49,896 bases of DNA from Sulfurihydrogenibium subterraneum DSM 15120 (GTDB lineage Bacteria; Aquificota; Aquificia; Aquificales; Hydrogenothermaceae), in the NCBI RefSeq assembly GCF_000619805.1, contig NZ_JHUV01000014.1:1-49896 (forward strand), given 5' to 3'. The position numbers and the translations under genes were made by a program. How positions within the stretch are numbered: the stretch's first letter is position 1; each line of letters starts with the position of its first letter. Under the pieces are notes generated by a model, which worked only from the letters and a program-made list of their open reading frames with translations, did no database searches and was not told where the DNA came from. Positions 1 to 49,896 of the stretch are shown here, piece by piece.

Positions 1-4
1 CCTC

Positions 5-53
5 CCAAAAGTAGTTTGGGTATATTATAACCCGAGCTACTTTTGGCTTTTTA
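5..53 (+). terminator. Rho-independent terminator of an upstream gene outside the window
   Basis: Positions 5-14 pair with 37-46, and the stem continues inward through two G-U pairs to about 17 base pairs around a short AT loop. A T-run follows at 48-52. The G-U pairs form only in the plus-strand transcript (they become A-C mismatches on the minus strand), so the hairpin should terminate a rightward gene lying to the left of the window. It also separates that gene from the convergent lipoprotein gene. Confidence 0.75.
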
Positions 54-82
54 TTAGAAATAAAATTGAAAAAATGAATTTC

Positions 83-1399
83 TCACTCAAGGTATGTTGT
101 GTTATTAACATTATTACAGTAATTAACTGCGTTTATCACGTTAGGGTTAAGAGCTACGTTTGTAGGTTGAGAACTACCGTATATGTAATGGAAGAAGTTA
201 GCACCATCACTCATAAGAACTCCGTTTGAGAATGAGAGCATAACGTATCCTGTCAAGGCATCGTTAGCAGCAGTGTTTTTACATGCTGAGTTAAAGATGT
301 TGCTTGAATCTATAAATCCTTCAAGAAGTTCGTATTTTCCATCAATATCACAATCGCTTATCAAGTATAAATGTCCGTTTCCATCAAGAGAGAAGCTTCC
401 TGAAGTAACAGTAGCGTCTCCTGATATAGGAGATGTAGGAGTAAATACTACTGAGCTTGCAACAGGACCTATAACTTTGAAGTATTCTATATTATTAGCA
501 TTATCACCAACAGCTACGAAGAAGTTATTTCCGTTTTTAACAATCTTTCCTGCTACAATGTTAGACATCGGGTCATCACCTGTTGCAGCGTTAGTAGAGT
601 TTGTAATTCTTACAACGTCTCCATTATCATCTATAACAAAAAGTGCGTTTGCATTAGTAGAATTATGACCTAAAAGGATTGTGTCTGTTCCCTCAACTCT
701 GTCTAAAACTATCGCTCCTCCCACATTTATAGGATCTACTGCTTTAGTTGCGTCATCCCAGTCTAACTCTTTGATAGTTCCATCTTTTTTAACTATGAAA
801 ACTCTTTCGTTAGCTGTACCATCGCCAAACACTACATAGTTTTCCCCAGCGTAGATTAGATGTTCTGCTCCAGTAACTCCTGCTTCTATAACTTTTCCAT
901 TTTGTGTTATTATGTAATCTATACGCATACCATTGTCTTTAATAACAAAGTTTGGTAGGAATATGTTGTAATTTGATGCCATAGCTATACCTGCTACATT
1001 AACATTATTCCCAGTTGAATAATCTACACCTTGAGTTATAGGTGTTAAAGTTTGGTTTGAGTAAAGGTAAAATTCGTTAGTACCCGTATCATACAGTAGT
1101 AGATTGTTATTTGAAAACTCATGGTAGTAGTCAAGGTCGTTATCGCCACTGTTTAGGTCTGATGACCATACTACTGTTCCGTCTGATTTCACTGTTCCTT
1201 CAAATAAACCTATTAGTGCGCCTGGTGAAGTAAAGCCCTTTTGAGCTAAAACCAACACTTTTGCTACGTCAGTTGCTGCTGGTGGAGGAGGTGGTGGTGG
1301 GGGTGTTGTTGATGAAGTACCTCCGCCTCCGCCTCCACAAGATGACAATGCTACTGAAGTTGCTAAAATGGCACTTGCAAGAAATGCTTTTTTCTTCAT
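83..1399 (-). CDS. Large surface lipoprotein of unknown function
   Basis: A 438-residue protein with a classical lipoprotein signal: basic MKKK start, hydrophobic core, and a lipobox LSSC at about residues 18-21, so Cys21 should be the lipidated residue. A run of glycines, a Ser/Thr tract and eight prolines (about 33-40) form a flexible tether before a Gly/Asn/Asp-rich beta-strand region with recurring short blocks that recall a beta-propeller, though I could not assign a family. The start is supported by an AGGAGGAG ribosome site about 5 bases upstream. It lies downstream of gspF but has its own strong promoter (1441-1469), so it is probably a separate transcript. Its position beside the type II secretion genes makes it a conceivable substrate, which is inference only. 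Confidence 0.85.
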   Translation of the reverse strand: MKKKAFLASAILATSVALSSCGGGGGGTSSTTPPPPPPPPAATDVAKVLVLAQKGFTSPGALIGLFEGTVKSDGTVVWSSDLNSGDNDLDYYHEFSNNNLLLYDTGTNEFYLYSNQTLTPITQGVDYSTGNNVNVAGIAMASNYNIFLPNFVIKDNGMRIDYIITQNGKVIEAGVTGAEHLIYAGENYVVFGDGTANERVFIVKKDGTIKELDWDDATKAVDPINVGGAIVLDRVEGTDTILLGHNSTNANALFVIDDNGDVVRITNSTNAATGDDPMSNIVAGKIVKNGNNFFVAVGDNANNIEYFKVIGPVASSVVFTPTSPISGDATVTSGSFSLDGNGHLYLISDCDIDGKYELLEGFIDSSNIFNSACKNTAANDALTGYVMLSFSNGVLMSDGANFFHYIYGSSQPTNVALNPNVINAVNYCNNVNNTTYLE

Positions 1400-1440
1400 C
1401 GTAACTCCTCCTAAGAAAATTAATTTTTTTACTCCATATA

Positions 1441-1469
1441 ATTCTACAATAAAAACTCTCTTTTGTCAA
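1441..1469 (-). promoter_or_regulatory. Sigma-70-type promoter of the lipoprotein gene
   Basis: Read on the minus strand there is a perfect TTGACA (1464-1469), a 17-base spacer and TAGAAT (1441-1446), followed after about 30 bases by the AGGAGGAG site of the lipoprotein gene. It lies between the gspF stop and the lipoprotein start. Confidence 0.7.
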
Positions 1470-1478
1470 CAAAATTAT

Positions 1479-2660
1479 TTACTTTAACTTCCCTGCTGAT
1501 ATCTCTGTTATAGGAAGTATAACACTTATAACTATTATAGCAATTATAACACCTATAATCAACATCATAGCAGGTTCTATAAAACTTATCCACCTTTGAA
1601 TAACCTTTTCGGTTAAATCTTCGTAAACTTTAGAAATAGTTTGAAGCATACTTTCAATCTCTCCACTTGCCTCTCCTGTTTGAATTAAATTTATAAATAA
1701 AGGCGGGAGTATCTTAATGTCAGAAAGTGCTTTTGAAATGGAGCTTCCTTTTTCTATTTTTTCTGGTAAATCTTTTAGAGATTGTTTTAGATACTCATTA
1801 GAAAGGCTGTTTATTGAAAGTTTTACAGCTGTTTGAATTGGTGTATTTGTCTGGAGGGTCATCTGTAAAACTTGGGAAAACCTTGTTAGATTAAAATAAA
1901 GAATAACTTTACCGACTACTGGAATAGATAGTAAAAATTTATCATATTTTTCTTTACTTATAAGCTTGTGTTTGAATATAAATCCTAATATAAAAAAAGG
2001 TGTTAGATAAAAAATAACTGTCAAAACCTTTGAAAAGTAAACCATGAGTTTTGTTATAAAAGGTGGTTCTTTTCCAAAGTTTTCTAAAACAGCTGTAATC
2101 TTTGGAACTACAAACTTAACAGCTATAAAAATAGACACTATACTAAACAGAATAATAACAGAAGGGTAGATTAAAGAAGAGATTATTTTACTTTTTATTT
2201 GAGACACTTTTAGTATAAACTCAGAAGAGACTTTAAATACAAACTCTAAATTTTCTCCAGTTTGGGCTGATTGTAGCATCACGGATAAAAAAGGTGGAAA
2301 AGCGTTAGACTCTTTAAAAGCATCTGATAGACTTCTTCCACTTTCTACACTTGACTTTATCTTTATAAGCTCTGACGATAGAGTTTTGTTTTCTGTTTGA
2401 GACGATACAAGCTCTAAAACTTTTGTTATAGGAATGCCATTTTTTAAAAGAGTGTACATCTGCATAAGGACAAAGGCAACCTCGTCGTCAGAAGGTTTGT
2501 TAAATAGGTTTAGATTAAAGCCTTTTTCCTTTTCTGTTATAAGAGTGGGAATGATACCTTCTTCTTTCAGTTTCTTTAAAGCTTGTAGCTTATCTGTTGC
2601 TTGAATACTGCCTTTTACTTTACTGCCTTGTAGGTAGCCTTCGTAATAATACTCTGTCAT
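1479..2660 (-). CDS. gspF: Type II secretion inner-membrane platform protein GspF
   Basis: GspF is the polytopic platform protein that couples the GspE ATPase to pseudopilus assembly. The 393 residues match the family length. There are two cytoplasmic T2SSF helical domains (about 60-185 and 262-385), each with the Q/E-rich turn typical of the family (QSAQTGE in the first, IQTGEASGE in the second). Hydrophobic segments lie near 160-187, 210-228 and at the C-terminus (365-388). Its ATG overlaps the stop of the preceding pseudopilin gene by four bases, indicating translational coupling. It is the last gene of the leftward gspC-G-I-J-F operon. Confidence 0.95.
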   Translation of the reverse strand: MTEYYYEGYLQGSKVKGSIQATDKLQALKKLKEEGIIPTLITEKEKGFNLNLFNKPSDDEVAFVLMQMYTLLKNGIPITKVLELVSSQTENKTLSSELIKIKSSVESGRSLSDAFKESNAFPPFLSVMLQSAQTGENLEFVFKVSSEFILKVSQIKSKIISSLIYPSVIILFSIVSIFIAVKFVVPKITAVLENFGKEPPFITKLMVYFSKVLTVIFYLTPFFILGFIFKHKLISKEKYDKFLLSIPVVGKVILYFNLTRFSQVLQMTLQTNTPIQTAVKLSINSLSNEYLKQSLKDLPEKIEKGSSISKALSDIKILPPLFINLIQTGEASGEIESMLQTISKVYEDLTEKVIQRWISFIEPAMMLIIGVIIAIIVISVILPITEISAGKLK

Positions 2661-3169
2661 CTTAAAACCATCCTTATTCCGTCAATCTCAATAACAATGT
2701 AGTCTGGTAAACCTTGAAACTCAAAAAACTGCTGATTGTCTTTTACTGCGTACATTTTAATATCTTTTATTTTAAAAAGTTTTACTGCGTTTTTTTCGTC
2801 GTAAAAAGAAGGGTCGCCGTAAACAAAAGGAAACTCATAATACCACAAAAAGCCATCTTTCAAGAAAAAAGTTGATTTAACAAGTCCTTGATTGTTGCCT
2901 GCTGTATTGTATAGGGTTAAAAGGTTGTCTTTTAAGTATATGTAGTTTGAGGTGTAAAACTTTCTCTGTGCATCCCAGAAAAACAGTGTTTTTTGTTTTA
3001 AGTCTTCTGCAGATTTTGAAGTCTCTATACTGTTTTTTATAGATGAGTAAAGTGCAAAAGACAAAACAGAAAAAACAAGGGATATGATAATCACTACTAC
3101 TATAACTTCAATAAGTGTAAATCCTTTACTTTGCTTGGTAGGTTTTAATGTAAACGCCGTTTTTTTCAT
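2657..3169 (-). CDS. gspJ: Minor pseudopilin, GspJ-like
   Basis: A type IV pilin-like protein with prepilin peptidase site G|FTLIEV after a 16-residue basic leader, then a hydrophobic helix (IVVVIIISLVFSVLSFAL). I chose ATG at 3169 (170 residues); an in-frame TTG at 3181 would add four residues. The gene overlaps the preceding gspI by 44 bases in another frame, and no strong ribosome site is visible, so it probably depends on translation of gspI. Length, order after gspI and the Tyr/Phe-rich C-terminal domain favour GspJ; GspH is the alternative. With GspI and GspK it should form the pseudopilus tip. Confidence 0.8.
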   Translation of the reverse strand: MKKTAFTLKPTKQSKGFTLIEVIVVVIIISLVFSVLSFALYSSIKNSIETSKSAEDLKQKTLFFWDAQRKFYTSNYIYLKDNLLTLYNTAGNNQGLVKSTFFLKDGFLWYYEFPFVYGDPSFYDEKNAVKLFKIKDIKMYAVKDNQQFFEFQGLPDYIVIEIDGIRMVLR

Positions 3170-3419
3170 AGGTTGTCTCAATAACAGGAATGGATAAAAT
3201 ATTTATCTCTCTTGTTGTGATGTTAATACCTTCGTACCTGCCTTCTTTTATACTACTGTCTAAGATTAAAAAGTTGTAAGAGACTGTTTTTGCAAGGTTT
3301 AAGTCTCTCTGTGCTTGGTATAAAAGTCCAAGTAAAACGGTAAAAGTAATGCCAAGTATCACTGTAGCTATTAAAACTTCTATAAGTGTAAAGCCTTCTT
3401 TACTTTTTAATTGTTCCAT
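3126..3419 (-). CDS. gspI: Minor pseudopilin GspI
   Basis: A short (97-residue) pseudopilin with an 8-residue leader ending in EG, cleavage site G|FTLIEV, and the start of mature sequence typical of GspI (EVLIATVILGI). The conserved Glu5 of the mature protein is present. It starts 13 bases inside the end of gspG and runs 44 bases past the start of the next pseudopilin gene, giving tightly nested genes. GspI nucleates the tip complex with GspJ and GspK. The C-terminal domain is somewhat shorter than in proteobacterial GspI. Confidence 0.85.
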   Translation of the reverse strand: MEQLKSKEGFTLIEVLIATVILGITFTVLLGLLYQAQRDLNLAKTVSYNFLILDSSIKEGRYEGINITTREINILSIPVIETTYEKNGVYIKTYQAK

Positions 3420-3814
3420 ACTGATATGTCGTCTTCTGTTCCTTCTGTTCTGTCAGGACCTGCTGATTTTAGTTCGTAAGGTTTGTTAGGAGCTGGGGAT
3501 ATGTATATGTAGTCGTTATCCCAAGCGTCTTTTGGAAGTTTGTCTAAATACTGTCTCCATCTTGGTGGAATTGGTGGAGTTGTAGGTTTTTCTACAAGTG
3601 CCTTTAATCCTTGCTGGGTTGTAGGGTACATACCATTGTCTAATTTATACTGTTCTAATGCATCTTTTATAGCTTTAAGCTGGACTTTTGTAGTCTCTAC
3701 TTTTGCTTCATCTACTCTTCCTGTTATTTTTGGAACTACAAGTGCAGCAAGTAGTCCCAAGATAATAATAACCACCAAAAGCTCGATAAGTGTAAACCCC
3801 TTTTCCCTTCTCAT
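3407..3814 (-). CDS. gspG: Major pseudopilin GspG
   Basis: The main pseudopilus subunit. It carries a short basic leader (MRREKG), cleavage site G|FTLIEL and the diagnostic GspG core: MYPTTQQGL, a tryptophan-containing KDAWDNDY segment, and the C-terminal calcium-site block with SAGPDRTEGTEDDI. I chose ATG at 3814 because an AAAAGGAGA ribosome site precedes it; a longer reading from 3838 adds eight residues and would cover that site. About 135 residues, normal for GspG. It follows gspC by 13 bases and shares its transcript. Confidence 0.95.
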   Translation of the reverse strand: MRREKGFTLIELLVVIIILGLLAALVVPKITGRVDEAKVETTKVQLKAIKDALEQYKLDNGMYPTTQQGLKALVEKPTTPPIPPRWRQYLDKLPKDAWDNDYIYISPAPNKPYELKSAGPDRTEGTEDDISVWNN

Positions 3815-3827
3815 ATCTGTCTCCTTT

Positions 3828-4598
3828 TTATTCAACAAAGTAATTTAATTCTAACATTTTTCCATTTCTAAGTATAGATACTTTAAAGTTAGGTTCATTT
3901 CTTATTATCTGGAGTATTCTAAATGCATCTTCTCCAGAGTTTATCTGCTGGTTGTTTATAGCAACTAAAACATCTCCAACCTGTAGCCCCATCTTTTGAA
4001 ACAGACTTCCATCTTGTATCCAGTCAAATCTAAAACCTTTTGTCTGTCCTCCCTCTACATAAGGTATAAGTCTTATTTGAGTAAACATTATTCCTGGGTC
4101 AGCTGTAAGTCTTTCTAACTCTGACTTTGATATTTTATTAGTTGGTAGTATAGACTCAAGAGGTGGTAGATTAACAGGTGTTGAGCTATTTGGTTGATTT
4201 TTTTGAGGTTGTTTTACAGCTTCTCCTAACTTTATCTTTTTCTGCTGGTCTTTGTAGCTTATGATTATGTAGTCTTTTGATATTTTAAAAATTTTTATGC
4301 CGTTAACGGTTTGATTTTGACTTACTACGAAAGACTTTCCATCTACTTTTATAAGTGCAAAATTTTTGTATCCAATGGAAGTGGCTTTTAGCTCTAATTC
4401 TGGAAATAAACTAACCTTTTCGCCTTTCTCCTCTTTATATAGATTATTCCAATTAGATAAAATGTTTGACTTGCTTAAAAGTTCAGAATGAGTTTTAGGT
4501 ACATAATCATAATTTACATTACCTAACCAGTAAATCCCAAAAACAAGACCCAAAAAGGTCAAAAAAGAAATAAATACATTGTAGTAAACTAAATACAT
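3828..4598 (-). CDS. gspC: Type II secretion inner-membrane protein GspC with PDZ domain
   Basis: GspC links the inner-membrane platform to the GspD secretin. The 256-residue protein has one N-terminal membrane helix (about 5-25), a periplasmic homology region (about 65-125), a Pro/Gln/Asn linker, and a C-terminal PDZ domain (about 165-256) containing LQVGDVLVAINNQQINS. First gene of the leftward T2SS operon, 68 bases from the divergent gspM. A weak AGAGAGG ribosome site precedes the ATG. Sequence similarity in this family is low; the assignment rests on architecture and position. Confidence 0.88.
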   Translation of the reverse strand: MYLVYYNVFISFLTFLGLVFGIYWLGNVNYDYVPKTHSELLSKSNILSNWNNLYKEEKGEKVSLFPELELKATSIGYKNFALIKVDGKSFVVSQNQTVNGIKIFKISKDYIIISYKDQQKKIKLGEAVKQPQKNQPNSSTPVNLPPLESILPTNKISKSELERLTADPGIMFTQIRLIPYVEGGQTKGFRFDWIQDGSLFQKMGLQVGDVLVAINNQQINSGEDAFRILQIIRNEPNFKVSILRNGKMLELNYFVE

Positions 4599-4628
4599 AA
4601 TCCTCTCTTTAAAAAAGTTAATATAATT

Positions 4629-4660
4629 ATTATATACCCATCTTAAATTTGTGTTATAAT
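4629..4660. promoter_or_regulatory. Divergent promoter pair of the two T2SS operons
   Basis: The 68 bases between gspC and gspM hold a minus-strand TATAAT (4629-4634) facing gspC and a plus-strand extended -10, TGTTATAAT (4652-4660), facing gspM. Neither has a good -35 hexamer. The plus-strand -10 ends only six bases before the gspM ATG at 4667. The two promoters are so close that one bound polymerase would obstruct the other, so the two half-operons may be balanced at this site. Confidence 0.55.
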
Positions 4661-4666
4661 TTAGTT

Positions 4667-5080
4667 ATGGATTTGATTAACCAACTTAAGATAGATAAAA
4701 AATACGTTTTAATCTTGATAACTGTTTTAAACATTTTTTTACTGGTTTTAACTTATGGCAAGTATAGAGATTTTATTGGTAAGTACAACAACGAGTACTC
4801 CAAGGTTAAAGAGATGAAATTCTTATTAAACAACCGTATCCAAACAAGTTTAAAAGCAGATGAGACCTCCCTATCTCAGTTTCTTAAGTCAAAAAATTTT
4901 GAAGTAGATAGTATATATACAGGAGAAAACGGAATAGAAGTTAAATTAAAACAAGTAAATCCGTATAATTTAGTTGAAGTGATTTATGAGCTTGAAAGCA
5001 ATGGAATAAATATAAAAAACTTAAAAGCTGTTGACAATACTGGACTTGGGAAAATGAGTGTGTTTATGGTAGTCAGATGA
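4667..5080 (+). CDS. gspM: Type II secretion protein GspM-like
   Basis: A 137-residue bitopic inner-membrane protein: short cytoplasmic tail, one membrane helix (about 13-31, VLILITVLNIFLLVLTY) and a small periplasmic alpha/beta domain. This is the GspM/PilO-like architecture, and it sits directly before gspL, its usual partner. ATG at 4667 is preferred; an upstream in-frame TTG at 4649 lies within the promoter. No ribosome site is present and the expected transcription start coincides with the ATG, so the mRNA may be leaderless. Overlaps gspL by four bases. Confidence 0.8.
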   Translation: MDLINQLKIDKKYVLILITVLNIFLLVLTYGKYRDFIGKYNNEYSKVKEMKFLLNNRIQTSLKADETSLSQFLKSKNFEVDSIYTGENGIEVKLKQVNPYNLVEVIYELESNGINIKNLKAVDNTGLGKMSVFMVVR

Positions 5081-6141
5081 TAAAAAGATACTTTACGGGA
5101 ATAGATTCAGAAGGTAATACCTCAACGGTTGCCTTTGACCTGTTAAAAAAAACTTGGAATGTAGTAAACAAACAGTCTAAAAATAAAATCTACACAGTCC
5201 CAGCAGATAAGATGATTTACTTTTGGGAAAATTTACAGATAACAAACACAACCGAAGTGTTAAACTACTATAAACTACTTATAGAAGAAAGATATTCAGG
5301 ATTACAGTATGACATTTACATAGACAAAGAAAAAAACACAGTTCACATTATGGTTTTAAAAGATTTTAACATTCCAAAAGATTACTATGCCTTAGATGGA
5401 GAGATTTTTTCTCTAAAAAGATTACTTAAAATAAATAATGAAGATACTGGATATATTTTTAATTTTCAGGGAGACAAAGTAGTAGTTGTCCTTGTAGAAA
5501 ATTCAGCTATATCTTACTACAGAGTTATAAACGGAATAAAAGAGATAAACCTGATATTAGACCAGCTTCCTTTCATAGAAAAACAAAAACCGTTGTTGGT
5601 TATAGGAAATGTAGATTTAAACACTAAAAAATCACTGTCTCAGGCTCTATCTTCTTCTAAAATCGTTGAAAACAGTTATAGCTTAGCTACAGCCGTTGCG
5701 TTAAAACAAATTTTTGATAGTGATTTTCTTTCTTTTAAAAAATCCCAGATAACCAAAGAAGAACTCGAAAAGTTAAAAGTTGCAATTCTCGGATTAGTTT
5801 TAATTTATGTAGGTGCTTTTTTTACACTGTCTTACTTTTCACAAAAAGCAATAAAAAATATGAAACTGACCCAAACTAAAATATTTAAGTCCGCCTTTCC
5901 TGATATTCCAGCGGTATCACCATATCAACAGTTAAAGGCAGAAGTAAAAACATCTTTAAGTTTTGACTTGTCTAAACTTCTTTCACAAGTTAACCTGCCT
6001 CCTAACTCTAAAATTTACTCTATAGAGTACTTTGAAGGAGTTTTAACTGTAAAGGGAGAATCTCCTACAGCTCCAACCTTTGCTAAATCTGTAAAAAAAA
6101 CTCCTTCAGGAAACTTTGAATTTGAGATAGAGGTTAAATAA
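5077..6141 (+). CDS. gspL: Type II secretion protein GspL-like
   Basis: A 354-residue inner-membrane protein whose cytoplasmic N-terminal part (1 to about 225) should have the actin/FtsA-like fold of GspL that recruits GspE. One membrane helix follows (about 233-255), then a periplasmic ferredoxin-like domain to the C-terminus. Start ATGA overlaps the gspM stop and its stop overlaps the gspE start, so M-L-E are translationally coupled. GspL stabilises GspM and transmits ATPase action to the platform. Sequence conservation is weak; architecture and position make the case. Confidence 0.85.
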   Translation: MIKRYFTGIDSEGNTSTVAFDLLKKTWNVVNKQSKNKIYTVPADKMIYFWENLQITNTTEVLNYYKLLIEERYSGLQYDIYIDKEKNTVHIMVLKDFNIPKDYYALDGEIFSLKRLLKINNEDTGYIFNFQGDKVVVVLVENSAISYYRVINGIKEINLILDQLPFIEKQKPLLVIGNVDLNTKKSLSQALSSSKIVENSYSLATAVALKQIFDSDFLSFKKSQITKEELEKLKVAILGLVLIYVGAFFTLSYFSQKAIKNMKLTQTKIFKSAFPDIPAVSPYQQLKAEVKTSLSFDLSKLLSQVNLPPNSKIYSIEYFEGVLTVKGESPTAPTFAKSVKKTPSGNFEFEIEVK

Positions 6142-7550
6142 TGAACATACTTAAAGAGTATAAATTTATAGTAGAAAGTGAAAACGAAAGCCAGATAGTT
6201 TTAGTAGTCCCAGAAAATTATAACTTTTTGTCAGTAGAAGAGATAAGGTTTAAAACTGGAAAAAACGTTATTTTAAAAAAACTTCCTATAAATGAATTTT
6301 CAAAACTCTTACAAGAAAAGTTATCCCAAGAAGAGATTGTCATTGAGACTCAAACAGAAGAAGTAAAAACAGTATCTGATATACTCTCAGTAGAAGAAGA
6401 TAGCCCAATAGTAAACCTTGTTAACTCTATTTTAATAAAAGCAAATACACTGGGAGCTTCTGACATTCACTTTGAACCTTACGAAGATGAGTGTCTGATA
6501 AGATTTAGAATGGACGGCGTTTTACACGAATACTTAAAAATACCTCCTAATACTTACTCTTCAGTAGTTTCAAGAATAAAAGTAATGGCAAACTTAAACA
6601 TAGCAGAAAAGAGAATTCCACAAGATGGAAGAATAGGAGTAAAGATAGGTGCTAAAGATCTTGACATAAGGGTGTCTGTAGTTCCAACGGTTTTTGGAGA
6701 GAGAGTAGTGTTGAGACTTTTGGACAAGTCAGGATTTTTACTCACGTTAGAAGACCTTGGGTTTGACGAAGAAGATTTAAAACGATATAAAAAACTTATT
6801 CAAAAACCTTACGGAATAGTTCTTGTAACGGGACCTACGGGAGCTGGAAAAAGTACAACTCTATATGCGTCTTTACTGTTTATAAAAAACCCAAGAAAAA
6901 ACATCATAACCATAGAAGACCCTGTAGAATACCAAATAAAAGGTATAAATCAGATACAGGTAAACCCAAAGGTAGGTCTAACATTTGCATCAGGTTTAAG
7001 GTCTATCCTAAGACAAGACCCAGACATAATAATGGTTGGAGAGATAAGGGATAGTGAAACAGCAGACATAGCAGTCCACGCAGCTCTAACAGGACATTTT
7101 GTTTTATCTACGCTACATACAAACGATGCAGTTTCTTCTGTGGCAAGGCTTGTAGATATGGGAATAGAGCCATTTTTGATAGCAAACTCGTTAGAAGGAG
7201 TTGTAGCACAAAGACTTGTAAGAAAAATATGTAATAACTGTAAAAAACCTTACAAACCAAGCCAGATAGAAGTGTTAGAGTTGAAGTTAGACCCAAGCAG
7301 AGAATATACCTTTTATAAAGGAGAAGGTTGCGACCAATGTATGAACACAGGCTATAAAGGAAGAATAGGTATATACGAGGTGTTAGAGTTTGACCAAGAC
7401 CTAAAATCCTTGATAGTGAAAACTCAAGACAGTAATGAAATTTTAAAAATGGCTGTAGAAAAAGGTTTTAAGACAATGTTTGAAGATGGAGTAAGTAAAG
7501 TTTTAAAAGGAATTACAACACCCCAAGAAATACTATCGGTTATAAAGTAG
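6141..7550 (+). CDS. gspE: Type II secretion ATPase GspE
   Basis: The cytoplasmic hexameric ATPase that powers pseudopilus growth. The 469 residues contain an N-terminal GspL-binding domain (1-85), the N2 domain with SDIHFEPYEDE, Walker A GPTGAGKS at 231-238, Asp box near IITIEDPVEY, Walker B with GEIRDSETA from about 300, and a His box (LSTLHTND). A tetracysteine zinc module is present (C364, C367, C397, C400), characteristic of true GspE/PilB ATPases. TAATG overlap with gspL. Slightly shorter than the proteobacterial proteins. Confidence 0.97.
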   Translation: MNILKEYKFIVESENESQIVLVVPENYNFLSVEEIRFKTGKNVILKKLPINEFSKLLQEKLSQEEIVIETQTEEVKTVSDILSVEEDSPIVNLVNSILIKANTLGASDIHFEPYEDECLIRFRMDGVLHEYLKIPPNTYSSVVSRIKVMANLNIAEKRIPQDGRIGVKIGAKDLDIRVSVVPTVFGERVVLRLLDKSGFLLTLEDLGFDEEDLKRYKKLIQKPYGIVLVTGPTGAGKSTTLYASLLFIKNPRKNIITIEDPVEYQIKGINQIQVNPKVGLTFASGLRSILRQDPDIIMVGEIRDSETADIAVHAALTGHFVLSTLHTNDAVSSVARLVDMGIEPFLIANSLEGVVAQRLVRKICNNCKKPYKPSQIEVLELKLDPSREYTFYKGEGCDQCMNTGYKGRIGIYEVLEFDQDLKSLIVKTQDSNEILKMAVEKGFKTMFEDGVSKVLKGITTPQEILSVIK

Positions 7551-7558
7551 GAGGGAAG

Positions 7559-9589
7559 ATGAGAAGGTTATTAACTATACTTTTATTAATAGTTTTTTTC
7601 AATAACTTGGCTTTTGCAGAAGAAAAAAATCTTCCTGACAATGATAAACAAACACAGGTATTAAAGGCAAAAAAAGAAGGAAAAGTCCTTCTAAACTTTA
7701 AAGATGCAGACATATCAGACGTAGTAAACTTTATGGCAACTTTAACAGGGAAAAATATAATCCTTTCAGAAGATGTAAAAGGAAATATAACCTTAACGTC
7801 AGGCAAACCTGTATCAATAAAAGAAGCTTGGGATTTATTTACAGTAGTATTAGCTATGAATAACCTTGCAGTGATAGAAGATAAAAACTTAGTAAGAATA
7901 GTTCCCGTAAACAAAACTTTACCGACGTTATCCAAAGCAACAGCTTCTGGGTCTATGGAGTTTTTTATCTACACTCTAGAAAACTCTAATGCAAACGACA
8001 TTTTAAACGCCATAAGACCGTTTTTATCTCCTTCTTCAAAGGTTTCTGTCCATTTACAGTCTAACGCATTAATAGTTTATGACTACAAAGCAAATGTAGA
8101 CCTAATAAAGAACCTTCTTGAAGTTTTAGACAGTAAAGAAAAGTCTGGAAGCCTGTACGTTTACCCGTTAAAATTCTTAAAAGCGGAAGAAGTCTATAAA
8201 ACTTTAAGCCCATTACTAACAGCTATGCAAAAGTCAGGTCAGGTTTTAGTAGCACCTAACAGTGAAAGCAACTCAATAGTAATATACGCAAACGAAGTTA
8301 ATTACCAGTACTTAAAATCTATTTTAGACAGTCTCGATACAGACAGAGTTTTAACAGAAGGAAGGAGTTTCTACATCATACCGCTTAAATACACTACTGT
8401 TGCAGAAATAAGTAAAAGTCTATCATCTTTATTTACAGGTATTTCTCCCGTTGCAACAGAGACTCAAATTCAGCAGTATCAACCTATTCAAAATCTTCAA
8501 CAGCCGACAACATTTACAGAAAACAGACAAGTTAACCCTACAAATCCATTATCTCCAATACAGACAACAAATACACTTGCAACTCCTACAACAAATGTCC
8601 AAGTCCAAACCCAGACACAAATACCAACAATAACAACAAAAGAAGGTATTAAAATAGGGTTTGATATGGGTACAAACTCAATAATACTCTACGCAACATC
8701 AAAAGAGTATGAAGGAATTAAAAAGTTTATCGAAAATCTTGACGTTAGAAGAAAGCAAGTGCTCCTTACAACAACCATTATAGAAGCATCTACAAAAAAA
8801 CTCCTTGATATAGGTGTAAGGTGGCAGGCTGTAGGAAGTCTTGGAGGAGCTACCTTTAGAGGTGCAACACAGGACAGTATATATCAGTCTTTTGTATCTG
8901 GAAACTTTTTACTTGGATTTTTAAGCTCTTCTGGGAAAACAGTATCCATTGGTGGGACGAGCGTAGTCTTTCCTGATTTAGCTTTACTTTTGTCTCTTTT
9001 AGAGAGTGGAACAGGGTTTAACATAATATCAAACCCAAAAGTTTTAACTCTTGACAATCAGCTTGCCCAGATAAAAGTAGGTAATGTAATACCTTTTGCA
9101 AGCGGTGTAAGATTTGACATAAACGGACAGCCTATTATTACTTACGACTATAAAGAAGTAGGTTTAGATTTAAGGGTCGTTCCAAGGGTTGCATCAGAAA
9201 AAAACTTAAGACTATCTATTAATCTCGTATTACAAGAAGTAACTGACTTTATAAACCCATCTGTTGGAGGACTGTCTTACACAGTACCTGTAACGTCAAA
9301 CAGAGCCTTAAACTCTGACGTGGTTGTAGAAAACGGTCAGCTTATAGTTATAGGTGGTCTTGTTAACAACAAAACTATAAAGACTATGGAAGGTGTTCCG
9401 TTTTTAAAAGATATACCAGTTTTAGGAAACCTGTTTAAGCACGAATCAAAAAGTGATGAAAAAACAACACTATTTATATTTATAACACCTTACGTAATAT
9501 CCTCTCCAGAGGAGCTTTCAAAAATAACAGAAGAACACAAAAAACTTGCAGAAGAAATACAAAAAGCTCTGAAAAAGGAAAATAAATGA
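7559..9589 (+). CDS. gspD: Type II secretion secretin GspD
   Basis: Outer-membrane secretin forming the exit channel. The 676-residue protein has a signal peptide cut after residue 20 (NNLAFA|EE), an N0 domain (about 33-110, NFKDADISDVVNFMA), N1-N3 repeats (about 130-405), and a C-terminal secretin domain with VPFLKDIPVLGNLF (about 622-635). A Gln/Thr/Pro/Asn-rich insert of about 60 residues (297-360) interrupts the N3 region. No obvious pilotin-binding S-domain; the C-terminus is a short Lys/Glu helix. A GGAGGG ribosome site precedes the ATG. Confidence 0.96.
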   Translation: MRRLLTILLLIVFFNNLAFAEEKNLPDNDKQTQVLKAKKEGKVLLNFKDADISDVVNFMATLTGKNIILSEDVKGNITLTSGKPVSIKEAWDLFTVVLAMNNLAVIEDKNLVRIVPVNKTLPTLSKATASGSMEFFIYTLENSNANDILNAIRPFLSPSSKVSVHLQSNALIVYDYKANVDLIKNLLEVLDSKEKSGSLYVYPLKFLKAEEVYKTLSPLLTAMQKSGQVLVAPNSESNSIVIYANEVNYQYLKSILDSLDTDRVLTEGRSFYIIPLKYTTVAEISKSLSSLFTGISPVATETQIQQYQPIQNLQQPTTFTENRQVNPTNPLSPIQTTNTLATPTTNVQVQTQTQIPTITTKEGIKIGFDMGTNSIILYATSKEYEGIKKFIENLDVRRKQVLLTTTIIEASTKKLLDIGVRWQAVGSLGGATFRGATQDSIYQSFVSGNFLLGFLSSSGKTVSIGGTSVVFPDLALLLSLLESGTGFNIISNPKVLTLDNQLAQIKVGNVIPFASGVRFDINGQPIITYDYKEVGLDLRVVPRVASEKNLRLSINLVLQEVTDFINPSVGGLSYTVPVTSNRALNSDVVVENGQLIVIGGLVNNKTIKTMEGVPFLKDIPVLGNLFKHESKSDEKTTLFIFITPYVISSPEELSKITEEHKKLAEEIQKALKKENK

Positions 9590-10215
9590 AGAAGGTTTTT
9601 ATAACGCTAATTACTTTAATAATATCTTTTATAATTATCCTTGCCTTTACTCCTAAGTTTTTGATAATTGATAAAATACTTATGAAAAACAAAGTTTTTA
9701 TAATGCCTGAAAGTGTATCAGAAGGTATTTTTAGTATAAACTTAAAAAAAGCAAACGTTTACTACAACGATAAATTAGTTATAAAGGATAGTGATATTGA
9801 CCTACAAATATCCCCTTTATATCAAGGACTTAATCTATTTTGTCAAAGTAAAAAATCTCAGATTTTACATAAAACCTTTGGAGGATACTACTTTAAGTTT
9901 GATAACTTTAAATGTTTAGAAGGGTTTGAAAGTGTAAACGGAGAGGTTGAGATAAAAGAAGGAGTAGTAGGAAAACTAATTTTGAAAAACTTTAAAGCTG
10001 ATAATAGAAATTTTGAGTTTTTAGAGTTTTTATTTAAAGGAAAAAGTTTTGATTTTAAAGGCAGAACCCAAGCAGTAGATATATCTGGAAGTGGTGTAGT
10101 ATCATTTGACCAGAAAAATCCTTTAAACTCTAAACTAAACGCAACAGCTTCTGCTATTGGCTTTAATTTTGTTATCTCAGGAACTATTACAAACTTACAG
10201 TTTAAAACCCAATGA
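9586..10215 (+). CDS. gspN: Type II secretion protein GspN-like
   Basis: A 209-residue protein with an N-terminal membrane anchor or signal (1-23) followed by a periplasmic beta-rich region of AsmA/LPS-transport-like character, as in the GspN family (strands around KANVYYNDKLVIKDSDIDLQ). The ATG overlaps the gspD stop by four bases and its stop overlaps gspK. GspN occurs in only some T2SS operons and its role is not settled. The family call is based on size, topology and position between gspD and gspK. Confidence 0.75.
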   Translation: MKKVFITLITLIISFIIILAFTPKFLIIDKILMKNKVFIMPESVSEGIFSINLKKANVYYNDKLVIKDSDIDLQISPLYQGLNLFCQSKKSQILHKTFGGYYFKFDNFKCLEGFESVNGEVEIKEGVVGKLILKNFKADNRNFEFLEFLFKGKSFDFKGRTQAVDISGSGVVSFDQKNPLNSKLNATASAIGFNFVISGTITNLQFKTQ

Positions 10216-11066
10216 TAGTCGTTGTAGTTTTGATGGCTTTTTTAACTTTGTCTTCTTATGTTTTACAAGCTTATCAAGATGCAGTTTCTACGTATAAGTT
10301 TATATCTTCTGTTTACAATAAACAGCAAGCTTACTACATTACAAAGTCAGCCTTTGAACTTGCAAAGTTTGCATTAGATAAAGATGACCCTTCTACAGAC
10401 ACTTTAACCGACAACTGGGCTTTACCTTTTGAGTTTGAAAAAGATTCAGTTAAAGTTAAGATAATTATTTACGATGAAAACAGATTTATAAATTTGAATA
10501 ACACAAAAGACTCAGGATACAGAAAAATTTATGAAAATCTGTTTAGAGAGCTGTATATAAAAAATGAATTACTAAAAAGAATTTACATTTGGACTGGTGC
10601 GGAAGAAGGAAGTATTCCAATAGATTATCCTGTTAAAAAAAGACCATTGGACAGTTTAGAAGAGTTGAAACTACTTGGTTTTTCAGATGACGACTTATAC
10701 GGCAAAATGGTAGGCAATAATTTCTATCCGGGACTTTTTTCTGTTTCAACAGTTTTTACAGATGGTAAGATAAACGTTAACACAGTTCCTCCAGCTGTTT
10801 TAAAAGCTCTAAATCCAAAGTTAGATGATAATTTAGTATCAAAGATAGTAGAGTTTAGAAGAAAAACACCTTTTAAGTCTGTAAATGATTTAGTTTTGGT
10901 TGATGGTTTTACATTTGATATACTTTACTCAATATCTAATTATATAGATGTAAAATCAAAAGTGTTTCACATAAAAATAGAAACGACCGTTGGAGATACA
11001 ACTCTACAGGCAGATTACATCTACAATAGAGATGAAAAAAAAGTTTTATATAAAACTTTAATCTAA
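10212..11066 (+). CDS. gspK: Minor pseudopilin GspK-like, lacking a leader peptide
   Basis: The 284-residue protein matches GspK: a hydrophobic N-terminal helix, the KAFELAKFAL-type region after it (here SAFELAKFALDKDDP), and helix-hairpin-helix blocks with GKINVNTVPPAVLKAL and VSKIVEFRRKTPFKSVNDL. GspK caps the pseudopilus tip. Unusually the coding region starts directly at the hydrophobic helix (MIVVVVLMAF); in-frame TAA lies at 10203-10205, so no basic leader or cleavage Gly can be added upstream. ATGA overlap with gspN. Last gene of the rightward T2SS operon; a transposon follows within 100 bases. Confidence 0.82.
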   Translation: MIVVVVLMAFLTLSSYVLQAYQDAVSTYKFISSVYNKQQAYYITKSAFELAKFALDKDDPSTDTLTDNWALPFEFEKDSVKVKIIIYDENRFINLNNTKDSGYRKIYENLFRELYIKNELLKRIYIWTGAEEGSIPIDYPVKKRPLDSLEELKLLGFSDDDLYGKMVGNNFYPGLFSVSTVFTDGKINVNTVPPAVLKALNPKLDDNLVSKIVEFRRKTPFKSVNDLVLVDGFTFDILYSISNYIDVKSKVFHIKIETTVGDTTLQADYIYNRDEKKVLYKTLI

Positions 11067-11161
11067 ATCTACATTCCCGGAAGTCTTGCTACTAATTACA
11101 TAAAACATACCCATTTATAATAAGTTATGCTAAAATATCATAAACTAAACAGGTTTTAAAA

Positions 11162-12664
11162 ATGAAATCCTTAAAGAATAAAGAAGAAAAGTTATATAGA
11201 GCCCTACCCTACAAACACTTTGCCAATAAATCAAAGTTAAAAACTATTCGCATACTATTTAAACTATACCAAAAAGACGCAAACACAATTTTTAAATATA
11301 TATGGGAAAAATTCATCAAATCCAAAACTCCTATAACCAAAAGAGAAAACATAAAACAAATCAAAACAATTCTATCCGAAAGATACAAATACACAATCTT
11401 TAATTACCTCGTATATCCTACCTACTCATCTTATTTAGAAATTGCAAAAAACTATATAAAAAACCTTATAACCCATTCCACACTCAGTGAAGAAAACAAA
11501 CTCCAGCTATACATATTAAACAAAAGAGGACTGTGGCTAAATCCACCAGATGAGATACAAATAAAAGTCAAAAAAGAAAACAAAGAAGAAACAAAAACAA
11601 TAAAAATATCACAACAAAACAAACACCTTATAAAAAAGCTGTTTCACAGATATTTAAAAACAAACAAAATACCCAAATTCAATAATGCTCCCTTAATAGT
11701 TGACAACAAAACAGGAGAATTTCAACAATCAAAAACAAGTAAAAAATTCAAACAATGGATAAGACTATCAACACACATAAAAAGACAAGTATTATACATA
11801 CCAGTAGAAGAGACAGATTATTACAACCAAAGAAAAGGCAAAGATACTAACATTTTTCACATAACAAAAAACGATTTAGGAACCATAGAGATAAAAAGAG
11901 TAAAAGAAATAAAAAAAGAAAATACAGACACCCAAGAAAACATAATAGCACTTGACTTTGGATTAAAATCACTATTTACAACCAACAAAGGAGATTTACT
12001 TGGAAGAAACTTTTTTGAAAAAATAAAAGAGTATGCGGATAAGATAGACAAACTACAAAGAAACTTACAAAGACAAAAAATAAATCCAAAACAAAGCAAA
12101 AGATACATAAAACTAAACTTCAAACTAAAACAATTCACTAAAAACGAGATAAGAAGAATAATAAACAGGATAGTGGAGAGATATAAACTAAGTATTATCC
12201 TTGTGGAAAATCTAAAGTATTTTCTAAAACAAGTAATAAACAAATTTCCAAATTCAGTTAAAAGAGCATTGATAAGGATTGGAAGAAAGGAAATAAAGAA
12301 TAAGCTAAAGGAAATAAGCGAGGAATATGGAATACAGGTAGTAGAGATAAATCCAGCTTACAGCTCCCAAACCTGTAATAACTGTGGATATGTAGACAAA
12401 GAAAACAGGAAAACGCAGGAAAAGTTTGAGTGTAGGTTATGCGGATACAAGCTGAATGCCGACGTGCAAGCATCAAGGAACCTTATCAAACGTTTTGATA
12501 AGGGGATGTTTGTATGTGGCAGGAAGCAAGCCCTCAGGTTGCAGATTGAAGAGTTTATAGCCAATTTGCAACTTGAGAGGTATAAGTGTCTTTGGAGTAA
12601 GGCACTCCGCTTACTCACTCAAAATCCGTATTTTAAGGGTTTGAGTGATAGTTCCTTAACCTGA
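11162..12664 (+). CDS. tnpB: TnpB RNA-guided endonuclease of an IS200/IS605-type element
   Basis: TnpB is the OMEGA RNA-guided DNA nuclease ancestral to Cas12. The 500-residue protein is complete. RuvC catalytic residues are D265 (IALDFGLKS), E349 (LVENLKYF) and D434 (NADVQASRN); a zinc ribbon lies between the last two (C405, C408, C424, C427, with TCNNCGY and CRLCGY). The N-terminal half is Lys/Asn-rich and probably RNA-binding. It is longer than typical TnpB (about 370-420) because of the N-terminal extension and a 55-residue C-terminal tail. The first two-thirds is strongly A-rich, while the last 400 bases are more balanced, as expected if the 3' end also encodes the guide RNA. No ribosome site is evident. 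Confidence 0.93.
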   Translation: MKSLKNKEEKLYRALPYKHFANKSKLKTIRILFKLYQKDANTIFKYIWEKFIKSKTPITKRENIKQIKTILSERYKYTIFNYLVYPTYSSYLEIAKNYIKNLITHSTLSEENKLQLYILNKRGLWLNPPDEIQIKVKKENKEETKTIKISQQNKHLIKKLFHRYLKTNKIPKFNNAPLIVDNKTGEFQQSKTSKKFKQWIRLSTHIKRQVLYIPVEETDYYNQRKGKDTNIFHITKNDLGTIEIKRVKEIKKENTDTQENIIALDFGLKSLFTTNKGDLLGRNFFEKIKEYADKIDKLQRNLQRQKINPKQSKRYIKLNFKLKQFTKNEIRRIINRIVERYKLSIILVENLKYFLKQVINKFPNSVKRALIRIGRKEIKNKLKEISEEYGIQVVEINPAYSSQTCNNCGYVDKENRKTQEKFECRLCGYKLNADVQASRNLIKRFDKGMFVCGRKQALRLQIEEFIANLQLERYKCLWSKALRLLTQNPYFKGLSDSSLT

Positions 12665-12705
12665 TGCATAGATAAATGTCCATATTAGAGATATTTGTCT
12701 ATGCA
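12540..12705 (+). ncRNA. Candidate OMEGA (reRNA) guide-RNA scaffold at the tnpB 3' end
   Basis: The 3' end of tnpB and the bases after it hold successive hairpins: 12595-12601 with 12610-12616 (7 bp), 12615-12623 with 12640-12648 (9 bp, competing by two bases with the first) and 12665-12677 with 12693-12705 (13 bp, one G-T pair). In characterised TnpB systems the scaffold overlaps the tnpB 3' end and the guide is transcribed from DNA just beyond the right end. Here that would be the SQR-gene flank from about 12706. The 5' boundary given is approximate. Confidence 0.45.
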
Positions 12706-12896
12706 AAAGGATACTCTTTTATAGGTATAATAACGTCTTCAAACTTTTTTTCTTTTGTAGGAATCCAGATTGATATTGGATAAATATAAAAGTAATTTCT
12801 ATCTGAGATAACTTCTACGTCAAAGTTATACTTTCTTAAAAAGATAGCAGCTTCAATACCTCCTATCCCACCACCAAGAACTACTACTTTCTTCAT
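12699..12896 (-). pseudogene. N-terminal remnant of an SQR-like FAD oxidoreductase, cut by the IS right end
   Basis: Only 65 codons remain. They encode the FAD-binding Rossmann start VVVLGGGIGGIEAA, then a DVEVISDRNYFYIYP segment and KKFEDVIIPI, all typical of the first 60 residues of sulfide:quinone reductase-like flavoproteins that normally run to about 380-430 residues. The reading frame ends at a TAG (12699-12701) inside the right-end hairpin of the TnpB element, so the stop is supplied by the transposon. No continuation is found on the other side of the element, where gspK ends at 11066. It follows the NifX-like gene by 11 bases and was probably its operon partner. Confidence 0.8.
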
Positions 12897-12907
12897 AACA
12901 ATCCCCC

Positions 12908-13270
12908 TTATTTTTTAGCTATATGTGGTGTAAGCATAAAATCTGTAGGTTGAAACTCTCTTAGTTTCCCTTCTAAAAATTGATTTATTACCTCTTTATA
13001 AGGCGCGTTTTTAGACTCTGTATAAATAGCTTTTATTCCACAATCTATTATATGTCTGTAAGCTCCTCCACCTAAGTGGTTTGTTATAACTACATTAACC
13101 TTTTCTTTTGACAAAATGTTTACAACATCTCTTCCACTTAAATGTTCATTTTCTACTATTTTAACTTCTTGAGTTTCTGTATCGTAGATAAGAAAAAATT
13201 TTGCCTTTCCAAAGGCTGGGGATAGTAAGTATTCTTCCTTCTGTGGTTTTACAGGTAGTGCTATCTTCAT
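12908..13270 (-). CDS. NifX/NifB-type dinitrogenase cofactor-domain protein
   Basis: A 120-residue single-domain protein of the NifX/NafY/NifB C-terminal family, which bind Fe-S or FeMo-co-like clusters or molybdate. Family signs are SPAFGKAKFFLIYD near the start, a central VVITNHLGGGAYRHI with the usual His and Gly residues, and the AIYTES turn. In bacteria without nitrogenase such proteins often accompany sulfur or Fe-S metabolism genes; here it preceded an SQR-like gene, now broken. GGAGG ribosome site 7-8 bases upstream of ATG. Its promoter region carries a 16-bp palindrome (13313-13328). Confidence 0.85.
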   Translation of the reverse strand: MKIALPVKPQKEEYLLSPAFGKAKFFLIYDTETQEVKIVENEHLSGRDVVNILSKEKVNVVITNHLGGGAYRHIIDCGIKAIYTESKNAPYKEVINQFLEGKLREFQPTDFMLTPHIAKK

Positions 13271-13297
13271 TTTTATTCCTCCATCTTTATTAAAAAA

Positions 13298-13328
13298 ATT
13301 ATACCACGCTAAGTTAGTATATACTAAC
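13298..13328 (-). promoter_or_regulatory. Promoter with a 16-bp palindrome over the -35 region
   Basis: On the minus strand TATAAT (13298-13303) precedes the NifX-like gene, and the position expected for the -35 hexamer lies inside a perfect palindrome, GTTAGTATATACTAAC (13313-13328). The palindrome also overlaps the stop codon of the upstream pterin dehydratase gene. A symmetric site over a -35 element is the usual layout of a repressor operator. Confidence 0.5.
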
Positions 13329-13632
13329 CTAAAATTTTTTTAAGGGATTGGTTTAATGTCTTAGCTAAATCTATATCAGCCTGAGTGATACCTCCGTAGC
13401 TATGGGTTGTGGTTGAAATTGTGATAGTTTTTGTTGCTGTGTGGAAAATAATATCTGGATGATGATTAGTCTTTTCTATTGCGTTTGCAACTTCCTTTAA
13501 GAATGCTGTTATCTTAGCCCAGTCTTCTATATAAAATCTTCTTGTAATACACTTAAACTCTAACTGCCAGTCTTCTAAATCCTCTAACGCTTTTAGAACT
13601 TCTTCTTTCGTTAAAGGTGTTTTATTTTCCAT
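13324..13632 (-). CDS. phhB: Pterin-4a-carbinolamine dehydratase
   Basis: A 102-residue cytoplasmic enzyme that dehydrates 4a-hydroxytetrahydrobiopterin (PCD/DCoH family). It carries the signature EKTNHHPDI with the two catalytic histidines, followed at the right distance by the TTHSYGGIT segment that supplies the third histidine. Length is normal. No aromatic amino acid hydroxylase is visible here; in bacteria lacking one, PCD-like proteins are often linked to molybdopterin metabolism. An AGGAGG site precedes the ATG. Confidence 0.92.
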   Translation of the reverse strand: MENKTPLTKEEVLKALEDLEDWQLEFKCITRRFYIEDWAKITAFLKEVANAIEKTNHHPDIIFHTATKTITISTTTHSYGGITQADIDLAKTLNQSLKKILG

Positions 13633-13725
13633 ATTAAACCTCCTAAAAAATATTTAAAATAAATCTAAATTTCTTTTTAAAGAAAATATATGAGCTAAAA
13701 TATAGTTTGAAACTTTGCTGTGTTT

Positions 13726-13755
13726 TATAATTAATAATGATTACTAATAAGGAGG
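13726..13755 (+). promoter_or_regulatory. Operator and -10 of the ZIP/redox operon (copy 1 of a shared 17-bp site)
   Basis: TATAAT (13726-13731) is followed at once by an 8-1-8 inverted repeat, TTAATAATGATTACTAA (13731-13747, one mismatch), and then the ribosome site AAGGAGG (13749-13755). The same 17-mer, differing only at the central base, lies in the same place before the cytochrome c peroxidase gene (17280-17296). The form resembles Fur/PerR-family 7-1-7 boxes. A TTGAAA at 13707-13712 is a possible -35, but its spacing to this -10 is short. Confidence 0.6.
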
Positions 13756-13762
13756 TTTTAAT

Positions 13763-14251
13763 ATGTTTAAAAAATTTGTTTCTGTTGTGTTGTTATTGGT
13801 AGGATTGTCTTTTGCCAGTCCTCAAGATTTAATAGGTAAGGAGTTTGTTGACTTTTATGGAAAAGATGAAAGTGGAAAAGTAGTTAAAGCATCTGATTAT
13901 GTTGGGAAAGGTAAACCAGCTGTTATAGTTTACTGGGCTATAGGAGATGTAGACACCTACAAAGTATTGCCAAAAATAAATCAGCTGTATAAAAAGTATA
14001 AAGACAAAGTTATTTTCATAGCCCCACTTCTTAGTGTATCTAATCCAAAGGAAATTAAAGAGGCTAAAAAGTTTATTCCTATAGATATGCCTGTATGGCT
14101 TGCTGGTAGTGATTCTATAAAAGGATACTCTATTGAAAAAGTAGACGTTCCATATCTGGTATTTATTGACAAAAACGGAAACATTGTAGATGTAATGACT
14201 ACGGCAAGGGATATTAAGAAAATAGAAGAAAACATTAAAAAGCTACTGTAA
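13763..14251 (+). CDS. Exported TlpA/thioredoxin-like protein without cysteines
   Basis: A 162-residue protein with a cleavable signal (about 1-18, LVGLSFA|S) and a thioredoxin/TlpA-like fold: VIVYWAIGDVDTYK occupies the place of the WATWCxxC active site, and a cis-Pro loop is present (VDVPYLVFIDKNG). The two active-site cysteines are replaced by D62 and T65 and the whole protein has no Cys, so it cannot be a redox thioredoxin. A binding or chaperone role in the periplasm is inferred. First gene of a six-gene operon behind the shared operator; its stop overlaps the ZIP gene start (TAATG). Confidence 0.85.
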   Translation: MFKKFVSVVLLLVGLSFASPQDLIGKEFVDFYGKDESGKVVKASDYVGKGKPAVIVYWAIGDVDTYKVLPKINQLYKKYKDKVIFIAPLLSVSNPKEIKEAKKFIPIDMPVWLAGSDSIKGYSIEKVDVPYLVFIDKNGNIVDVMTTARDIKKIEENIKKLL

Positions 14252-15021
14252 TGGAAATAACAGTATTAGCTATTGCTGGAAGCTTCTTATCAGGATTAGC
14301 TACGGTTTTTGGTATTTTGCCTATACTTTCAGGTAAAAAAGTATCTCCTGTAATGCAGGACGTTCTTTTAGGATTTAGTGCAGGGATTATGCTCTCTGCA
14401 TCTTTTTTTTCTTTGTTGAATCCAGCTATTGAGATGGCAAACAATATCTTTGAAAACCATTTTTCAATTTTTATAGTTTCTATTGGTTTACTTACAGGGG
14501 CAGTTGTATTTTTAATCGCTGACAAGTTTATCCCAGAAGATTACTTTATAAGGATATATGAAAACTCTGACAGTAAAGCGTTAAAGAAGATGTGGCTTTT
14601 TATACTTGCAATCACGATTCATAACTTTCCAGAAGGAATGTCTTCATCTCTTGGATTTTTAACAGGAGATGTAGGAAAAGGAATATCTCTTGCAACAGGT
14701 ATTGGAATTCAGAATATTCCAGAAGGCTTAGCGGTAGCTTTGGCACTGTATTTAAACAACTTTTCAAAAAAAGATATATTTTTAATAACCTTGTTAACAG
14801 GAATAGTAGAGCCTATAGGTGGAGTTGTTGCGGTTTTACTTTTTTCTATATCCCATTACATTTTACCAGTAGGACTTTCTTTTGCTGCTGGAGCTATGCT
14901 TTTTGTAGTCAGTAAAGAGATGATTCCTCAAACTCATAAAAAAGGTTTTGAAACACAGGCTACTTTTGGATTAATGTTTGGATTTGTTGTAATGATGGTT
15001 TTAGATAACTTGTTTGGTTGA
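14251..15021 (+). CDS. ZIP-family metal transporter, GufA-like
   Basis: A 256-residue inner-membrane protein with about eight helices that imports divalent metals (Zn, Fe, Mn). The binuclear metal site is visible: HNFPEG in helix 4 (H124, N125, E128) and QNIPEG in helix 5 (Q154, N155, E158). The Gln in place of the second His is the arrangement of the GufA/bacterial-ZIP subfamily rather than ZupT. Overlaps the thioredoxin-like gene, and a cysteine-rich miniprotein follows 13 bases later, suggesting coordinated metal uptake under the upstream operator. Confidence 0.93.
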   Translation: MEITVLAIAGSFLSGLATVFGILPILSGKKVSPVMQDVLLGFSAGIMLSASFFSLLNPAIEMANNIFENHFSIFIVSIGLLTGAVVFLIADKFIPEDYFIRIYENSDSKALKKMWLFILAITIHNFPEGMSSSLGFLTGDVGKGISLATGIGIQNIPEGLAVALALYLNNFSKKDIFLITLLTGIVEPIGGVVAVLLFSISHYILPVGLSFAAGAMLFVVSKEMIPQTHKKGFETQATFGLMFGFVVMMVLDNLFG

Positions 15022-15033
15022 AGGAGGTTTGCT

Positions 15034-15174
15034 ATGGAAATTTTAACTTACTTAGTTTTAGGTGTTATAGTCGCTTGGTCTGGATACTACATTTTTAAGA
15101 AAGTAAAAAATGACATTAATAAAGGAAAATGTGGAGCTTGTAGTTTAGGGTCTGATTGTGGTAAGGAAAAATAA
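15034..15174 (+). CDS. 46-residue FeoB-associated-type Cys-rich membrane protein
   Basis: A tiny protein, MEILTYLVLG at its start, with one membrane helix (about 3-22) and a basic linker ending in a cysteine motif, CGACSLGSDCGKEK (C33, C36, C42). This matches the FeoB-associated Cys-rich membrane protein type, which normally sits next to the ferrous iron transporter FeoB. Here it follows a GufA-like ZIP transporter instead. AAGGAGG lies 7 bases before the ATG, and the stop overlaps the next ATG (TAATG), so it is clearly translated. Metal binding by the cysteines is inferred. Confidence 0.85.
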   Translation: MEILTYLVLGVIVAWSGYYIFKKVKNDINKGKCGACSLGSDCGKEK

Positions 15175-15461
15175 TGAGAAAGCTATCTTTATATATTGCA
15201 ATTATTCTATACGCTGTGTTTATTATAGAAGCTATAACAGGCTATTGGATTGAAAAACCAAGAACAGTTGGAAGTATATTTTCTAATATTTTAGACAGAA
15301 AAGATGCCTATGTTATCCACGCTTACATCTTCCCTGTTTTACTTTACGGTCTTATTCTTTTTCATACAACTATTACTTTGAAAAGATTTTTCAATATTTA
15401 TGTAGTTTTGGGATTAAATACATTAATACTTTTGTTTTTGCTAACTTTACATATTCTTTGA
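15174..15461 (+). CDS. Small three-helix membrane protein, possible b-type cytochrome
   Basis: A 95-residue protein with three membrane helices (about 5-25, 47-68, 75-94). H49 and H64 lie on the second helix 14 residues apart, a spacing compatible with heme b ligation, and H93 ends the third. It immediately precedes a Tat-exported molybdopterin oxidoreductase; such enzymes commonly pair with a membrane heme protein (as in the MsrP-MsrQ pair), so it may be its quinone-linked anchor. No clear family recognised; the heme role is inference. Confidence 0.7.
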   Translation: MRKLSLYIAIILYAVFIIEAITGYWIEKPRTVGSIFSNILDRKDAYVIHAYIFPVLLYGLILFHTTITLKRFFNIYVVLGLNTLILLFLLTLHIL

Positions 15462-15471
15462 GGTTTTAGCT

Positions 15472-16170
15472 ATGAAAAGGAGAAATTTTCTAAAAATTAT
15501 CAGTTTATCTTTAATATTTCCAAACCTTTCATTTGCTGGATTGTTAGATTACTTTAAAAAGTCAAAACAGGAGCTCCCTCCAGAAGGTAAGTACACGCCA
15601 GAAGATAAACTGTTTATAGTTGATATAAAAGGTGTTCCTTCACAGGTAAAAAATTTGGATTTAAAAGAGTATAGATTAAAAGTTTATGGAAAAGTTAAGA
15701 ATAGCGTTTCTCTAAGTTTAGATGAGATAAAATCTTTAAAATCTGTTGAAAGAGATGTAGTATTAGAATGTGTGTCAAATGTGAGAGGAGATAAAATCGG
15801 AAGAATAAAAGTAAAGGGAGTTTTATTAGAAGACATACTACATATTGTAAATCCAGATAAGACAGCCAAAGAAGTAGTATTTAGGTCTTTTGATGGTTAT
15901 CATACAAGCATAGAATTAGATTACCTGAAAAATTATCATCCTTTAATAGTTTACGGAATAAATAAAGATGAAGATGGAAAAGTTATAAAAGATTTGTCAT
16001 TAGACCACGGTTATCCCTTGAGAGTTATCTGTCCAGAAAAGTGGGGTTATAAATCTGCAAAATGGCTAAAAGAGATAGAAGTTGTAGATCATGATTATAA
16101 AGGTTATTGGGAAAAATCTGGCTGGAGTGATAGAGCATTAAGAAGAGTTGATTATTTTGATGTTAAATAG
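15472..16170 (+). CDS. Tat-exported sulfite oxidase-family molybdopterin oxidoreductase
   Basis: A 232-residue periplasmic enzyme. The N-terminus has a twin-arginine signal (KRRNFLK, then a hydrophobic stretch ending SFA|G), as needed for export of a folded cofactor enzyme. The Mo-binding domain of the sulfite oxidase/MsrP family is complete: LECVSNVRG with C100 as the likely Mo thiolate ligand, DGYHTSI, and LDHGYPLRVICPEKWGYKSAKW near the C-terminus. No dimerisation or cytochrome domain, so electrons must pass to a partner such as the preceding membrane protein. The substrate is unknown (sulfite, a sulfoxide or other). It ends just before a strong terminator. Confidence 0.9.
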   Translation: MKRRNFLKIISLSLIFPNLSFAGLLDYFKKSKQELPPEGKYTPEDKLFIVDIKGVPSQVKNLDLKEYRLKVYGKVKNSVSLSLDEIKSLKSVERDVVLECVSNVRGDKIGRIKVKGVLLEDILHIVNPDKTAKEVVFRSFDGYHTSIELDYLKNYHPLIVYGINKDEDGKVIKDLSLDHGYPLRVICPEKWGYKSAKWLKEIEVVDHDYKGYWEKSGWSDRALRRVDYFDVK

Positions 16171-16172
16171 AT

Positions 16173-16201
16173 AAAGGGGGCTTACCAAGCCCCCTTTTTG
16201 T
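16173..16201. terminator. Bidirectional terminator between convergent operons
   Basis: An 11-bp perfect stem (16173-16183 with 16187-16197, GC-rich core of five G-C pairs) closes a 3-base loop and is followed by T's on the plus strand, with A's before it giving T's on the minus strand. It lies between the molybdopterin oxidoreductase and the convergent peroxidase gene and should serve both. Confidence 0.88.
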
Positions 16202-16202
16202 T

Positions 16203-17264
16203 TTATATTCTAGGTTTTGGTGTTTTTGGAGAAGATGGTGGTAATACTGGCATTTTTAATGCATCTTCTGGGATTTTTCCAGTTGTAGAGTCTAAGAATG
16301 CAACTATTTTATCTATTTCCTCATCAGTTAAGGTTATTCCAAGCTGAGTTTCTCCCATTATCTTAACAGCTTCTCTTATGTCCCACACTTTTCCATCGTG
16401 GAAGTAAGGATAAGTTCTTGTTACGTTTCTTAAAGAAGGAACTTTGTAAACATATTTATCAGCTTCATTTTTGGTTACGTTGTATCTTCCTAAGTCGTTA
16501 GGGTCTTGGTACGGATAAGGTTTAACTACACCAAACTTTTGGAACATAGTTCCACCTATAGCCACTCCGTTATGGCAAGAAGCACAACCTTTCTCCATAA
16601 AAAGCTTCAAACCTTCTTTCTCTTTCTGAGTTAATGCTTTTGTATTACCTTTTAAAAATTCGTCGAATCTTGAAGGTGTTACTAAAGTTCTTTCAAAAGC
16701 AGCTATTGCCTTTGCTACGTTGTCATAGTTAACAGGGTCTTTTTCGTTAGGGAATGCTTTTTTAAATTCTGCTACATAACCTTCTATAGTTTTTAATCTT
16801 TCTATTACAAGGTTAGGGTCTGGCATTGACATTTCAAGTGGATTGAGGATAGGTCCTTTTGCTTGTTCTTCAAGGGTTTTTGCCCTTCCATCCCAGAATT
16901 GAGCTATGTGGAATCCAGCGTTTAAAACTGTTGGAGCGTTTTTACCACCTGTTTGGAACTTATGTCCCAAAGAAGTTTCAACTCCATCAACTCCGTAAGT
17001 TGCTAAGTTGTGGCAAGTATTACAGCTTATAACTCCACTTAAAGAAAGTCTTGGGTCGTAGTAAAGCATTTTACCAAGCTGAACTTTTTCTTTAGTTGTA
17101 GGATTATCAGAAGGAGCTGGTATTTCTTTAGGTAATGGTTGGAAATAATTCTTTGCTTGATTTAAAAGGTCTTTGTCGTTAATTTTTTGCTGTGCCACAG
17201 TATAACCAGCTATTGAACCAACAGCTACCAAAGCAGATAGAGCCATTACTGATAACTTTTTCAT
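16203..17264 (-). CDS. ccpA: Di-heme cytochrome c peroxidase
   Basis: A periplasmic CcpA/MauG-family peroxidase that reduces H2O2 with electrons from cytochrome c. I use ATG at 17264 (353 residues); a GTG one codon earlier is the alternative. A signal peptide covers about 1-25, and two heme c sites are present: CNTCH (C81, C84, H85) and CASCH (C227, C230, H231). The WDGR segment and the C-terminal YFHDGKVWDIREAVK are typical. Transcribed from a near-perfect sigma-70 promoter overlapped by the shared 17-bp operator, consistent with peroxide- or metal-responsive control. Confidence 0.95.
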   Translation of the reverse strand: MKKLSVMALSALVAVGSIAGYTVAQQKINDKDLLNQAKNYFQPLPKEIPAPSDNPTTKEKVQLGKMLYYDPRLSLSGVISCNTCHNLATYGVDGVETSLGHKFQTGGKNAPTVLNAGFHIAQFWDGRAKTLEEQAKGPILNPLEMSMPDPNLVIERLKTIEGYVAEFKKAFPNEKDPVNYDNVAKAIAAFERTLVTPSRFDEFLKGNTKALTQKEKEGLKLFMEKGCASCHNGVAIGGTMFQKFGVVKPYPYQDPNDLGRYNVTKNEADKYVYKVPSLRNVTRTYPYFHDGKVWDIREAVKIMGETQLGITLTDEEIDKIVAFLDSTTGKIPEDALKMPVLPPSSPKTPKPRI

Positions 17265-17279
17265 CACTGAACCTCCTTA

Positions 17280-17327
17280 TTAGTAATAATTATTAATAAT
17301 TATAAACCTTAAACTCTACCTTGTCAA
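17280..17327 (-). promoter_or_regulatory. Peroxidase promoter with overlapping operator (copy 2 of the shared site)
   Basis: Read on the minus strand: TTGACA (17322-17327), 17-base spacer, TATAAT (17299-17304), then the inverted repeat TTAATAATTATTACTAA (17280-17296) that covers the expected transcription start, and TAAGGAGG just after it. The 17-mer equals the site at 13731-13747 except for its central base. A site just downstream of -10 implies repression. Fur/PerR-type binding is inferred from the shape and from the peroxidase target. Confidence 0.7.
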
Positions 17328-17396
17328 ATTTAAAAACTGCTTTTAATTATCTATTGTATTGTAAAATATTTTTAGTTTATTGGGAGGACTAAGAAA

Positions 17397-17804
17397 ATGC
17401 CACTAACCATACCAGTGGAGTTGTATGAAAAGCTTGCAGAGAAGTTAGGCAAAGAAACTGCGTTAGAAGTAGTAAAAGTATTTGAAGAAACTCAAAAACA
17501 GCTTGAAGATAAAGTAGTCGAAGAAACTAAAAAAAGAAAAATTGAACTTAGAGACGAACTTAGAAAAGAGTTAGCCACCAAAGAAGACATACTATTGACC
17601 AGACAAGAAATCGAATTAGTCAGACAAGAGATTGAAACTGTAAGGCAAGAGCTGAAAGGTGAGATTGAAACTTTAAGACAAGAAGTAAAAGGAGAGATAA
17701 AAGTTTTAAAAATGTGGATAATTGTTTTAGGTATCTTAATGGTTGCATTAAATCAAAACTCTTTGGAGCTGATTTTGAGAATAATTTTTGGAAATATCAG
17801 ATAG
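17397..17804 (+). CDS. Coiled-coil protein with C-terminal membrane anchor (paralog 1)
   Basis: A 135-residue protein in three parts: a helical N-terminal domain with IPVELYEKLAEKLGKETALEVV (about 1-33), a long charged coiled coil (about 34-107) rich in RQEIE and LRQEVKGEI repeats, and a C-terminal membrane helix (WIIVLGILMVAL, about 110-125). The layout is like DUF1640/CCDC90-type proteins; function unknown. GGGAGG precedes the ATG. First gene of the operon that continues through cmk and ychF. The next gene is a near copy. Confidence 0.8.
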   Translation: MPLTIPVELYEKLAEKLGKETALEVVKVFEETQKQLEDKVVEETKKRKIELRDELRKELATKEDILLTRQEIELVRQEIETVRQELKGEIETLRQEVKGEIKVLKMWIIVLGILMVALNQNSLELILRIIFGNIR

Positions 17805-17814
17805 AGGTGTTTAA

Positions 17815-18255
17815 ATGCCATTAGCTATACCAGTGGAGCTGTATGAAAAGCTTGCAGAAAAGTTGGGTAAAGAAACTGCGTTAGAAGTAGTAAAAGTATT
17901 TGAAGAAACTCAAAAACAGCTTGAAGATAAAACAGTAGAAGAAACTAAAAAAAGAAAAATTGAACTTAGAGACGAACTTAGAAAAGAGTTAGCCACTAAA
18001 GAAGATATACTATTGACCAGACAAGAAATCGAATTAGTCAGACAAGAAATTGAAACTGTAAGGCAAGAGCTGAAAGGCGAAATTGAAGCTTTGAGACAAG
18101 AAGTAAAGGGTGAGATAAACGCTTTAAGGCAAGAGGTAAAAGGAGAGATAAAAGTTTTAAAAATGTGGATAATTGTTTTAGGTATCTTAATGGTTGCACT
18201 CAATCAAAACTCTTTGGAGCTGATTATGAAAATCATTTTTGGAGCTGTTAAATAA
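17815..18255 (+). CDS. Coiled-coil protein with C-terminal membrane anchor (paralog 2)
   Basis: A tandem duplicate of the preceding gene, almost identical through the first 90 residues, but 146 residues long: the coiled coil contains one additional 11-residue unit of the LRQEVKGEI type (33 bases), giving three in a row instead of two. The membrane anchor is kept. It starts 10 bases after paralog 1 and its stop overlaps the next ATG. Differences between the copies are mostly silent, indicating recent duplication or gene conversion. The two products could form hetero-oligomers; function unknown. Confidence 0.8.
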   Translation: MPLAIPVELYEKLAEKLGKETALEVVKVFEETQKQLEDKTVEETKKRKIELRDELRKELATKEDILLTRQEIELVRQEIETVRQELKGEIEALRQEVKGEINALRQEVKGEIKVLKMWIIVLGILMVALNQNSLELIMKIIFGAVK

Positions 18256-19004
18256 TGATAGTTATTTTTGACGTTGACGGCGTTTTGATTGACGTTAGTA
18301 AATCTTACCATTACTCTATAAAAGATACAGTTGATTTTTTTTCTAAAAAAGATAACGATTTAAAAGACTTACTTGATATAAAACTGACCTTTGGAATAAA
18401 TAACGATTGGGACGCATCTTTAGCTGGAATTTTATACGCATTATCAAATAAAGATTTACAAACATTTAAAGAAATTTTTAAACCATACAGCACAAAATTT
18501 GAAGACTTTTACAAGTTTGCAAAAGAGAATAGTATAAAACTGCCTGATTATAAAGAGCTTGTTGAATATTTTGAAGAAAAATATAGACAACACAGAGATA
18601 AAGAAAGCCTTATAATTCCCCACGAAATTTTATCTGCAATCAGAGAAAAATCTGACGTTATGGGAGTGATAACAGGAAGACCATTTTCAGATTTAGACTA
18701 CACTTTTAAACTGTTTGGTTTGTATAAATACTTTGATTTAATCATTACAGAAGATGACATACCCCAGCCCCATCTTAGAAAACCGTCTTCTTACCCTATG
18801 AAGCTGTTTTTTAAAAAGTTTGATTATAAAAATCCTACATTTTACATAGGAGATACAATAGCAGATTACCTTATGGTTTATAACTACAACAAAGAAGAAG
18901 GAAAAAATGTAGAGTTTATACTCCCTGAAAACAATCATAACTCAAATGTTCCATCAAAAGTTAAAATAAAAGACCCACAAAAACTGTTAGAGGTAATTAA
19001 ATGA
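18255..19004 (+). CDS. HAD-superfamily hydrolase
   Basis: A 249-residue cytoplasmic phosphatase-like protein. Motif I is FDVDGVLID (nucleophile D6, acid D8), motif II is near GVITGRPFSD, and motif III/IV is the FYIGDTIADYLM segment with the acidic Mg-binding residues. An alpha-helical cap lies between motifs I and II. Resembles the IA-type HAD proteins of archaea and Aquificota related to phosphoglycolate phosphatase, but the substrate cannot be told. Overlaps both neighbours (TAATG before, ATGA after), placing it in the cmk operon. Confidence 0.85.
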   Translation: MIVIFDVDGVLIDVSKSYHYSIKDTVDFFSKKDNDLKDLLDIKLTFGINNDWDASLAGILYALSNKDLQTFKEIFKPYSTKFEDFYKFAKENSIKLPDYKELVEYFEEKYRQHRDKESLIIPHEILSAIREKSDVMGVITGRPFSDLDYTFKLFGLYKYFDLIITEDDIPQPHLRKPSSYPMKLFFKKFDYKNPTFYIGDTIADYLMVYNYNKEEGKNVEFILPENNHNSNVPSKVKIKDPQKLLEVIK

Positions 19005-19645
19005 TAATATCAATAGATGGTCCTGCAGGTAGTGGAAAAAGTACAATAGCAAAACTACTTGCTAAAAAGCTGTGTTTTACATACATAGACACAGGAGCTA
19101 TGTATAGAGCTTTAGCACTTAAAGTTATAACCTCTTCAATAGACCCAAACAACGAAGAAGAAGTAGTTAAAATTTTAGAAAACACAAACATAGACTTGAT
19201 AGATGATAAAGTTTTTCTTGATGGAAAAGACGTATCTAACCAAATAAGAACAGAAGAAGTTGGCAATGTAGCCTCAATTATAGCAAGGTATAAAAAAGTC
19301 AGAGAAGTAATGGTAAACAAGCAAAGACAGATAGGAATAAACGCAAAAAACGCAGTTATAGAAGGTAGGGACGCAGGTACAAAAATTTTCCCAGATGCAG
19401 ACCTAAAAATATTCATGACAGCTTCCCCTGAAATTAGAGCACAGAGAAGAGTCCAGCAGCTGAAAGAAAAAGGCTTTTTAGTTGATTACAACCACATACT
19501 CCAAAAAATAATAGAAAGAGACAAAATGGATTACGAAAGGAAAGAATCCCCTTTAAGACCAACAGAAGACTACATTATAGTAGATACAACCGATAAAACA
19601 ATAGAGGAAGTCATTAGCTATATAGAAAATCTGATAAAAAAATGA
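19001..19645 (+). CDS. cmk: Cytidylate kinase
   Basis: Phosphorylates CMP and dCMP with ATP. The 214-residue protein has the P-loop GPAGSGKST at 6-14, the DTGAMYRALA nucleotide-binding block, EGRDAGTKIFPDADLK, and the RRVQQLKEKG lid region. Normal length. Note EGRDAG where most bacterial enzymes read EGRDIG. ATGA overlap with the HAD gene and again with the SAM hydrolase gene. Confidence 0.96.
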   Translation: MIISIDGPAGSGKSTIAKLLAKKLCFTYIDTGAMYRALALKVITSSIDPNNEEEVVKILENTNIDLIDDKVFLDGKDVSNQIRTEEVGNVASIIARYKKVREVMVNKQRQIGINAKNAVIEGRDAGTKIFPDADLKIFMTASPEIRAQRRVQQLKEKGFLVDYNHILQKIIERDKMDYERKESPLRPTEDYIIVDTTDKTIEEVISYIENLIKK

Positions 19646-20400
19646 GAAGAACAGTTGCACTTTTAACAGACTTTGGATTAAAAGATGGTTTTGTGGGAGC
19701 TGTAAAAGGAGTTTTACTGTCTATAAATCAAGATTTAAACATTATAGACATATCCCACGAAATTACTTCTTTTGACATATTAGAAGCTGCTATAGTTTTA
19801 AATGCAACCTATAAATACTTTCCACAAAACACTATATTTATGTGTGTAGTTGACCCAGGCGTAGGAACAAGCAGAAAGCCTATTGCAGTAAAAACAAAAG
19901 ATTATTACTTTGTAGCACCTGACAATGGACTTTTAACCCTTGCCCTTAAAAACCAGCAGGTAGAAAAAATAGTACATATAAAAAATTATCAATTAAAAAC
20001 AGATACAAACACATTTCACGGAAGAGACATTTTTGCACCTGCATCTGGATACCTGTCAAAAGGATCAAGTATTGAAGATTTAGGAGAACCTATCGAAGAT
20101 TATCAAAAAATATCAAATATTGACCCAATAGAAAAAGATAACAAAATAATAGGTAAAATACTAACCTTTGACAAATTTGGAAACGCAATAACGAACCTGT
20201 CTTATCTTCCACAAAACTTTAAACTCTACTACAAAAATTATGTAATATCAGAAGTTAAAAATAACTTTTTAGAAGGAGATAAAGATAAACCAAACCTTAT
20301 AAAAGGAAGTTTTGGATTTTACGAGCTTTTTATACCGATGGACAGCTTCAAAGAAAAGTTTAACGCCACCAGAGAAGAACAAATTTTGGTAGAATATTAA
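19642..20400 (+). CDS. SAM hydroxide adenosyltransferase (DUF62 / SAM hydrolase)
   Basis: Hydrolyses S-adenosylmethionine to adenosine and methionine; the family is related to fluorinase/chlorinase and is frequent in thermophiles and archaea. The 252 residues show LLTDFGLKDGFVGAVKG at the N-terminus (Asp of the triad), VDPGVGTSRKPI (Arg) and FHGRDIFAPA (His), plus the C-terminal beta-barrel domain from about 165. The Asp-Arg-His triad identifies hydrolase rather than halogenase chemistry. Why cells waste SAM this way is unclear; clearing damaged SAM at high temperature is one proposal. Confidence 0.93.
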   Translation: MRRTVALLTDFGLKDGFVGAVKGVLLSINQDLNIIDISHEITSFDILEAAIVLNATYKYFPQNTIFMCVVDPGVGTSRKPIAVKTKDYYFVAPDNGLLTLALKNQQVEKIVHIKNYQLKTDTNTFHGRDIFAPASGYLSKGSSIEDLGEPIEDYQKISNIDPIEKDNKIIGKILTFDKFGNAITNLSYLPQNFKLYYKNYVISEVKNNFLEGDKDKPNLIKGSFGFYELFIPMDSFKEKFNATREEQILVEY

Positions 20401-20422
20401 TTTACTTTAAAAAGAGGTAGTT

Positions 20423-20689
20423 ATGGAAAAGATTTTAGAACTTTTAAACCAAATAGCACAAGAGAACAACTTCCCAATTTTCTACCACGATAAAACACGA
20501 GAAATATGGATAACTGGATACAGAGAAAATACAAAATTTGATTTGTTTGTAAAGCTGTTGAGAGATGGCAGTTATAAATTCATTTACGAGATTCCACAAG
20601 AGAGAAAGGTTGCACTTTTTCTAAACGAAGATAGTTTATTAATCCGCTTAAATAAAATTTTTGGTAAAGAGGTGGTAGAAGATAGATGA
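20423..20689 (+). CDS. Small hypothetical protein in the cmk-ychF operon
   Basis: An 88-residue acidic/basic soluble protein with no signal or membrane segment and no family recognised. Predicted alpha-beta pattern: an N-terminal helix (EKILELLNQIAQENN), strands around FPIFYHD, EIWITGY and YKFIYEIP, and a C-terminal helix. AGAGGTAG precedes the ATG by about 4 bases. Its stop overlaps the ychF start (ATGA), supporting that it is translated and coupled to ychF. Confidence 0.75.
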   Translation: MEKILELLNQIAQENNFPIFYHDKTREIWITGYRENTKFDLFVKLLRDGSYKFIYEIPQERKVALFLNEDSLLIRLNKIFGKEVVEDR

Positions 20690-21798
20690 AGATGAACATA
20701 GGAATAGTAGGACTTCCAAACGTAGGGAAATCTACAATATTTAACGCACTTACAGAAACGGCAAAAGCTTCCGTTGCAAACTATCCTTTCTGCACTATAG
20801 ACCCAAACGTTGGAATAGTAAACGTCCCAGATGAAAGACTTTACAAATTAGCAGAAATTGAAAAAAGTAAAAACATAGTCCCAGCAACTATAGAGTTTGT
20901 TGACATAGCAGGACTTGTAAGAGGAGCAAGTAAAGGAGAAGGGCTTGGAAACCAATTTTTAGCAAACATCAGACAAGTATCAGCTATAGCACACGTAGTT
21001 AGATGTTTTGACGACCCTGACATAATACACGTAGAAGGCTCAGTAAACCCTGTAAGAGATGCAGAGATTATAGAAACAGAGCTTATTCTTGCAGACTTAC
21101 AATCTATAGAAAAAAGATTAGAAAAATCAGCAAAGGCAGCAAAAACAGGCAGTAAAGAAGCAAAGTTTGAAGTAGAAGTATTAGAAAAAGCAAAAGCAAT
21201 TTTAGAAGATTTAAAACCTCTTAGAACAAATACAGATAAATTTGAAAAAGAAGAGTTAGAATGGCTAAATAAAACTTTATTTCCAATAACTATAAAACCT
21301 CTAATGTACGTGGCAAACATTCCAGAAGAAGACCTTCCAAACGGAGAAAACAACCCTTACCTACAACAACTCAAAGAAAAAGCAGAAAAAGAAGGGTCTC
21401 CTGTAGTTGTGTTATGTGGTAAAGTAGAGCAGGAGCTGATAGAACTTCCCAAAGAAGAAAGAAAAGAGTTTTTAAACGCTCTTGGTTTAGAAGAACCAGG
21501 ATTAAACAAGATGATAAAAACAGGATACTCCCTGCTTGGATTGATTACCTACTTTACAGCAGGAGAAAAAGAGGCAAGAGCTTGGACTATCAAAAAAGGC
21601 ACTAAAGCCCCCCAAGCAGCTGGAGAAATACACTCAGACATAGAAAGAGGATTTATAGCAGCTGAAGTTATAAACTACGAAGACCTAATAAAAATAGGCT
21701 CAATACAAAAAGCAAAAGAGCTTGGATTAGTAAGAATAGAAGGAAAAGATTACGAAGTAAAAGACGGAGACGTAATATACTTTAGATTTAATGTGTAA
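20686..21798 (+). CDS. ychF: Ribosome-associated ATPase/GTPase YchF
   Basis: An OBG-type P-loop protein that prefers ATP and binds ribosomes. The 370 residues include GLPNVGKST (G1, about 8-16), the NYPFCTIDPN switch I region, DIAGLVRGASKGEGLGNQFL (G3 and following, about 73-92), a coiled-coil insert, and a C-terminal TGS domain ending in KDGDVIYFRFNV. The two AUGs at the start (MKM) are both possible; the first overlaps the previous stop. Confidence 0.97.
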   Translation: MKMNIGIVGLPNVGKSTIFNALTETAKASVANYPFCTIDPNVGIVNVPDERLYKLAEIEKSKNIVPATIEFVDIAGLVRGASKGEGLGNQFLANIRQVSAIAHVVRCFDDPDIIHVEGSVNPVRDAEIIETELILADLQSIEKRLEKSAKAAKTGSKEAKFEVEVLEKAKAILEDLKPLRTNTDKFEKEELEWLNKTLFPITIKPLMYVANIPEEDLPNGENNPYLQQLKEKAEKEGSPVVVLCGKVEQELIELPKEERKEFLNALGLEEPGLNKMIKTGYSLLGLITYFTAGEKEARAWTIKKGTKAPQAAGEIHSDIERGFIAAEVINYEDLIKIGSIQKAKELGLVRIEGKDYEVKDGDVIYFRFNV

Positions 21799-21800
21799 AG

Positions 21801-23339
21801 ATGAAAAAACTACCAATAGGAATACAAAGCTTTAAAAGTATTAGAGAAGATAACTACTACTATGTAGATAAAACGCCTTTTGTCAAAAAGTTAGTAGATA
21901 ACGGAAAATACTTCTTCCTAAGCAGACCAAGAAGATTTGGAAAATCTCTGTTTGTAGATACTCTAAAACAGGCTTTTTTAGGTAATAAACAGCTGTTTGA
22001 AGGACTGTATTTAGAGAAAAACTGGGACTGGAGTGTAAAGTATCCTGTTATACACATAGATTTTGGCGGTGGTGTAGTCAAAGACTCACAAGACTTAAAA
22101 GAGTGGATAATAAGACAGTTAAAACATCACAAATTAATATATAACTTGGAAATGGAAGAAACAAATAACATAAGATTTATGTTTAACGACCTTATATTCA
22201 ATCTATACAATACATATAAAAATCCTGTTGTAGTATTAGTTGACGAGTACGACAAACCGATATTAGACAAAATAGAAGACCAGCAAAAAGTAATTGAAAT
22301 AAGGGAAGTCTTAAAAGACTTTTACAGCGTTTTGAAGACAGCAGAGCCTTATCTAAAGTTTGTATTTTTAACAGGCGTGTCAAGGTTTTCAAAAGTATCT
22401 ATATTTAGCGGTTTAAATCAGCTTCAAGACATCACTATATCTCCAAACTTTGCAACTATTTGCGGATATACTCAGTCAGAGCTTGAAACTATATTTGCAG
22501 ATAGATTGGAAGGAATAGACTTAGAAAAACTAAAATACTGGTATAACGGCTATAATTGGCTTGGTGATAAGGTTTATAATCCTTTTGATATATTACTATT
22601 TTTTAGCGAGAAAATCTTTAGACCTTTCTGGTTTGAAACTGGAACGCCAACCTTTTTAGTTAAATTGTTTTACAAAAATAAGTATTATCTACCAAACTTA
22701 GAAAACTTGGAAGCTGATGAAGGAATTATTTCTAATCTTGACATAGATAATGTAAAGGTTGAAAATATCTTATTCCAAAGTGGATATTTGACTATAAAAG
22801 ATACTTACACTCTTGGAGATGAGATTTATTATCTTTTGAGTTATCCTAATTTTGAAGTAAGGACAAGTTTTAACAAGGCATTTTTAAACTACATTGATAG
22901 AGTTGGACTAAGCTACAGACCAGAGTCTCAAATTTACAGAAGTTTAGCAGAGAACAATTTAGACAAGTTAAAGGAAACACTATACAGCTTCTTTGCAAGC
23001 ATACCAAATGATTGGTATAGGAGAAACGATTTAGACAGCTACGAAGGATTTTACGCGTCAGTGGTGTATGCACTATTTACAGGAAGCGGATTAAACACAA
23101 AGGCAGAAGATACGACTAACATTGGAAAGATAGACTTAACAGTGTTTTATCAAGACAGAGCTTACATAATAGAGTTTAAAGTGGTAGATAAAGAAGCTGA
23201 AAACAAGGCTTTAAGTCAGATAAAAGAGAAAAAGTATTATGAAAAGTATGTAGGAAGCTGTAGAGAGATTTATTTGATTGGTATAGAGTTTAGCAAGGAA
23301 AAGAGAAATATAGTTTATTTTGAGTGTGAAAAAGTTTAG
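21801..23339 (+). CDS. AAA-ATPase-like protein fused to a PD-(D/E)XK nuclease domain
   Basis: A 512-residue protein of the type with an N-terminal AAA-ATPase-like domain (PF09820-like) and a C-terminal PD-(D/E)XK nuclease-like domain (PF08011-like). The P-loop is SRPRRFGKS (41-49), with VVVLVDEYDKPI as Walker B near 145-156 and an FLTGVSRFSK sensor-like segment. The nuclease part has D445 and E458-x-K460 (GKIDLTV ... IIEFKVV). The family is common, often multi-copy in anaerobes and thermophiles, with no settled function; a role in mobile element or DNA conflict is plausible. Starts 2 bases after ychF. Confidence 0.9.
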   Translation: MKKLPIGIQSFKSIREDNYYYVDKTPFVKKLVDNGKYFFLSRPRRFGKSLFVDTLKQAFLGNKQLFEGLYLEKNWDWSVKYPVIHIDFGGGVVKDSQDLKEWIIRQLKHHKLIYNLEMEETNNIRFMFNDLIFNLYNTYKNPVVVLVDEYDKPILDKIEDQQKVIEIREVLKDFYSVLKTAEPYLKFVFLTGVSRFSKVSIFSGLNQLQDITISPNFATICGYTQSELETIFADRLEGIDLEKLKYWYNGYNWLGDKVYNPFDILLFFSEKIFRPFWFETGTPTFLVKLFYKNKYYLPNLENLEADEGIISNLDIDNVKVENILFQSGYLTIKDTYTLGDEIYYLLSYPNFEVRTSFNKAFLNYIDRVGLSYRPESQIYRSLAENNLDKLKETLYSFFASIPNDWYRRNDLDSYEGFYASVVYALFTGSGLNTKAEDTTNIGKIDLTVFYQDRAYIIEFKVVDKEAENKALSQIKEKKYYEKYVGSCREIYLIGIEFSKEKRNIVYFECEKV

Positions 23340-23410
23340 TTAAACATAAGTTAAATCTTTCTTTATATATTCTTTATATCTTGGTTTTATTGAGTCTTTG
23401 ATTACTATGA

Positions 23411-23448
23411 TTAAAAAATAAAAAGGCAGGGCTTTTAGACCCTGCCTT
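23411..23448 (-). terminator. Terminator of the porin gene
   Basis: A perfect 9-bp GC-rich stem (23440-23448 with 23423-23431, 8-base loop) is followed on the minus strand by a T-rich run (23424 down to 23411). It lies 20 bases past the porin stop. The plus-strand side has no T-run, so readthrough from the ATPase/nuclease gene is not obviously blocked. Confidence 0.85.
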
Positions 23449-23468
23449 GACGGTAAAATTTATATACC

Positions 23469-24596
23469 TTAGAATAAGAATCCTAACTCAACAGCTCCAG
23501 TTGTTCTGCTGTCTTTGCTATTTCCTTTATCGTTAACGAAAATCTTTTTATCAGAGTTTACGTAAGAAACTTCTGCTCTAATGAAAGTATTCTTAGTTGG
23601 ATTATAAGTTGGAGTAACTGTAAACGTCCATACAGAATTCTTTTGTCCGCCGGAAATATCAGCTATTGTTGGTATTAATAAAGATTTTTTAGCATCTGCA
23701 TATTCTATTCTTACAGGAACTTGAACACCAGCCATTGGTTTTACGTTAGCACAAAGAGCTGCACCCCATGCAGAATCACTGTTTCCTTGAACAGCTTTTA
23801 AAGATTTATCCGGTCTAAAGTAGTCAACTTCTAATCCGAGAGATACTATTCCAAGGTCTCCACCAACAGTTAAAGCGTAAATATCTCTTCCACCAGCTTC
23901 GTTATAAGTATGTAAACCTACATCAACAGGTAATCCAACTTGTTTTAAGTTTCCAGTTATACCTGCTTCTATGTATGTTTTAGGTGTAACTCCTAATGCA
24001 TCATATAAAGGACTCATTAATTGAGCTCCAACTTTACCAGTTCCTACGTAAACTTTAGCAATACCTGCATCATAAGTAGCTCTTGCACCTGCCATTGCAA
24101 CTGGGTTAGCTGTGAATAATACACCTCTTGTAATGTGTGGGTTTAAGATTGTGACTGGCCTTTCACCAAAATTAGTCCAGAGTAAACCTGCATCAAGTGT
24201 TAAACCTGCAACTGGTTTGTAAGATACAAACGCAAGCCAAGGTTTGAAGTCTGTAGTTTTACCATGTCCTACTAAATCCAAACTAAAAGTATTATTTCCA
24301 TTTACAACTTTAGAGCTTGCAACTACGGTTGGAGCTTCCCAAGAACCAAACGCAGCTGTGAAACCTATTCCACCGTCTTGAGCTGGTTTTGTTAATCCAA
24401 CGATTACGTTGTTAACAGAGAATGCATCTTTTGAAAAACCTGCACCTCTTAAGAGATGATCATTGTCTTGAGCGCTGTAAGCTGCAGATACACCACCAAA
24501 GAGTGTGATGTCTGTGTTTGCTACTGTGATTTGTCCTGCATTTGCCGCAGTTGTAGCGAGTAATCCCGCTGCTGCTAATCCTACTACTTTCTTCAT
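23469..24596 (-). CDS. Outer-membrane porin-like beta-barrel protein
   Basis: A 375-residue outer-membrane protein with a signal peptide (1-20, TTAANA|GQ) and alternating polar/hydrophobic strands rich in Gly and aromatics, ending in a C-terminal Phe (AVELGFLF), the usual insertion signal for barrels. I use ATG at 24596 because AAGGAGG lies 7 bases upstream; an open frame extends to 24650 but would hide the ribosome site and precede the signal peptide. General porin function is inferred; I could not place it in a subfamily. Monocistronic, with its own promoter and terminator. Confidence 0.85.
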   Translation of the reverse strand: MKKVVGLAAAGLLATTAANAGQITVANTDITLFGGVSAAYSAQDNDHLLRGAGFSKDAFSVNNVIVGLTKPAQDGGIGFTAAFGSWEAPTVVASSKVVNGNNTFSLDLVGHGKTTDFKPWLAFVSYKPVAGLTLDAGLLWTNFGERPVTILNPHITRGVLFTANPVAMAGARATYDAGIAKVYVGTGKVGAQLMSPLYDALGVTPKTYIEAGITGNLKQVGLPVDVGLHTYNEAGGRDIYALTVGGDLGIVSLGLEVDYFRPDKSLKAVQGNSDSAWGAALCANVKPMAGVQVPVRIEYADAKKSLLIPTIADISGGQKNSVWTFTVTPTYNPTKNTFIRAEVSYVNSDKKIFVNDKGNSKDSRTTGAVELGFLF

Positions 24597-24640
24597 AGTA
24601 AACCTCCTTAAAAAGATTTTTTTAAATTTTCTTAACAAAA

Positions 24641-24669
24641 AAGTTAACACATTTTAACTATTTTGTCAA
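24641..24669 (-). promoter_or_regulatory. Promoter of the porin gene
   Basis: Minus-strand TTGACA (24664-24669) with TAACTT (24641-24646) 17 bases away. The -35 is perfect and the -10 is weak. Three copies of a GTTAA/TTAAC pentamer occur around it, which may be chance in such AT-rich DNA. The rest of the 270-base gap to 24866 is AT-rich with no convincing gene. Confidence 0.5.
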
Positions 24670-24840
24670 CAGCTATGATTAAAATCACAATCCCTATTCG
24701 GCTTTTAAATATTAAAACTTTAACTTATTCTTTTTTCAATAATCATAGTATCAAAATCCGTGCCAAAAATCAGAAAATCACAAAAACACCAAAAAATCAA
24801 CTATTTAAACTTATAAACTTATACAGCTTCATCTTTTGCT

Positions 24841-24860
24841 TTTTTGCAAATTTGCAAAAA
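24841..24860. repeat. 20-bp perfect palindrome after the antitoxin gene
   Basis: TTTTTGCAAATTTGCAAAAA reads the same on both strands and begins six bases beyond the stop codon of the antitoxin-like gene. It could be a weak terminator (its own arm supplies T's) or a protein-binding site. No second copy was noticed in the window. Confidence 0.5.
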
Positions 24861-24866
24861 TAAATC

Positions 24867-25130
24867 CTACTTGATTAAATTTTTTGAAAAGTTAAATTTT
24901 TGAGTTTTTACATCTTCTTCTCTTATCTTATCTACAAACTCTATACCGTCTTCAATTTTCCAATCTTTAAGAGCTCCTGCAAAAGACATTATTCTTTCTT
25001 TTTTCTTTTTTTGTAAATAGTCTTTGAGAGCTTCTTGGACTACTTCACTAAAATTTTTAGAATCAATAAATTTTTGAACTTCTTCGTATAAATCGTCTGA
25101 TATTGAAACTGTTTTCTTTATAACACTCAT
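24867..25130 (-). CDS. Ribbon-helix-helix antitoxin-like protein without a toxin gene
   Basis: An 87-residue protein with a CopG/RHH N-terminal DNA-binding domain: strand KKTVSISDDLY, helix EVQKFIDSK, turn NFSEVVQEALKDYLQKKK, as in VapB- or ParD-like antitoxins that target PIN or RelE toxins. The C-terminal 35 residues would be the toxin-binding tail. No toxin gene lies within reach: the downstream 270 bases are non-coding and upstream is an unrelated small gene. It may be an orphan antitoxin or a stand-alone repressor. Confidence 0.75.
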   Translation of the reverse strand: MSVIKKTVSISDDLYEEVQKFIDSKNFSEVVQEALKDYLQKKKKERIMSFAGALKDWKIEDGIEFVDKIREEDVKTQKFNFSKNLIK

Positions 25131-25234
25131 AATTTTACCTTTACTTAATTTTTTTCTTAAATTAAAGTTAATGCTAAATTTTTATACTTTCAAGATTTTT
25201 ATTGTTTCCAATTTTTTTAATCCAAAACCGTAAT

Positions 25235-25453
25235 TCACTCTATTTCTAAATATAAAGTTAAAGGTTCATCTACTTTGCTATACTTCCATCTTAAATCTTG
25301 GATTTTCTTTTGAAGTTGCCACTTATCTACTTCTGGTTTTGCTATTATCCTTAAAGATAAATCAAACTCCGCATCTTCTTCTGGAGGTTCTATTATCTGA
25401 GCTTCTTCTATCTCTGGAAGCTGACTTATTTCTTGCAAAAGTTTTTCGTCCAT
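25235..25453 (-). CDS. Small acidic hypothetical protein downstream of hisA
   Basis: A 72-residue protein from ATG at 25453; a GTG at 25465 overlapping the hisA stop would add four residues. Acidic N-terminal half (EEAQIIEPPEEDAEFD) and a strand-helix-strand pattern (LSLRIIAK, VDKWQLQKKIQDLRWKY, LTLYLEIE) suggest a small folded domain. No family recognised. Its overlap or near-overlap with hisA indicates one transcript. Confidence 0.65.
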   Translation of the reverse strand: MDEKLLQEISQLPEIEEAQIIEPPEEDAEFDLSLRIIAKPEVDKWQLQKKIQDLRWKYSKVDEPLTLYLEIE

Positions 25454-25461
25454 TATCCCAA

Positions 25462-26181
25462 TCACAGCTCCTCTAACTTTATCTTACCTTCATATATAGC
25501 TTTGCCTACAACTACTCCAAATACGCCATAATCTTTTAGTTTATACAGCTGTAGGACATCTTCTAACGAGCCTACGCCTCCTGATGCTATAACATAGTGT
25601 TTTAGATTTTCTGCTAAATACTTTGTCCCTTCAATGTTAGGACCTACCATTGCACCGTCTCTGTTTACGTCTGTGTATAAAAATCCAAATATGTCTAAAT
25701 TATCGTATTTTTTCGCAAATTCCAGTGGAGTGTAATCCGTTTTTTCAACCCAGCCTTTTATAGCAACTTTTCCATCTTTTGCATCTATACCAACTATCAC
25801 TTTGTTTTTAAAATCTTCTACTATCTTTAAAAACTCATCTTGATTTTCATAGGCAAGACTTCCTATTACTACTCTATCAACGCCAATTTCAAACATAGTC
25901 TTAACAGCTTCGTAGCTCCTAAGACCTCCTCCAAACTCAACTGGAATGTTGACAGATTTAACTATACTCTCTACAACTTTATAGTTTTTAGGTTTACCTT
26001 CTAAAGCTCCGTCTAAATCTACCACGTGAACGTGCACAGCTCCACAGTCTTGGAAGTACTTTGCCATATCAATTGGGTTGTCTTTGTAAACTTTTATCTT
26101 GTCAAACTCACCCTTATAAAGCCTTACCACTTTTCCATCTTTTAAATCTATTGCAGGAATTATAAACTCCTTCAAACCCAT
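25462..26181 (-). CDS. hisA: ProFAR isomerase HisA
   Basis: Catalyses the Amadori isomerisation of ProFAR to PRFAR in histidine synthesis. A 239-residue (beta/alpha)8 barrel: IPAIDLKDGKVVRLYKG with the N-terminal catalytic Asp, HVVDLDGALEGK, a central GIDAKDGKVAIKGW, YTDVNRDGAMVGPN with the second catalytic Asp region, and ASGGVGSLEDV for phosphate binding. No other his genes are adjacent, as is usual in Aquificota where his genes are scattered. An AAAAAAGG stretch is the only ribosome-site candidate. Confidence 0.96.
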   Translation of the reverse strand: MGLKEFIIPAIDLKDGKVVRLYKGEFDKIKVYKDNPIDMAKYFQDCGAVHVHVVDLDGALEGKPKNYKVVESIVKSVNIPVEFGGGLRSYEAVKTMFEIGVDRVVIGSLAYENQDEFLKIVEDFKNKVIVGIDAKDGKVAIKGWVEKTDYTPLEFAKKYDNLDIFGFLYTDVNRDGAMVGPNIEGTKYLAENLKHYVIASGGVGSLEDVLQLYKLKDYGVFGVVVGKAIYEGKIKLEEL

Positions 26182-26215
26182 TTTTTTACCTTTTTTTAAA
26201 AGATTTTTGAAAATT

Positions 26216-26240
26216 TTAACATAGAGTTAAGCAATGTTAA
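26216..26240. promoter_or_regulatory. Inverted repeat between hisA and the TonB receptor gene
   Basis: TTAACAT (26216-26222) and ATGTTAA (26234-26240) form a perfect 7-bp inverted repeat with an 11-base spacer, about 20 bases upstream of the receptor's -35 element. Two helical turns separate the arm centres roughly, so a dimeric regulator could bind one face. No second copy seen. Confidence 0.35.
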
Positions 26241-26258
26241 TATTTTTTAATTTTTATG

Positions 26259-26320
26259 TTGATTTAAATTTTAAATTAAAGTATAATTTATGAAATTTAC
26301 AACATAAAGCATAACGGAGG
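26259..26320 (+). promoter_or_regulatory. Promoter and ribosome site of the TonB receptor operon
   Basis: TTGATT (26259-26264), a 17-base spacer, TATAAT (26282-26287), then GGAGG (26316-26320) seven bases before the ATG at 26327. The best plus-strand promoter near the Ton genes; it probably drives the receptor and polyferredoxin. Confidence 0.65.
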
Positions 26321-26326
26321 TTAGGA

Positions 26327-28414
26327 ATGAAAAGTAGACTCTTTGTAGCCACTATGTTGTCTTTAGCATTGATTTCAAAAGCAGAAGATGTGTTTAAAAT
26401 TGACAAAGTCCAGTTTACTGCTACTAAATCAGAGAGAGAAGAAAAAGAAATTCCAGCAGGAACCGCTACAATTACAAAGGAGGAGTTAAAGTTTGAAAGA
26501 GGTTTTAATCTTTCGGAAAGCCTAAACGAAGTATCTGGAGTAAATGCAGAAACAAAAAATGGTGGTTATGATGTCAGACTTATAATCAGAGGTGGAGGGT
26601 TGACAGCTCCCTATGGAATAAGACAGATTAACATTCTTCTTGACGGTGTGCCTATCACAGACCCAGATGGACTGACAAGGCTTGACTTTGTAAACCCTCA
26701 ACTTATAGACCAAATAGAGATAGTAAAAGGTCCAAACTCTACACTCTACGGAGCTAACGCAATAGGTGGAGTTGTTAACTTTATAACAAAACCTGTATGG
26801 GAAGTTCAAGGTTTAAAGTTAAAGTTTGGATACGGAGATTATGTAACATACCTTGCAAACCTTTTATACGGAAACAGCTATAAGGGTAAACTTTTCTACT
26901 ACGTTGATATTACCAGAAGGTCAACAGAATCTTGGAGAGAGTGGAACGAGTTTAAATCAACCCAAGCATCGTTTAAAATCGGATATATATTTAACCACAA
27001 CGCATCAGTTGAATCTTACTTTAGCTATACAAAAGCAGATCTTCAACTTCCAAACTCTCTAACAAAACAACAATTTGAGACAGACCCTACAAAACAGTAC
27101 AAAGAAAACGTATGGATACACTCTGGAAGATACAGCGAAATATACTTTTTCAACACAAAGTATCAAAACCAGCTAACAGACTCATTTACAATAAAACCGT
27201 TATTTTATGTCCAAAAATGGCATCATTACCACCCAGTTACAGGCGTAATTAACGACGGTGGAGCTAAAGTTTTTGGAACAGACTTTATAACAGAGCTTAA
27301 ACACAAACTTTTTGGTATTAATGCTACCTTAATAAGTGGTTTTCAAATTCAGTACGACGATTATAATGCTGATAAATATACTTACGGTGATGTTGCAAAA
27401 GATAGAACTGGAAAAATTCTTTACACTTTATCAGACAGGAAAGGAGACTTAGCGGAAACCAATAAAAACAAAATTTTAAAGTATGGATTTTATGCTCAGG
27501 AAACTCTTAAACCTACAAACAAACTTTTAATAGATTTAGGGTTAAGATGGGATACGGTTAAATTTAATTTAAACCAGACAACTTACATCTCTTATGACTT
27601 TTCTTCAGGCAGATATAAAACTTCAAATCCACCTCAAATTTTTGACAAAACTACAAGTTTTAGGGCTTGGAGTCCAAGAGTTGGTATAAGTTATGGAATT
27701 TCTAAGATTGTAAATGTATATGGCTCGTTTTCTACAGGTTTTCAAACACCTCAATGGAGTCAGTTAATACAAAATCCAAACTTAAAAAACGCAAAATCTT
27801 ATCAGTATGAAGTTGGTTTTAAAGCTGTAAAAGATGATGAGTTTAGTTTAAACACTGCATTCTTTTTCATAGATTCAAGAGATGAAATAATCAGAGTTAT
27901 TGACGGACAACTTACAACTTACGCAAATGCTGGAAAAATACACAAAAAAGGTGTAGAGGTTGACGGCAGATTTAAAATAGCCAAGGGTCTTTACATAGGT
28001 GGGTCTTACACTTTCAGCGATTTTATATACAAAGATTACAAAGAAGTTAAGTATAATCCAACTTTAAGGAGAAACGTTGAATACGACAGAAGTGGGAACA
28101 GAGTTGAGTACATTCCAAAACACAAGTACACATTATATCTTTATTACTTTAACCCTTTAGGCTTTAAAGCTAAGATAAATACAAACACATGGGGAGAGTA
28201 CTACACAAACCCAGCTAATACTGGAAAGTACAAAGGCTATGAGTTTCTAACCAACCTATACCTTGGGTACGAAAGGAAAAACCTTGAGATTGGGTTTAGC
28301 GTTTACAACCTAACTGACAAAAAGTATGCTGTAGAAGTCACAGAAGACTCTAGAACGCCTTATAAACCAGGAGCTCCAAGGACTTGGTTTGTAAGTGCAA
28401 GTTATAGATTTTAA
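26327..28414 (+). CDS. TonB-dependent outer-membrane receptor
   Basis: A 695-residue receptor with a signal peptide (about 1-19, LISKA|ED), a plug domain (about 30-150: VQFTATKSER TonB-box-like start, IRGGG, NILLDGVPITDPDG, VKGPNSTLYGANAIGGVVNF) and a 22-strand-type barrel to a C-terminal SYRF. It should import a metal chelate, heme or vitamin with energy from ExbBD-TonB encoded 1.5-6 kb downstream. The ligand cannot be told from sequence; the adjacent membrane Fe-S protein suggests a redox-active metal. Confidence 0.93.
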   Translation: MKSRLFVATMLSLALISKAEDVFKIDKVQFTATKSEREEKEIPAGTATITKEELKFERGFNLSESLNEVSGVNAETKNGGYDVRLIIRGGGLTAPYGIRQINILLDGVPITDPDGLTRLDFVNPQLIDQIEIVKGPNSTLYGANAIGGVVNFITKPVWEVQGLKLKFGYGDYVTYLANLLYGNSYKGKLFYYVDITRRSTESWREWNEFKSTQASFKIGYIFNHNASVESYFSYTKADLQLPNSLTKQQFETDPTKQYKENVWIHSGRYSEIYFFNTKYQNQLTDSFTIKPLFYVQKWHHYHPVTGVINDGGAKVFGTDFITELKHKLFGINATLISGFQIQYDDYNADKYTYGDVAKDRTGKILYTLSDRKGDLAETNKNKILKYGFYAQETLKPTNKLLIDLGLRWDTVKFNLNQTTYISYDFSSGRYKTSNPPQIFDKTTSFRAWSPRVGISYGISKIVNVYGSFSTGFQTPQWSQLIQNPNLKNAKSYQYEVGFKAVKDDEFSLNTAFFFIDSRDEIIRVIDGQLTTYANAGKIHKKGVEVDGRFKIAKGLYIGGSYTFSDFIYKDYKEVKYNPTLRRNVEYDRSGNRVEYIPKHKYTLYLYYFNPLGFKAKINTNTWGEYYTNPANTGKYKGYEFLTNLYLGYERKNLEIGFSVYNLTDKKYAVEVTEDSRTPYKPGAPRTWFVSASYRF

Positions 28415-28434
28415 AAATTTTAGGAGGTGTGGCT

Positions 28435-29856
28435 ATGCAAGAGGTTAAAATAACTTTAATAGAAAAACAACATTCTAATAACATTCTATCTATGCCCATC
28501 ATAGGCACTGCTTTAACAAACCCTAAAATCTTAAACGGTATAAGAATTTTTTTACTGATTATCTTCCTTTACGCTATAATCTATGGTTATGTCAACCCTA
28601 CTAAAGAAAATTTATTTACTACAGGACTGTTTTGGGGATTGTTTTGGCCTTTCTTTATGGTTATAACCTTACCTACGGTTGGAAGATTTTTCTGCACAGT
28701 CTGTCCTCACGGCTTTTTAGTAAGATTTTTTACAAATATAGGATTAAAAAAGAATCTGCCTAAAAGTTTAAAAAATCCTTTAATAGGCTTATTTTTACTT
28801 ATAATATCCTACTGGGTAGTAATTTACACGTTTCCAACAGTTTTTAACAAACCTTTACCTACAGCTCTTTTGTTTACATTTTTCACTATATTAGCAATTG
28901 TAATATCTTTTATTTTCTCTAATGGAGTGCATTGCAAGTACTTTTGTCCTATAGGTTCTATATGTACCAGTTTTAATAGAGTAGGTTTTACTTGGTTGTC
29001 AACAAATCAAGAAGCTTGCAGTAGCTGTAAAAAACCCGAATGTACAATAGCTTGCCCTTATAAGCTAAATCCATCAAAGTTCAACGAAAAAGCTTCTATG
29101 GACACATGTACTTTATGTATGGAATGTGCTTACGCTTGTAATGAGGTTAAGTGGGATATTAGAAAATGGGGATACTCTCTTTATCAAAAGATAAAAAAAC
29201 CTCAAAGCTACGAAGTTTGGACTTACATACTGATTATAGGAGTTATTACTATAACTATGAAGTATCATCACGGACTTTCAAGAACTGGACTTGCTGATTC
29301 ACTTCCTTGGAATATTATTGGAAAAAAGTTAAATGAAGTTTTTAACTTTCCACATTTTGTTGATGTTAGTGGTTTTATTGCACTTATAATGGGAATTTTA
29401 TCTGCCTTAATTTTTGCGATTGGAGGATTTAAATTAGCATCAAAGATTCTAAATGTTGATTATAAAAACTTTTTCAACAGTATTGGTTATGCTTTTGCTC
29501 CTATAATGATAGTAGGAGGCTTATCTCATGCCTTATCATTTTTCTTTGCTGAATACTATCATCAATTTTTAAACGGCATTTCTCAAGGTTTTCATCTTGG
29601 TTTTACAGTTGAACCTTTGGCATCAAGAAAAGATGCATGGCTAAGAGTGTTTACAATATTTACCTACATAGCAGGTTTTTGGAGCATGTACCTTGTTTAC
29701 CACAGAATGAAATTAGAAAATTACCACTTACATCCAAAATTTAAACTTGCTTTGATTTTTGCAATGGCTTTACCTATTTTTTATGTTTTACTTTCAATAT
29801 TCCAGCAGTATGCGTTTATGGCTTACCCACCCACGTTTACACATCACCACCACTAA
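28435..29856 (+). CDS. NapH/NosR-like membrane polyferredoxin
   Basis: A 473-residue inner-membrane Fe-S protein. I use ATG at 28435, seven bases after AGGAGG; a GTG two codons upstream overlaps that site. It has about eight membrane helices, two CxxxCP motifs of the NapH/NosR/CcoG type (FCTVCPHG and C167-KYF-C171-P), and a cytoplasmic pair of [4Fe-4S] sites (C195, C198, C203, C207 and C225, C228, C231, C235, the latter ending CN rather than CP). The C-terminus is His-rich (HHHH). It probably passes electrons across the membrane; placement between receptor and exbB suggests reduction of the imported substrate, which is inference. Confidence 0.85.
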   Translation: MQEVKITLIEKQHSNNILSMPIIGTALTNPKILNGIRIFLLIIFLYAIIYGYVNPTKENLFTTGLFWGLFWPFFMVITLPTVGRFFCTVCPHGFLVRFFTNIGLKKNLPKSLKNPLIGLFLLIISYWVVIYTFPTVFNKPLPTALLFTFFTILAIVISFIFSNGVHCKYFCPIGSICTSFNRVGFTWLSTNQEACSSCKKPECTIACPYKLNPSKFNEKASMDTCTLCMECAYACNEVKWDIRKWGYSLYQKIKKPQSYEVWTYILIIGVITITMKYHHGLSRTGLADSLPWNIIGKKLNEVFNFPHFVDVSGFIALIMGILSALIFAIGGFKLASKILNVDYKNFFNSIGYAFAPIMIVGGLSHALSFFFAEYYHQFLNGISQGFHLGFTVEPLASRKDAWLRVFTIFTYIAGFWSMYLVYHRMKLENYHLHPKFKLALIFAMALPIFYVLLSIFQQYAFMAYPPTFTHHHH

Positions 29857-29868
29857 CAGTGGTATAAT
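29849..29868 (+). promoter_or_regulatory. exbB promoter -10 with adjoining inverted repeat
   Basis: ACCACT-AAC-AGTGGT (29849-29863) is a perfect 6-bp inverted repeat over the stop codon of the polyferredoxin gene, and its last base begins TATAAT (29863-29868), 30 bases before the exbB ATG. It could be an operator or a small hairpin; part of its symmetry comes from the CAC repeats encoding the His tail. Confidence 0.4.
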
Positions 29869-29897
29869 TTTCTAAAATTCTTATACGGGAGTTTAGA

Positions 29898-30338
29898 ATG
29901 AGCTTAACAGATATAATATTGAAACTGGCTCTGGTGGGTGGCGACCCCGTCCTTTACATTCTTTTAATTATGAGTATCATTACGATAGCCATAATCATAG
30001 AAAGGTTTATGGCTTACAAAGTAATAGAGCAAAACTTAGACAAGTACGACCCATTGGAGCTGAGACTCCAACTTGAAAAAAGGCTGGGAATACTTGCCAC
30101 TTTTGGAAACAACGCTCCATTTATAGGACTTTTTGGAACTGTTTTAGGCGTTATAAAAGCATTCCACCACTTAGGAACATCTTCAGAGTTTGGGGTAAGA
30201 GTTGTTATGACAGGAATATCAGAAGCTCTGGTTGCCACTGCTATGGGACTGTTTGTAGCAATTCCTGCAGTTATTGGTTATAACTACTTTGTAAGAAAGA
30301 TGAAGTTTTTACTTATGATGTATGAGAGTAAAAAATGA
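29898..30338 (+). CDS. exbB: ExbB/TolQ-type proton-channel protein
   Basis: Inner-membrane partner of ExbD that uses proton flow to energise TonB. The 146-residue protein is a short ExbB with three membrane helices (about 14-36, 72-95, 112-133). The conserved channel segment GLFGTVLGVIKAFHHLG and the final helix ISEALVATAMGLFVAIPAVIGYN are present. GGGAG precedes the ATG by about 8 bases. The stop overlaps the start of the Rpn-family gene rather than exbD. Confidence 0.95.
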   Translation: MSLTDIILKLALVGGDPVLYILLIMSIITIAIIIERFMAYKVIEQNLDKYDPLELRLQLEKRLGILATFGNNAPFIGLFGTVLGVIKAFHHLGTSSEFGVRVVMTGISEALVATAMGLFVAIPAVIGYNYFVRKMKFLLMMYESKK

Positions 30339-31270
30339 TAGACATTCACCACCCTCACGACTCTCTGTTTAAGTATATTTTTGGTAATGTAGAAAACTTT
30401 AAAACATTCTTAAAACACTTCATTCCTGATATTTATAAAAATTTAGACTTAAACAGTGTAAAACTTATAAACACAGAAAAACAAGCAGAAAATAAAAAAA
30501 AGTTTTTCCTTGACCTTGCTTTTGAATGTAATTTAAACAATTTAGACAGCCAAATATATGTAGTATTTGAACATAAATCTTACCCTGATAAATTAGTGCC
30601 AGTCCAGATAATGTATTACTGTGCTTCTGTTTGGGAGCAAGATTTAAGAGAAAAAAAAGACTACACTCCTATAATACCAATAGTTTTCTATCACGGTAAA
30701 CAAAAGTGGAACATTCCCAAAAACCTACAAGAACATTTTAAAAATTTTCCATTAAAAAACTACATAATAGACTTTAACTACTATCTTATAGATTTAGGTC
30801 AGATTGATGATAACTACATTTTAAAAAATATCCACGACAACCTTTGCCTAATGGCTACTTTATATACAATGAAAAACATATTTGACGATATAAAAAAACT
30901 AAAACCTCTTGTAAAAGAGTTAATAATTGCACACAATCAAGACTGTGTTTATATTATCCTTAACTATACAGTTGCAATTACTAAAAAACCAGAAGTTATA
31001 GAAAGTATAATTTTAGAAGCAGGAGGTGATAAAGATATGATGTTATTAACGGAAAAATGGGAGATGGAAGGTTTAAAAAAGGGACTAAAAAAAGGTTATA
31101 TAAAAAGTATATTAAACTTAATAAAACTAAAGTTTCAACCAAAGCCTGAAGAAATCCAGACAATAGAAAATAAGCTCTTATCTTTTGAAGATGAAGAAAA
31201 GTTTGAAGAAGTTTTAAAGATAGTAGCTACAGCTGACAGTTTTGAAGAGATTAAAAACAAAATACTTTGA
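30335..31270 (+). CDS. Rpn-family recombination-promoting nuclease (transposase_31)
   Basis: A 311-residue protein of the Rpn/PF04754 family, PD-(D/E)XK DNA nucleases that promote RecA-independent recombination. N-terminal HDSLFKYIFGNVENFKTFLKHFIP is the family hallmark; catalytic residues are D60 (FFLDLAFEC) and E79-x-K81 (VVFEHKSYPDK), followed by the QIMYYCASVW and PIVFYHGKQKW blocks. The C-terminal tail has charged helices (LKKGLKKGYIKSILNL). It lies between exbB and exbD, starts on an ATGA overlap with exbB, and leaves both partners intact. No terminal repeats were seen, so the means of insertion is unknown. Confidence 0.9.
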   Translation: MIDIHHPHDSLFKYIFGNVENFKTFLKHFIPDIYKNLDLNSVKLINTEKQAENKKKFFLDLAFECNLNNLDSQIYVVFEHKSYPDKLVPVQIMYYCASVWEQDLREKKDYTPIIPIVFYHGKQKWNIPKNLQEHFKNFPLKNYIIDFNYYLIDLGQIDDNYILKNIHDNLCLMATLYTMKNIFDDIKKLKPLVKELIIAHNQDCVYIILNYTVAITKKPEVIESIILEAGGDKDMMLLTEKWEMEGLKKGLKKGYIKSILNLIKLKFQPKPEEIQTIENKLLSFEDEEKFEEVLKIVATADSFEEIKNKIL

Positions 31271-31282
31271 GGTAGAGGACAG

Positions 31283-31687
31283 ATGAAGATTACTGACGAG
31301 AATGACAGAGAAATATCAGAAATAAATATGATTCCTCTTGTTGATATAGTCCTTGTTATACTTATTATATTTATGGCTACTGCTACCTTTATGGTTGAAG
31401 GTAAAATACCCCTTGACCTTCCAAAAGCAAAAACAGGGGAACCTTCAAAACAACTCCAAAAAAGAATAGAGATAACTATTAAAAAAGATGGAGTTTACTT
31501 CCAAGACCAAAAAGTAGATTTAGATAAACTAAAGTCCATTCTTGAAACAGAAAAACAGAATGTAGAAAATCCAGTTGTTGCTCTAAGGGCTGAAAAAGAT
31601 GTGCCTTTTCAAGATGTTATAAGTGTTATTGACGTTTGTAGGCAGGTAGGATTAGAAAAGTATGTAATTGAAACAAAAAAAGAGTAA
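31283..31687 (+). CDS. exbD: ExbD/TolR-type protein
   Basis: A 134-residue bitopic protein with one membrane helix (about 17-36) carrying the essential proton-bearing Asp, D21, in the motif NMIPLVDIVLVILIIFM, and a periplasmic C-terminal domain (about 50-134). Works with ExbB and TonB. GAGGTAGAGGA lies before the ATG. Separated from exbB by the Rpn gene. Confidence 0.95.
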   Translation: MKITDENDREISEINMIPLVDIVLVILIIFMATATFMVEGKIPLDLPKAKTGEPSKQLQKRIEITIKKDGVYFQDQKVDLDKLKSILETEKQNVENPVVALRAEKDVPFQDVISVIDVCRQVGLEKYVIETKKE

Positions 31688-31690
31688 TCT

Positions 31691-32455
31691 ATGGAACAAA
31701 AGGAGAGAAAAGTATTAGCAGTATCCATAGTTTTATCTATTGCCATTCACCTTACAATTTTTCTTCTACTTTATATATTTAACCTTCCAGAGAAAAAAGA
31801 GAAAGAAAAAATCATAACCATAAGCTTAGAAAACCTTCCACCTGTAAAAGAAAAACCTTCTATCTCAGAAGAGAAACAAACAATTCAGCCAAAACCTCAA
31901 CCTGTTAAACCAATAACACCAAAACAAGAAGAAAAAATACAGCCTAAAGTAGTAGAAAAAACTCCACAGGTAGAAGAAAAACCAAAACAAGAAACAACCT
32001 CACAAGAGTCAAAACCTCAAATAACTCAAGACAAAACAACCGTAAAACAAGAGAGCTCACAACCTCCACAACCTCAAACTCCACCAGCAAACCCACAACC
32101 TATAGACATATCAAAAGGACATCCAGACACATTCAAACAACCTGAGAAAAAAGAAGAGGACATAAACGGTTATCTAAAAGAGCTTATCAGATACCTAAAC
32201 CAGCAAGCAAGGGAAAGAGACTTATACCCTCCTATTGCAAAAAGACTTAAAATAGAAGGACAGGTGATAGTTAGAGTTACGATAAACGAAGACGGAACTA
32301 TAGATGAAAACTCAATAAAAATAGTAGACCCAAGCGGTTATAATGTTTTAGACAAAGGAGCGATAGAAATATTAAAAAAACTTCAACCTTACAAAAAACC
32401 ACCTAAAAGAATAACTGTTGAAATTCCTATAGTTTTCCAAATAATATATATGTAA
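31691..32455 (+). CDS. tonB: TonB energy-transducing protein
   Basis: A 254-residue inner-membrane protein: one N-terminal helix (about 10-30, with the His of the SxxxH-type motif in LSIAIHL), a long Pro/Lys/Glu/Gln-rich periplasmic spacer (about 45-155) and a C-terminal TonB domain (about 180-254) with YPPIAKRLKIEGQVIVRVTI and a terminal strand PIVFQII. It touches the TonB box of receptors such as the one at 26327. Starts 3 bases after exbD and overlaps rnhA. Confidence 0.95.
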   Translation: MEQKERKVLAVSIVLSIAIHLTIFLLLYIFNLPEKKEKEKIITISLENLPPVKEKPSISEEKQTIQPKPQPVKPITPKQEEKIQPKVVEKTPQVEEKPKQETTSQESKPQITQDKTTVKQESSQPPQPQTPPANPQPIDISKGHPDTFKQPEKKEEDINGYLKELIRYLNQQARERDLYPPIAKRLKIEGQVIVRVTINEDGTIDENSIKIVDPSGYNVLDKGAIEILKKLQPYKKPPKRITVEIPIVFQIIYM

Positions 32456-32904
32456 TGAAAAAACTTAAAATATTTGCTGATGGGTCTTGTTTAAAAAATC
32501 CCGGTCCTGGTGGATACTGTTCCATAATAACAGACGGTGAAAAGAAAGCCATAATAAAAGGCTCAGAAAAAAATTCCACCAACAATCGTATGGAGCTCAC
32601 AGCTGTAATAAAAGCCCTTGAATCATTAAAAAAATCTCCATACGAGATTGAGCTGTACACAGACTCAAACTACGTAGTTAATGGAATAAACTCTTGGCTT
32701 GAAAAATGGATTAAGAATAATTGGAAGACATCTTCAGGAAAACCTGTTGAAAATCAAGATTTGTGGAAAAAATTGTATGAATTACTACAAAAACATAAAG
32801 TAAAAGCTTTCTGGATAAAAGGGCACAGCGGACATCCTGAAAATGAATACTGTGATAAAATAGCTAAACAAGAGGCTCTGAAAGTAAAAGATGAAAAAAA
32901 GTAA
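32455..32904 (+). CDS. rnhA: Ribonuclease HI
   Basis: Degrades the RNA strand of RNA-DNA hybrids. The 149-residue protein has all four acidic catalytic residues, D9 (IFADGSC), E47 (NRMELTA), D70 (LYTDSNYV) and D134 (EYCDKIA), and the catalytic-loop His (H124 in KGHSGH). A basic handle region (WLEKWIKNNWKTSSGKPV) is present as in E. coli RNase HI. TAATG overlap with tonB links it to the Ton operon transcript. Confidence 0.95.
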   Translation: MKKLKIFADGSCLKNPGPGGYCSIITDGEKKAIIKGSEKNSTNNRMELTAVIKALESLKKSPYEIELYTDSNYVVNGINSWLEKWIKNNWKTSSGKPVENQDLWKKLYELLQKHKVKAFWIKGHSGHPENEYCDKIAKQEALKVKDEKK

Positions 32905-34231
32905 AACAAAAACAACTTACGTATGTAGTGAATGTGGTGCAACCTTTCCCACTTGGGTAGGAAGATGCTCTGTTTGTGGGTCTTATAACTCTGTTTCAGA
33001 AGAGATAGTAGATTTTAAAAAAGAAAAAAGCTTTATAACTAAAAACATTTATCCAAAACCTATTACAGACCTTAAAACAGATATAACGCTGTCAAGGATA
33101 AAATCAGGATTTGATAACTTTGACACTGCCATAGGTGGCGGATTTGTAGCAGGGCAAGTAATTCTAATATCAGGAGAGCCTGGGATTGGAAAGTCCACTT
33201 TACTTCTCCAAATCTCTTCTTATCTTTCAAAAGATAAAAAAGTTCTTTACGTATCAGCTGAAGAGTCATCTTATCAGATTTATATAAGAGCTGAAAGAGT
33301 GAGAGCGTTAAAAGAAAACCTATACATACTTTCTGACACAAACTTAGAAAATATAATATCAGCTATAGAAAACTTAAACCCTGATTTGATAGTTTTAGAT
33401 TCCGTTCAAACTGTTTACTCTGAAAATCTTGAATCTCCTGCAGGGTCTGTATCGCAGGTTAAGTATGTAAGCAGTAAAATTACTGAAATCTCAAAGTCAA
33501 AAGGTATTATATCTTTAATTGTGGGTCAGGTAAATAAAGAAGGAAGTATAGCCGGACCAAAGGTTTTAGAGCATCTTGTAGATACTGTAGCTCAGTTTGA
33601 AGGAGAAAAAGGATACGCTTACAGGATACTAAGAGTTTTAAAAAACAGATTTGGAAGCTCCGGAGAGATTGCAGTTTTCAATATGACAGATAAAGGAATG
33701 GAAGAGGTTTTAGACCCATCTTCGTTTTTCATATCCCAAAGACCTCAAGACCAAGCAGGAAGTGTAATATTTCCATACACTGAAGGGTCAAAACCTATAC
33801 TTGTGGAAGTCCAAGCACTTGTATCAAAAACCTTTTATCCTGTTCCACAAAGAAGAAGTCAAGGTATAGACTTAAATAAAATATCAATCATAACAGCTGT
33901 TATGGAAAACCATTTAAAAATAAACTTAAAAGATAAAGATATATTTGTTAACGTTGTAGGGGGTATAAAAATAGATGAACCAGCAGTAGATTTAGCAGTT
34001 GCCACCGCTATTTTTTCAGCTTATAAAAATATTCCTATTCCTAATGATATGGCAGTTTTTGGGGAAATAGGACTAACAGGGGAAGTAAGGTCTGTTCATT
34101 TTGAGGACATTAGAATAAGAGAGTGTAAAAGCAAGGGTTTAAATCAGATACTTGCCCCAACAAGCTATAAAGATAAGGACATAAATATAACAAATGTAAA
34201 AAATCTGAAAGAGATATTAAACATTTTTTAA
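32891..34231 (+). CDS. radA: DNA repair protein RadA
   Basis: A RecA-like, DnaB-like helicase that drives branch migration in recombination. The 446 residues hold a C4 zinc finger (C12, C15, C26, C29), Walker A GEPGIGKST (about 95-103), the RadA-specific KNRFG motif (VLKNRFGSSGEI), and a C-terminal Lon-protease-like domain with an inactive site (GGIKIDEPAVDLAVA). Overlaps rnhA by 14 bases. Confidence 0.97.
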   Translation: MKKSKTKTTYVCSECGATFPTWVGRCSVCGSYNSVSEEIVDFKKEKSFITKNIYPKPITDLKTDITLSRIKSGFDNFDTAIGGGFVAGQVILISGEPGIGKSTLLLQISSYLSKDKKVLYVSAEESSYQIYIRAERVRALKENLYILSDTNLENIISAIENLNPDLIVLDSVQTVYSENLESPAGSVSQVKYVSSKITEISKSKGIISLIVGQVNKEGSIAGPKVLEHLVDTVAQFEGEKGYAYRILRVLKNRFGSSGEIAVFNMTDKGMEEVLDPSSFFISQRPQDQAGSVIFPYTEGSKPILVEVQALVSKTFYPVPQRRSQGIDLNKISIITAVMENHLKINLKDKDIFVNVVGGIKIDEPAVDLAVATAIFSAYKNIPIPNDMAVFGEIGLTGEVRSVHFEDIRIRECKSKGLNQILAPTSYKDKDINITNVKNLKEILNIF

Positions 34232-34273
34232 CTAAAAATCAAATTTAAATCATACCAAAAAGTTTTTTAGATT

Positions 34274-34279
34274 TATAAT
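34274..34279 (+). promoter_or_regulatory. -10 element upstream of ilvB
   Basis: TATAAT at 34274-34279, 34 bases before the ilvB ATG, which also has a TAGGAG ribosome site. No good -35 and no leader peptide or attenuator is visible in the 81-base gap after radA. Confidence 0.4.
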
Positions 34280-34312
34280 ATTTTTTACACTTATTAAAAT
34301 AGGAGTTTAAAG

Positions 34313-36058
34313 ATGAAAAAGAAAAGAGGAGCAGATATAGTTGTAGATGTATTAATACACGAAGGAGTTGATACTGTATTTGGTCTTCCCGGTGGTGCAA
34401 TAATGGAAGTTTATGATGCCCTTTTTGACGCACCTTTTAGAAATATTTTAACAAGACATGAGCAGGCAGCTTGTCATATGGCAGATGGTTATGCAAGGGC
34501 TACAGGTAAAGTAGGAGTAGTAATTGCAACATCAGGACCAGGAGCTACAAACTTAGTTACAGGACTTGCAACTGCGTATATGGATTCTATTCCATTGGTT
34601 GCAATAACAGGTCAAGTTCCAAGACATTACATAGGGACAGATGCATTTCAAGAAGCCGACGTTATTGGGATAACAAGACCTATAACAAAACATAACTTTT
34701 TAGTTACAGATATAAAAGACCTACCTCTTATTCTAAGACAAGCTTTCTACATAGCAAGAACCGGAAGACCTGGACCTGTTTTAGTAGACATTCCAAAAGA
34801 CATTACACAACAGGTTGCAGAATACTACATACCTTCCGATGAAGAAGTAAAAGAGTCTTTACCTGGCTATAATCCTCACGTAGAAGGTAATCCTGTACAG
34901 ATAAAAAAAGCTGCAGAGTTAATAAGAAAAGCAACAAGACCTGTTTTATACGTTGGTGGTGGAGCTATACTATCAGGTGCTGCAGAAGAAGTAACAAAAT
35001 TAGCAAGATTAACAAAGATACCGGTTACTACTACAAATATGGGAAAAGGTGCATTTCCGGAGACAGACCCTCTATCTCTACACATGTTAGGTATGCACGG
35101 AACGTACTACGCTAATATGGCGGTTTATCACAGTGACTTACTTATAGCAGTCGGGTCAAGATTTGATGATAGAGTCACAGGAAAGATATCAGAGTTTGCA
35201 CCAGAGGCAAAAATAATCCACATAGATATAGACCCGGCTTCAATAAGTAAGACAATAACAGTAGACGTTCCTATCGTTGGAGATGTAAAAAACGTCCTTC
35301 AAAAACTTATAAAAGAGTTAGAAGAAAAACCAGTAGAGTGGGTAGCTGCGAGAGAAAACTGGTTAAAGCAGATACAAGAATGGAAGGAAAAACATCCACT
35401 ATCCTACAGAAAATCAGATAAAATAATAAAACCACAGTACGTAATAGAAGAGATTTATAACATAACAAACGGAGATGCTATTATATCAGCCGGTGTAGGA
35501 CAGCATCAGATGTGGGCTGCAATGTTTTATAAATACAGTTATCCAAGACAGTTTTTAAACTCAGGCGGTCTTGGAACTATGGGATTTGGATTTCCTGCAT
35601 CTGTCGGAGCTAAGATAGGAAGACCAGAAAAAACTGTATTTGCAATAGAAGGTGATGGTTCTTTTATAATGAACATACAAGATTTAGCAACAGCAGTTCA
35701 ATATAGAGTCCCAGTAAAAATTGCTATAATAAATAACGGATTTTTAGGAATGGTAAGACAGTGGCAACAGTTTTTCTACGATAGTAGGTACGCAAGTGTT
35801 TGTTTATCAGTCCAGCCGGATTTTGTAAAATTAGCAGAAAGTTTTGGAGCAGTTGGATTAAGGGCAACTAAACCTTCCGAAGTTAGAGAAGTTTTAGCAA
35901 AAGCTATGGAGATAAACGATAGACCTGTCCTAATTGATTTTGTTGTAGATAGAGAAGAAAACGTTTTACCAATGGTTCCAGCAGGAAAAAGCTATAGAGA
36001 TATGATTTTAACACCTAAACAGAAAGGTGAAGCAGAAACTATGTACTTAGTGGGGTAA
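34313..36058 (+). CDS. ilvB: Acetolactate synthase large subunit
   Basis: ThDP enzyme making acetolactate or acetohydroxybutyrate, first common step of branched-chain amino acid synthesis. The 581 residues include the ThDP-activating E50 ([20 protein letters not shown]), the FAD-binding middle domain with RFDDRVTGK, and the C-terminal ThDP motif starting EGDGSFIMN and ending [14 protein letters not shown]. The last motif is typical of anabolic AHAS rather than catabolic ALS. Followed by its regulatory subunit after 5 bases. Confidence 0.98.
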
Positions 36059-36063
36059 AATAT

Positions 36064-36622
36064 ATGAGTGAAATAAAAGTATTAAAAGAAAGGCCACAGC
36101 CAGAAAAAAAGATAGGAAGGCACGTAATAACAGTTAAAGTTCAACATAACTTTGGAGTTTTAGCAAGAATTACTGGACTTTTTGCAGGAAGAGGTTATAA
36201 CATAGAAAGTCTTACAGTAGGAAGAACCCACGAGCCAAACATAGCAAGAATAACAATTGTTGTAGAAGGAGATGAAAGAGTTATAGAGCAAATTATAAAA
36301 CAGCTTAGAAAATTGATAGAAACACTAAGAGTGAGAAATATAACCGATATCCCTCACATAGAAAGAGAGCTCGCACTTATAAAGATACATACCGAAAACG
36401 ACAGAACAAGGGACGAGATAATGAGACTGGTAAACATATTTAGGGCAAAGGTTGTAGATGTCTCAACAGATACTTATACAGTAGAGATAACAGGAGACGA
36501 AGATAAAATAGAAGCTTTTATAAGTCTTATTAAACCTTTTGGTATTAAAGAAATGGCAAGAACAGGGACTTTAGCGATGGTAAGAGAGTCTGCAACAACT
36601 AAAGTTATAATGGGGGAAAGGT

Positions 36623-36630
<8 letters not shown>
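36064..36630 (+). CDS. ilvN: Acetolactate synthase small (regulatory) subunit
   Basis: A 188-residue IlvH/IlvN-type subunit that binds valine and activates IlvB. N-terminal ACT domain (about 20-95: HVITVKVQHNFGVLARITGLFAGRGYNIESLTVG) and a C-terminal ACT-like half (about 98-175). Family signatures are intact. It ends in GERFD, and the next gene begins inside its last codons. Confidence 0.97.
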
Positions 36631-38247
<1,617 letters not shown>

Positions 38248-38258
38248 AAAGGATAACT

Positions 38259-38882
38259 ATGAACTTAACGTCAAAAAGAAAAAGCATTAAAAAAGTTTAT
38301 GAGCCGGTAGGGGTTCTCCTCGCGAGAACCCGTATAACTCCAAACATAATAACAATAATATCAGTTATAATCGGTATTTTAGCAGCTATATCCTTTTACA
38401 AAGAAAAACCTTTAGTAGGTGCAACTTTAGTTTTCATGAGTGGTTTTTTTGACCTACTTGACGGTGTCGTTGCAAGAGAGAAAGATAAAGCATCAAAGTT
38501 TGGTGCAGTATTTGACTGGCTTGCGGATAAATTTGTTGATGGATTTTTACTATTCTTTATAGGAATTACATATTCCACTCCTTACCTTACAGCTTTAGCA
38601 ATAACTGTAAGTATGCTACACACATTTATAAAACCTGTTGCTTACGCTGAAATAGGATTTTCAAACAGACAGAAAGGAAAGATAGATGACCCCCTTGAAG
38701 GTATAGGATTTTTTGGAAGACCTGAAACTCTTTTAACAATAATTGTATTTTCTATTTTTGAACATTTTAAAATTTTAGGTGGACTTGAATTTGGATTTGT
38801 TCTAATAACAGCATTAACTACCTTATCTTTACTTCAAAGGATTGTATATCTTTACATAAAGTACAACAAAGATTACGATTAA
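38259..38882 (+). CDS. CDP-alcohol phosphatidyltransferase
   Basis: A 207-residue inner-membrane phospholipid synthase with five to six helices. The catalytic motif DG-x2-AR-x8-G-x3-D-x3-D is complete (FDLLDGVVAREKDKASKFGAVFDWLADK is its span, about 64-91). It is likely a PgsA- or PgsB-like enzyme transferring a CMP-activated diacylglycerol to glycerol phosphate or inositol phosphate, but the acceptor cannot be told. An 8-bp GC-rich hairpin lies within codons 18-25 (38311-38331). Confidence 0.88.
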   Translation: MNLTSKRKSIKKVYEPVGVLLARTRITPNIITIISVIIGILAAISFYKEKPLVGATLVFMSGFFDLLDGVVAREKDKASKFGAVFDWLADKFVDGFLLFFIGITYSTPYLTALAITVSMLHTFIKPVAYAEIGFSNRQKGKIDDPLEGIGFFGRPETLLTIIVFSIFEHFKILGGLEFGFVLITALTTLSLLQRIVYLYIKYNKDYD

Positions 38883-38891
38883 GAGGACAGT

Positions 38892-39557
38892 ATGAAAAGA
38901 CCTTACACGATAATAATTTCAGAAGTTACAGTTGACGGAAAACTTACACTGGCAAAGGGTGTATCTTCAAAGGAAATAATGAAATTTATGGATGAAGAGG
39001 CAAACAGATACCTTCACGAAACAAGAGCAAAAGTAGACGGTATAATGGTTGGTGCAGAGACCATAAGAACAGATAATCCATATTTAACAGTAAGATACGT
39101 AAAAGGCAAAAATCCTACCAGAATTATACCTACCTCTACAGCTGACATTTCCTTAGATGCAAATGTTTTGAAAAAAGATGCTCCTACCATAATAATAACA
39201 ACTGAAAAAGCTCCTGAAGAAAAAGTCAAAGCATTATCAGAAAAAGTAGAAGTTGTAAAGATAGGAGATGAAAAGGTTGACCTTATAATGATGATGGACT
39301 TTCTATATAACAGAGGAATACATACTTTAATGGTTGAGGGTGGTTCTACTCTTAACTGGAATTTATTAAACTTAGGACTTGTAGATGAAATAAGGATTAT
39401 ACATATGCCCTTCATAGTAGGTGGAACAGATACTCCTACGTTAGTTGGTGGAGAAGGTTTTAAAAGTTTAGATGACGTGATAAAGTTAAAATTAAGGGCT
39501 CACTTTATGAGAGGGTCTCATCTAATTACAGAGTGGGAAGTCAAGTATGAAAGTTGA
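38892..39557 (+). CDS. Archaeal-type RibD reductase-domain protein
   Basis: A 221-residue stand-alone reductase of the RibD C-terminal/DHFR-like fold, acting on diaminopyrimidine or uracil ribosylamino phosphate in riboflavin synthesis. It carries VTVDGKL-type start (SEVTVDGKLTLAKG), DGIMVGAETIRTDNPYLTVR, and LMVEGGSTLNWNLL. It lacks the N-terminal deaminase domain of bacterial RibD, so it resembles the archaeal 2,5-diamino reductase. AAGAGGA lies before the ATG, and its end overlaps the MoaD-like gene by 11 bases. Confidence 0.88.
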   Translation: MKRPYTIIISEVTVDGKLTLAKGVSSKEIMKFMDEEANRYLHETRAKVDGIMVGAETIRTDNPYLTVRYVKGKNPTRIIPTSTADISLDANVLKKDAPTIIITTEKAPEEKVKALSEKVEVVKIGDEKVDLIMMMDFLYNRGIHTLMVEGGSTLNWNLLNLGLVDEIRIIHMPFIVGGTDTPTLVGGEGFKSLDDVIKLKLRAHFMRGSHLITEWEVKYES

Positions 39558-39789
39558 AGTTTTATACTTTTCACAAGTAAAAGACAAAGTAGGGAAAAGT
39601 AGCGAGATTTTAGATTTTGATGGCATTAAAGTTGAAGACTTAATCAACTATTTAACAAAGACTTATCCAGACATTAAAGAGATTTTACAAAAGTCTATGA
39701 TTGCTGTTAATGAACATTATGCAGATAAAAACACTTCTTTAAAAGAGAACGATAAAGTTGCGATAATACCACCTGTAAGTGGGGGATAA
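39547..39789 (+). CDS. moaD: MoaD/ThiS-type sulfur carrier protein
   Basis: An 80-residue ubiquitin-like protein with the C-terminal Gly-Gly (IIPPVSGG) that is thiocarboxylated to deliver sulfur to molybdopterin. Start VLYFSQVKDKVGKSSEIL and length fit MoaD rather than ThiS. A molybdopterin enzyme is encoded at 15472, so the cofactor is needed. Overlaps the reductase gene upstream and the DUF2784-type gene downstream. Confidence 0.9.
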   Translation: MKVEVLYFSQVKDKVGKSSEILDFDGIKVEDLINYLTKTYPDIKEILQKSMIAVNEHYADKNTSLKENDKVAIIPPVSGG

Positions 39790-40147
39790 ATTAATCTTTG
39801 GAATTTTAGCAGATTTAACTGTACTGATTCATTTTTTGTGGATTTTGTTTTTAATTTTTGGTTCTATCTTTGGAGTAAGACACAAAAAGGTAAAATACAT
39901 TCACATACTGGGCTTAGTATTCTCAGTTTTTCTTCAAGTTTTTAATCTTACTTGTCCTTTAACTTATTTGGAAAATTTCTTTAGAAAATTGGCTAAAGAA
40001 AATCACTATGAACAAAGTTTTATATCCTATTATCTTGAAAAACTTGTTTATATAGAGATAAATCCTACTTTAATTTTTATAGCAACGTTGATAATGGTAG
40101 GAGTCCATTTTATAATTTATAAAAAGTTTTCAAAACAAGGAATCTAA
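39779..40147 (+). CDS. DUF2784-family membrane protein
   Basis: A 122-residue inner-membrane protein with three helices (about 6-30, 41-62, 96-115) and the family pattern LIHFLWILFLIFGS ... LTCPLTYLENFFR. Start is GTG at 39779, overlapping the last codons of moaD. Function of DUF2784 is unknown; the conserved Cys-Pro-Leu-Thr-x-x-Glu segment faces the membrane surface. Confidence 0.8.
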   Translation: MGDKLIFGILADLTVLIHFLWILFLIFGSIFGVRHKKVKYIHILGLVFSVFLQVFNLTCPLTYLENFFRKLAKENHYEQSFISYYLEKLVYIEINPTLIFIATLIMVGVHFIIYKKFSKQGI

Positions 40148-40148
40148 A

Positions 40149-40532
40149 ATGAGTTTTTTAAAGATTTTTTATGTAATTGGGCTTTTGTTAACTGTTTTAT
40201 CCTGCACCAAAACAGAAGAAAAACCAGATTTAGTCGTAGATATAAAAGTATCAAAAAACGGATATCAGCCAAATGTTATAACAGTAGAGAGAAACAAAGT
40301 TATACTTTTTAGAATCACAGCTGTAGATGAAGGAATAGAACAAGACCCAAACTCAAAATACTATGGACACTGCTTTTACATACTACCACCTTACGATGTT
40401 ATGGTAGAAAACATAAAAAAGGGAGAGACAAAAGAAGTAAAAGTAAAGATGATATACCCAGGACACCACATATTTACCTGCCCTTACTGTGTAGATTTCT
40501 TTCCAACAAAAGGTGATATTTACGTTAAGTAG
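40149..40532 (+). CDS. Cupredoxin-like lipoprotein
   Basis: A 127-residue exported protein with a lipobox (LTVLSC, Cys at about 19) and a cupredoxin-like beta sandwich: SKNGYQPNVITVERNKVILFRI is the typical N-terminal strand pair, with candidate copper ligands in YYGHCFYI and the C-terminal FTCPYCVDFFP. The ligand set (His and three Cys) differs from plastocyanin and from CuA, so the metal site is uncertain. The gene's 3' end overlaps the convergent MFS gene by 8 bases. Confidence 0.78.
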   Translation: MSFLKIFYVIGLLLTVLSCTKTEEKPDLVVDIKVSKNGYQPNVITVERNKVILFRITAVDEGIEQDPNSKYYGHCFYILPPYDVMVENIKKGETKEVKVKMIYPGHHIFTCPYCVDFFPTKGDIYVK

Positions 40533-41643
40533 AAAATCTTTTAGAGTACAAAAATACAAAAAATCCTAAAATTGGAAAAACACTCATAAGCATTGCTGAC
40601 AATCTATAATTATCCTGTGATATAAAAAGCAACGTCCCCCAGATGAACAGTCCCGTTGTTGAAGCAAGTCTCTCAGTTAAAGATAAAAAAGACATTCTTG
40701 TAGATACCTCTTCGTGGGGAAAGTTTGAGATTATGTAAACTCTTGATACAGTCCAAAGGTGTGATAGAGAAAATCCTGCAAAAAACCCAGCTACTAAAAT
40801 TAAGTCTTTTGGAATAAAAGGTAGCGATATTAAAAATCCTGCCCATAAGAAAAAACCCAGTGGAAATACCTTATCACTCGAAAACTTGTCTAAAATTTTA
40901 CCCCAAAAAACACCTCCTACTATACCCCCCACAGCTGAAAGACCAATTACTTTGTAAATTTGTGTATCTTCCAAACCAAAAACATTTTTTAGATAGATAC
41001 TCATCATAGCTATCAAGGTATTTGCTACTTCTGTTAAAGATAAAATAGAGATTATAGTTAGGATAAACCTTTTATCTTTAAAAACCTCTTTTAGACTTAC
41101 ATTATGTTTTTGAGATGGATTTTCTAAAAAAAGAAAAGAAGGAATAGCAAATAGAAAGAAAATTAATCCTGTTATAAAATAAACTGCAGGAATAGACAAA
41201 ACTTTTGCAAAAAAGATAAGTGCAATTGCTGACCCAACATATCCAAAACTCACCCCAAAACCAGATGCTAAACCCTTTGTCTCAAAATTTAAAAGTAGTG
41301 AGTTATAAAAAACAAAACTCTGCTGATGGGTTATGGACATAAGAGAAAAAATAAAGAGAGACAAAATTGGTAAACTTTCTAAAAAACCCAAGGAAAAACA
41401 TAAAATGGCTGTTAAAGTAGCAAAAACAATAAACCCTTCTTTCCTTTTTCCAGTTCTATCAACGTACTTACCTATCTCAAGAGCAAACAAAAAAGAAAGT
41501 AAAAAAGAAAAACTGTAAACGTAGCTGTAAATTTTCGGGTCAACGTACTTTGTTATATAAAGGGGGAAGAAAACAGAGTAAATTAAAGCTCCTAGTATGG
41601 TTTCCCCTGTATCAAAGAGAGAAAAGGAGAGTATTTTTTTCAT
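40525..41643 (-). CDS. MFS transporter
   Basis: A 372-residue inner-membrane protein with about 11-12 helices in two halves. Between helices 2 and 3 is the MFS loop GKYVDRTGKRKEGF, and the second half has GGVFWGKILDKFSSDKVFP at the equivalent place. The N-terminal SLFDTGETILGALIYSVFFP resembles Atg22/UMF1-type transporters. Substrate unknown. Its end overlaps the cupredoxin gene on the opposite strand, and its start touches the pseudouridine synthase stop. Confidence 0.85.
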   Translation of the reverse strand: MKKILSFSLFDTGETILGALIYSVFFPLYITKYVDPKIYSYVYSFSFLLSFLFALEIGKYVDRTGKRKEGFIVFATLTAILCFSLGFLESLPILSLFIFSLMSITHQQSFVFYNSLLLNFETKGLASGFGVSFGYVGSAIALIFFAKVLSIPAVYFITGLIFFLFAIPSFLFLENPSQKHNVSLKEVFKDKRFILTIISILSLTEVANTLIAMMSIYLKNVFGLEDTQIYKVIGLSAVGGIVGGVFWGKILDKFSSDKVFPLGFFLWAGFLISLPFIPKDLILVAGFFAGFSLSHLWTVSRVYIISNFPHEEVSTRMSFLSLTERLASTTGLFIWGTLLFISQDNYRLSAMLMSVFPILGFFVFLYSKRFST

Positions 41644-42413
41644 TACTCTAAGTTAACAAGATTTTTTAAGTTTTTTATCTCTTCTTCTGTTAATGGGCGA
41701 TAATTTCCTATCTCAAGATTTTTATCAAGTTTAAGATTGCCCATTCTAATTCTTTTTAGATACTTAACAGGATGACCTAAAGACTGCATTATCTTTTTTA
41801 CTATGTGGTACTTTCCTTCTGAAACTGTTATTAAAATTTTAGACTCTTCTTTTGATGAAGATAAAACCTTTACTTTAAAAGGTTTTGTTTTGTATTTGTC
41901 TTTTTTCAAGTAAATCCCTTCTTTTTCAAAAGGAGAAAAATCGATTTTTGAAACATCTCCCTCTACAATGGCATAATACTCTTTTTCTATGTTCCACTTT
42001 GGATGGGCTAATCTGTGTGCCAATTGACCATCTGTTGTTAGTATTAAAAGTCCTTCTGTGTCTAAGTCTAATCTTCCTATGGGAAAAAGTCTGTCTTTGA
42101 TAGGCTCATCAGTTAAAAGCTCTATTACAGTTGGATAGTTTTCATCGTAAGTAGCAGTTATATACCCTGAAGGCTTGTTTAACATAAAGTAAAAATTTTC
42201 CTGATATTCTACATCTTCATCTTCCACTGTTATTTTATCTTTTAAAGGGTCTATATGTATAGAAGGGTCTTTTACTTCTTTATCGTTTACCTTTACAAAT
42301 CTTTTTTTTATGAGTTTCTGAACCTCAGACCTACTTCCAAAACCTTGATTTGCTAAAAATCTATCTAATCTAATATTAGGCTCCTTTTTTATAAAGGGGC
42401 ATAAAAGCCCCAT
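41643..42413 (-). CDS. RsuA/RluB-family pseudouridine synthase
   Basis: A 256-residue rRNA-modifying enzyme with an N-terminal S4 RNA-binding domain (RLDRFLANQGFGSRSEVQKLI, about 16-36) and the catalytic GRLDLDTEGLLILTTDG with the nucleophilic Asp. It is likely RluB-like by length. The only ATG (42413) lies in a GC-rich hairpin and has no ribosome site. A good site (AAAAAAGGAG) lies 12 codons in, followed six bases later by an in-frame ATT (codon 14), which would still retain the whole S4 domain, so the true start is in doubt. Confidence 0.9.
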   Translation of the reverse strand: MGLLCPFIKKEPNIRLDRFLANQGFGSRSEVQKLIKKRFVKVNDKEVKDPSIHIDPLKDKITVEDEDVEYQENFYFMLNKPSGYITATYDENYPTVIELLTDEPIKDRLFPIGRLDLDTEGLLILTTDGQLAHRLAHPKWNIEKEYYAIVEGDVSKIDFSPFEKEGIYLKKDKYKTKPFKVKVLSSSKEESKILITVSEGKYHIVKKIMQSLGHPVKYLKRIRMGNLKLDKNLEIGNYRPLTEEEIKNLKNLVNLE

Positions 42414-42420
42414 TTTTATA
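42390..42420 (-). terminator. Hairpin after hup, overlapping the next start codon
   Basis: GGGGC (42396-42400) pairs with GCCCC (42407-42411), with TATAAA/TTTATA arms (42390-42395 with 42415-42420) outside a 3-base bulge. It follows the hup stop by four bases, so is in the place of a terminator, but only TTTAT follows on the minus strand. It includes the ATG of the pseudouridine synthase gene and may act as a leaky terminator or control its translation. Confidence 0.5.
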
Positions 42421-42423
42421 CAA

Positions 42424-42699
42424 TTACTTGTTTACAGCTTCTTTTAATGCTTTTGCAGCTGTAAATGCCACTACTTTTCTTGCAGGGATTTTAATTTCTT
42501 TTCCTGTTCTAGGGTTTCTACCTTTTCTTTCTTTTCTCTCTCTTACATTAAATATTCCAAATCCAGGAATAGCTACTCTTTCTCCCTTAGAGATAGCGTC
42601 TACTACCGCCTCTATGGCTGCATTTACAGCTTTCTCAGCCGCAGCCTTTTTTAAACCGGCTTTCTGTGCAACAACTGATATAAGTTCTTTTTTTGTCAT
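42424..42699 (-). CDS. hup: DNA-binding protein HU
   Basis: A 91-residue histone-like protein that bends DNA. N-terminal MTKKELISVVAQKAGLKKAAAEKAV, the IPGFGIFNVRERKERKGRNPRTGKEI beta-arm with the intercalating Pro, and AFTAAKALKEAVNK at the C-terminus match HU/IHF closely. AGGAGGG lies 7 bases before the ATG. It has its own promoter, overlapping the end of the upstream acyltransferase gene. Confidence 0.97.
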   Translation of the reverse strand: MTKKELISVVAQKAGLKKAAAEKAVNAAIEAVVDAISKGERVAIPGFGIFNVRERKERKGRNPRTGKEIKIPARKVVAFTAAKALKEAVNK

Positions 42700-42736
42700 A
42701 TCACACCCTCCTAAAAATATTTATTAACAAAAATTA

Positions 42737-42765
42737 AATTTACCTAAAAAATTATTATTTGTCAA
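42737..42765 (-). promoter_or_regulatory. Promoter of hup
   Basis: Minus-strand TTGACA (42760-42765), 17-base spacer, TAAATT (42737-42742), about 38 bases before the hup ATG. The -35 lies over the stop codon of the acyltransferase gene. Confidence 0.65.
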
Positions 42766-43646
42766 TATATTTTTTCTAAATCTTCGTTTTCTCTTGTTTT
42801 CCATCTTTTATGAACCCACAGGTACTGGTCAGGGTGTTTTCTTACATACTCTTCTATCTTTTTTGTATAAGCTTGGGTAATGTTAAAAGCTGTTTCATCT
42901 TCTGTACTCCCTTCCTGATAATAAAGCTTTTCTACAGTAAGGTAATATCTTTTATCTTCTTCGTTAAAATAAAGATATGAAGTTAATATAGGAACTTTAT
43001 ACTTGGCAACCAATTTAGCAGGAAAGTTAACTGTTGAAGCTTTTAACCCAAAAAAATCAACAAAGTATCCCCTGTGTCGTAAAGCGTTTTGGTCTACTAA
43101 AAAACTGATTACTTCTTTATTTTTTAGGGCGTTTAGAAAGTACTTTAATGGTTGGTCATGGTAAATTATTTTTATTCCTGACTCTTCTCTTATCTGAGTT
43201 ATTATTTTGTTTATCTTTTCATTTTTTTGCCTGTAAGCAAGGCTTGTAAGACCGTTTAAGTAGTAGGAAAGTCCTGTTCCGCACATTTCCCAGCTTGATA
43301 TGTGCCCTGATACTATTATTCCTCCTGTTTTTTTTATTTCTTCTAATAAATCCAAACCTTTTTCTATTTTAACTATATCTTCTATCTTCCCTGACTTTAC
43401 ATAATAAGGTTGTCTTGGAAATTCAACAATAACTCTTCCTATATTTTGTAAAGATTTTTTTCTAATGTAATCTCTCCAATTTTTATTCTTATCTGGAAAA
43501 GCTACACTTAAATTTTTCTCAATAACATCTTTACGATAGTTGATAAAGTATAGAAAGTTTCCAATTTGGTCTGCTTTTTTTAAAGCTTTTTTTCTATCTA
43601 AACTCTTGAAGTAGTTAAATGTAAAATTTATAAACCTATCAAGCAT
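42762..43646 (-). CDS. LpxL/HtrB-type lipid A acyltransferase
   Basis: A 294-residue membrane-associated lysophospholipid/lipid A late acyltransferase. Catalytic H-x4-E is in GHISSWEMCG, followed by LAYRQKNEKINKII, VSFLVDQNALRHRGYFVDFFG (substrate block) and the C-terminal YLWVHKRWK typical of LpxL. Start overlaps the end of the Nudix gene. The protein implies lipid A biosynthesis and therefore a Gram-negative outer membrane with LPS. Confidence 0.93.
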   Translation of the reverse strand: MLDRFINFTFNYFKSLDRKKALKKADQIGNFLYFINYRKDVIEKNLSVAFPDKNKNWRDYIRKKSLQNIGRVIVEFPRQPYYVKSGKIEDIVKIEKGLDLLEEIKKTGGIIVSGHISSWEMCGTGLSYYLNGLTSLAYRQKNEKINKIITQIREESGIKIIYHDQPLKYFLNALKNKEVISFLVDQNALRHRGYFVDFFGLKASTVNFPAKLVAKYKVPILTSYLYFNEEDKRYYLTVEKLYYQEGSTEDETAFNITQAYTKKIEEYVRKHPDQYLWVHKRWKTRENEDLEKIY

Positions 43647-44070
43647 TCACTTTTGAAAATTGCTTTAACTTACTGACAGCTAAAGAGAATATTTTTTTAT
43701 CTTTGTCAAAGGATAGTTTTTCTTCTACTTGGTTTATAGGAACCCATTCTGCAGCTTCTATTTCTTCTTTTTGTGGATTTAACTCTCCACCTACGTATCT
43801 CATTAGGTAGTAATAAACAAACTTGTGAATTGTATCAACACCAGACCTGTACCAATACTCTACATTTCCTAAGTAATCAAGAACTTCTGCATCTACTCCT
43901 GTTTCTTCTTTAACTTCTCTTACAGCTGCATCTTCTCTCTTTTCTGTTCTTTCTATATTTCCTTTAGGAAAACCGTATCTGTCTTTATTTTTAATAAGTA
44001 GAATATAAATTTGGTCTTGGTCTTCTTTAAATACAACTCCACCTGCAGAAAATTCCCACTTTACACTCAT
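43639..44070 (-). CDS. Nudix hydrolase
   Basis: A 143-residue Nudix protein hydrolysing a nucleoside diphosphate linked compound. The Nudix box G-x5-E-x7-REVKEETG is intact (GNIERTEKREDAAVREVKEE is its core, from about 38). The preceding FSAGGVVFKEDQDQIYILLI resembles Ap4A/diadenosine tetraphosphate hydrolases of the MutT type. AGGAGT precedes the ATG, and a minus-strand TATAAT lies at 44117-44122. Confidence 0.9.
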   Translation of the reverse strand: MSVKWEFSAGGVVFKEDQDQIYILLIKNKDRYGFPKGNIERTEKREDAAVREVKEETGVDAEVLDYLGNVEYWYRSGVDTIHKFVYYYLMRYVGGELNPQKEEIEAAEWVPINQVEEKLSFDKDKKIFSLAVSKLKQFSKVNA

Positions 44071-44149
44071 ATTCCACTCCTGTTAAATTTTAGTTAAAAA
44101 ATTTTAAAGAAAATATATTATATCATTTACTTCTACATGATTAAATGCT

Positions 44150-45625
44150 TTATTTAGTCTCCAGCATTTTCTTAAGCACTTCTTCCCAAACTGGAAGAAC
44201 TTTTTTCTTTACGTTTTCATCCATTTTAGCAACTTCTGGCCAATCTCTTAAGTAGCCTTCCTCTTTCCATTTTGTAGTGGCATCTATCCCCATTTTTCCG
44301 CCAAACCCCACGTAATTCGTTGAGTGGTCTAAAACATCTATAACCCCTTTTTGTATTATCACATCTCTTGACGGATCAACGTTATTACCCCATATCCATA
44401 GAACTTCGTTTAAATCTTGAACATTTACCCAGTCATCAAACACAACTATATTCTTTTCAAACATTAGCTGCCCTAATCCCCACAGTGCGTTTATTACTTT
44501 AAATGCATGACCTGGATATCTTTTTTTAATAGAAACAAAAGCAAAGTTATGGAAGCATCCTGCTATTGGAAGGTTATAATCTACTATTTCTGGAAGATTA
44601 AACTGAACCATAGGAAGGAATATTCTTTCCGTGGCTTTTCCAAGCCAGCCATCTTCCATCGGTGGTTTTCCTACTATCGTTGTTTGATAGATTGGGTCTT
44701 TTCTGTGGGTTATACAGGTTATGTGCATTAGAGGATACTTATCTACTGGTGTGTAAAATCCTGTATGGTCTCCAAAAGGTCCTTCATCGTGTAAAGGCTC
44801 CGATGGGTCTATGTAGCCTTCTATTACGATTTCTGCATCGGCAGGAACCTCTAACGGAACTGTTTCACATTTTACTAACTTAACACCTTTTTCTCTTATT
44901 ATTCCTGCAAATAAAAACTCGTCAACATCTTCTGGAAGTGGGGCAGAAGCACAGTAAGTTATTACAGGATCTGCACCTATAACTATTGCAACAGGTATCT
45001 TTTGTCCTAACTTTTTTGCTTTCCAGTAGTGGTGTGAACCACCTTTGTGGATCTGCCAATGTACTGTTAGTTTATCCTTATCTATCAGCTGTATCCTATA
45101 CATTCCTATGTTTCTTATACCGTTTTCAGGGTCTTTTGATATAACTATAGGAAGTGTTATAAACCTTCCTCCGTCTTTTGGCCAGCACTTTAAAACAGGA
45201 AAGTCAAATACGTTAATATCATCTCCTTTTTTTATAACTTCTTTACATTTTCCGTCTTTTACTATAACTGGTAAGGCATCGTTTAATTTTTTTAACTCTG
45301 GAAGCTTTTTTATTTTATCTAAAAATGTGTTTGGTATCTCTGGCTTTACTATCTTATACAGCTTCCATCCTATATCTTCAAAGTTTTTGACTCCAAGAGC
45401 CATTTTCATTCTTTTTTCACTACCAAAGGCATTTATCAAAACAGGTATGCCCTCATAACCTTCAACATTTTCAAAAAGAAGTGCTTTGCCACCTGCGAGC
45501 ATCTTCATCATTCTATCTGCTATCTCTGTGATTTCAAGGATAGGACTTACTTTTGATTTTACTCTGATAAGTTCGTTGTTTTTTTCTAAATCTCTTATAA
45601 ACTCTCTCAAGTCTTCGTAAGGCAT
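44150..45625 (-). CDS. UbiD-family prenyl-FMN decarboxylase
   Basis: A 491-residue UbiD-like decarboxylase, probably acting in menaquinone or other quinone synthesis. It carries the N-terminal MPYEDLREFIRDLEKNNELIRV, the prFMN and metal binding block HWQIHKGGSHHYWKAKKLG with PVAIVIGADP, and the catalytic acidic segment HDEGPFGDHTGFYTP. No UbiX prenyltransferase gene lies in the window. Last gene of the leftward cluster GH57-dUTPase-SppA-DUF502-UbiD. Confidence 0.93.
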   Translation of the reverse strand: MPYEDLREFIRDLEKNNELIRVKSKVSPILEITEIADRMMKMLAGGKALLFENVEGYEGIPVLINAFGSEKRMKMALGVKNFEDIGWKLYKIVKPEIPNTFLDKIKKLPELKKLNDALPVIVKDGKCKEVIKKGDDINVFDFPVLKCWPKDGGRFITLPIVISKDPENGIRNIGMYRIQLIDKDKLTVHWQIHKGGSHHYWKAKKLGQKIPVAIVIGADPVITYCASAPLPEDVDEFLFAGIIREKGVKLVKCETVPLEVPADAEIVIEGYIDPSEPLHDEGPFGDHTGFYTPVDKYPLMHITCITHRKDPIYQTTIVGKPPMEDGWLGKATERIFLPMVQFNLPEIVDYNLPIAGCFHNFAFVSIKKRYPGHAFKVINALWGLGQLMFEKNIVVFDDWVNVQDLNEVLWIWGNNVDPSRDVIIQKGVIDVLDHSTNYVGFGGKMGIDATTKWKEEGYLRDWPEVAKMDENVKKKVLPVWEEVLKKMLETK

Positions 45626-45626
45626 C

Positions 45627-46262
45627 TTATTCTCCGTTTGCAGAAACTTCTCCTGCAGGGGCTTGATTATCTTTAACTAATTTTATATGTTTTTTTATTA
45701 CAAGTCCACCTGATACAATTGTTCTCATTGCCTCTTCAACGGTTAAATCTGTTATTATAATGTCTTGCTTTTTCACCATAATAGCAAAGCCAGAAGTAGG
45801 GTTAATTGCAGCAGGAACAAATACAATATAGTAGTCTTCTTCACATATTTTTAACTGATTAGCTATAAAACCTATTGCATAGGTATCTTGATGAGGAAAT
45901 CTAACCAAAGCAACTTTAGAAAAGTTTTCCTTTTTTGAAAAGAGAGTCTCCATAGTTTGTTTTGTAGCGTTGTAAACAGACCCTGCAACTGGAATCTTTG
46001 ATATTAAAGACTCTACATACGCTAAAAACTTCTTACCAAAGTAATTTTGAGCAAGAAGTCCAAGAATAAATATTATAGATAGGGTCACTAATATACCTAA
46101 TCCTGGAATATGAGGCGTAGGAATTCCAATCTCTTCTAAATACGGAAGTATTAGGTTGTTTACGACGGATAGAAGGGTTTTTATAACCCATACAGTTACA
46201 ATTATAGGGATTAAAACAAATAATCCTGTTATGAATATGTTTTTAATATTTATGCTTTTCAT
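45627..46262 (-). CDS. DUF502-family membrane protein
   Basis: A 211-residue protein with two membrane helices (about 9-38 and 55-75) flanking a TPHIPGLGI turn and a soluble C-terminal domain (VALVRFPHQDTYAIGFIANQ, then FVPAAINPTSGFAIMV). This matches DUF502, whose function is unknown. Start overlaps the upstream protease gene; the stop is 1 base from ubiD. Confidence 0.88.
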   Translation of the reverse strand: MKSINIKNIFITGLFVLIPIIVTVWVIKTLLSVVNNLILPYLEEIGIPTPHIPGLGILVTLSIIFILGLLAQNYFGKKFLAYVESLISKIPVAGSVYNATKQTMETLFSKKENFSKVALVRFPHQDTYAIGFIANQLKICEEDYYIVFVPAAINPTSGFAIMVKKQDIIITDLTVEEAMRTIVSGGLVIKKHIKLVKDNQAPAGEVSANGE

Positions 46263-47110
46263 TACTTTTTAACCGCCTCTGGTCTTCTTACAGGTTCTGG
46301 CAAGTATTGAACTGCTGGTATCCCTGTTGGTTGAGGATATAAATCCATAAGTGCGTATACTTCCTCAGGCATATCTGTTGATACGTTTAATCCCAGCTGC
46401 TGTAAATGTTCTACTGTAATAGGAAAGTCGTGGGTGTACTTTCCTTGAGAAAGCTCTTCTGCTATTGTTTGTGCTTTTTCTAAAGGATGACCTTTCTTAA
46501 CTAAAAGATTTACTACTGTATCATACATCTGTTTTAAAGCTTTTTTACTCATATCTATTTTTACTAATGTTTGGTCATCTATATCTTTAGGGTCTTTTAG
46601 TTTTTCTATGGCCACTAAAGAAGCTGCAGGCTCTGTTCCAAGTTGTGGGTCTACAGGTCCTAAAACTGCGTGTTTATCTATTACAATTTCATCTGCTGCT
46701 AAAGCTATCAAAGTTCCTCCAGACATTGCAAAGTGTGGTACTATCACTCTAACCTTAGCAGGGTGGTCTGCCAGTGCTTTTGCTATCTGTGTAGCTGCCA
46801 GCGCAATTCCTCCAGGAGTGTGTACTATAAAGTCAATCGGTTTATCTTTAGGAGTCATTCTTATTGCTCGTAAAACAGCTTCTGAGTCTTCTATAGTTAT
46901 CATTCTCATCATAAAAAAGCCAAATAAAGACCTTGTTTCTTGCCTGTGGATTAAAGTTATAACTTTACTTCCGTATATATCTTCTATGGCTTTTAATATT
47001 CTCTCTCTACTCCATTGAAGCATCTGAGCTTGAAGTATGGGCATTATCAACATAAAGAGGAAGATAAACCAAAACAACTGACTTATAAAGAAAAATCCTG
47101 TGTTTTCCAT
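46262..47110 (-). CDS. SppA/ClpP-like membrane serine protease (SDH family)
   Basis: A 282-residue protein with one N-terminal membrane helix (about 6-28) and a cytoplasmic ClpP/crotonase-fold domain. IVHTPGGIALAATQIAKAL and HFAMSGGTLIALAADEIVID carry the likely nucleophile S130, followed by HAVLGPVDPQLG. It belongs to the SppA-like SDH group (DUF114) of archaea and thermophiles. The C-terminal tail is Pro/Arg/Lys-rich. A role in membrane protein quality control is inferred. Confidence 0.88.
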   Translation of the reverse strand: MENTGFFFISQLFWFIFLFMLIMPILQAQMLQWSRERILKAIEDIYGSKVITLIHRQETRSLFGFFMMRMITIEDSEAVLRAIRMTPKDKPIDFIVHTPGGIALAATQIAKALADHPAKVRVIVPHFAMSGGTLIALAADEIVIDKHAVLGPVDPQLGTEPAASLVAIEKLKDPKDIDDQTLVKIDMSKKALKQMYDTVVNLLVKKGHPLEKAQTIAEELSQGKYTHDFPITVEHLQQLGLNVSTDMPEEVYALMDLYPQPTGIPAVQYLPEPVRRPEAVKK

Positions 47111-47113
47111 CTG

Positions 47114-47788
47114 CTACACTCCTATACTACTAAATCCTTCTCTTATTTTTCTTTCCAACTGATTTAAGTCATCTACTTCTTTTATGATTTTTATCAAATA
47201 CTTGTTATCTTCAAGACCATTGATTATTTTTTTATAATCTCCTGATTTGTATCCCATTTCCTGTCTTATATGGTTTAGTATGTTTTTACCATAATACAGT
47301 AGATACAGTTTATCAAAGCCCATTAATCTTTTTGTAATTAAACCAAAAAAGAATAAAACACCCTTTAGGTCTTGTCTTAACGATTTTTCTGCTATCCTTT
47401 CAAGTAAAAATATGTACTCTTTGTATTTATCACTATCTTTCTGATAAATGTCTGCTAAATAGTGGTTTATGTATTCTCCCTCTATACCTTTAAGATTTGT
47501 AAAGTCCTCATTTAAACCTTTGTAAAAATAGGTTAAATCTGGTTTGTTCTCCATAAGAATCAGAGATAGGACAAAGTGAAAAATATCTGCAAGCTCTATT
47601 TCAAGGTTTTCTAAATCAGGTTCAACCTTTTTCCACCATTTCCAAGGAAGGCTTTCTACAGCTTCTGCACATTCAAGCCATATAGCTCTACAAAAGTCTT
47701 CTTTTTTTCTTATCTGTTTCCAGTCTTTATTTATTTTTTGGTTAAGAGTGTCTTGTAATTCTAAACACTGTTTTATCTTTTCTTCCAA
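47114..47788 (-). CDS. Dimeric dUTPase (MazG-like fold)
   Basis: A 224-residue all-alpha dUTP/dUDP diphosphatase of the dUTPase_2 type. Metal-binding helices are seen in LECAEAVESLPWKWWKK (E-x2-E) and LEIELADIFHFVLSL (E-x2-D), as in the dimeric dUTPases of trypanosomes and some bacteria. It removes dUTP and provides dUMP. Located between the GH57 gene and the protease gene, 12 and 3 bases away, so in one transcript. Confidence 0.9.
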   Translation of the reverse strand: MEEKIKQCLELQDTLNQKINKDWKQIRKKEDFCRAIWLECAEAVESLPWKWWKKVEPDLENLEIELADIFHFVLSLILMENKPDLTYFYKGLNEDFTNLKGIEGEYINHYLADIYQKDSDKYKEYIFLLERIAEKSLRQDLKGVLFFFGLITKRLMGFDKLYLLYYGKNILNHIRQEMGYKSGDYKKIINGLEDNKYLIKIIKEVDDLNQLERKIREGFSSIGV

Positions 47789-47800
47789 TCTTTAACTCCC

Positions 47801-49351
47801 TTATAAAATTTCTGAAAATATTGAATTTTTTTCTTTCAATTTATTCAAATAATCAAAATCTATTATATTTGTGTCTAACATCTCTTTCAACCTATAAAAG
47901 TTGTGGATATGTTCTTTAAGTCTGTTTGTTGCGTACTGTTTTGCCGTCTGTGTAGTTATAAGAAAAGTCCAGTCGCTACTTTGAGCTAAAAGAAGTTCTC
48001 TTTCCATCTGTTTTATTATATCATTACTTCCATAGATTTTTTTAAGTTGTACAAAGTCTTCTTCCATCTGGTGAAGGTACTTATAAACCCAGTGGTTTTC
48101 AGGATTTAACCAAACTTCGTAGTATCCTTTATCTCCCCAAGATGATGGTGAAGGTTTTATTTCTTGGTTTTCGGGATAAAGTTGTAAATACTCAGAAGGG
48201 GTTATTGATTTAAACTGTTTGTAAGCATCTATCATTTTAAATACGTTGTATAAAAAGTCTGGACCTTCAAACCACCAGTGTCCAAAAAGTTCTGCATCAT
48301 AAGGACTAACTACTATAGGAAGTCTATCCATATACTTTGATAGATGTTCCATCTGTTTTTCTCTTGATATGTGAAAGTGTCCTGCGTGTACTTTCGTCAT
48401 CTCATAAGCTTTATCCGGGTCGTAAGGTTTTTTCTGTGATAAATCGACATCTCCTGTAATTTTGTAGTACTTTATTCCAGTATAAACTCTTATTCCGTCA
48501 GGACTTATAAAATCTTTTATGTACTCAAAGTCAAGGTCAAAACCTATGTCTCTGTAAAAATCTCTGTAATTTGAGTCTCCAGGATATCCTTCTTTTGCAC
48601 TCCACACTTGCTTTGAAGATTCAGGGTCTCTTGCAAAAACTGCTACCTTTTCAGGCGTATAAACAGGAGCAAAAACACCATATCTTGGGAAAGGTTTTCC
48701 AAAAATAACGCCGTGAGAATCCATAAAAAAGTAATCTATTCCATACTTTGAAAGTACCTTGTCAAGTCCATCGTAGTACGCACACTCAGCAAGCCATATA
48801 CCTTTTGGTTTTTTTCCAAAAAATCTCTCATGGGATTTTACAGCTAAATCTATCTGTCTTTCTACAGCTGTAATATTTGGAGATAGTAAAGGTAAAAATC
48901 CGTGGGTAGCATTACAAGTGATTATCTCTAAATTTTTACTTTCTTCAAAGTATCTGTATCCGTTTAAAACATTCTTATCTAAAAATCCGTAATAAAAATC
49001 CTTTATTTTAAGTAATCTTTCATTGTAAAATCTTGCAAGTTTGTTAAACGTTGGACTTGCCTTTGTCCTGTTTATCTCCTTTTCTGTAAGCAGTATCATT
49101 TTATCTAAGTATTTTTCATACTTAGACATTAGATGTTTATCTGTTAACATGTTTGCCAGCGGTGGAGTTATAGAGGTCGTAAGTTTAAAATCAATACCTT
49201 CATCTTTGAGTTTTTTAAAAGTCATTAAAAGTGGGATGTAAGTCTCAGTAATAGCTTCAAAAAGCCAGTGTTCCTCTAAAAAGTAATCATACTCAGGATG
49301 TTTGACAAAAGGTAAGTGGGAATGTAAAACAAGCATCCAATAACCTTTCAT
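47801..49351 (-). CDS. GH57 1,4-alpha-glucan branching enzyme
   Basis: A 516-residue cytoplasmic enzyme making alpha-1,6 branches in glycogen. GH57 features are complete: VLHSHLPFVKHPE at the start, nucleophile E189 in GIWLAECAYYDGLD, acid/base D352 in SPYDAELFGHWWFEGP, and the C-terminal helical domain (about 405-516) common to this type. Length matches the thermophile enzymes. A minus-strand TATAAT at 49383-49388 and a GGGGGAG ribosome site lie upstream; it is the first gene of the cluster running to ubiD. Confidence 0.94.
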   Translation of the reverse strand: MKGYWMLVLHSHLPFVKHPEYDYFLEEHWLFEAITETYIPLLMTFKKLKDEGIDFKLTTSITPPLANMLTDKHLMSKYEKYLDKMILLTEKEINRTKASPTFNKLARFYNERLLKIKDFYYGFLDKNVLNGYRYFEESKNLEIITCNATHGFLPLLSPNITAVERQIDLAVKSHERFFGKKPKGIWLAECAYYDGLDKVLSKYGIDYFFMDSHGVIFGKPFPRYGVFAPVYTPEKVAVFARDPESSKQVWSAKEGYPGDSNYRDFYRDIGFDLDFEYIKDFISPDGIRVYTGIKYYKITGDVDLSQKKPYDPDKAYEMTKVHAGHFHISREKQMEHLSKYMDRLPIVVSPYDAELFGHWWFEGPDFLYNVFKMIDAYKQFKSITPSEYLQLYPENQEIKPSPSSWGDKGYYEVWLNPENHWVYKYLHQMEEDFVQLKKIYGSNDIIKQMERELLLAQSSDWTFLITTQTAKQYATNRLKEHIHNFYRLKEMLDTNIIDFDYLNKLKEKNSIFSEIL

Positions 49352-49449
49352 GGTATTCTCCCCCTTGGGATTTTATATGTATATTATATAATGATTTTGT
49401 TAAGATATTTTGAAGGTGCGGTTAAAGATAGAATGATTTTTGATGGGAA

Positions 49450-49466
49450 GGGGGAAAATATCCCCC
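49450..49466. terminator. Hairpin after the repeat lipoprotein gene
   Basis: GGGGG (49450-49454) pairs with CCCCC (49462-49466) around AAAATAT. It lies just past the minus-strand lipoprotein stop and 60 bases before the GH57 promoter. T's are few on the minus strand, so it is a modest terminator. Confidence 0.5.
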
Positions 49467-49478
49467 TTTATTGGTGAA

Positions 49479-49730
49479 TTACTTTTGTTCAGCTGGTTTT
49501 TGTTCTCCTGCTGGTTGTTGCTCAGCACCTTGTTGTGCAGGTTGTTGCTCAGCTGGAGCTGCTTGTTGCTCAGCTGGAGCTGGAGCTTGTTGCTCAGCTG
49601 GAGCTGGAGCTTGTTGCTCAGCTGGAGCTGGAGCTTGTTGCTCAGCTGGTTGTTCTTCTTTCTTTTGGCAGCTGAAAAGTAAAGATGCTGATAATACAGC
49701 TGCTACAGAACCGAGTACTAATTTTTTCAT
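49479..49730 (-). CDS. Small Ala/Pro/Glu/Gln-repeat lipoprotein
   Basis: An 83-residue lipoprotein: signal with lipobox LLFSC (Cys at about 21), a short KKEEQ linker, then nearly the whole mature part built of AEQQAPAP repeats, with looser copies towards the C-terminus. Encoded by three perfect 24-bp repeats (49567-49638) and degenerate copies. It likely forms an extended periplasmic spacer. GAGG precedes the ATG by 8 bases. No family assigned. Confidence 0.85.
   Translation of the reverse strand: MKKLVLGSVAAVLSASLLFSCQKKEEQPAEQQAPAPAEQQAPAPAEQQAPAPAEQQAAPAEQQPAQQGAEQQPAGEQKPAEQK
49567..49638. repeat. Three perfect 24-bp tandem repeats inside the lipoprotein gene
   Basis: Units at 49567-49590, 49591-49614 and 49615-49638 are identical, and a 21-base variant lacking one codon precedes them (49546-49566). 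Each unit encodes eight residues, so gain or loss of a unit keeps the frame; the tract should vary in length between strains. Confidence 0.9.
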
Positions 49731-49843
49731 TACAGATACCTCCTCAAAAAATTTTGATAAAAATTATAACATAAAAATTAGCATTTTTTCAAATTTTTGT
49801 ATAAGTTCTATACATCATGAACACCCACACCTAAAAAATTTTA

Positions 49844-49896
49844 TCACATTTTATTAAGCATGTCTGCAGGAGTTTTATATCCTAAAGAGTAGTGCG
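49844..49896 (-). CDS. C-terminal end of a DDE transposase (partial, runs off the window)
   Basis: The last 16 codons before TGA (49844-49846) read HYSLGYKTPADMLNKM, the conserved end of integrase-core transposases of the IS3/IS481 type (usually RPHxxLGYKTP). The codon cut by the window edge ends in CG, consistent with the Pro of that motif. The rest of the element lies to the right of the window. No terminal repeat can be recognised in the 113 bases between it and the lipoprotein gene. Confidence 0.75.
   Translation of the reverse strand, partial: HYSLGYKTPADMLNKM

What the first reader, a model, noticed from the sequence alone, without database searches (positions are those of the whole stretch)
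11162..12896. TnpB element truncates an SQR-like gene and supplies its stop codon
The 65-codon SQR start ends at a TAG within the 13-bp hairpin at the element's right end, and the missing 3' part is not on the left side, where gspK ends. Simple insertion by TnpA leaves both halves next to the element, so a deletion or rearrangement between element copies must have followed. If functional SQR exists elsewhere, this may be a harmless loss; if not, sulfide oxidation is changed.
Basis: partly seen in the sequence, partly recalled or inferred. Interest (0 to 1): 0.6.

Follow-up and report, generated by a model that had tools for sequence, protein, structure and literature searches.

The report
Mobile element replaced a gene's middle
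A small mobile DNA element carrying a TnpB nuclease gene sits where the middle of a sulfide-oxidase-like gene used to be, with the gene's first 60 codons on one side and its last few on the other; this is a neat but ordinary gene loss caused by a mobile element, and an intact sulfide-oxidase-like gene remains elsewhere in the genome.

Summary
The truncation is real; one key premise of the finding is wrong. The element is 11086-12716 (1631 bp): a TnpB-only, IS200/IS605-like element with no Y1 TnpA in the genome. Three empty sites in relatives show that it inserts after GTC and ends in ...GATACTC. The 65-codon ORF is 60 native codons plus five read from the element's right end (E-Y-P-F-A), then a TAG in the right-end hairpin. 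The gene's 3' end is not missing from the left side: 11069-11085 (CTACATTCCCGGAAGTC) is its last codons and stop, next to gspK, as in two relatives with the full 388-codon gene. Only the interior is gone (about 970 bp; found nowhere else in the genome). Both ends lie at target sites of the old gene: GTC|TTGG at the 3' end, and GTC|TTTTATAGG at codon 60 in the closest relative. So the deletion ran exactly between two target sites. Two same-direction copies in one gene followed by recombination explains this best; a TnpA joining of two target sites, or assembly collapse of two copies, is not excluded. An intact, better SQR homologue remains on another contig, and another near-complete congener also lacks this gene, so the loss is probably tolerated. 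Ordinary in kind.

The parts
10212..11066 (+). gspK-like gene (type II secretion K), convergent neighbour of the lost gene
   Evidence: Pfam T2SSK E 4e-9; homologous and adjacent to the full SQR-like gene in G001 and G003
11069..11085 (-). 3' remnant of the SQR-like gene, last 17 nt including stop (codons for ..LPGM*)
   Evidence: Same sequence ends the full gene in G001; one or two differences in G003 and G004
11083..11085 (+). Target site GTC at the element's left end (site 2, in the gene's 3' end)
   Evidence: GTC precedes all seven other copies with a readable left end; native GTC at the same place in G001, G003, G004
11086..12716 (+). TnpB-only IS200/IS605-like element, TTGCTAC...GGATACTC, 1631 bp
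   Evidence: Ends set by comparison with seven copies and three empty sites
11162..12664 (+). tnpB, 500 aa, RuvC and zinc-ribbon motifs present (D265 in ALDFG, E349 in VENL, D434 in NADVQ; CNNC, CRLC)
   Evidence: Pfam Cas12f1-like_TNB and OrfB_IS605 over cut-off; NCBIfam guided_TnpB 101.5 bits, cut-off 100; motif positions
12580..12716 (+). Right end, likely scaffold of the TnpB guide RNA, overlapping the tnpB 3' end (5' limit approximate)
   Evidence: Conserved as DNA across copies, also in a copy in G004 that lacks tnpB; role by analogy to ISDra2 reRNA (PMC8612924)
12666..12704 (+). Right-end hairpin
   Evidence: Strand folding; sequence
12699..12716 (-). Element-derived tail of the truncated ORF: E-Y-P-F-A and the TAG stop
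   Evidence: Sequence; the right end read backwards in this phase gives E-Y-P-x-A-stop, also seen as ..EYPSA at another copy
12717..12732 (+). Right flank, first 16 nt, which would be the guide of the TnpB RNA
   Evidence: Position after the right end; inferred from ISDra2 (PMC8612924)
12717..12896 (-). First 60 native codons of the SQR-like gene (FAD-binding start)
   Evidence: 92% identity over residues 1-62 to the 388-aa protein of G004; Pfam Pyr_redox_2; native GTC|TTTTATAGG at this point in G004
12908..13270 (-). NifX-like gene upstream of the truncated gene, syntenic with G004
   Evidence: Pfam Nitro_FeMo-Co; collinear match 12715-18254 to G004

Best explanation
An SQR-like gene of 388 codons was invaded by a TnpB-only IS200/IS605-like element that inserts after GTC. 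The present element joins two different target sites of that gene: its left end follows GTC in the last codons, its right end precedes the sequence that followed GTC at codon 60. The 970 bp between were lost. The simplest route is two copies in the same direction at the two sites, then homologous recombination between them, which leaves one element and removes the interior plus one copy. Shown: element ends, target motif, both remnants, absence of the interior. Inferred: GTC at codon 60 in this lineage (from G004), and two copies plus recombination rather than another element-driven route. The remnant is probably a dead gene, and the loss is probably tolerated.
For: Three filled/empty pairs in G025/G027 fix the insertion point after GTC and the 3' end GATACTC. 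The left flank is the gene's native 3' end, with GTC in G001, G003 and G004. The right flank begins at the base after a native GTC in the closest relative, G004; only 12 GTC occur in the 1167 bases of that strand of the gene, so about 1% by chance. Four congeners carry the full gene, none a 65-codon form. The interior is absent from the genome. Flanks appear to have been exchanged between copies at least once: in G027, 22 bp of one G025 copy's left flank, ending in GTC, is joined to the right flank of another G025 copy that is 98.7% identical to it.
Against: No second copy remains to show that two ever existed, and two insertions in one 1.2-kb gene is unlikely a priori for an element of low copy number. 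G001, G003 and G005 have no GTC at codon 60, so the right-hand target site rests on G004 alone. No Y1 TnpA is found in this genome, so the mobilising enzyme is unknown.
Confidence: 0.5

Rival explanations
1. One element, one aberrant TnpA reaction: during insertion or partial excision on single-stranded DNA, TnpA cut two GTC sites of the gene and joined the left end to one and the right end to the other, releasing the DNA between.
For: Both ends are exact and both sit at target sites. Needs one insertion only. 970 nt could lie within one single-stranded stretch of the lagging-strand template (general knowledge). TnpA cuts and joins single strands at such sites (PMC2806898, PMC8612924).
Against: None of the three filled/empty pairs shows it. 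No report of it was found for this family in the papers searched. No TnpA in this genome.
Confidence: 0.25
2. Assembly collapse: the living genome has two copies in the gene with the interior between them, and the assembly merged the copies and dropped the interior.
For: The assembly has 16 contigs; the interior (about 970 bp) is short enough to be filtered out; the junctions would look exactly as seen.
Against: Nothing of the interior is in the held contigs. The contig is otherwise collinear with G004 on the right and with G001/G003 on the left.
Confidence: 0.12
3. Deletion first: slippage between the GTCTT repeats at codon 60 and at the 3' end deleted the interior, then the element inserted at the remaining GTC.
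For: GTCTT occurs at both native sites in G004, and the product would be the same.
Against: Requires the element to hit the very junction of an unrelated deletion, among the many GTC sites of a 1.6-Mb genome (0.7% of positions per strand in the window). No relative with the deletion alone.
Confidence: 0.05
4. Ordinary flank deletion: a simple insertion at the 3' end, later followed by a random deletion that happened to stop at the right end.
For: Two bases (TC) are shared at the joint, as in end joining.
Against: The right end is kept to its last base, and the joint falls at a native GTC in G004, which chance would rarely give.
Confidence: 0.06

Closest known systems
IS200/IS605 elements with tnpB (ISDra2, IS608), tnpB-only subgroup often called IS1341-like
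   Same: No target duplication, insertion 3' to a fixed short motif, right-end hairpin, TnpB with RuvC and zinc-ribbon motifs, right-end DNA conserved beyond the coding need.
   Different: Target motif GTC rather than TTGAT or TTAC; no tnpA in the element and no Y1 transposase in this genome.
Gene deletion by recombination between two same-direction insertion-sequence copies
   Same: One element left, flanks from two sites, DNA between them lost.
   Different: Small scale (970 bp inside one gene), and the second copy is inferred, not seen.
Sulfide:quinone oxidoreductase family (Aquifex 3HYV; Acidianus protein 3H8I)
   Same: The full-length protein of relatives matches both at E 1.6e-24.
   Different: Only 60 codons remain here; the family's reaction was not tested, and the relatives' protein is well below NCBIfam's SQR type III cut-off.

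Membership tests
IS200/IS605 (TnpB-only) | TnpB protein with OrfB/RuvC core and zinc ribbon | tested here: met
   Pfam and NCBIfam over cut-off; solved Cas12f/TnpB chains matched
IS200/IS605 (TnpB-only) | Insertion 3' to a fixed short motif without target duplication | tested here: met
   Three empty sites, GTC before all copies
IS200/IS605 (TnpB-only) | Subterminal hairpins at the ends | tested here: inconclusive
   Strong at the right end; weak fold at the left end
IS200/IS605 (TnpB-only) | Mobilised by a Y1 HUH TnpA | tested here: inconclusive
   No Y1_Tnp in this genome or in G001-G004 and G006; present in G005 and in two pieces in G025
IS607 | TnpB of the IS607 group | tested here: not met
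   NCBIfam IS607_TnpB 40 bits against cut-off 350
Sulfide:quinone oxidoreductase | Full-length FAD/NAD-type fold, as in relatives | tested here: not met
   Only 60 of 388 codons remain at the start and under 6 at the end
RNA-guided nuclease TnpB | Guide RNA from the right end and cleavage next to the target motif | not testable with these tools
   Catalytic motifs and conserved right end only

The most novel reading that the evidence does not exclude
IS200/IS605 transposition can join its two ends to two different target sites on the same single strand, inserting and deleting in one step, so that genes are removed exactly from target site to target site without two copies.
Probability: 0.2. 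Interest if true: 0.5.

Novelty: new member of a known kind. Interest (0 to 1): 0.25.

Why it matters
It is a clean, base-resolved case of an element with TnpB removing the inside of a gene from one target site to another. It also yields a target motif (GTC) and exact ends for this element group in Aquificota, which can be used directly in a TnpB cleavage assay. The excision product of the present element would be GTC followed by its own guide match, so the TnpB-guided retention proposed for ISDra2 (PMC8612924) would still work after the deletion.

Tried and rejected
The gene interior was sought in the own genome by protein and not found. A second copy of the element was sought and not found. 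Rfam gave only chance matches. I first read the left junction as TTGCTA shared with codon 63 (microhomology); the copies and empty sites showed instead that TTGCTA is the element's own left end. I first took GTCTT as the target; the empty site in L097 (GTCCT) reduces it to GTC. Whether other copies had lost the DNA between two target sites could be checked for three copies only; all three are simple insertions. Paper searches for adjacent deletions in IS608/IS605 found none.

Full report
What is there. The window is contig C14 of a genome of 16 contigs in the genus of two records named Sulfurihydrogenibium (L043 and L045, whose contig lengths equal G001:C36 and G003:C37). TnpB (500 aa, 11162-12664 +) passes the Pfam and NCBIfam cut-offs. 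It keeps the RuvC aspartates and glutamate and the zinc-ribbon cysteines. An ORF of 65 codons runs from 12896 down to a TAG at 12699-12701, which lies in the right-end hairpin.

Ends of the element. Copies in G001, G004, G025 and G027 share a right end that finishes ...GGGATACTC, and those with a readable left end begin TT(G/T/A)GC or TTGC followed by AACTAG or GAC(T/C)AG after GTC. Three sites have an empty counterpart: L082/L097, L088/L098 and L072/L107. In all three the empty site reads GTC followed directly by the right flank, without duplication. So the element inserts after GTC, begins with TT and ends with GATACTC; in the window it is 11086-12716, 1631 bp.

The gene on both sides. In G001 and G003 a full 388-codon gene lies convergent to gspK, and the window matches them through gspK to 11088. 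The window reads CTACATTCCCGGAAGTC at 11069-11085; G001 has CTACATTCCCGGAAGTC at the 3' end of its gene, G003 CTACATTCCGGGCAGTC and G004 CTACATTCCTGGGAGTC. On the right, native sequence starts at 12717 (TTTTATAGGTAT...), 60 codons from the start. In G004, the closest relative at this locus (86% DNA identity over 5.5 kb), the bases before it are GCAAGGTC, so this too is a GTC target site. G001, G003 and G005 have no GTC there. Twelve GTC occur in 1167 bases of this strand in G004, so the match is about a 1% chance event. The five residues E-Y-P-F-A and the stop are the right end read backwards; another copy gives a host ORF the tail ..EYPSA. The stop codon is thus a fixed property of the right end in that reading phase, not something special to this gene.

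What was lost. The two GTC sites are 970 bp apart in G004. A search of the own genome with residues 61-388 finds only a distant homologue (E 0.0012).

How it came about. Both ends are exact and both sit at target sites, so the loss was most likely driven by the element. Two copies in the same direction, at codon 60 and at the 3' end, followed by homologous recombination, give exactly this product. Support from elsewhere: copies L081 and L093 of G025 are 98.7% identical, and in G027 the last 22 bp of L093's left flank including GTC are joined to L081's right flank without an element. So flanks appear to have been exchanged at element copies at least once; in which genome, and by which route, is not settled. 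A TnpA reaction that joins two target sites, assembly collapse of two copies, or a prior deletion between GTCTT repeats would leave the same sequence and cannot be separated from the window alone. No Y1 TnpA is in this genome or in G001-G004, although seven TnpB-type loci are in this one; mobility would need an enzyme from elsewhere, or one since lost.

Consequence. The full protein of relatives matches Aquifex SQR (3HYV) and the Acidianus protein 3H8I equally (the organism names are from memory). This genome keeps a 498-codon ORF on C12 (searched from its internal ATG, 473 aa) with a stronger match to solved SQRs (E 7e-42). It also keeps a 424-codon SQR/flavocytochrome-like ORF on C9. G002, listed as 100% complete, has only the C12-type homologue. 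So the gene is dispensable in the genus, and there is no sign that sulfide oxidation as such was lost. Activity of any of these enzymes was not tested.

TnpB after the deletion. By the ISDra2 model (PMC8612924) the guide is the right flank and the target motif is the left flank. Excision of the present element would give GTC|TTTTATAGG, a motif with the matching guide target, so guided retention would still operate. This is inference.

Strain names. The lengths of G004 (1,640,877) and G005 (1,838,442) match, from memory, S. azorense Az-Fu1 and Sulfurihydrogenibium sp. YO3AOP1; the tools did not name them.

Noticed in passing
L157 (G000:C9:11500-19500), 3554-5863: A second SQR/flavocytochrome-like gene of the same genome is split by another transposase gene (288-codon frame): 291 codons end ..KKKIITEQYLE on one side and the rest resumes KKKIITEQ.. 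on the other, a simple insertion that looks to have a target duplication. G004 has an intact 442-codon ORF of this type beside the same conserved neighbour.
   Followed up: partly
L073 (G004:C1:1077257), 1501-1691: A right end of this element group, conserved as DNA to GATACTC, without a tnpB gene, next to a different transposase gene; possibly a guide-RNA-only remnant.
   Followed up: no
L127 (G027:C1:1672500-1675500) against L129 and L130 (G025): Flanks of two element copies appear exchanged: 22 bp of one copy's left flank, ending in GTC, is joined to the other copy's right flank, with no element between.
   Followed up: partly
L130 (G025:C1:458500-465000), 2141-2563: The right end of an element copy gives a small host ORF a new tail ..GWEYPSA and stop, where G027 has ..SWDS; the same E-Y-P-x-A tail as in the window.
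   Followed up: partly
G000, contigs C8, C9, C11, C14: Seven TnpB-type loci but no Y1 TnpA in the genome.
   Followed up: partly
window 17397-18254: This stretch matches G004 at several overlapping positions, which suggests repeated or duplicated sequence there in G004.
   Followed up: no
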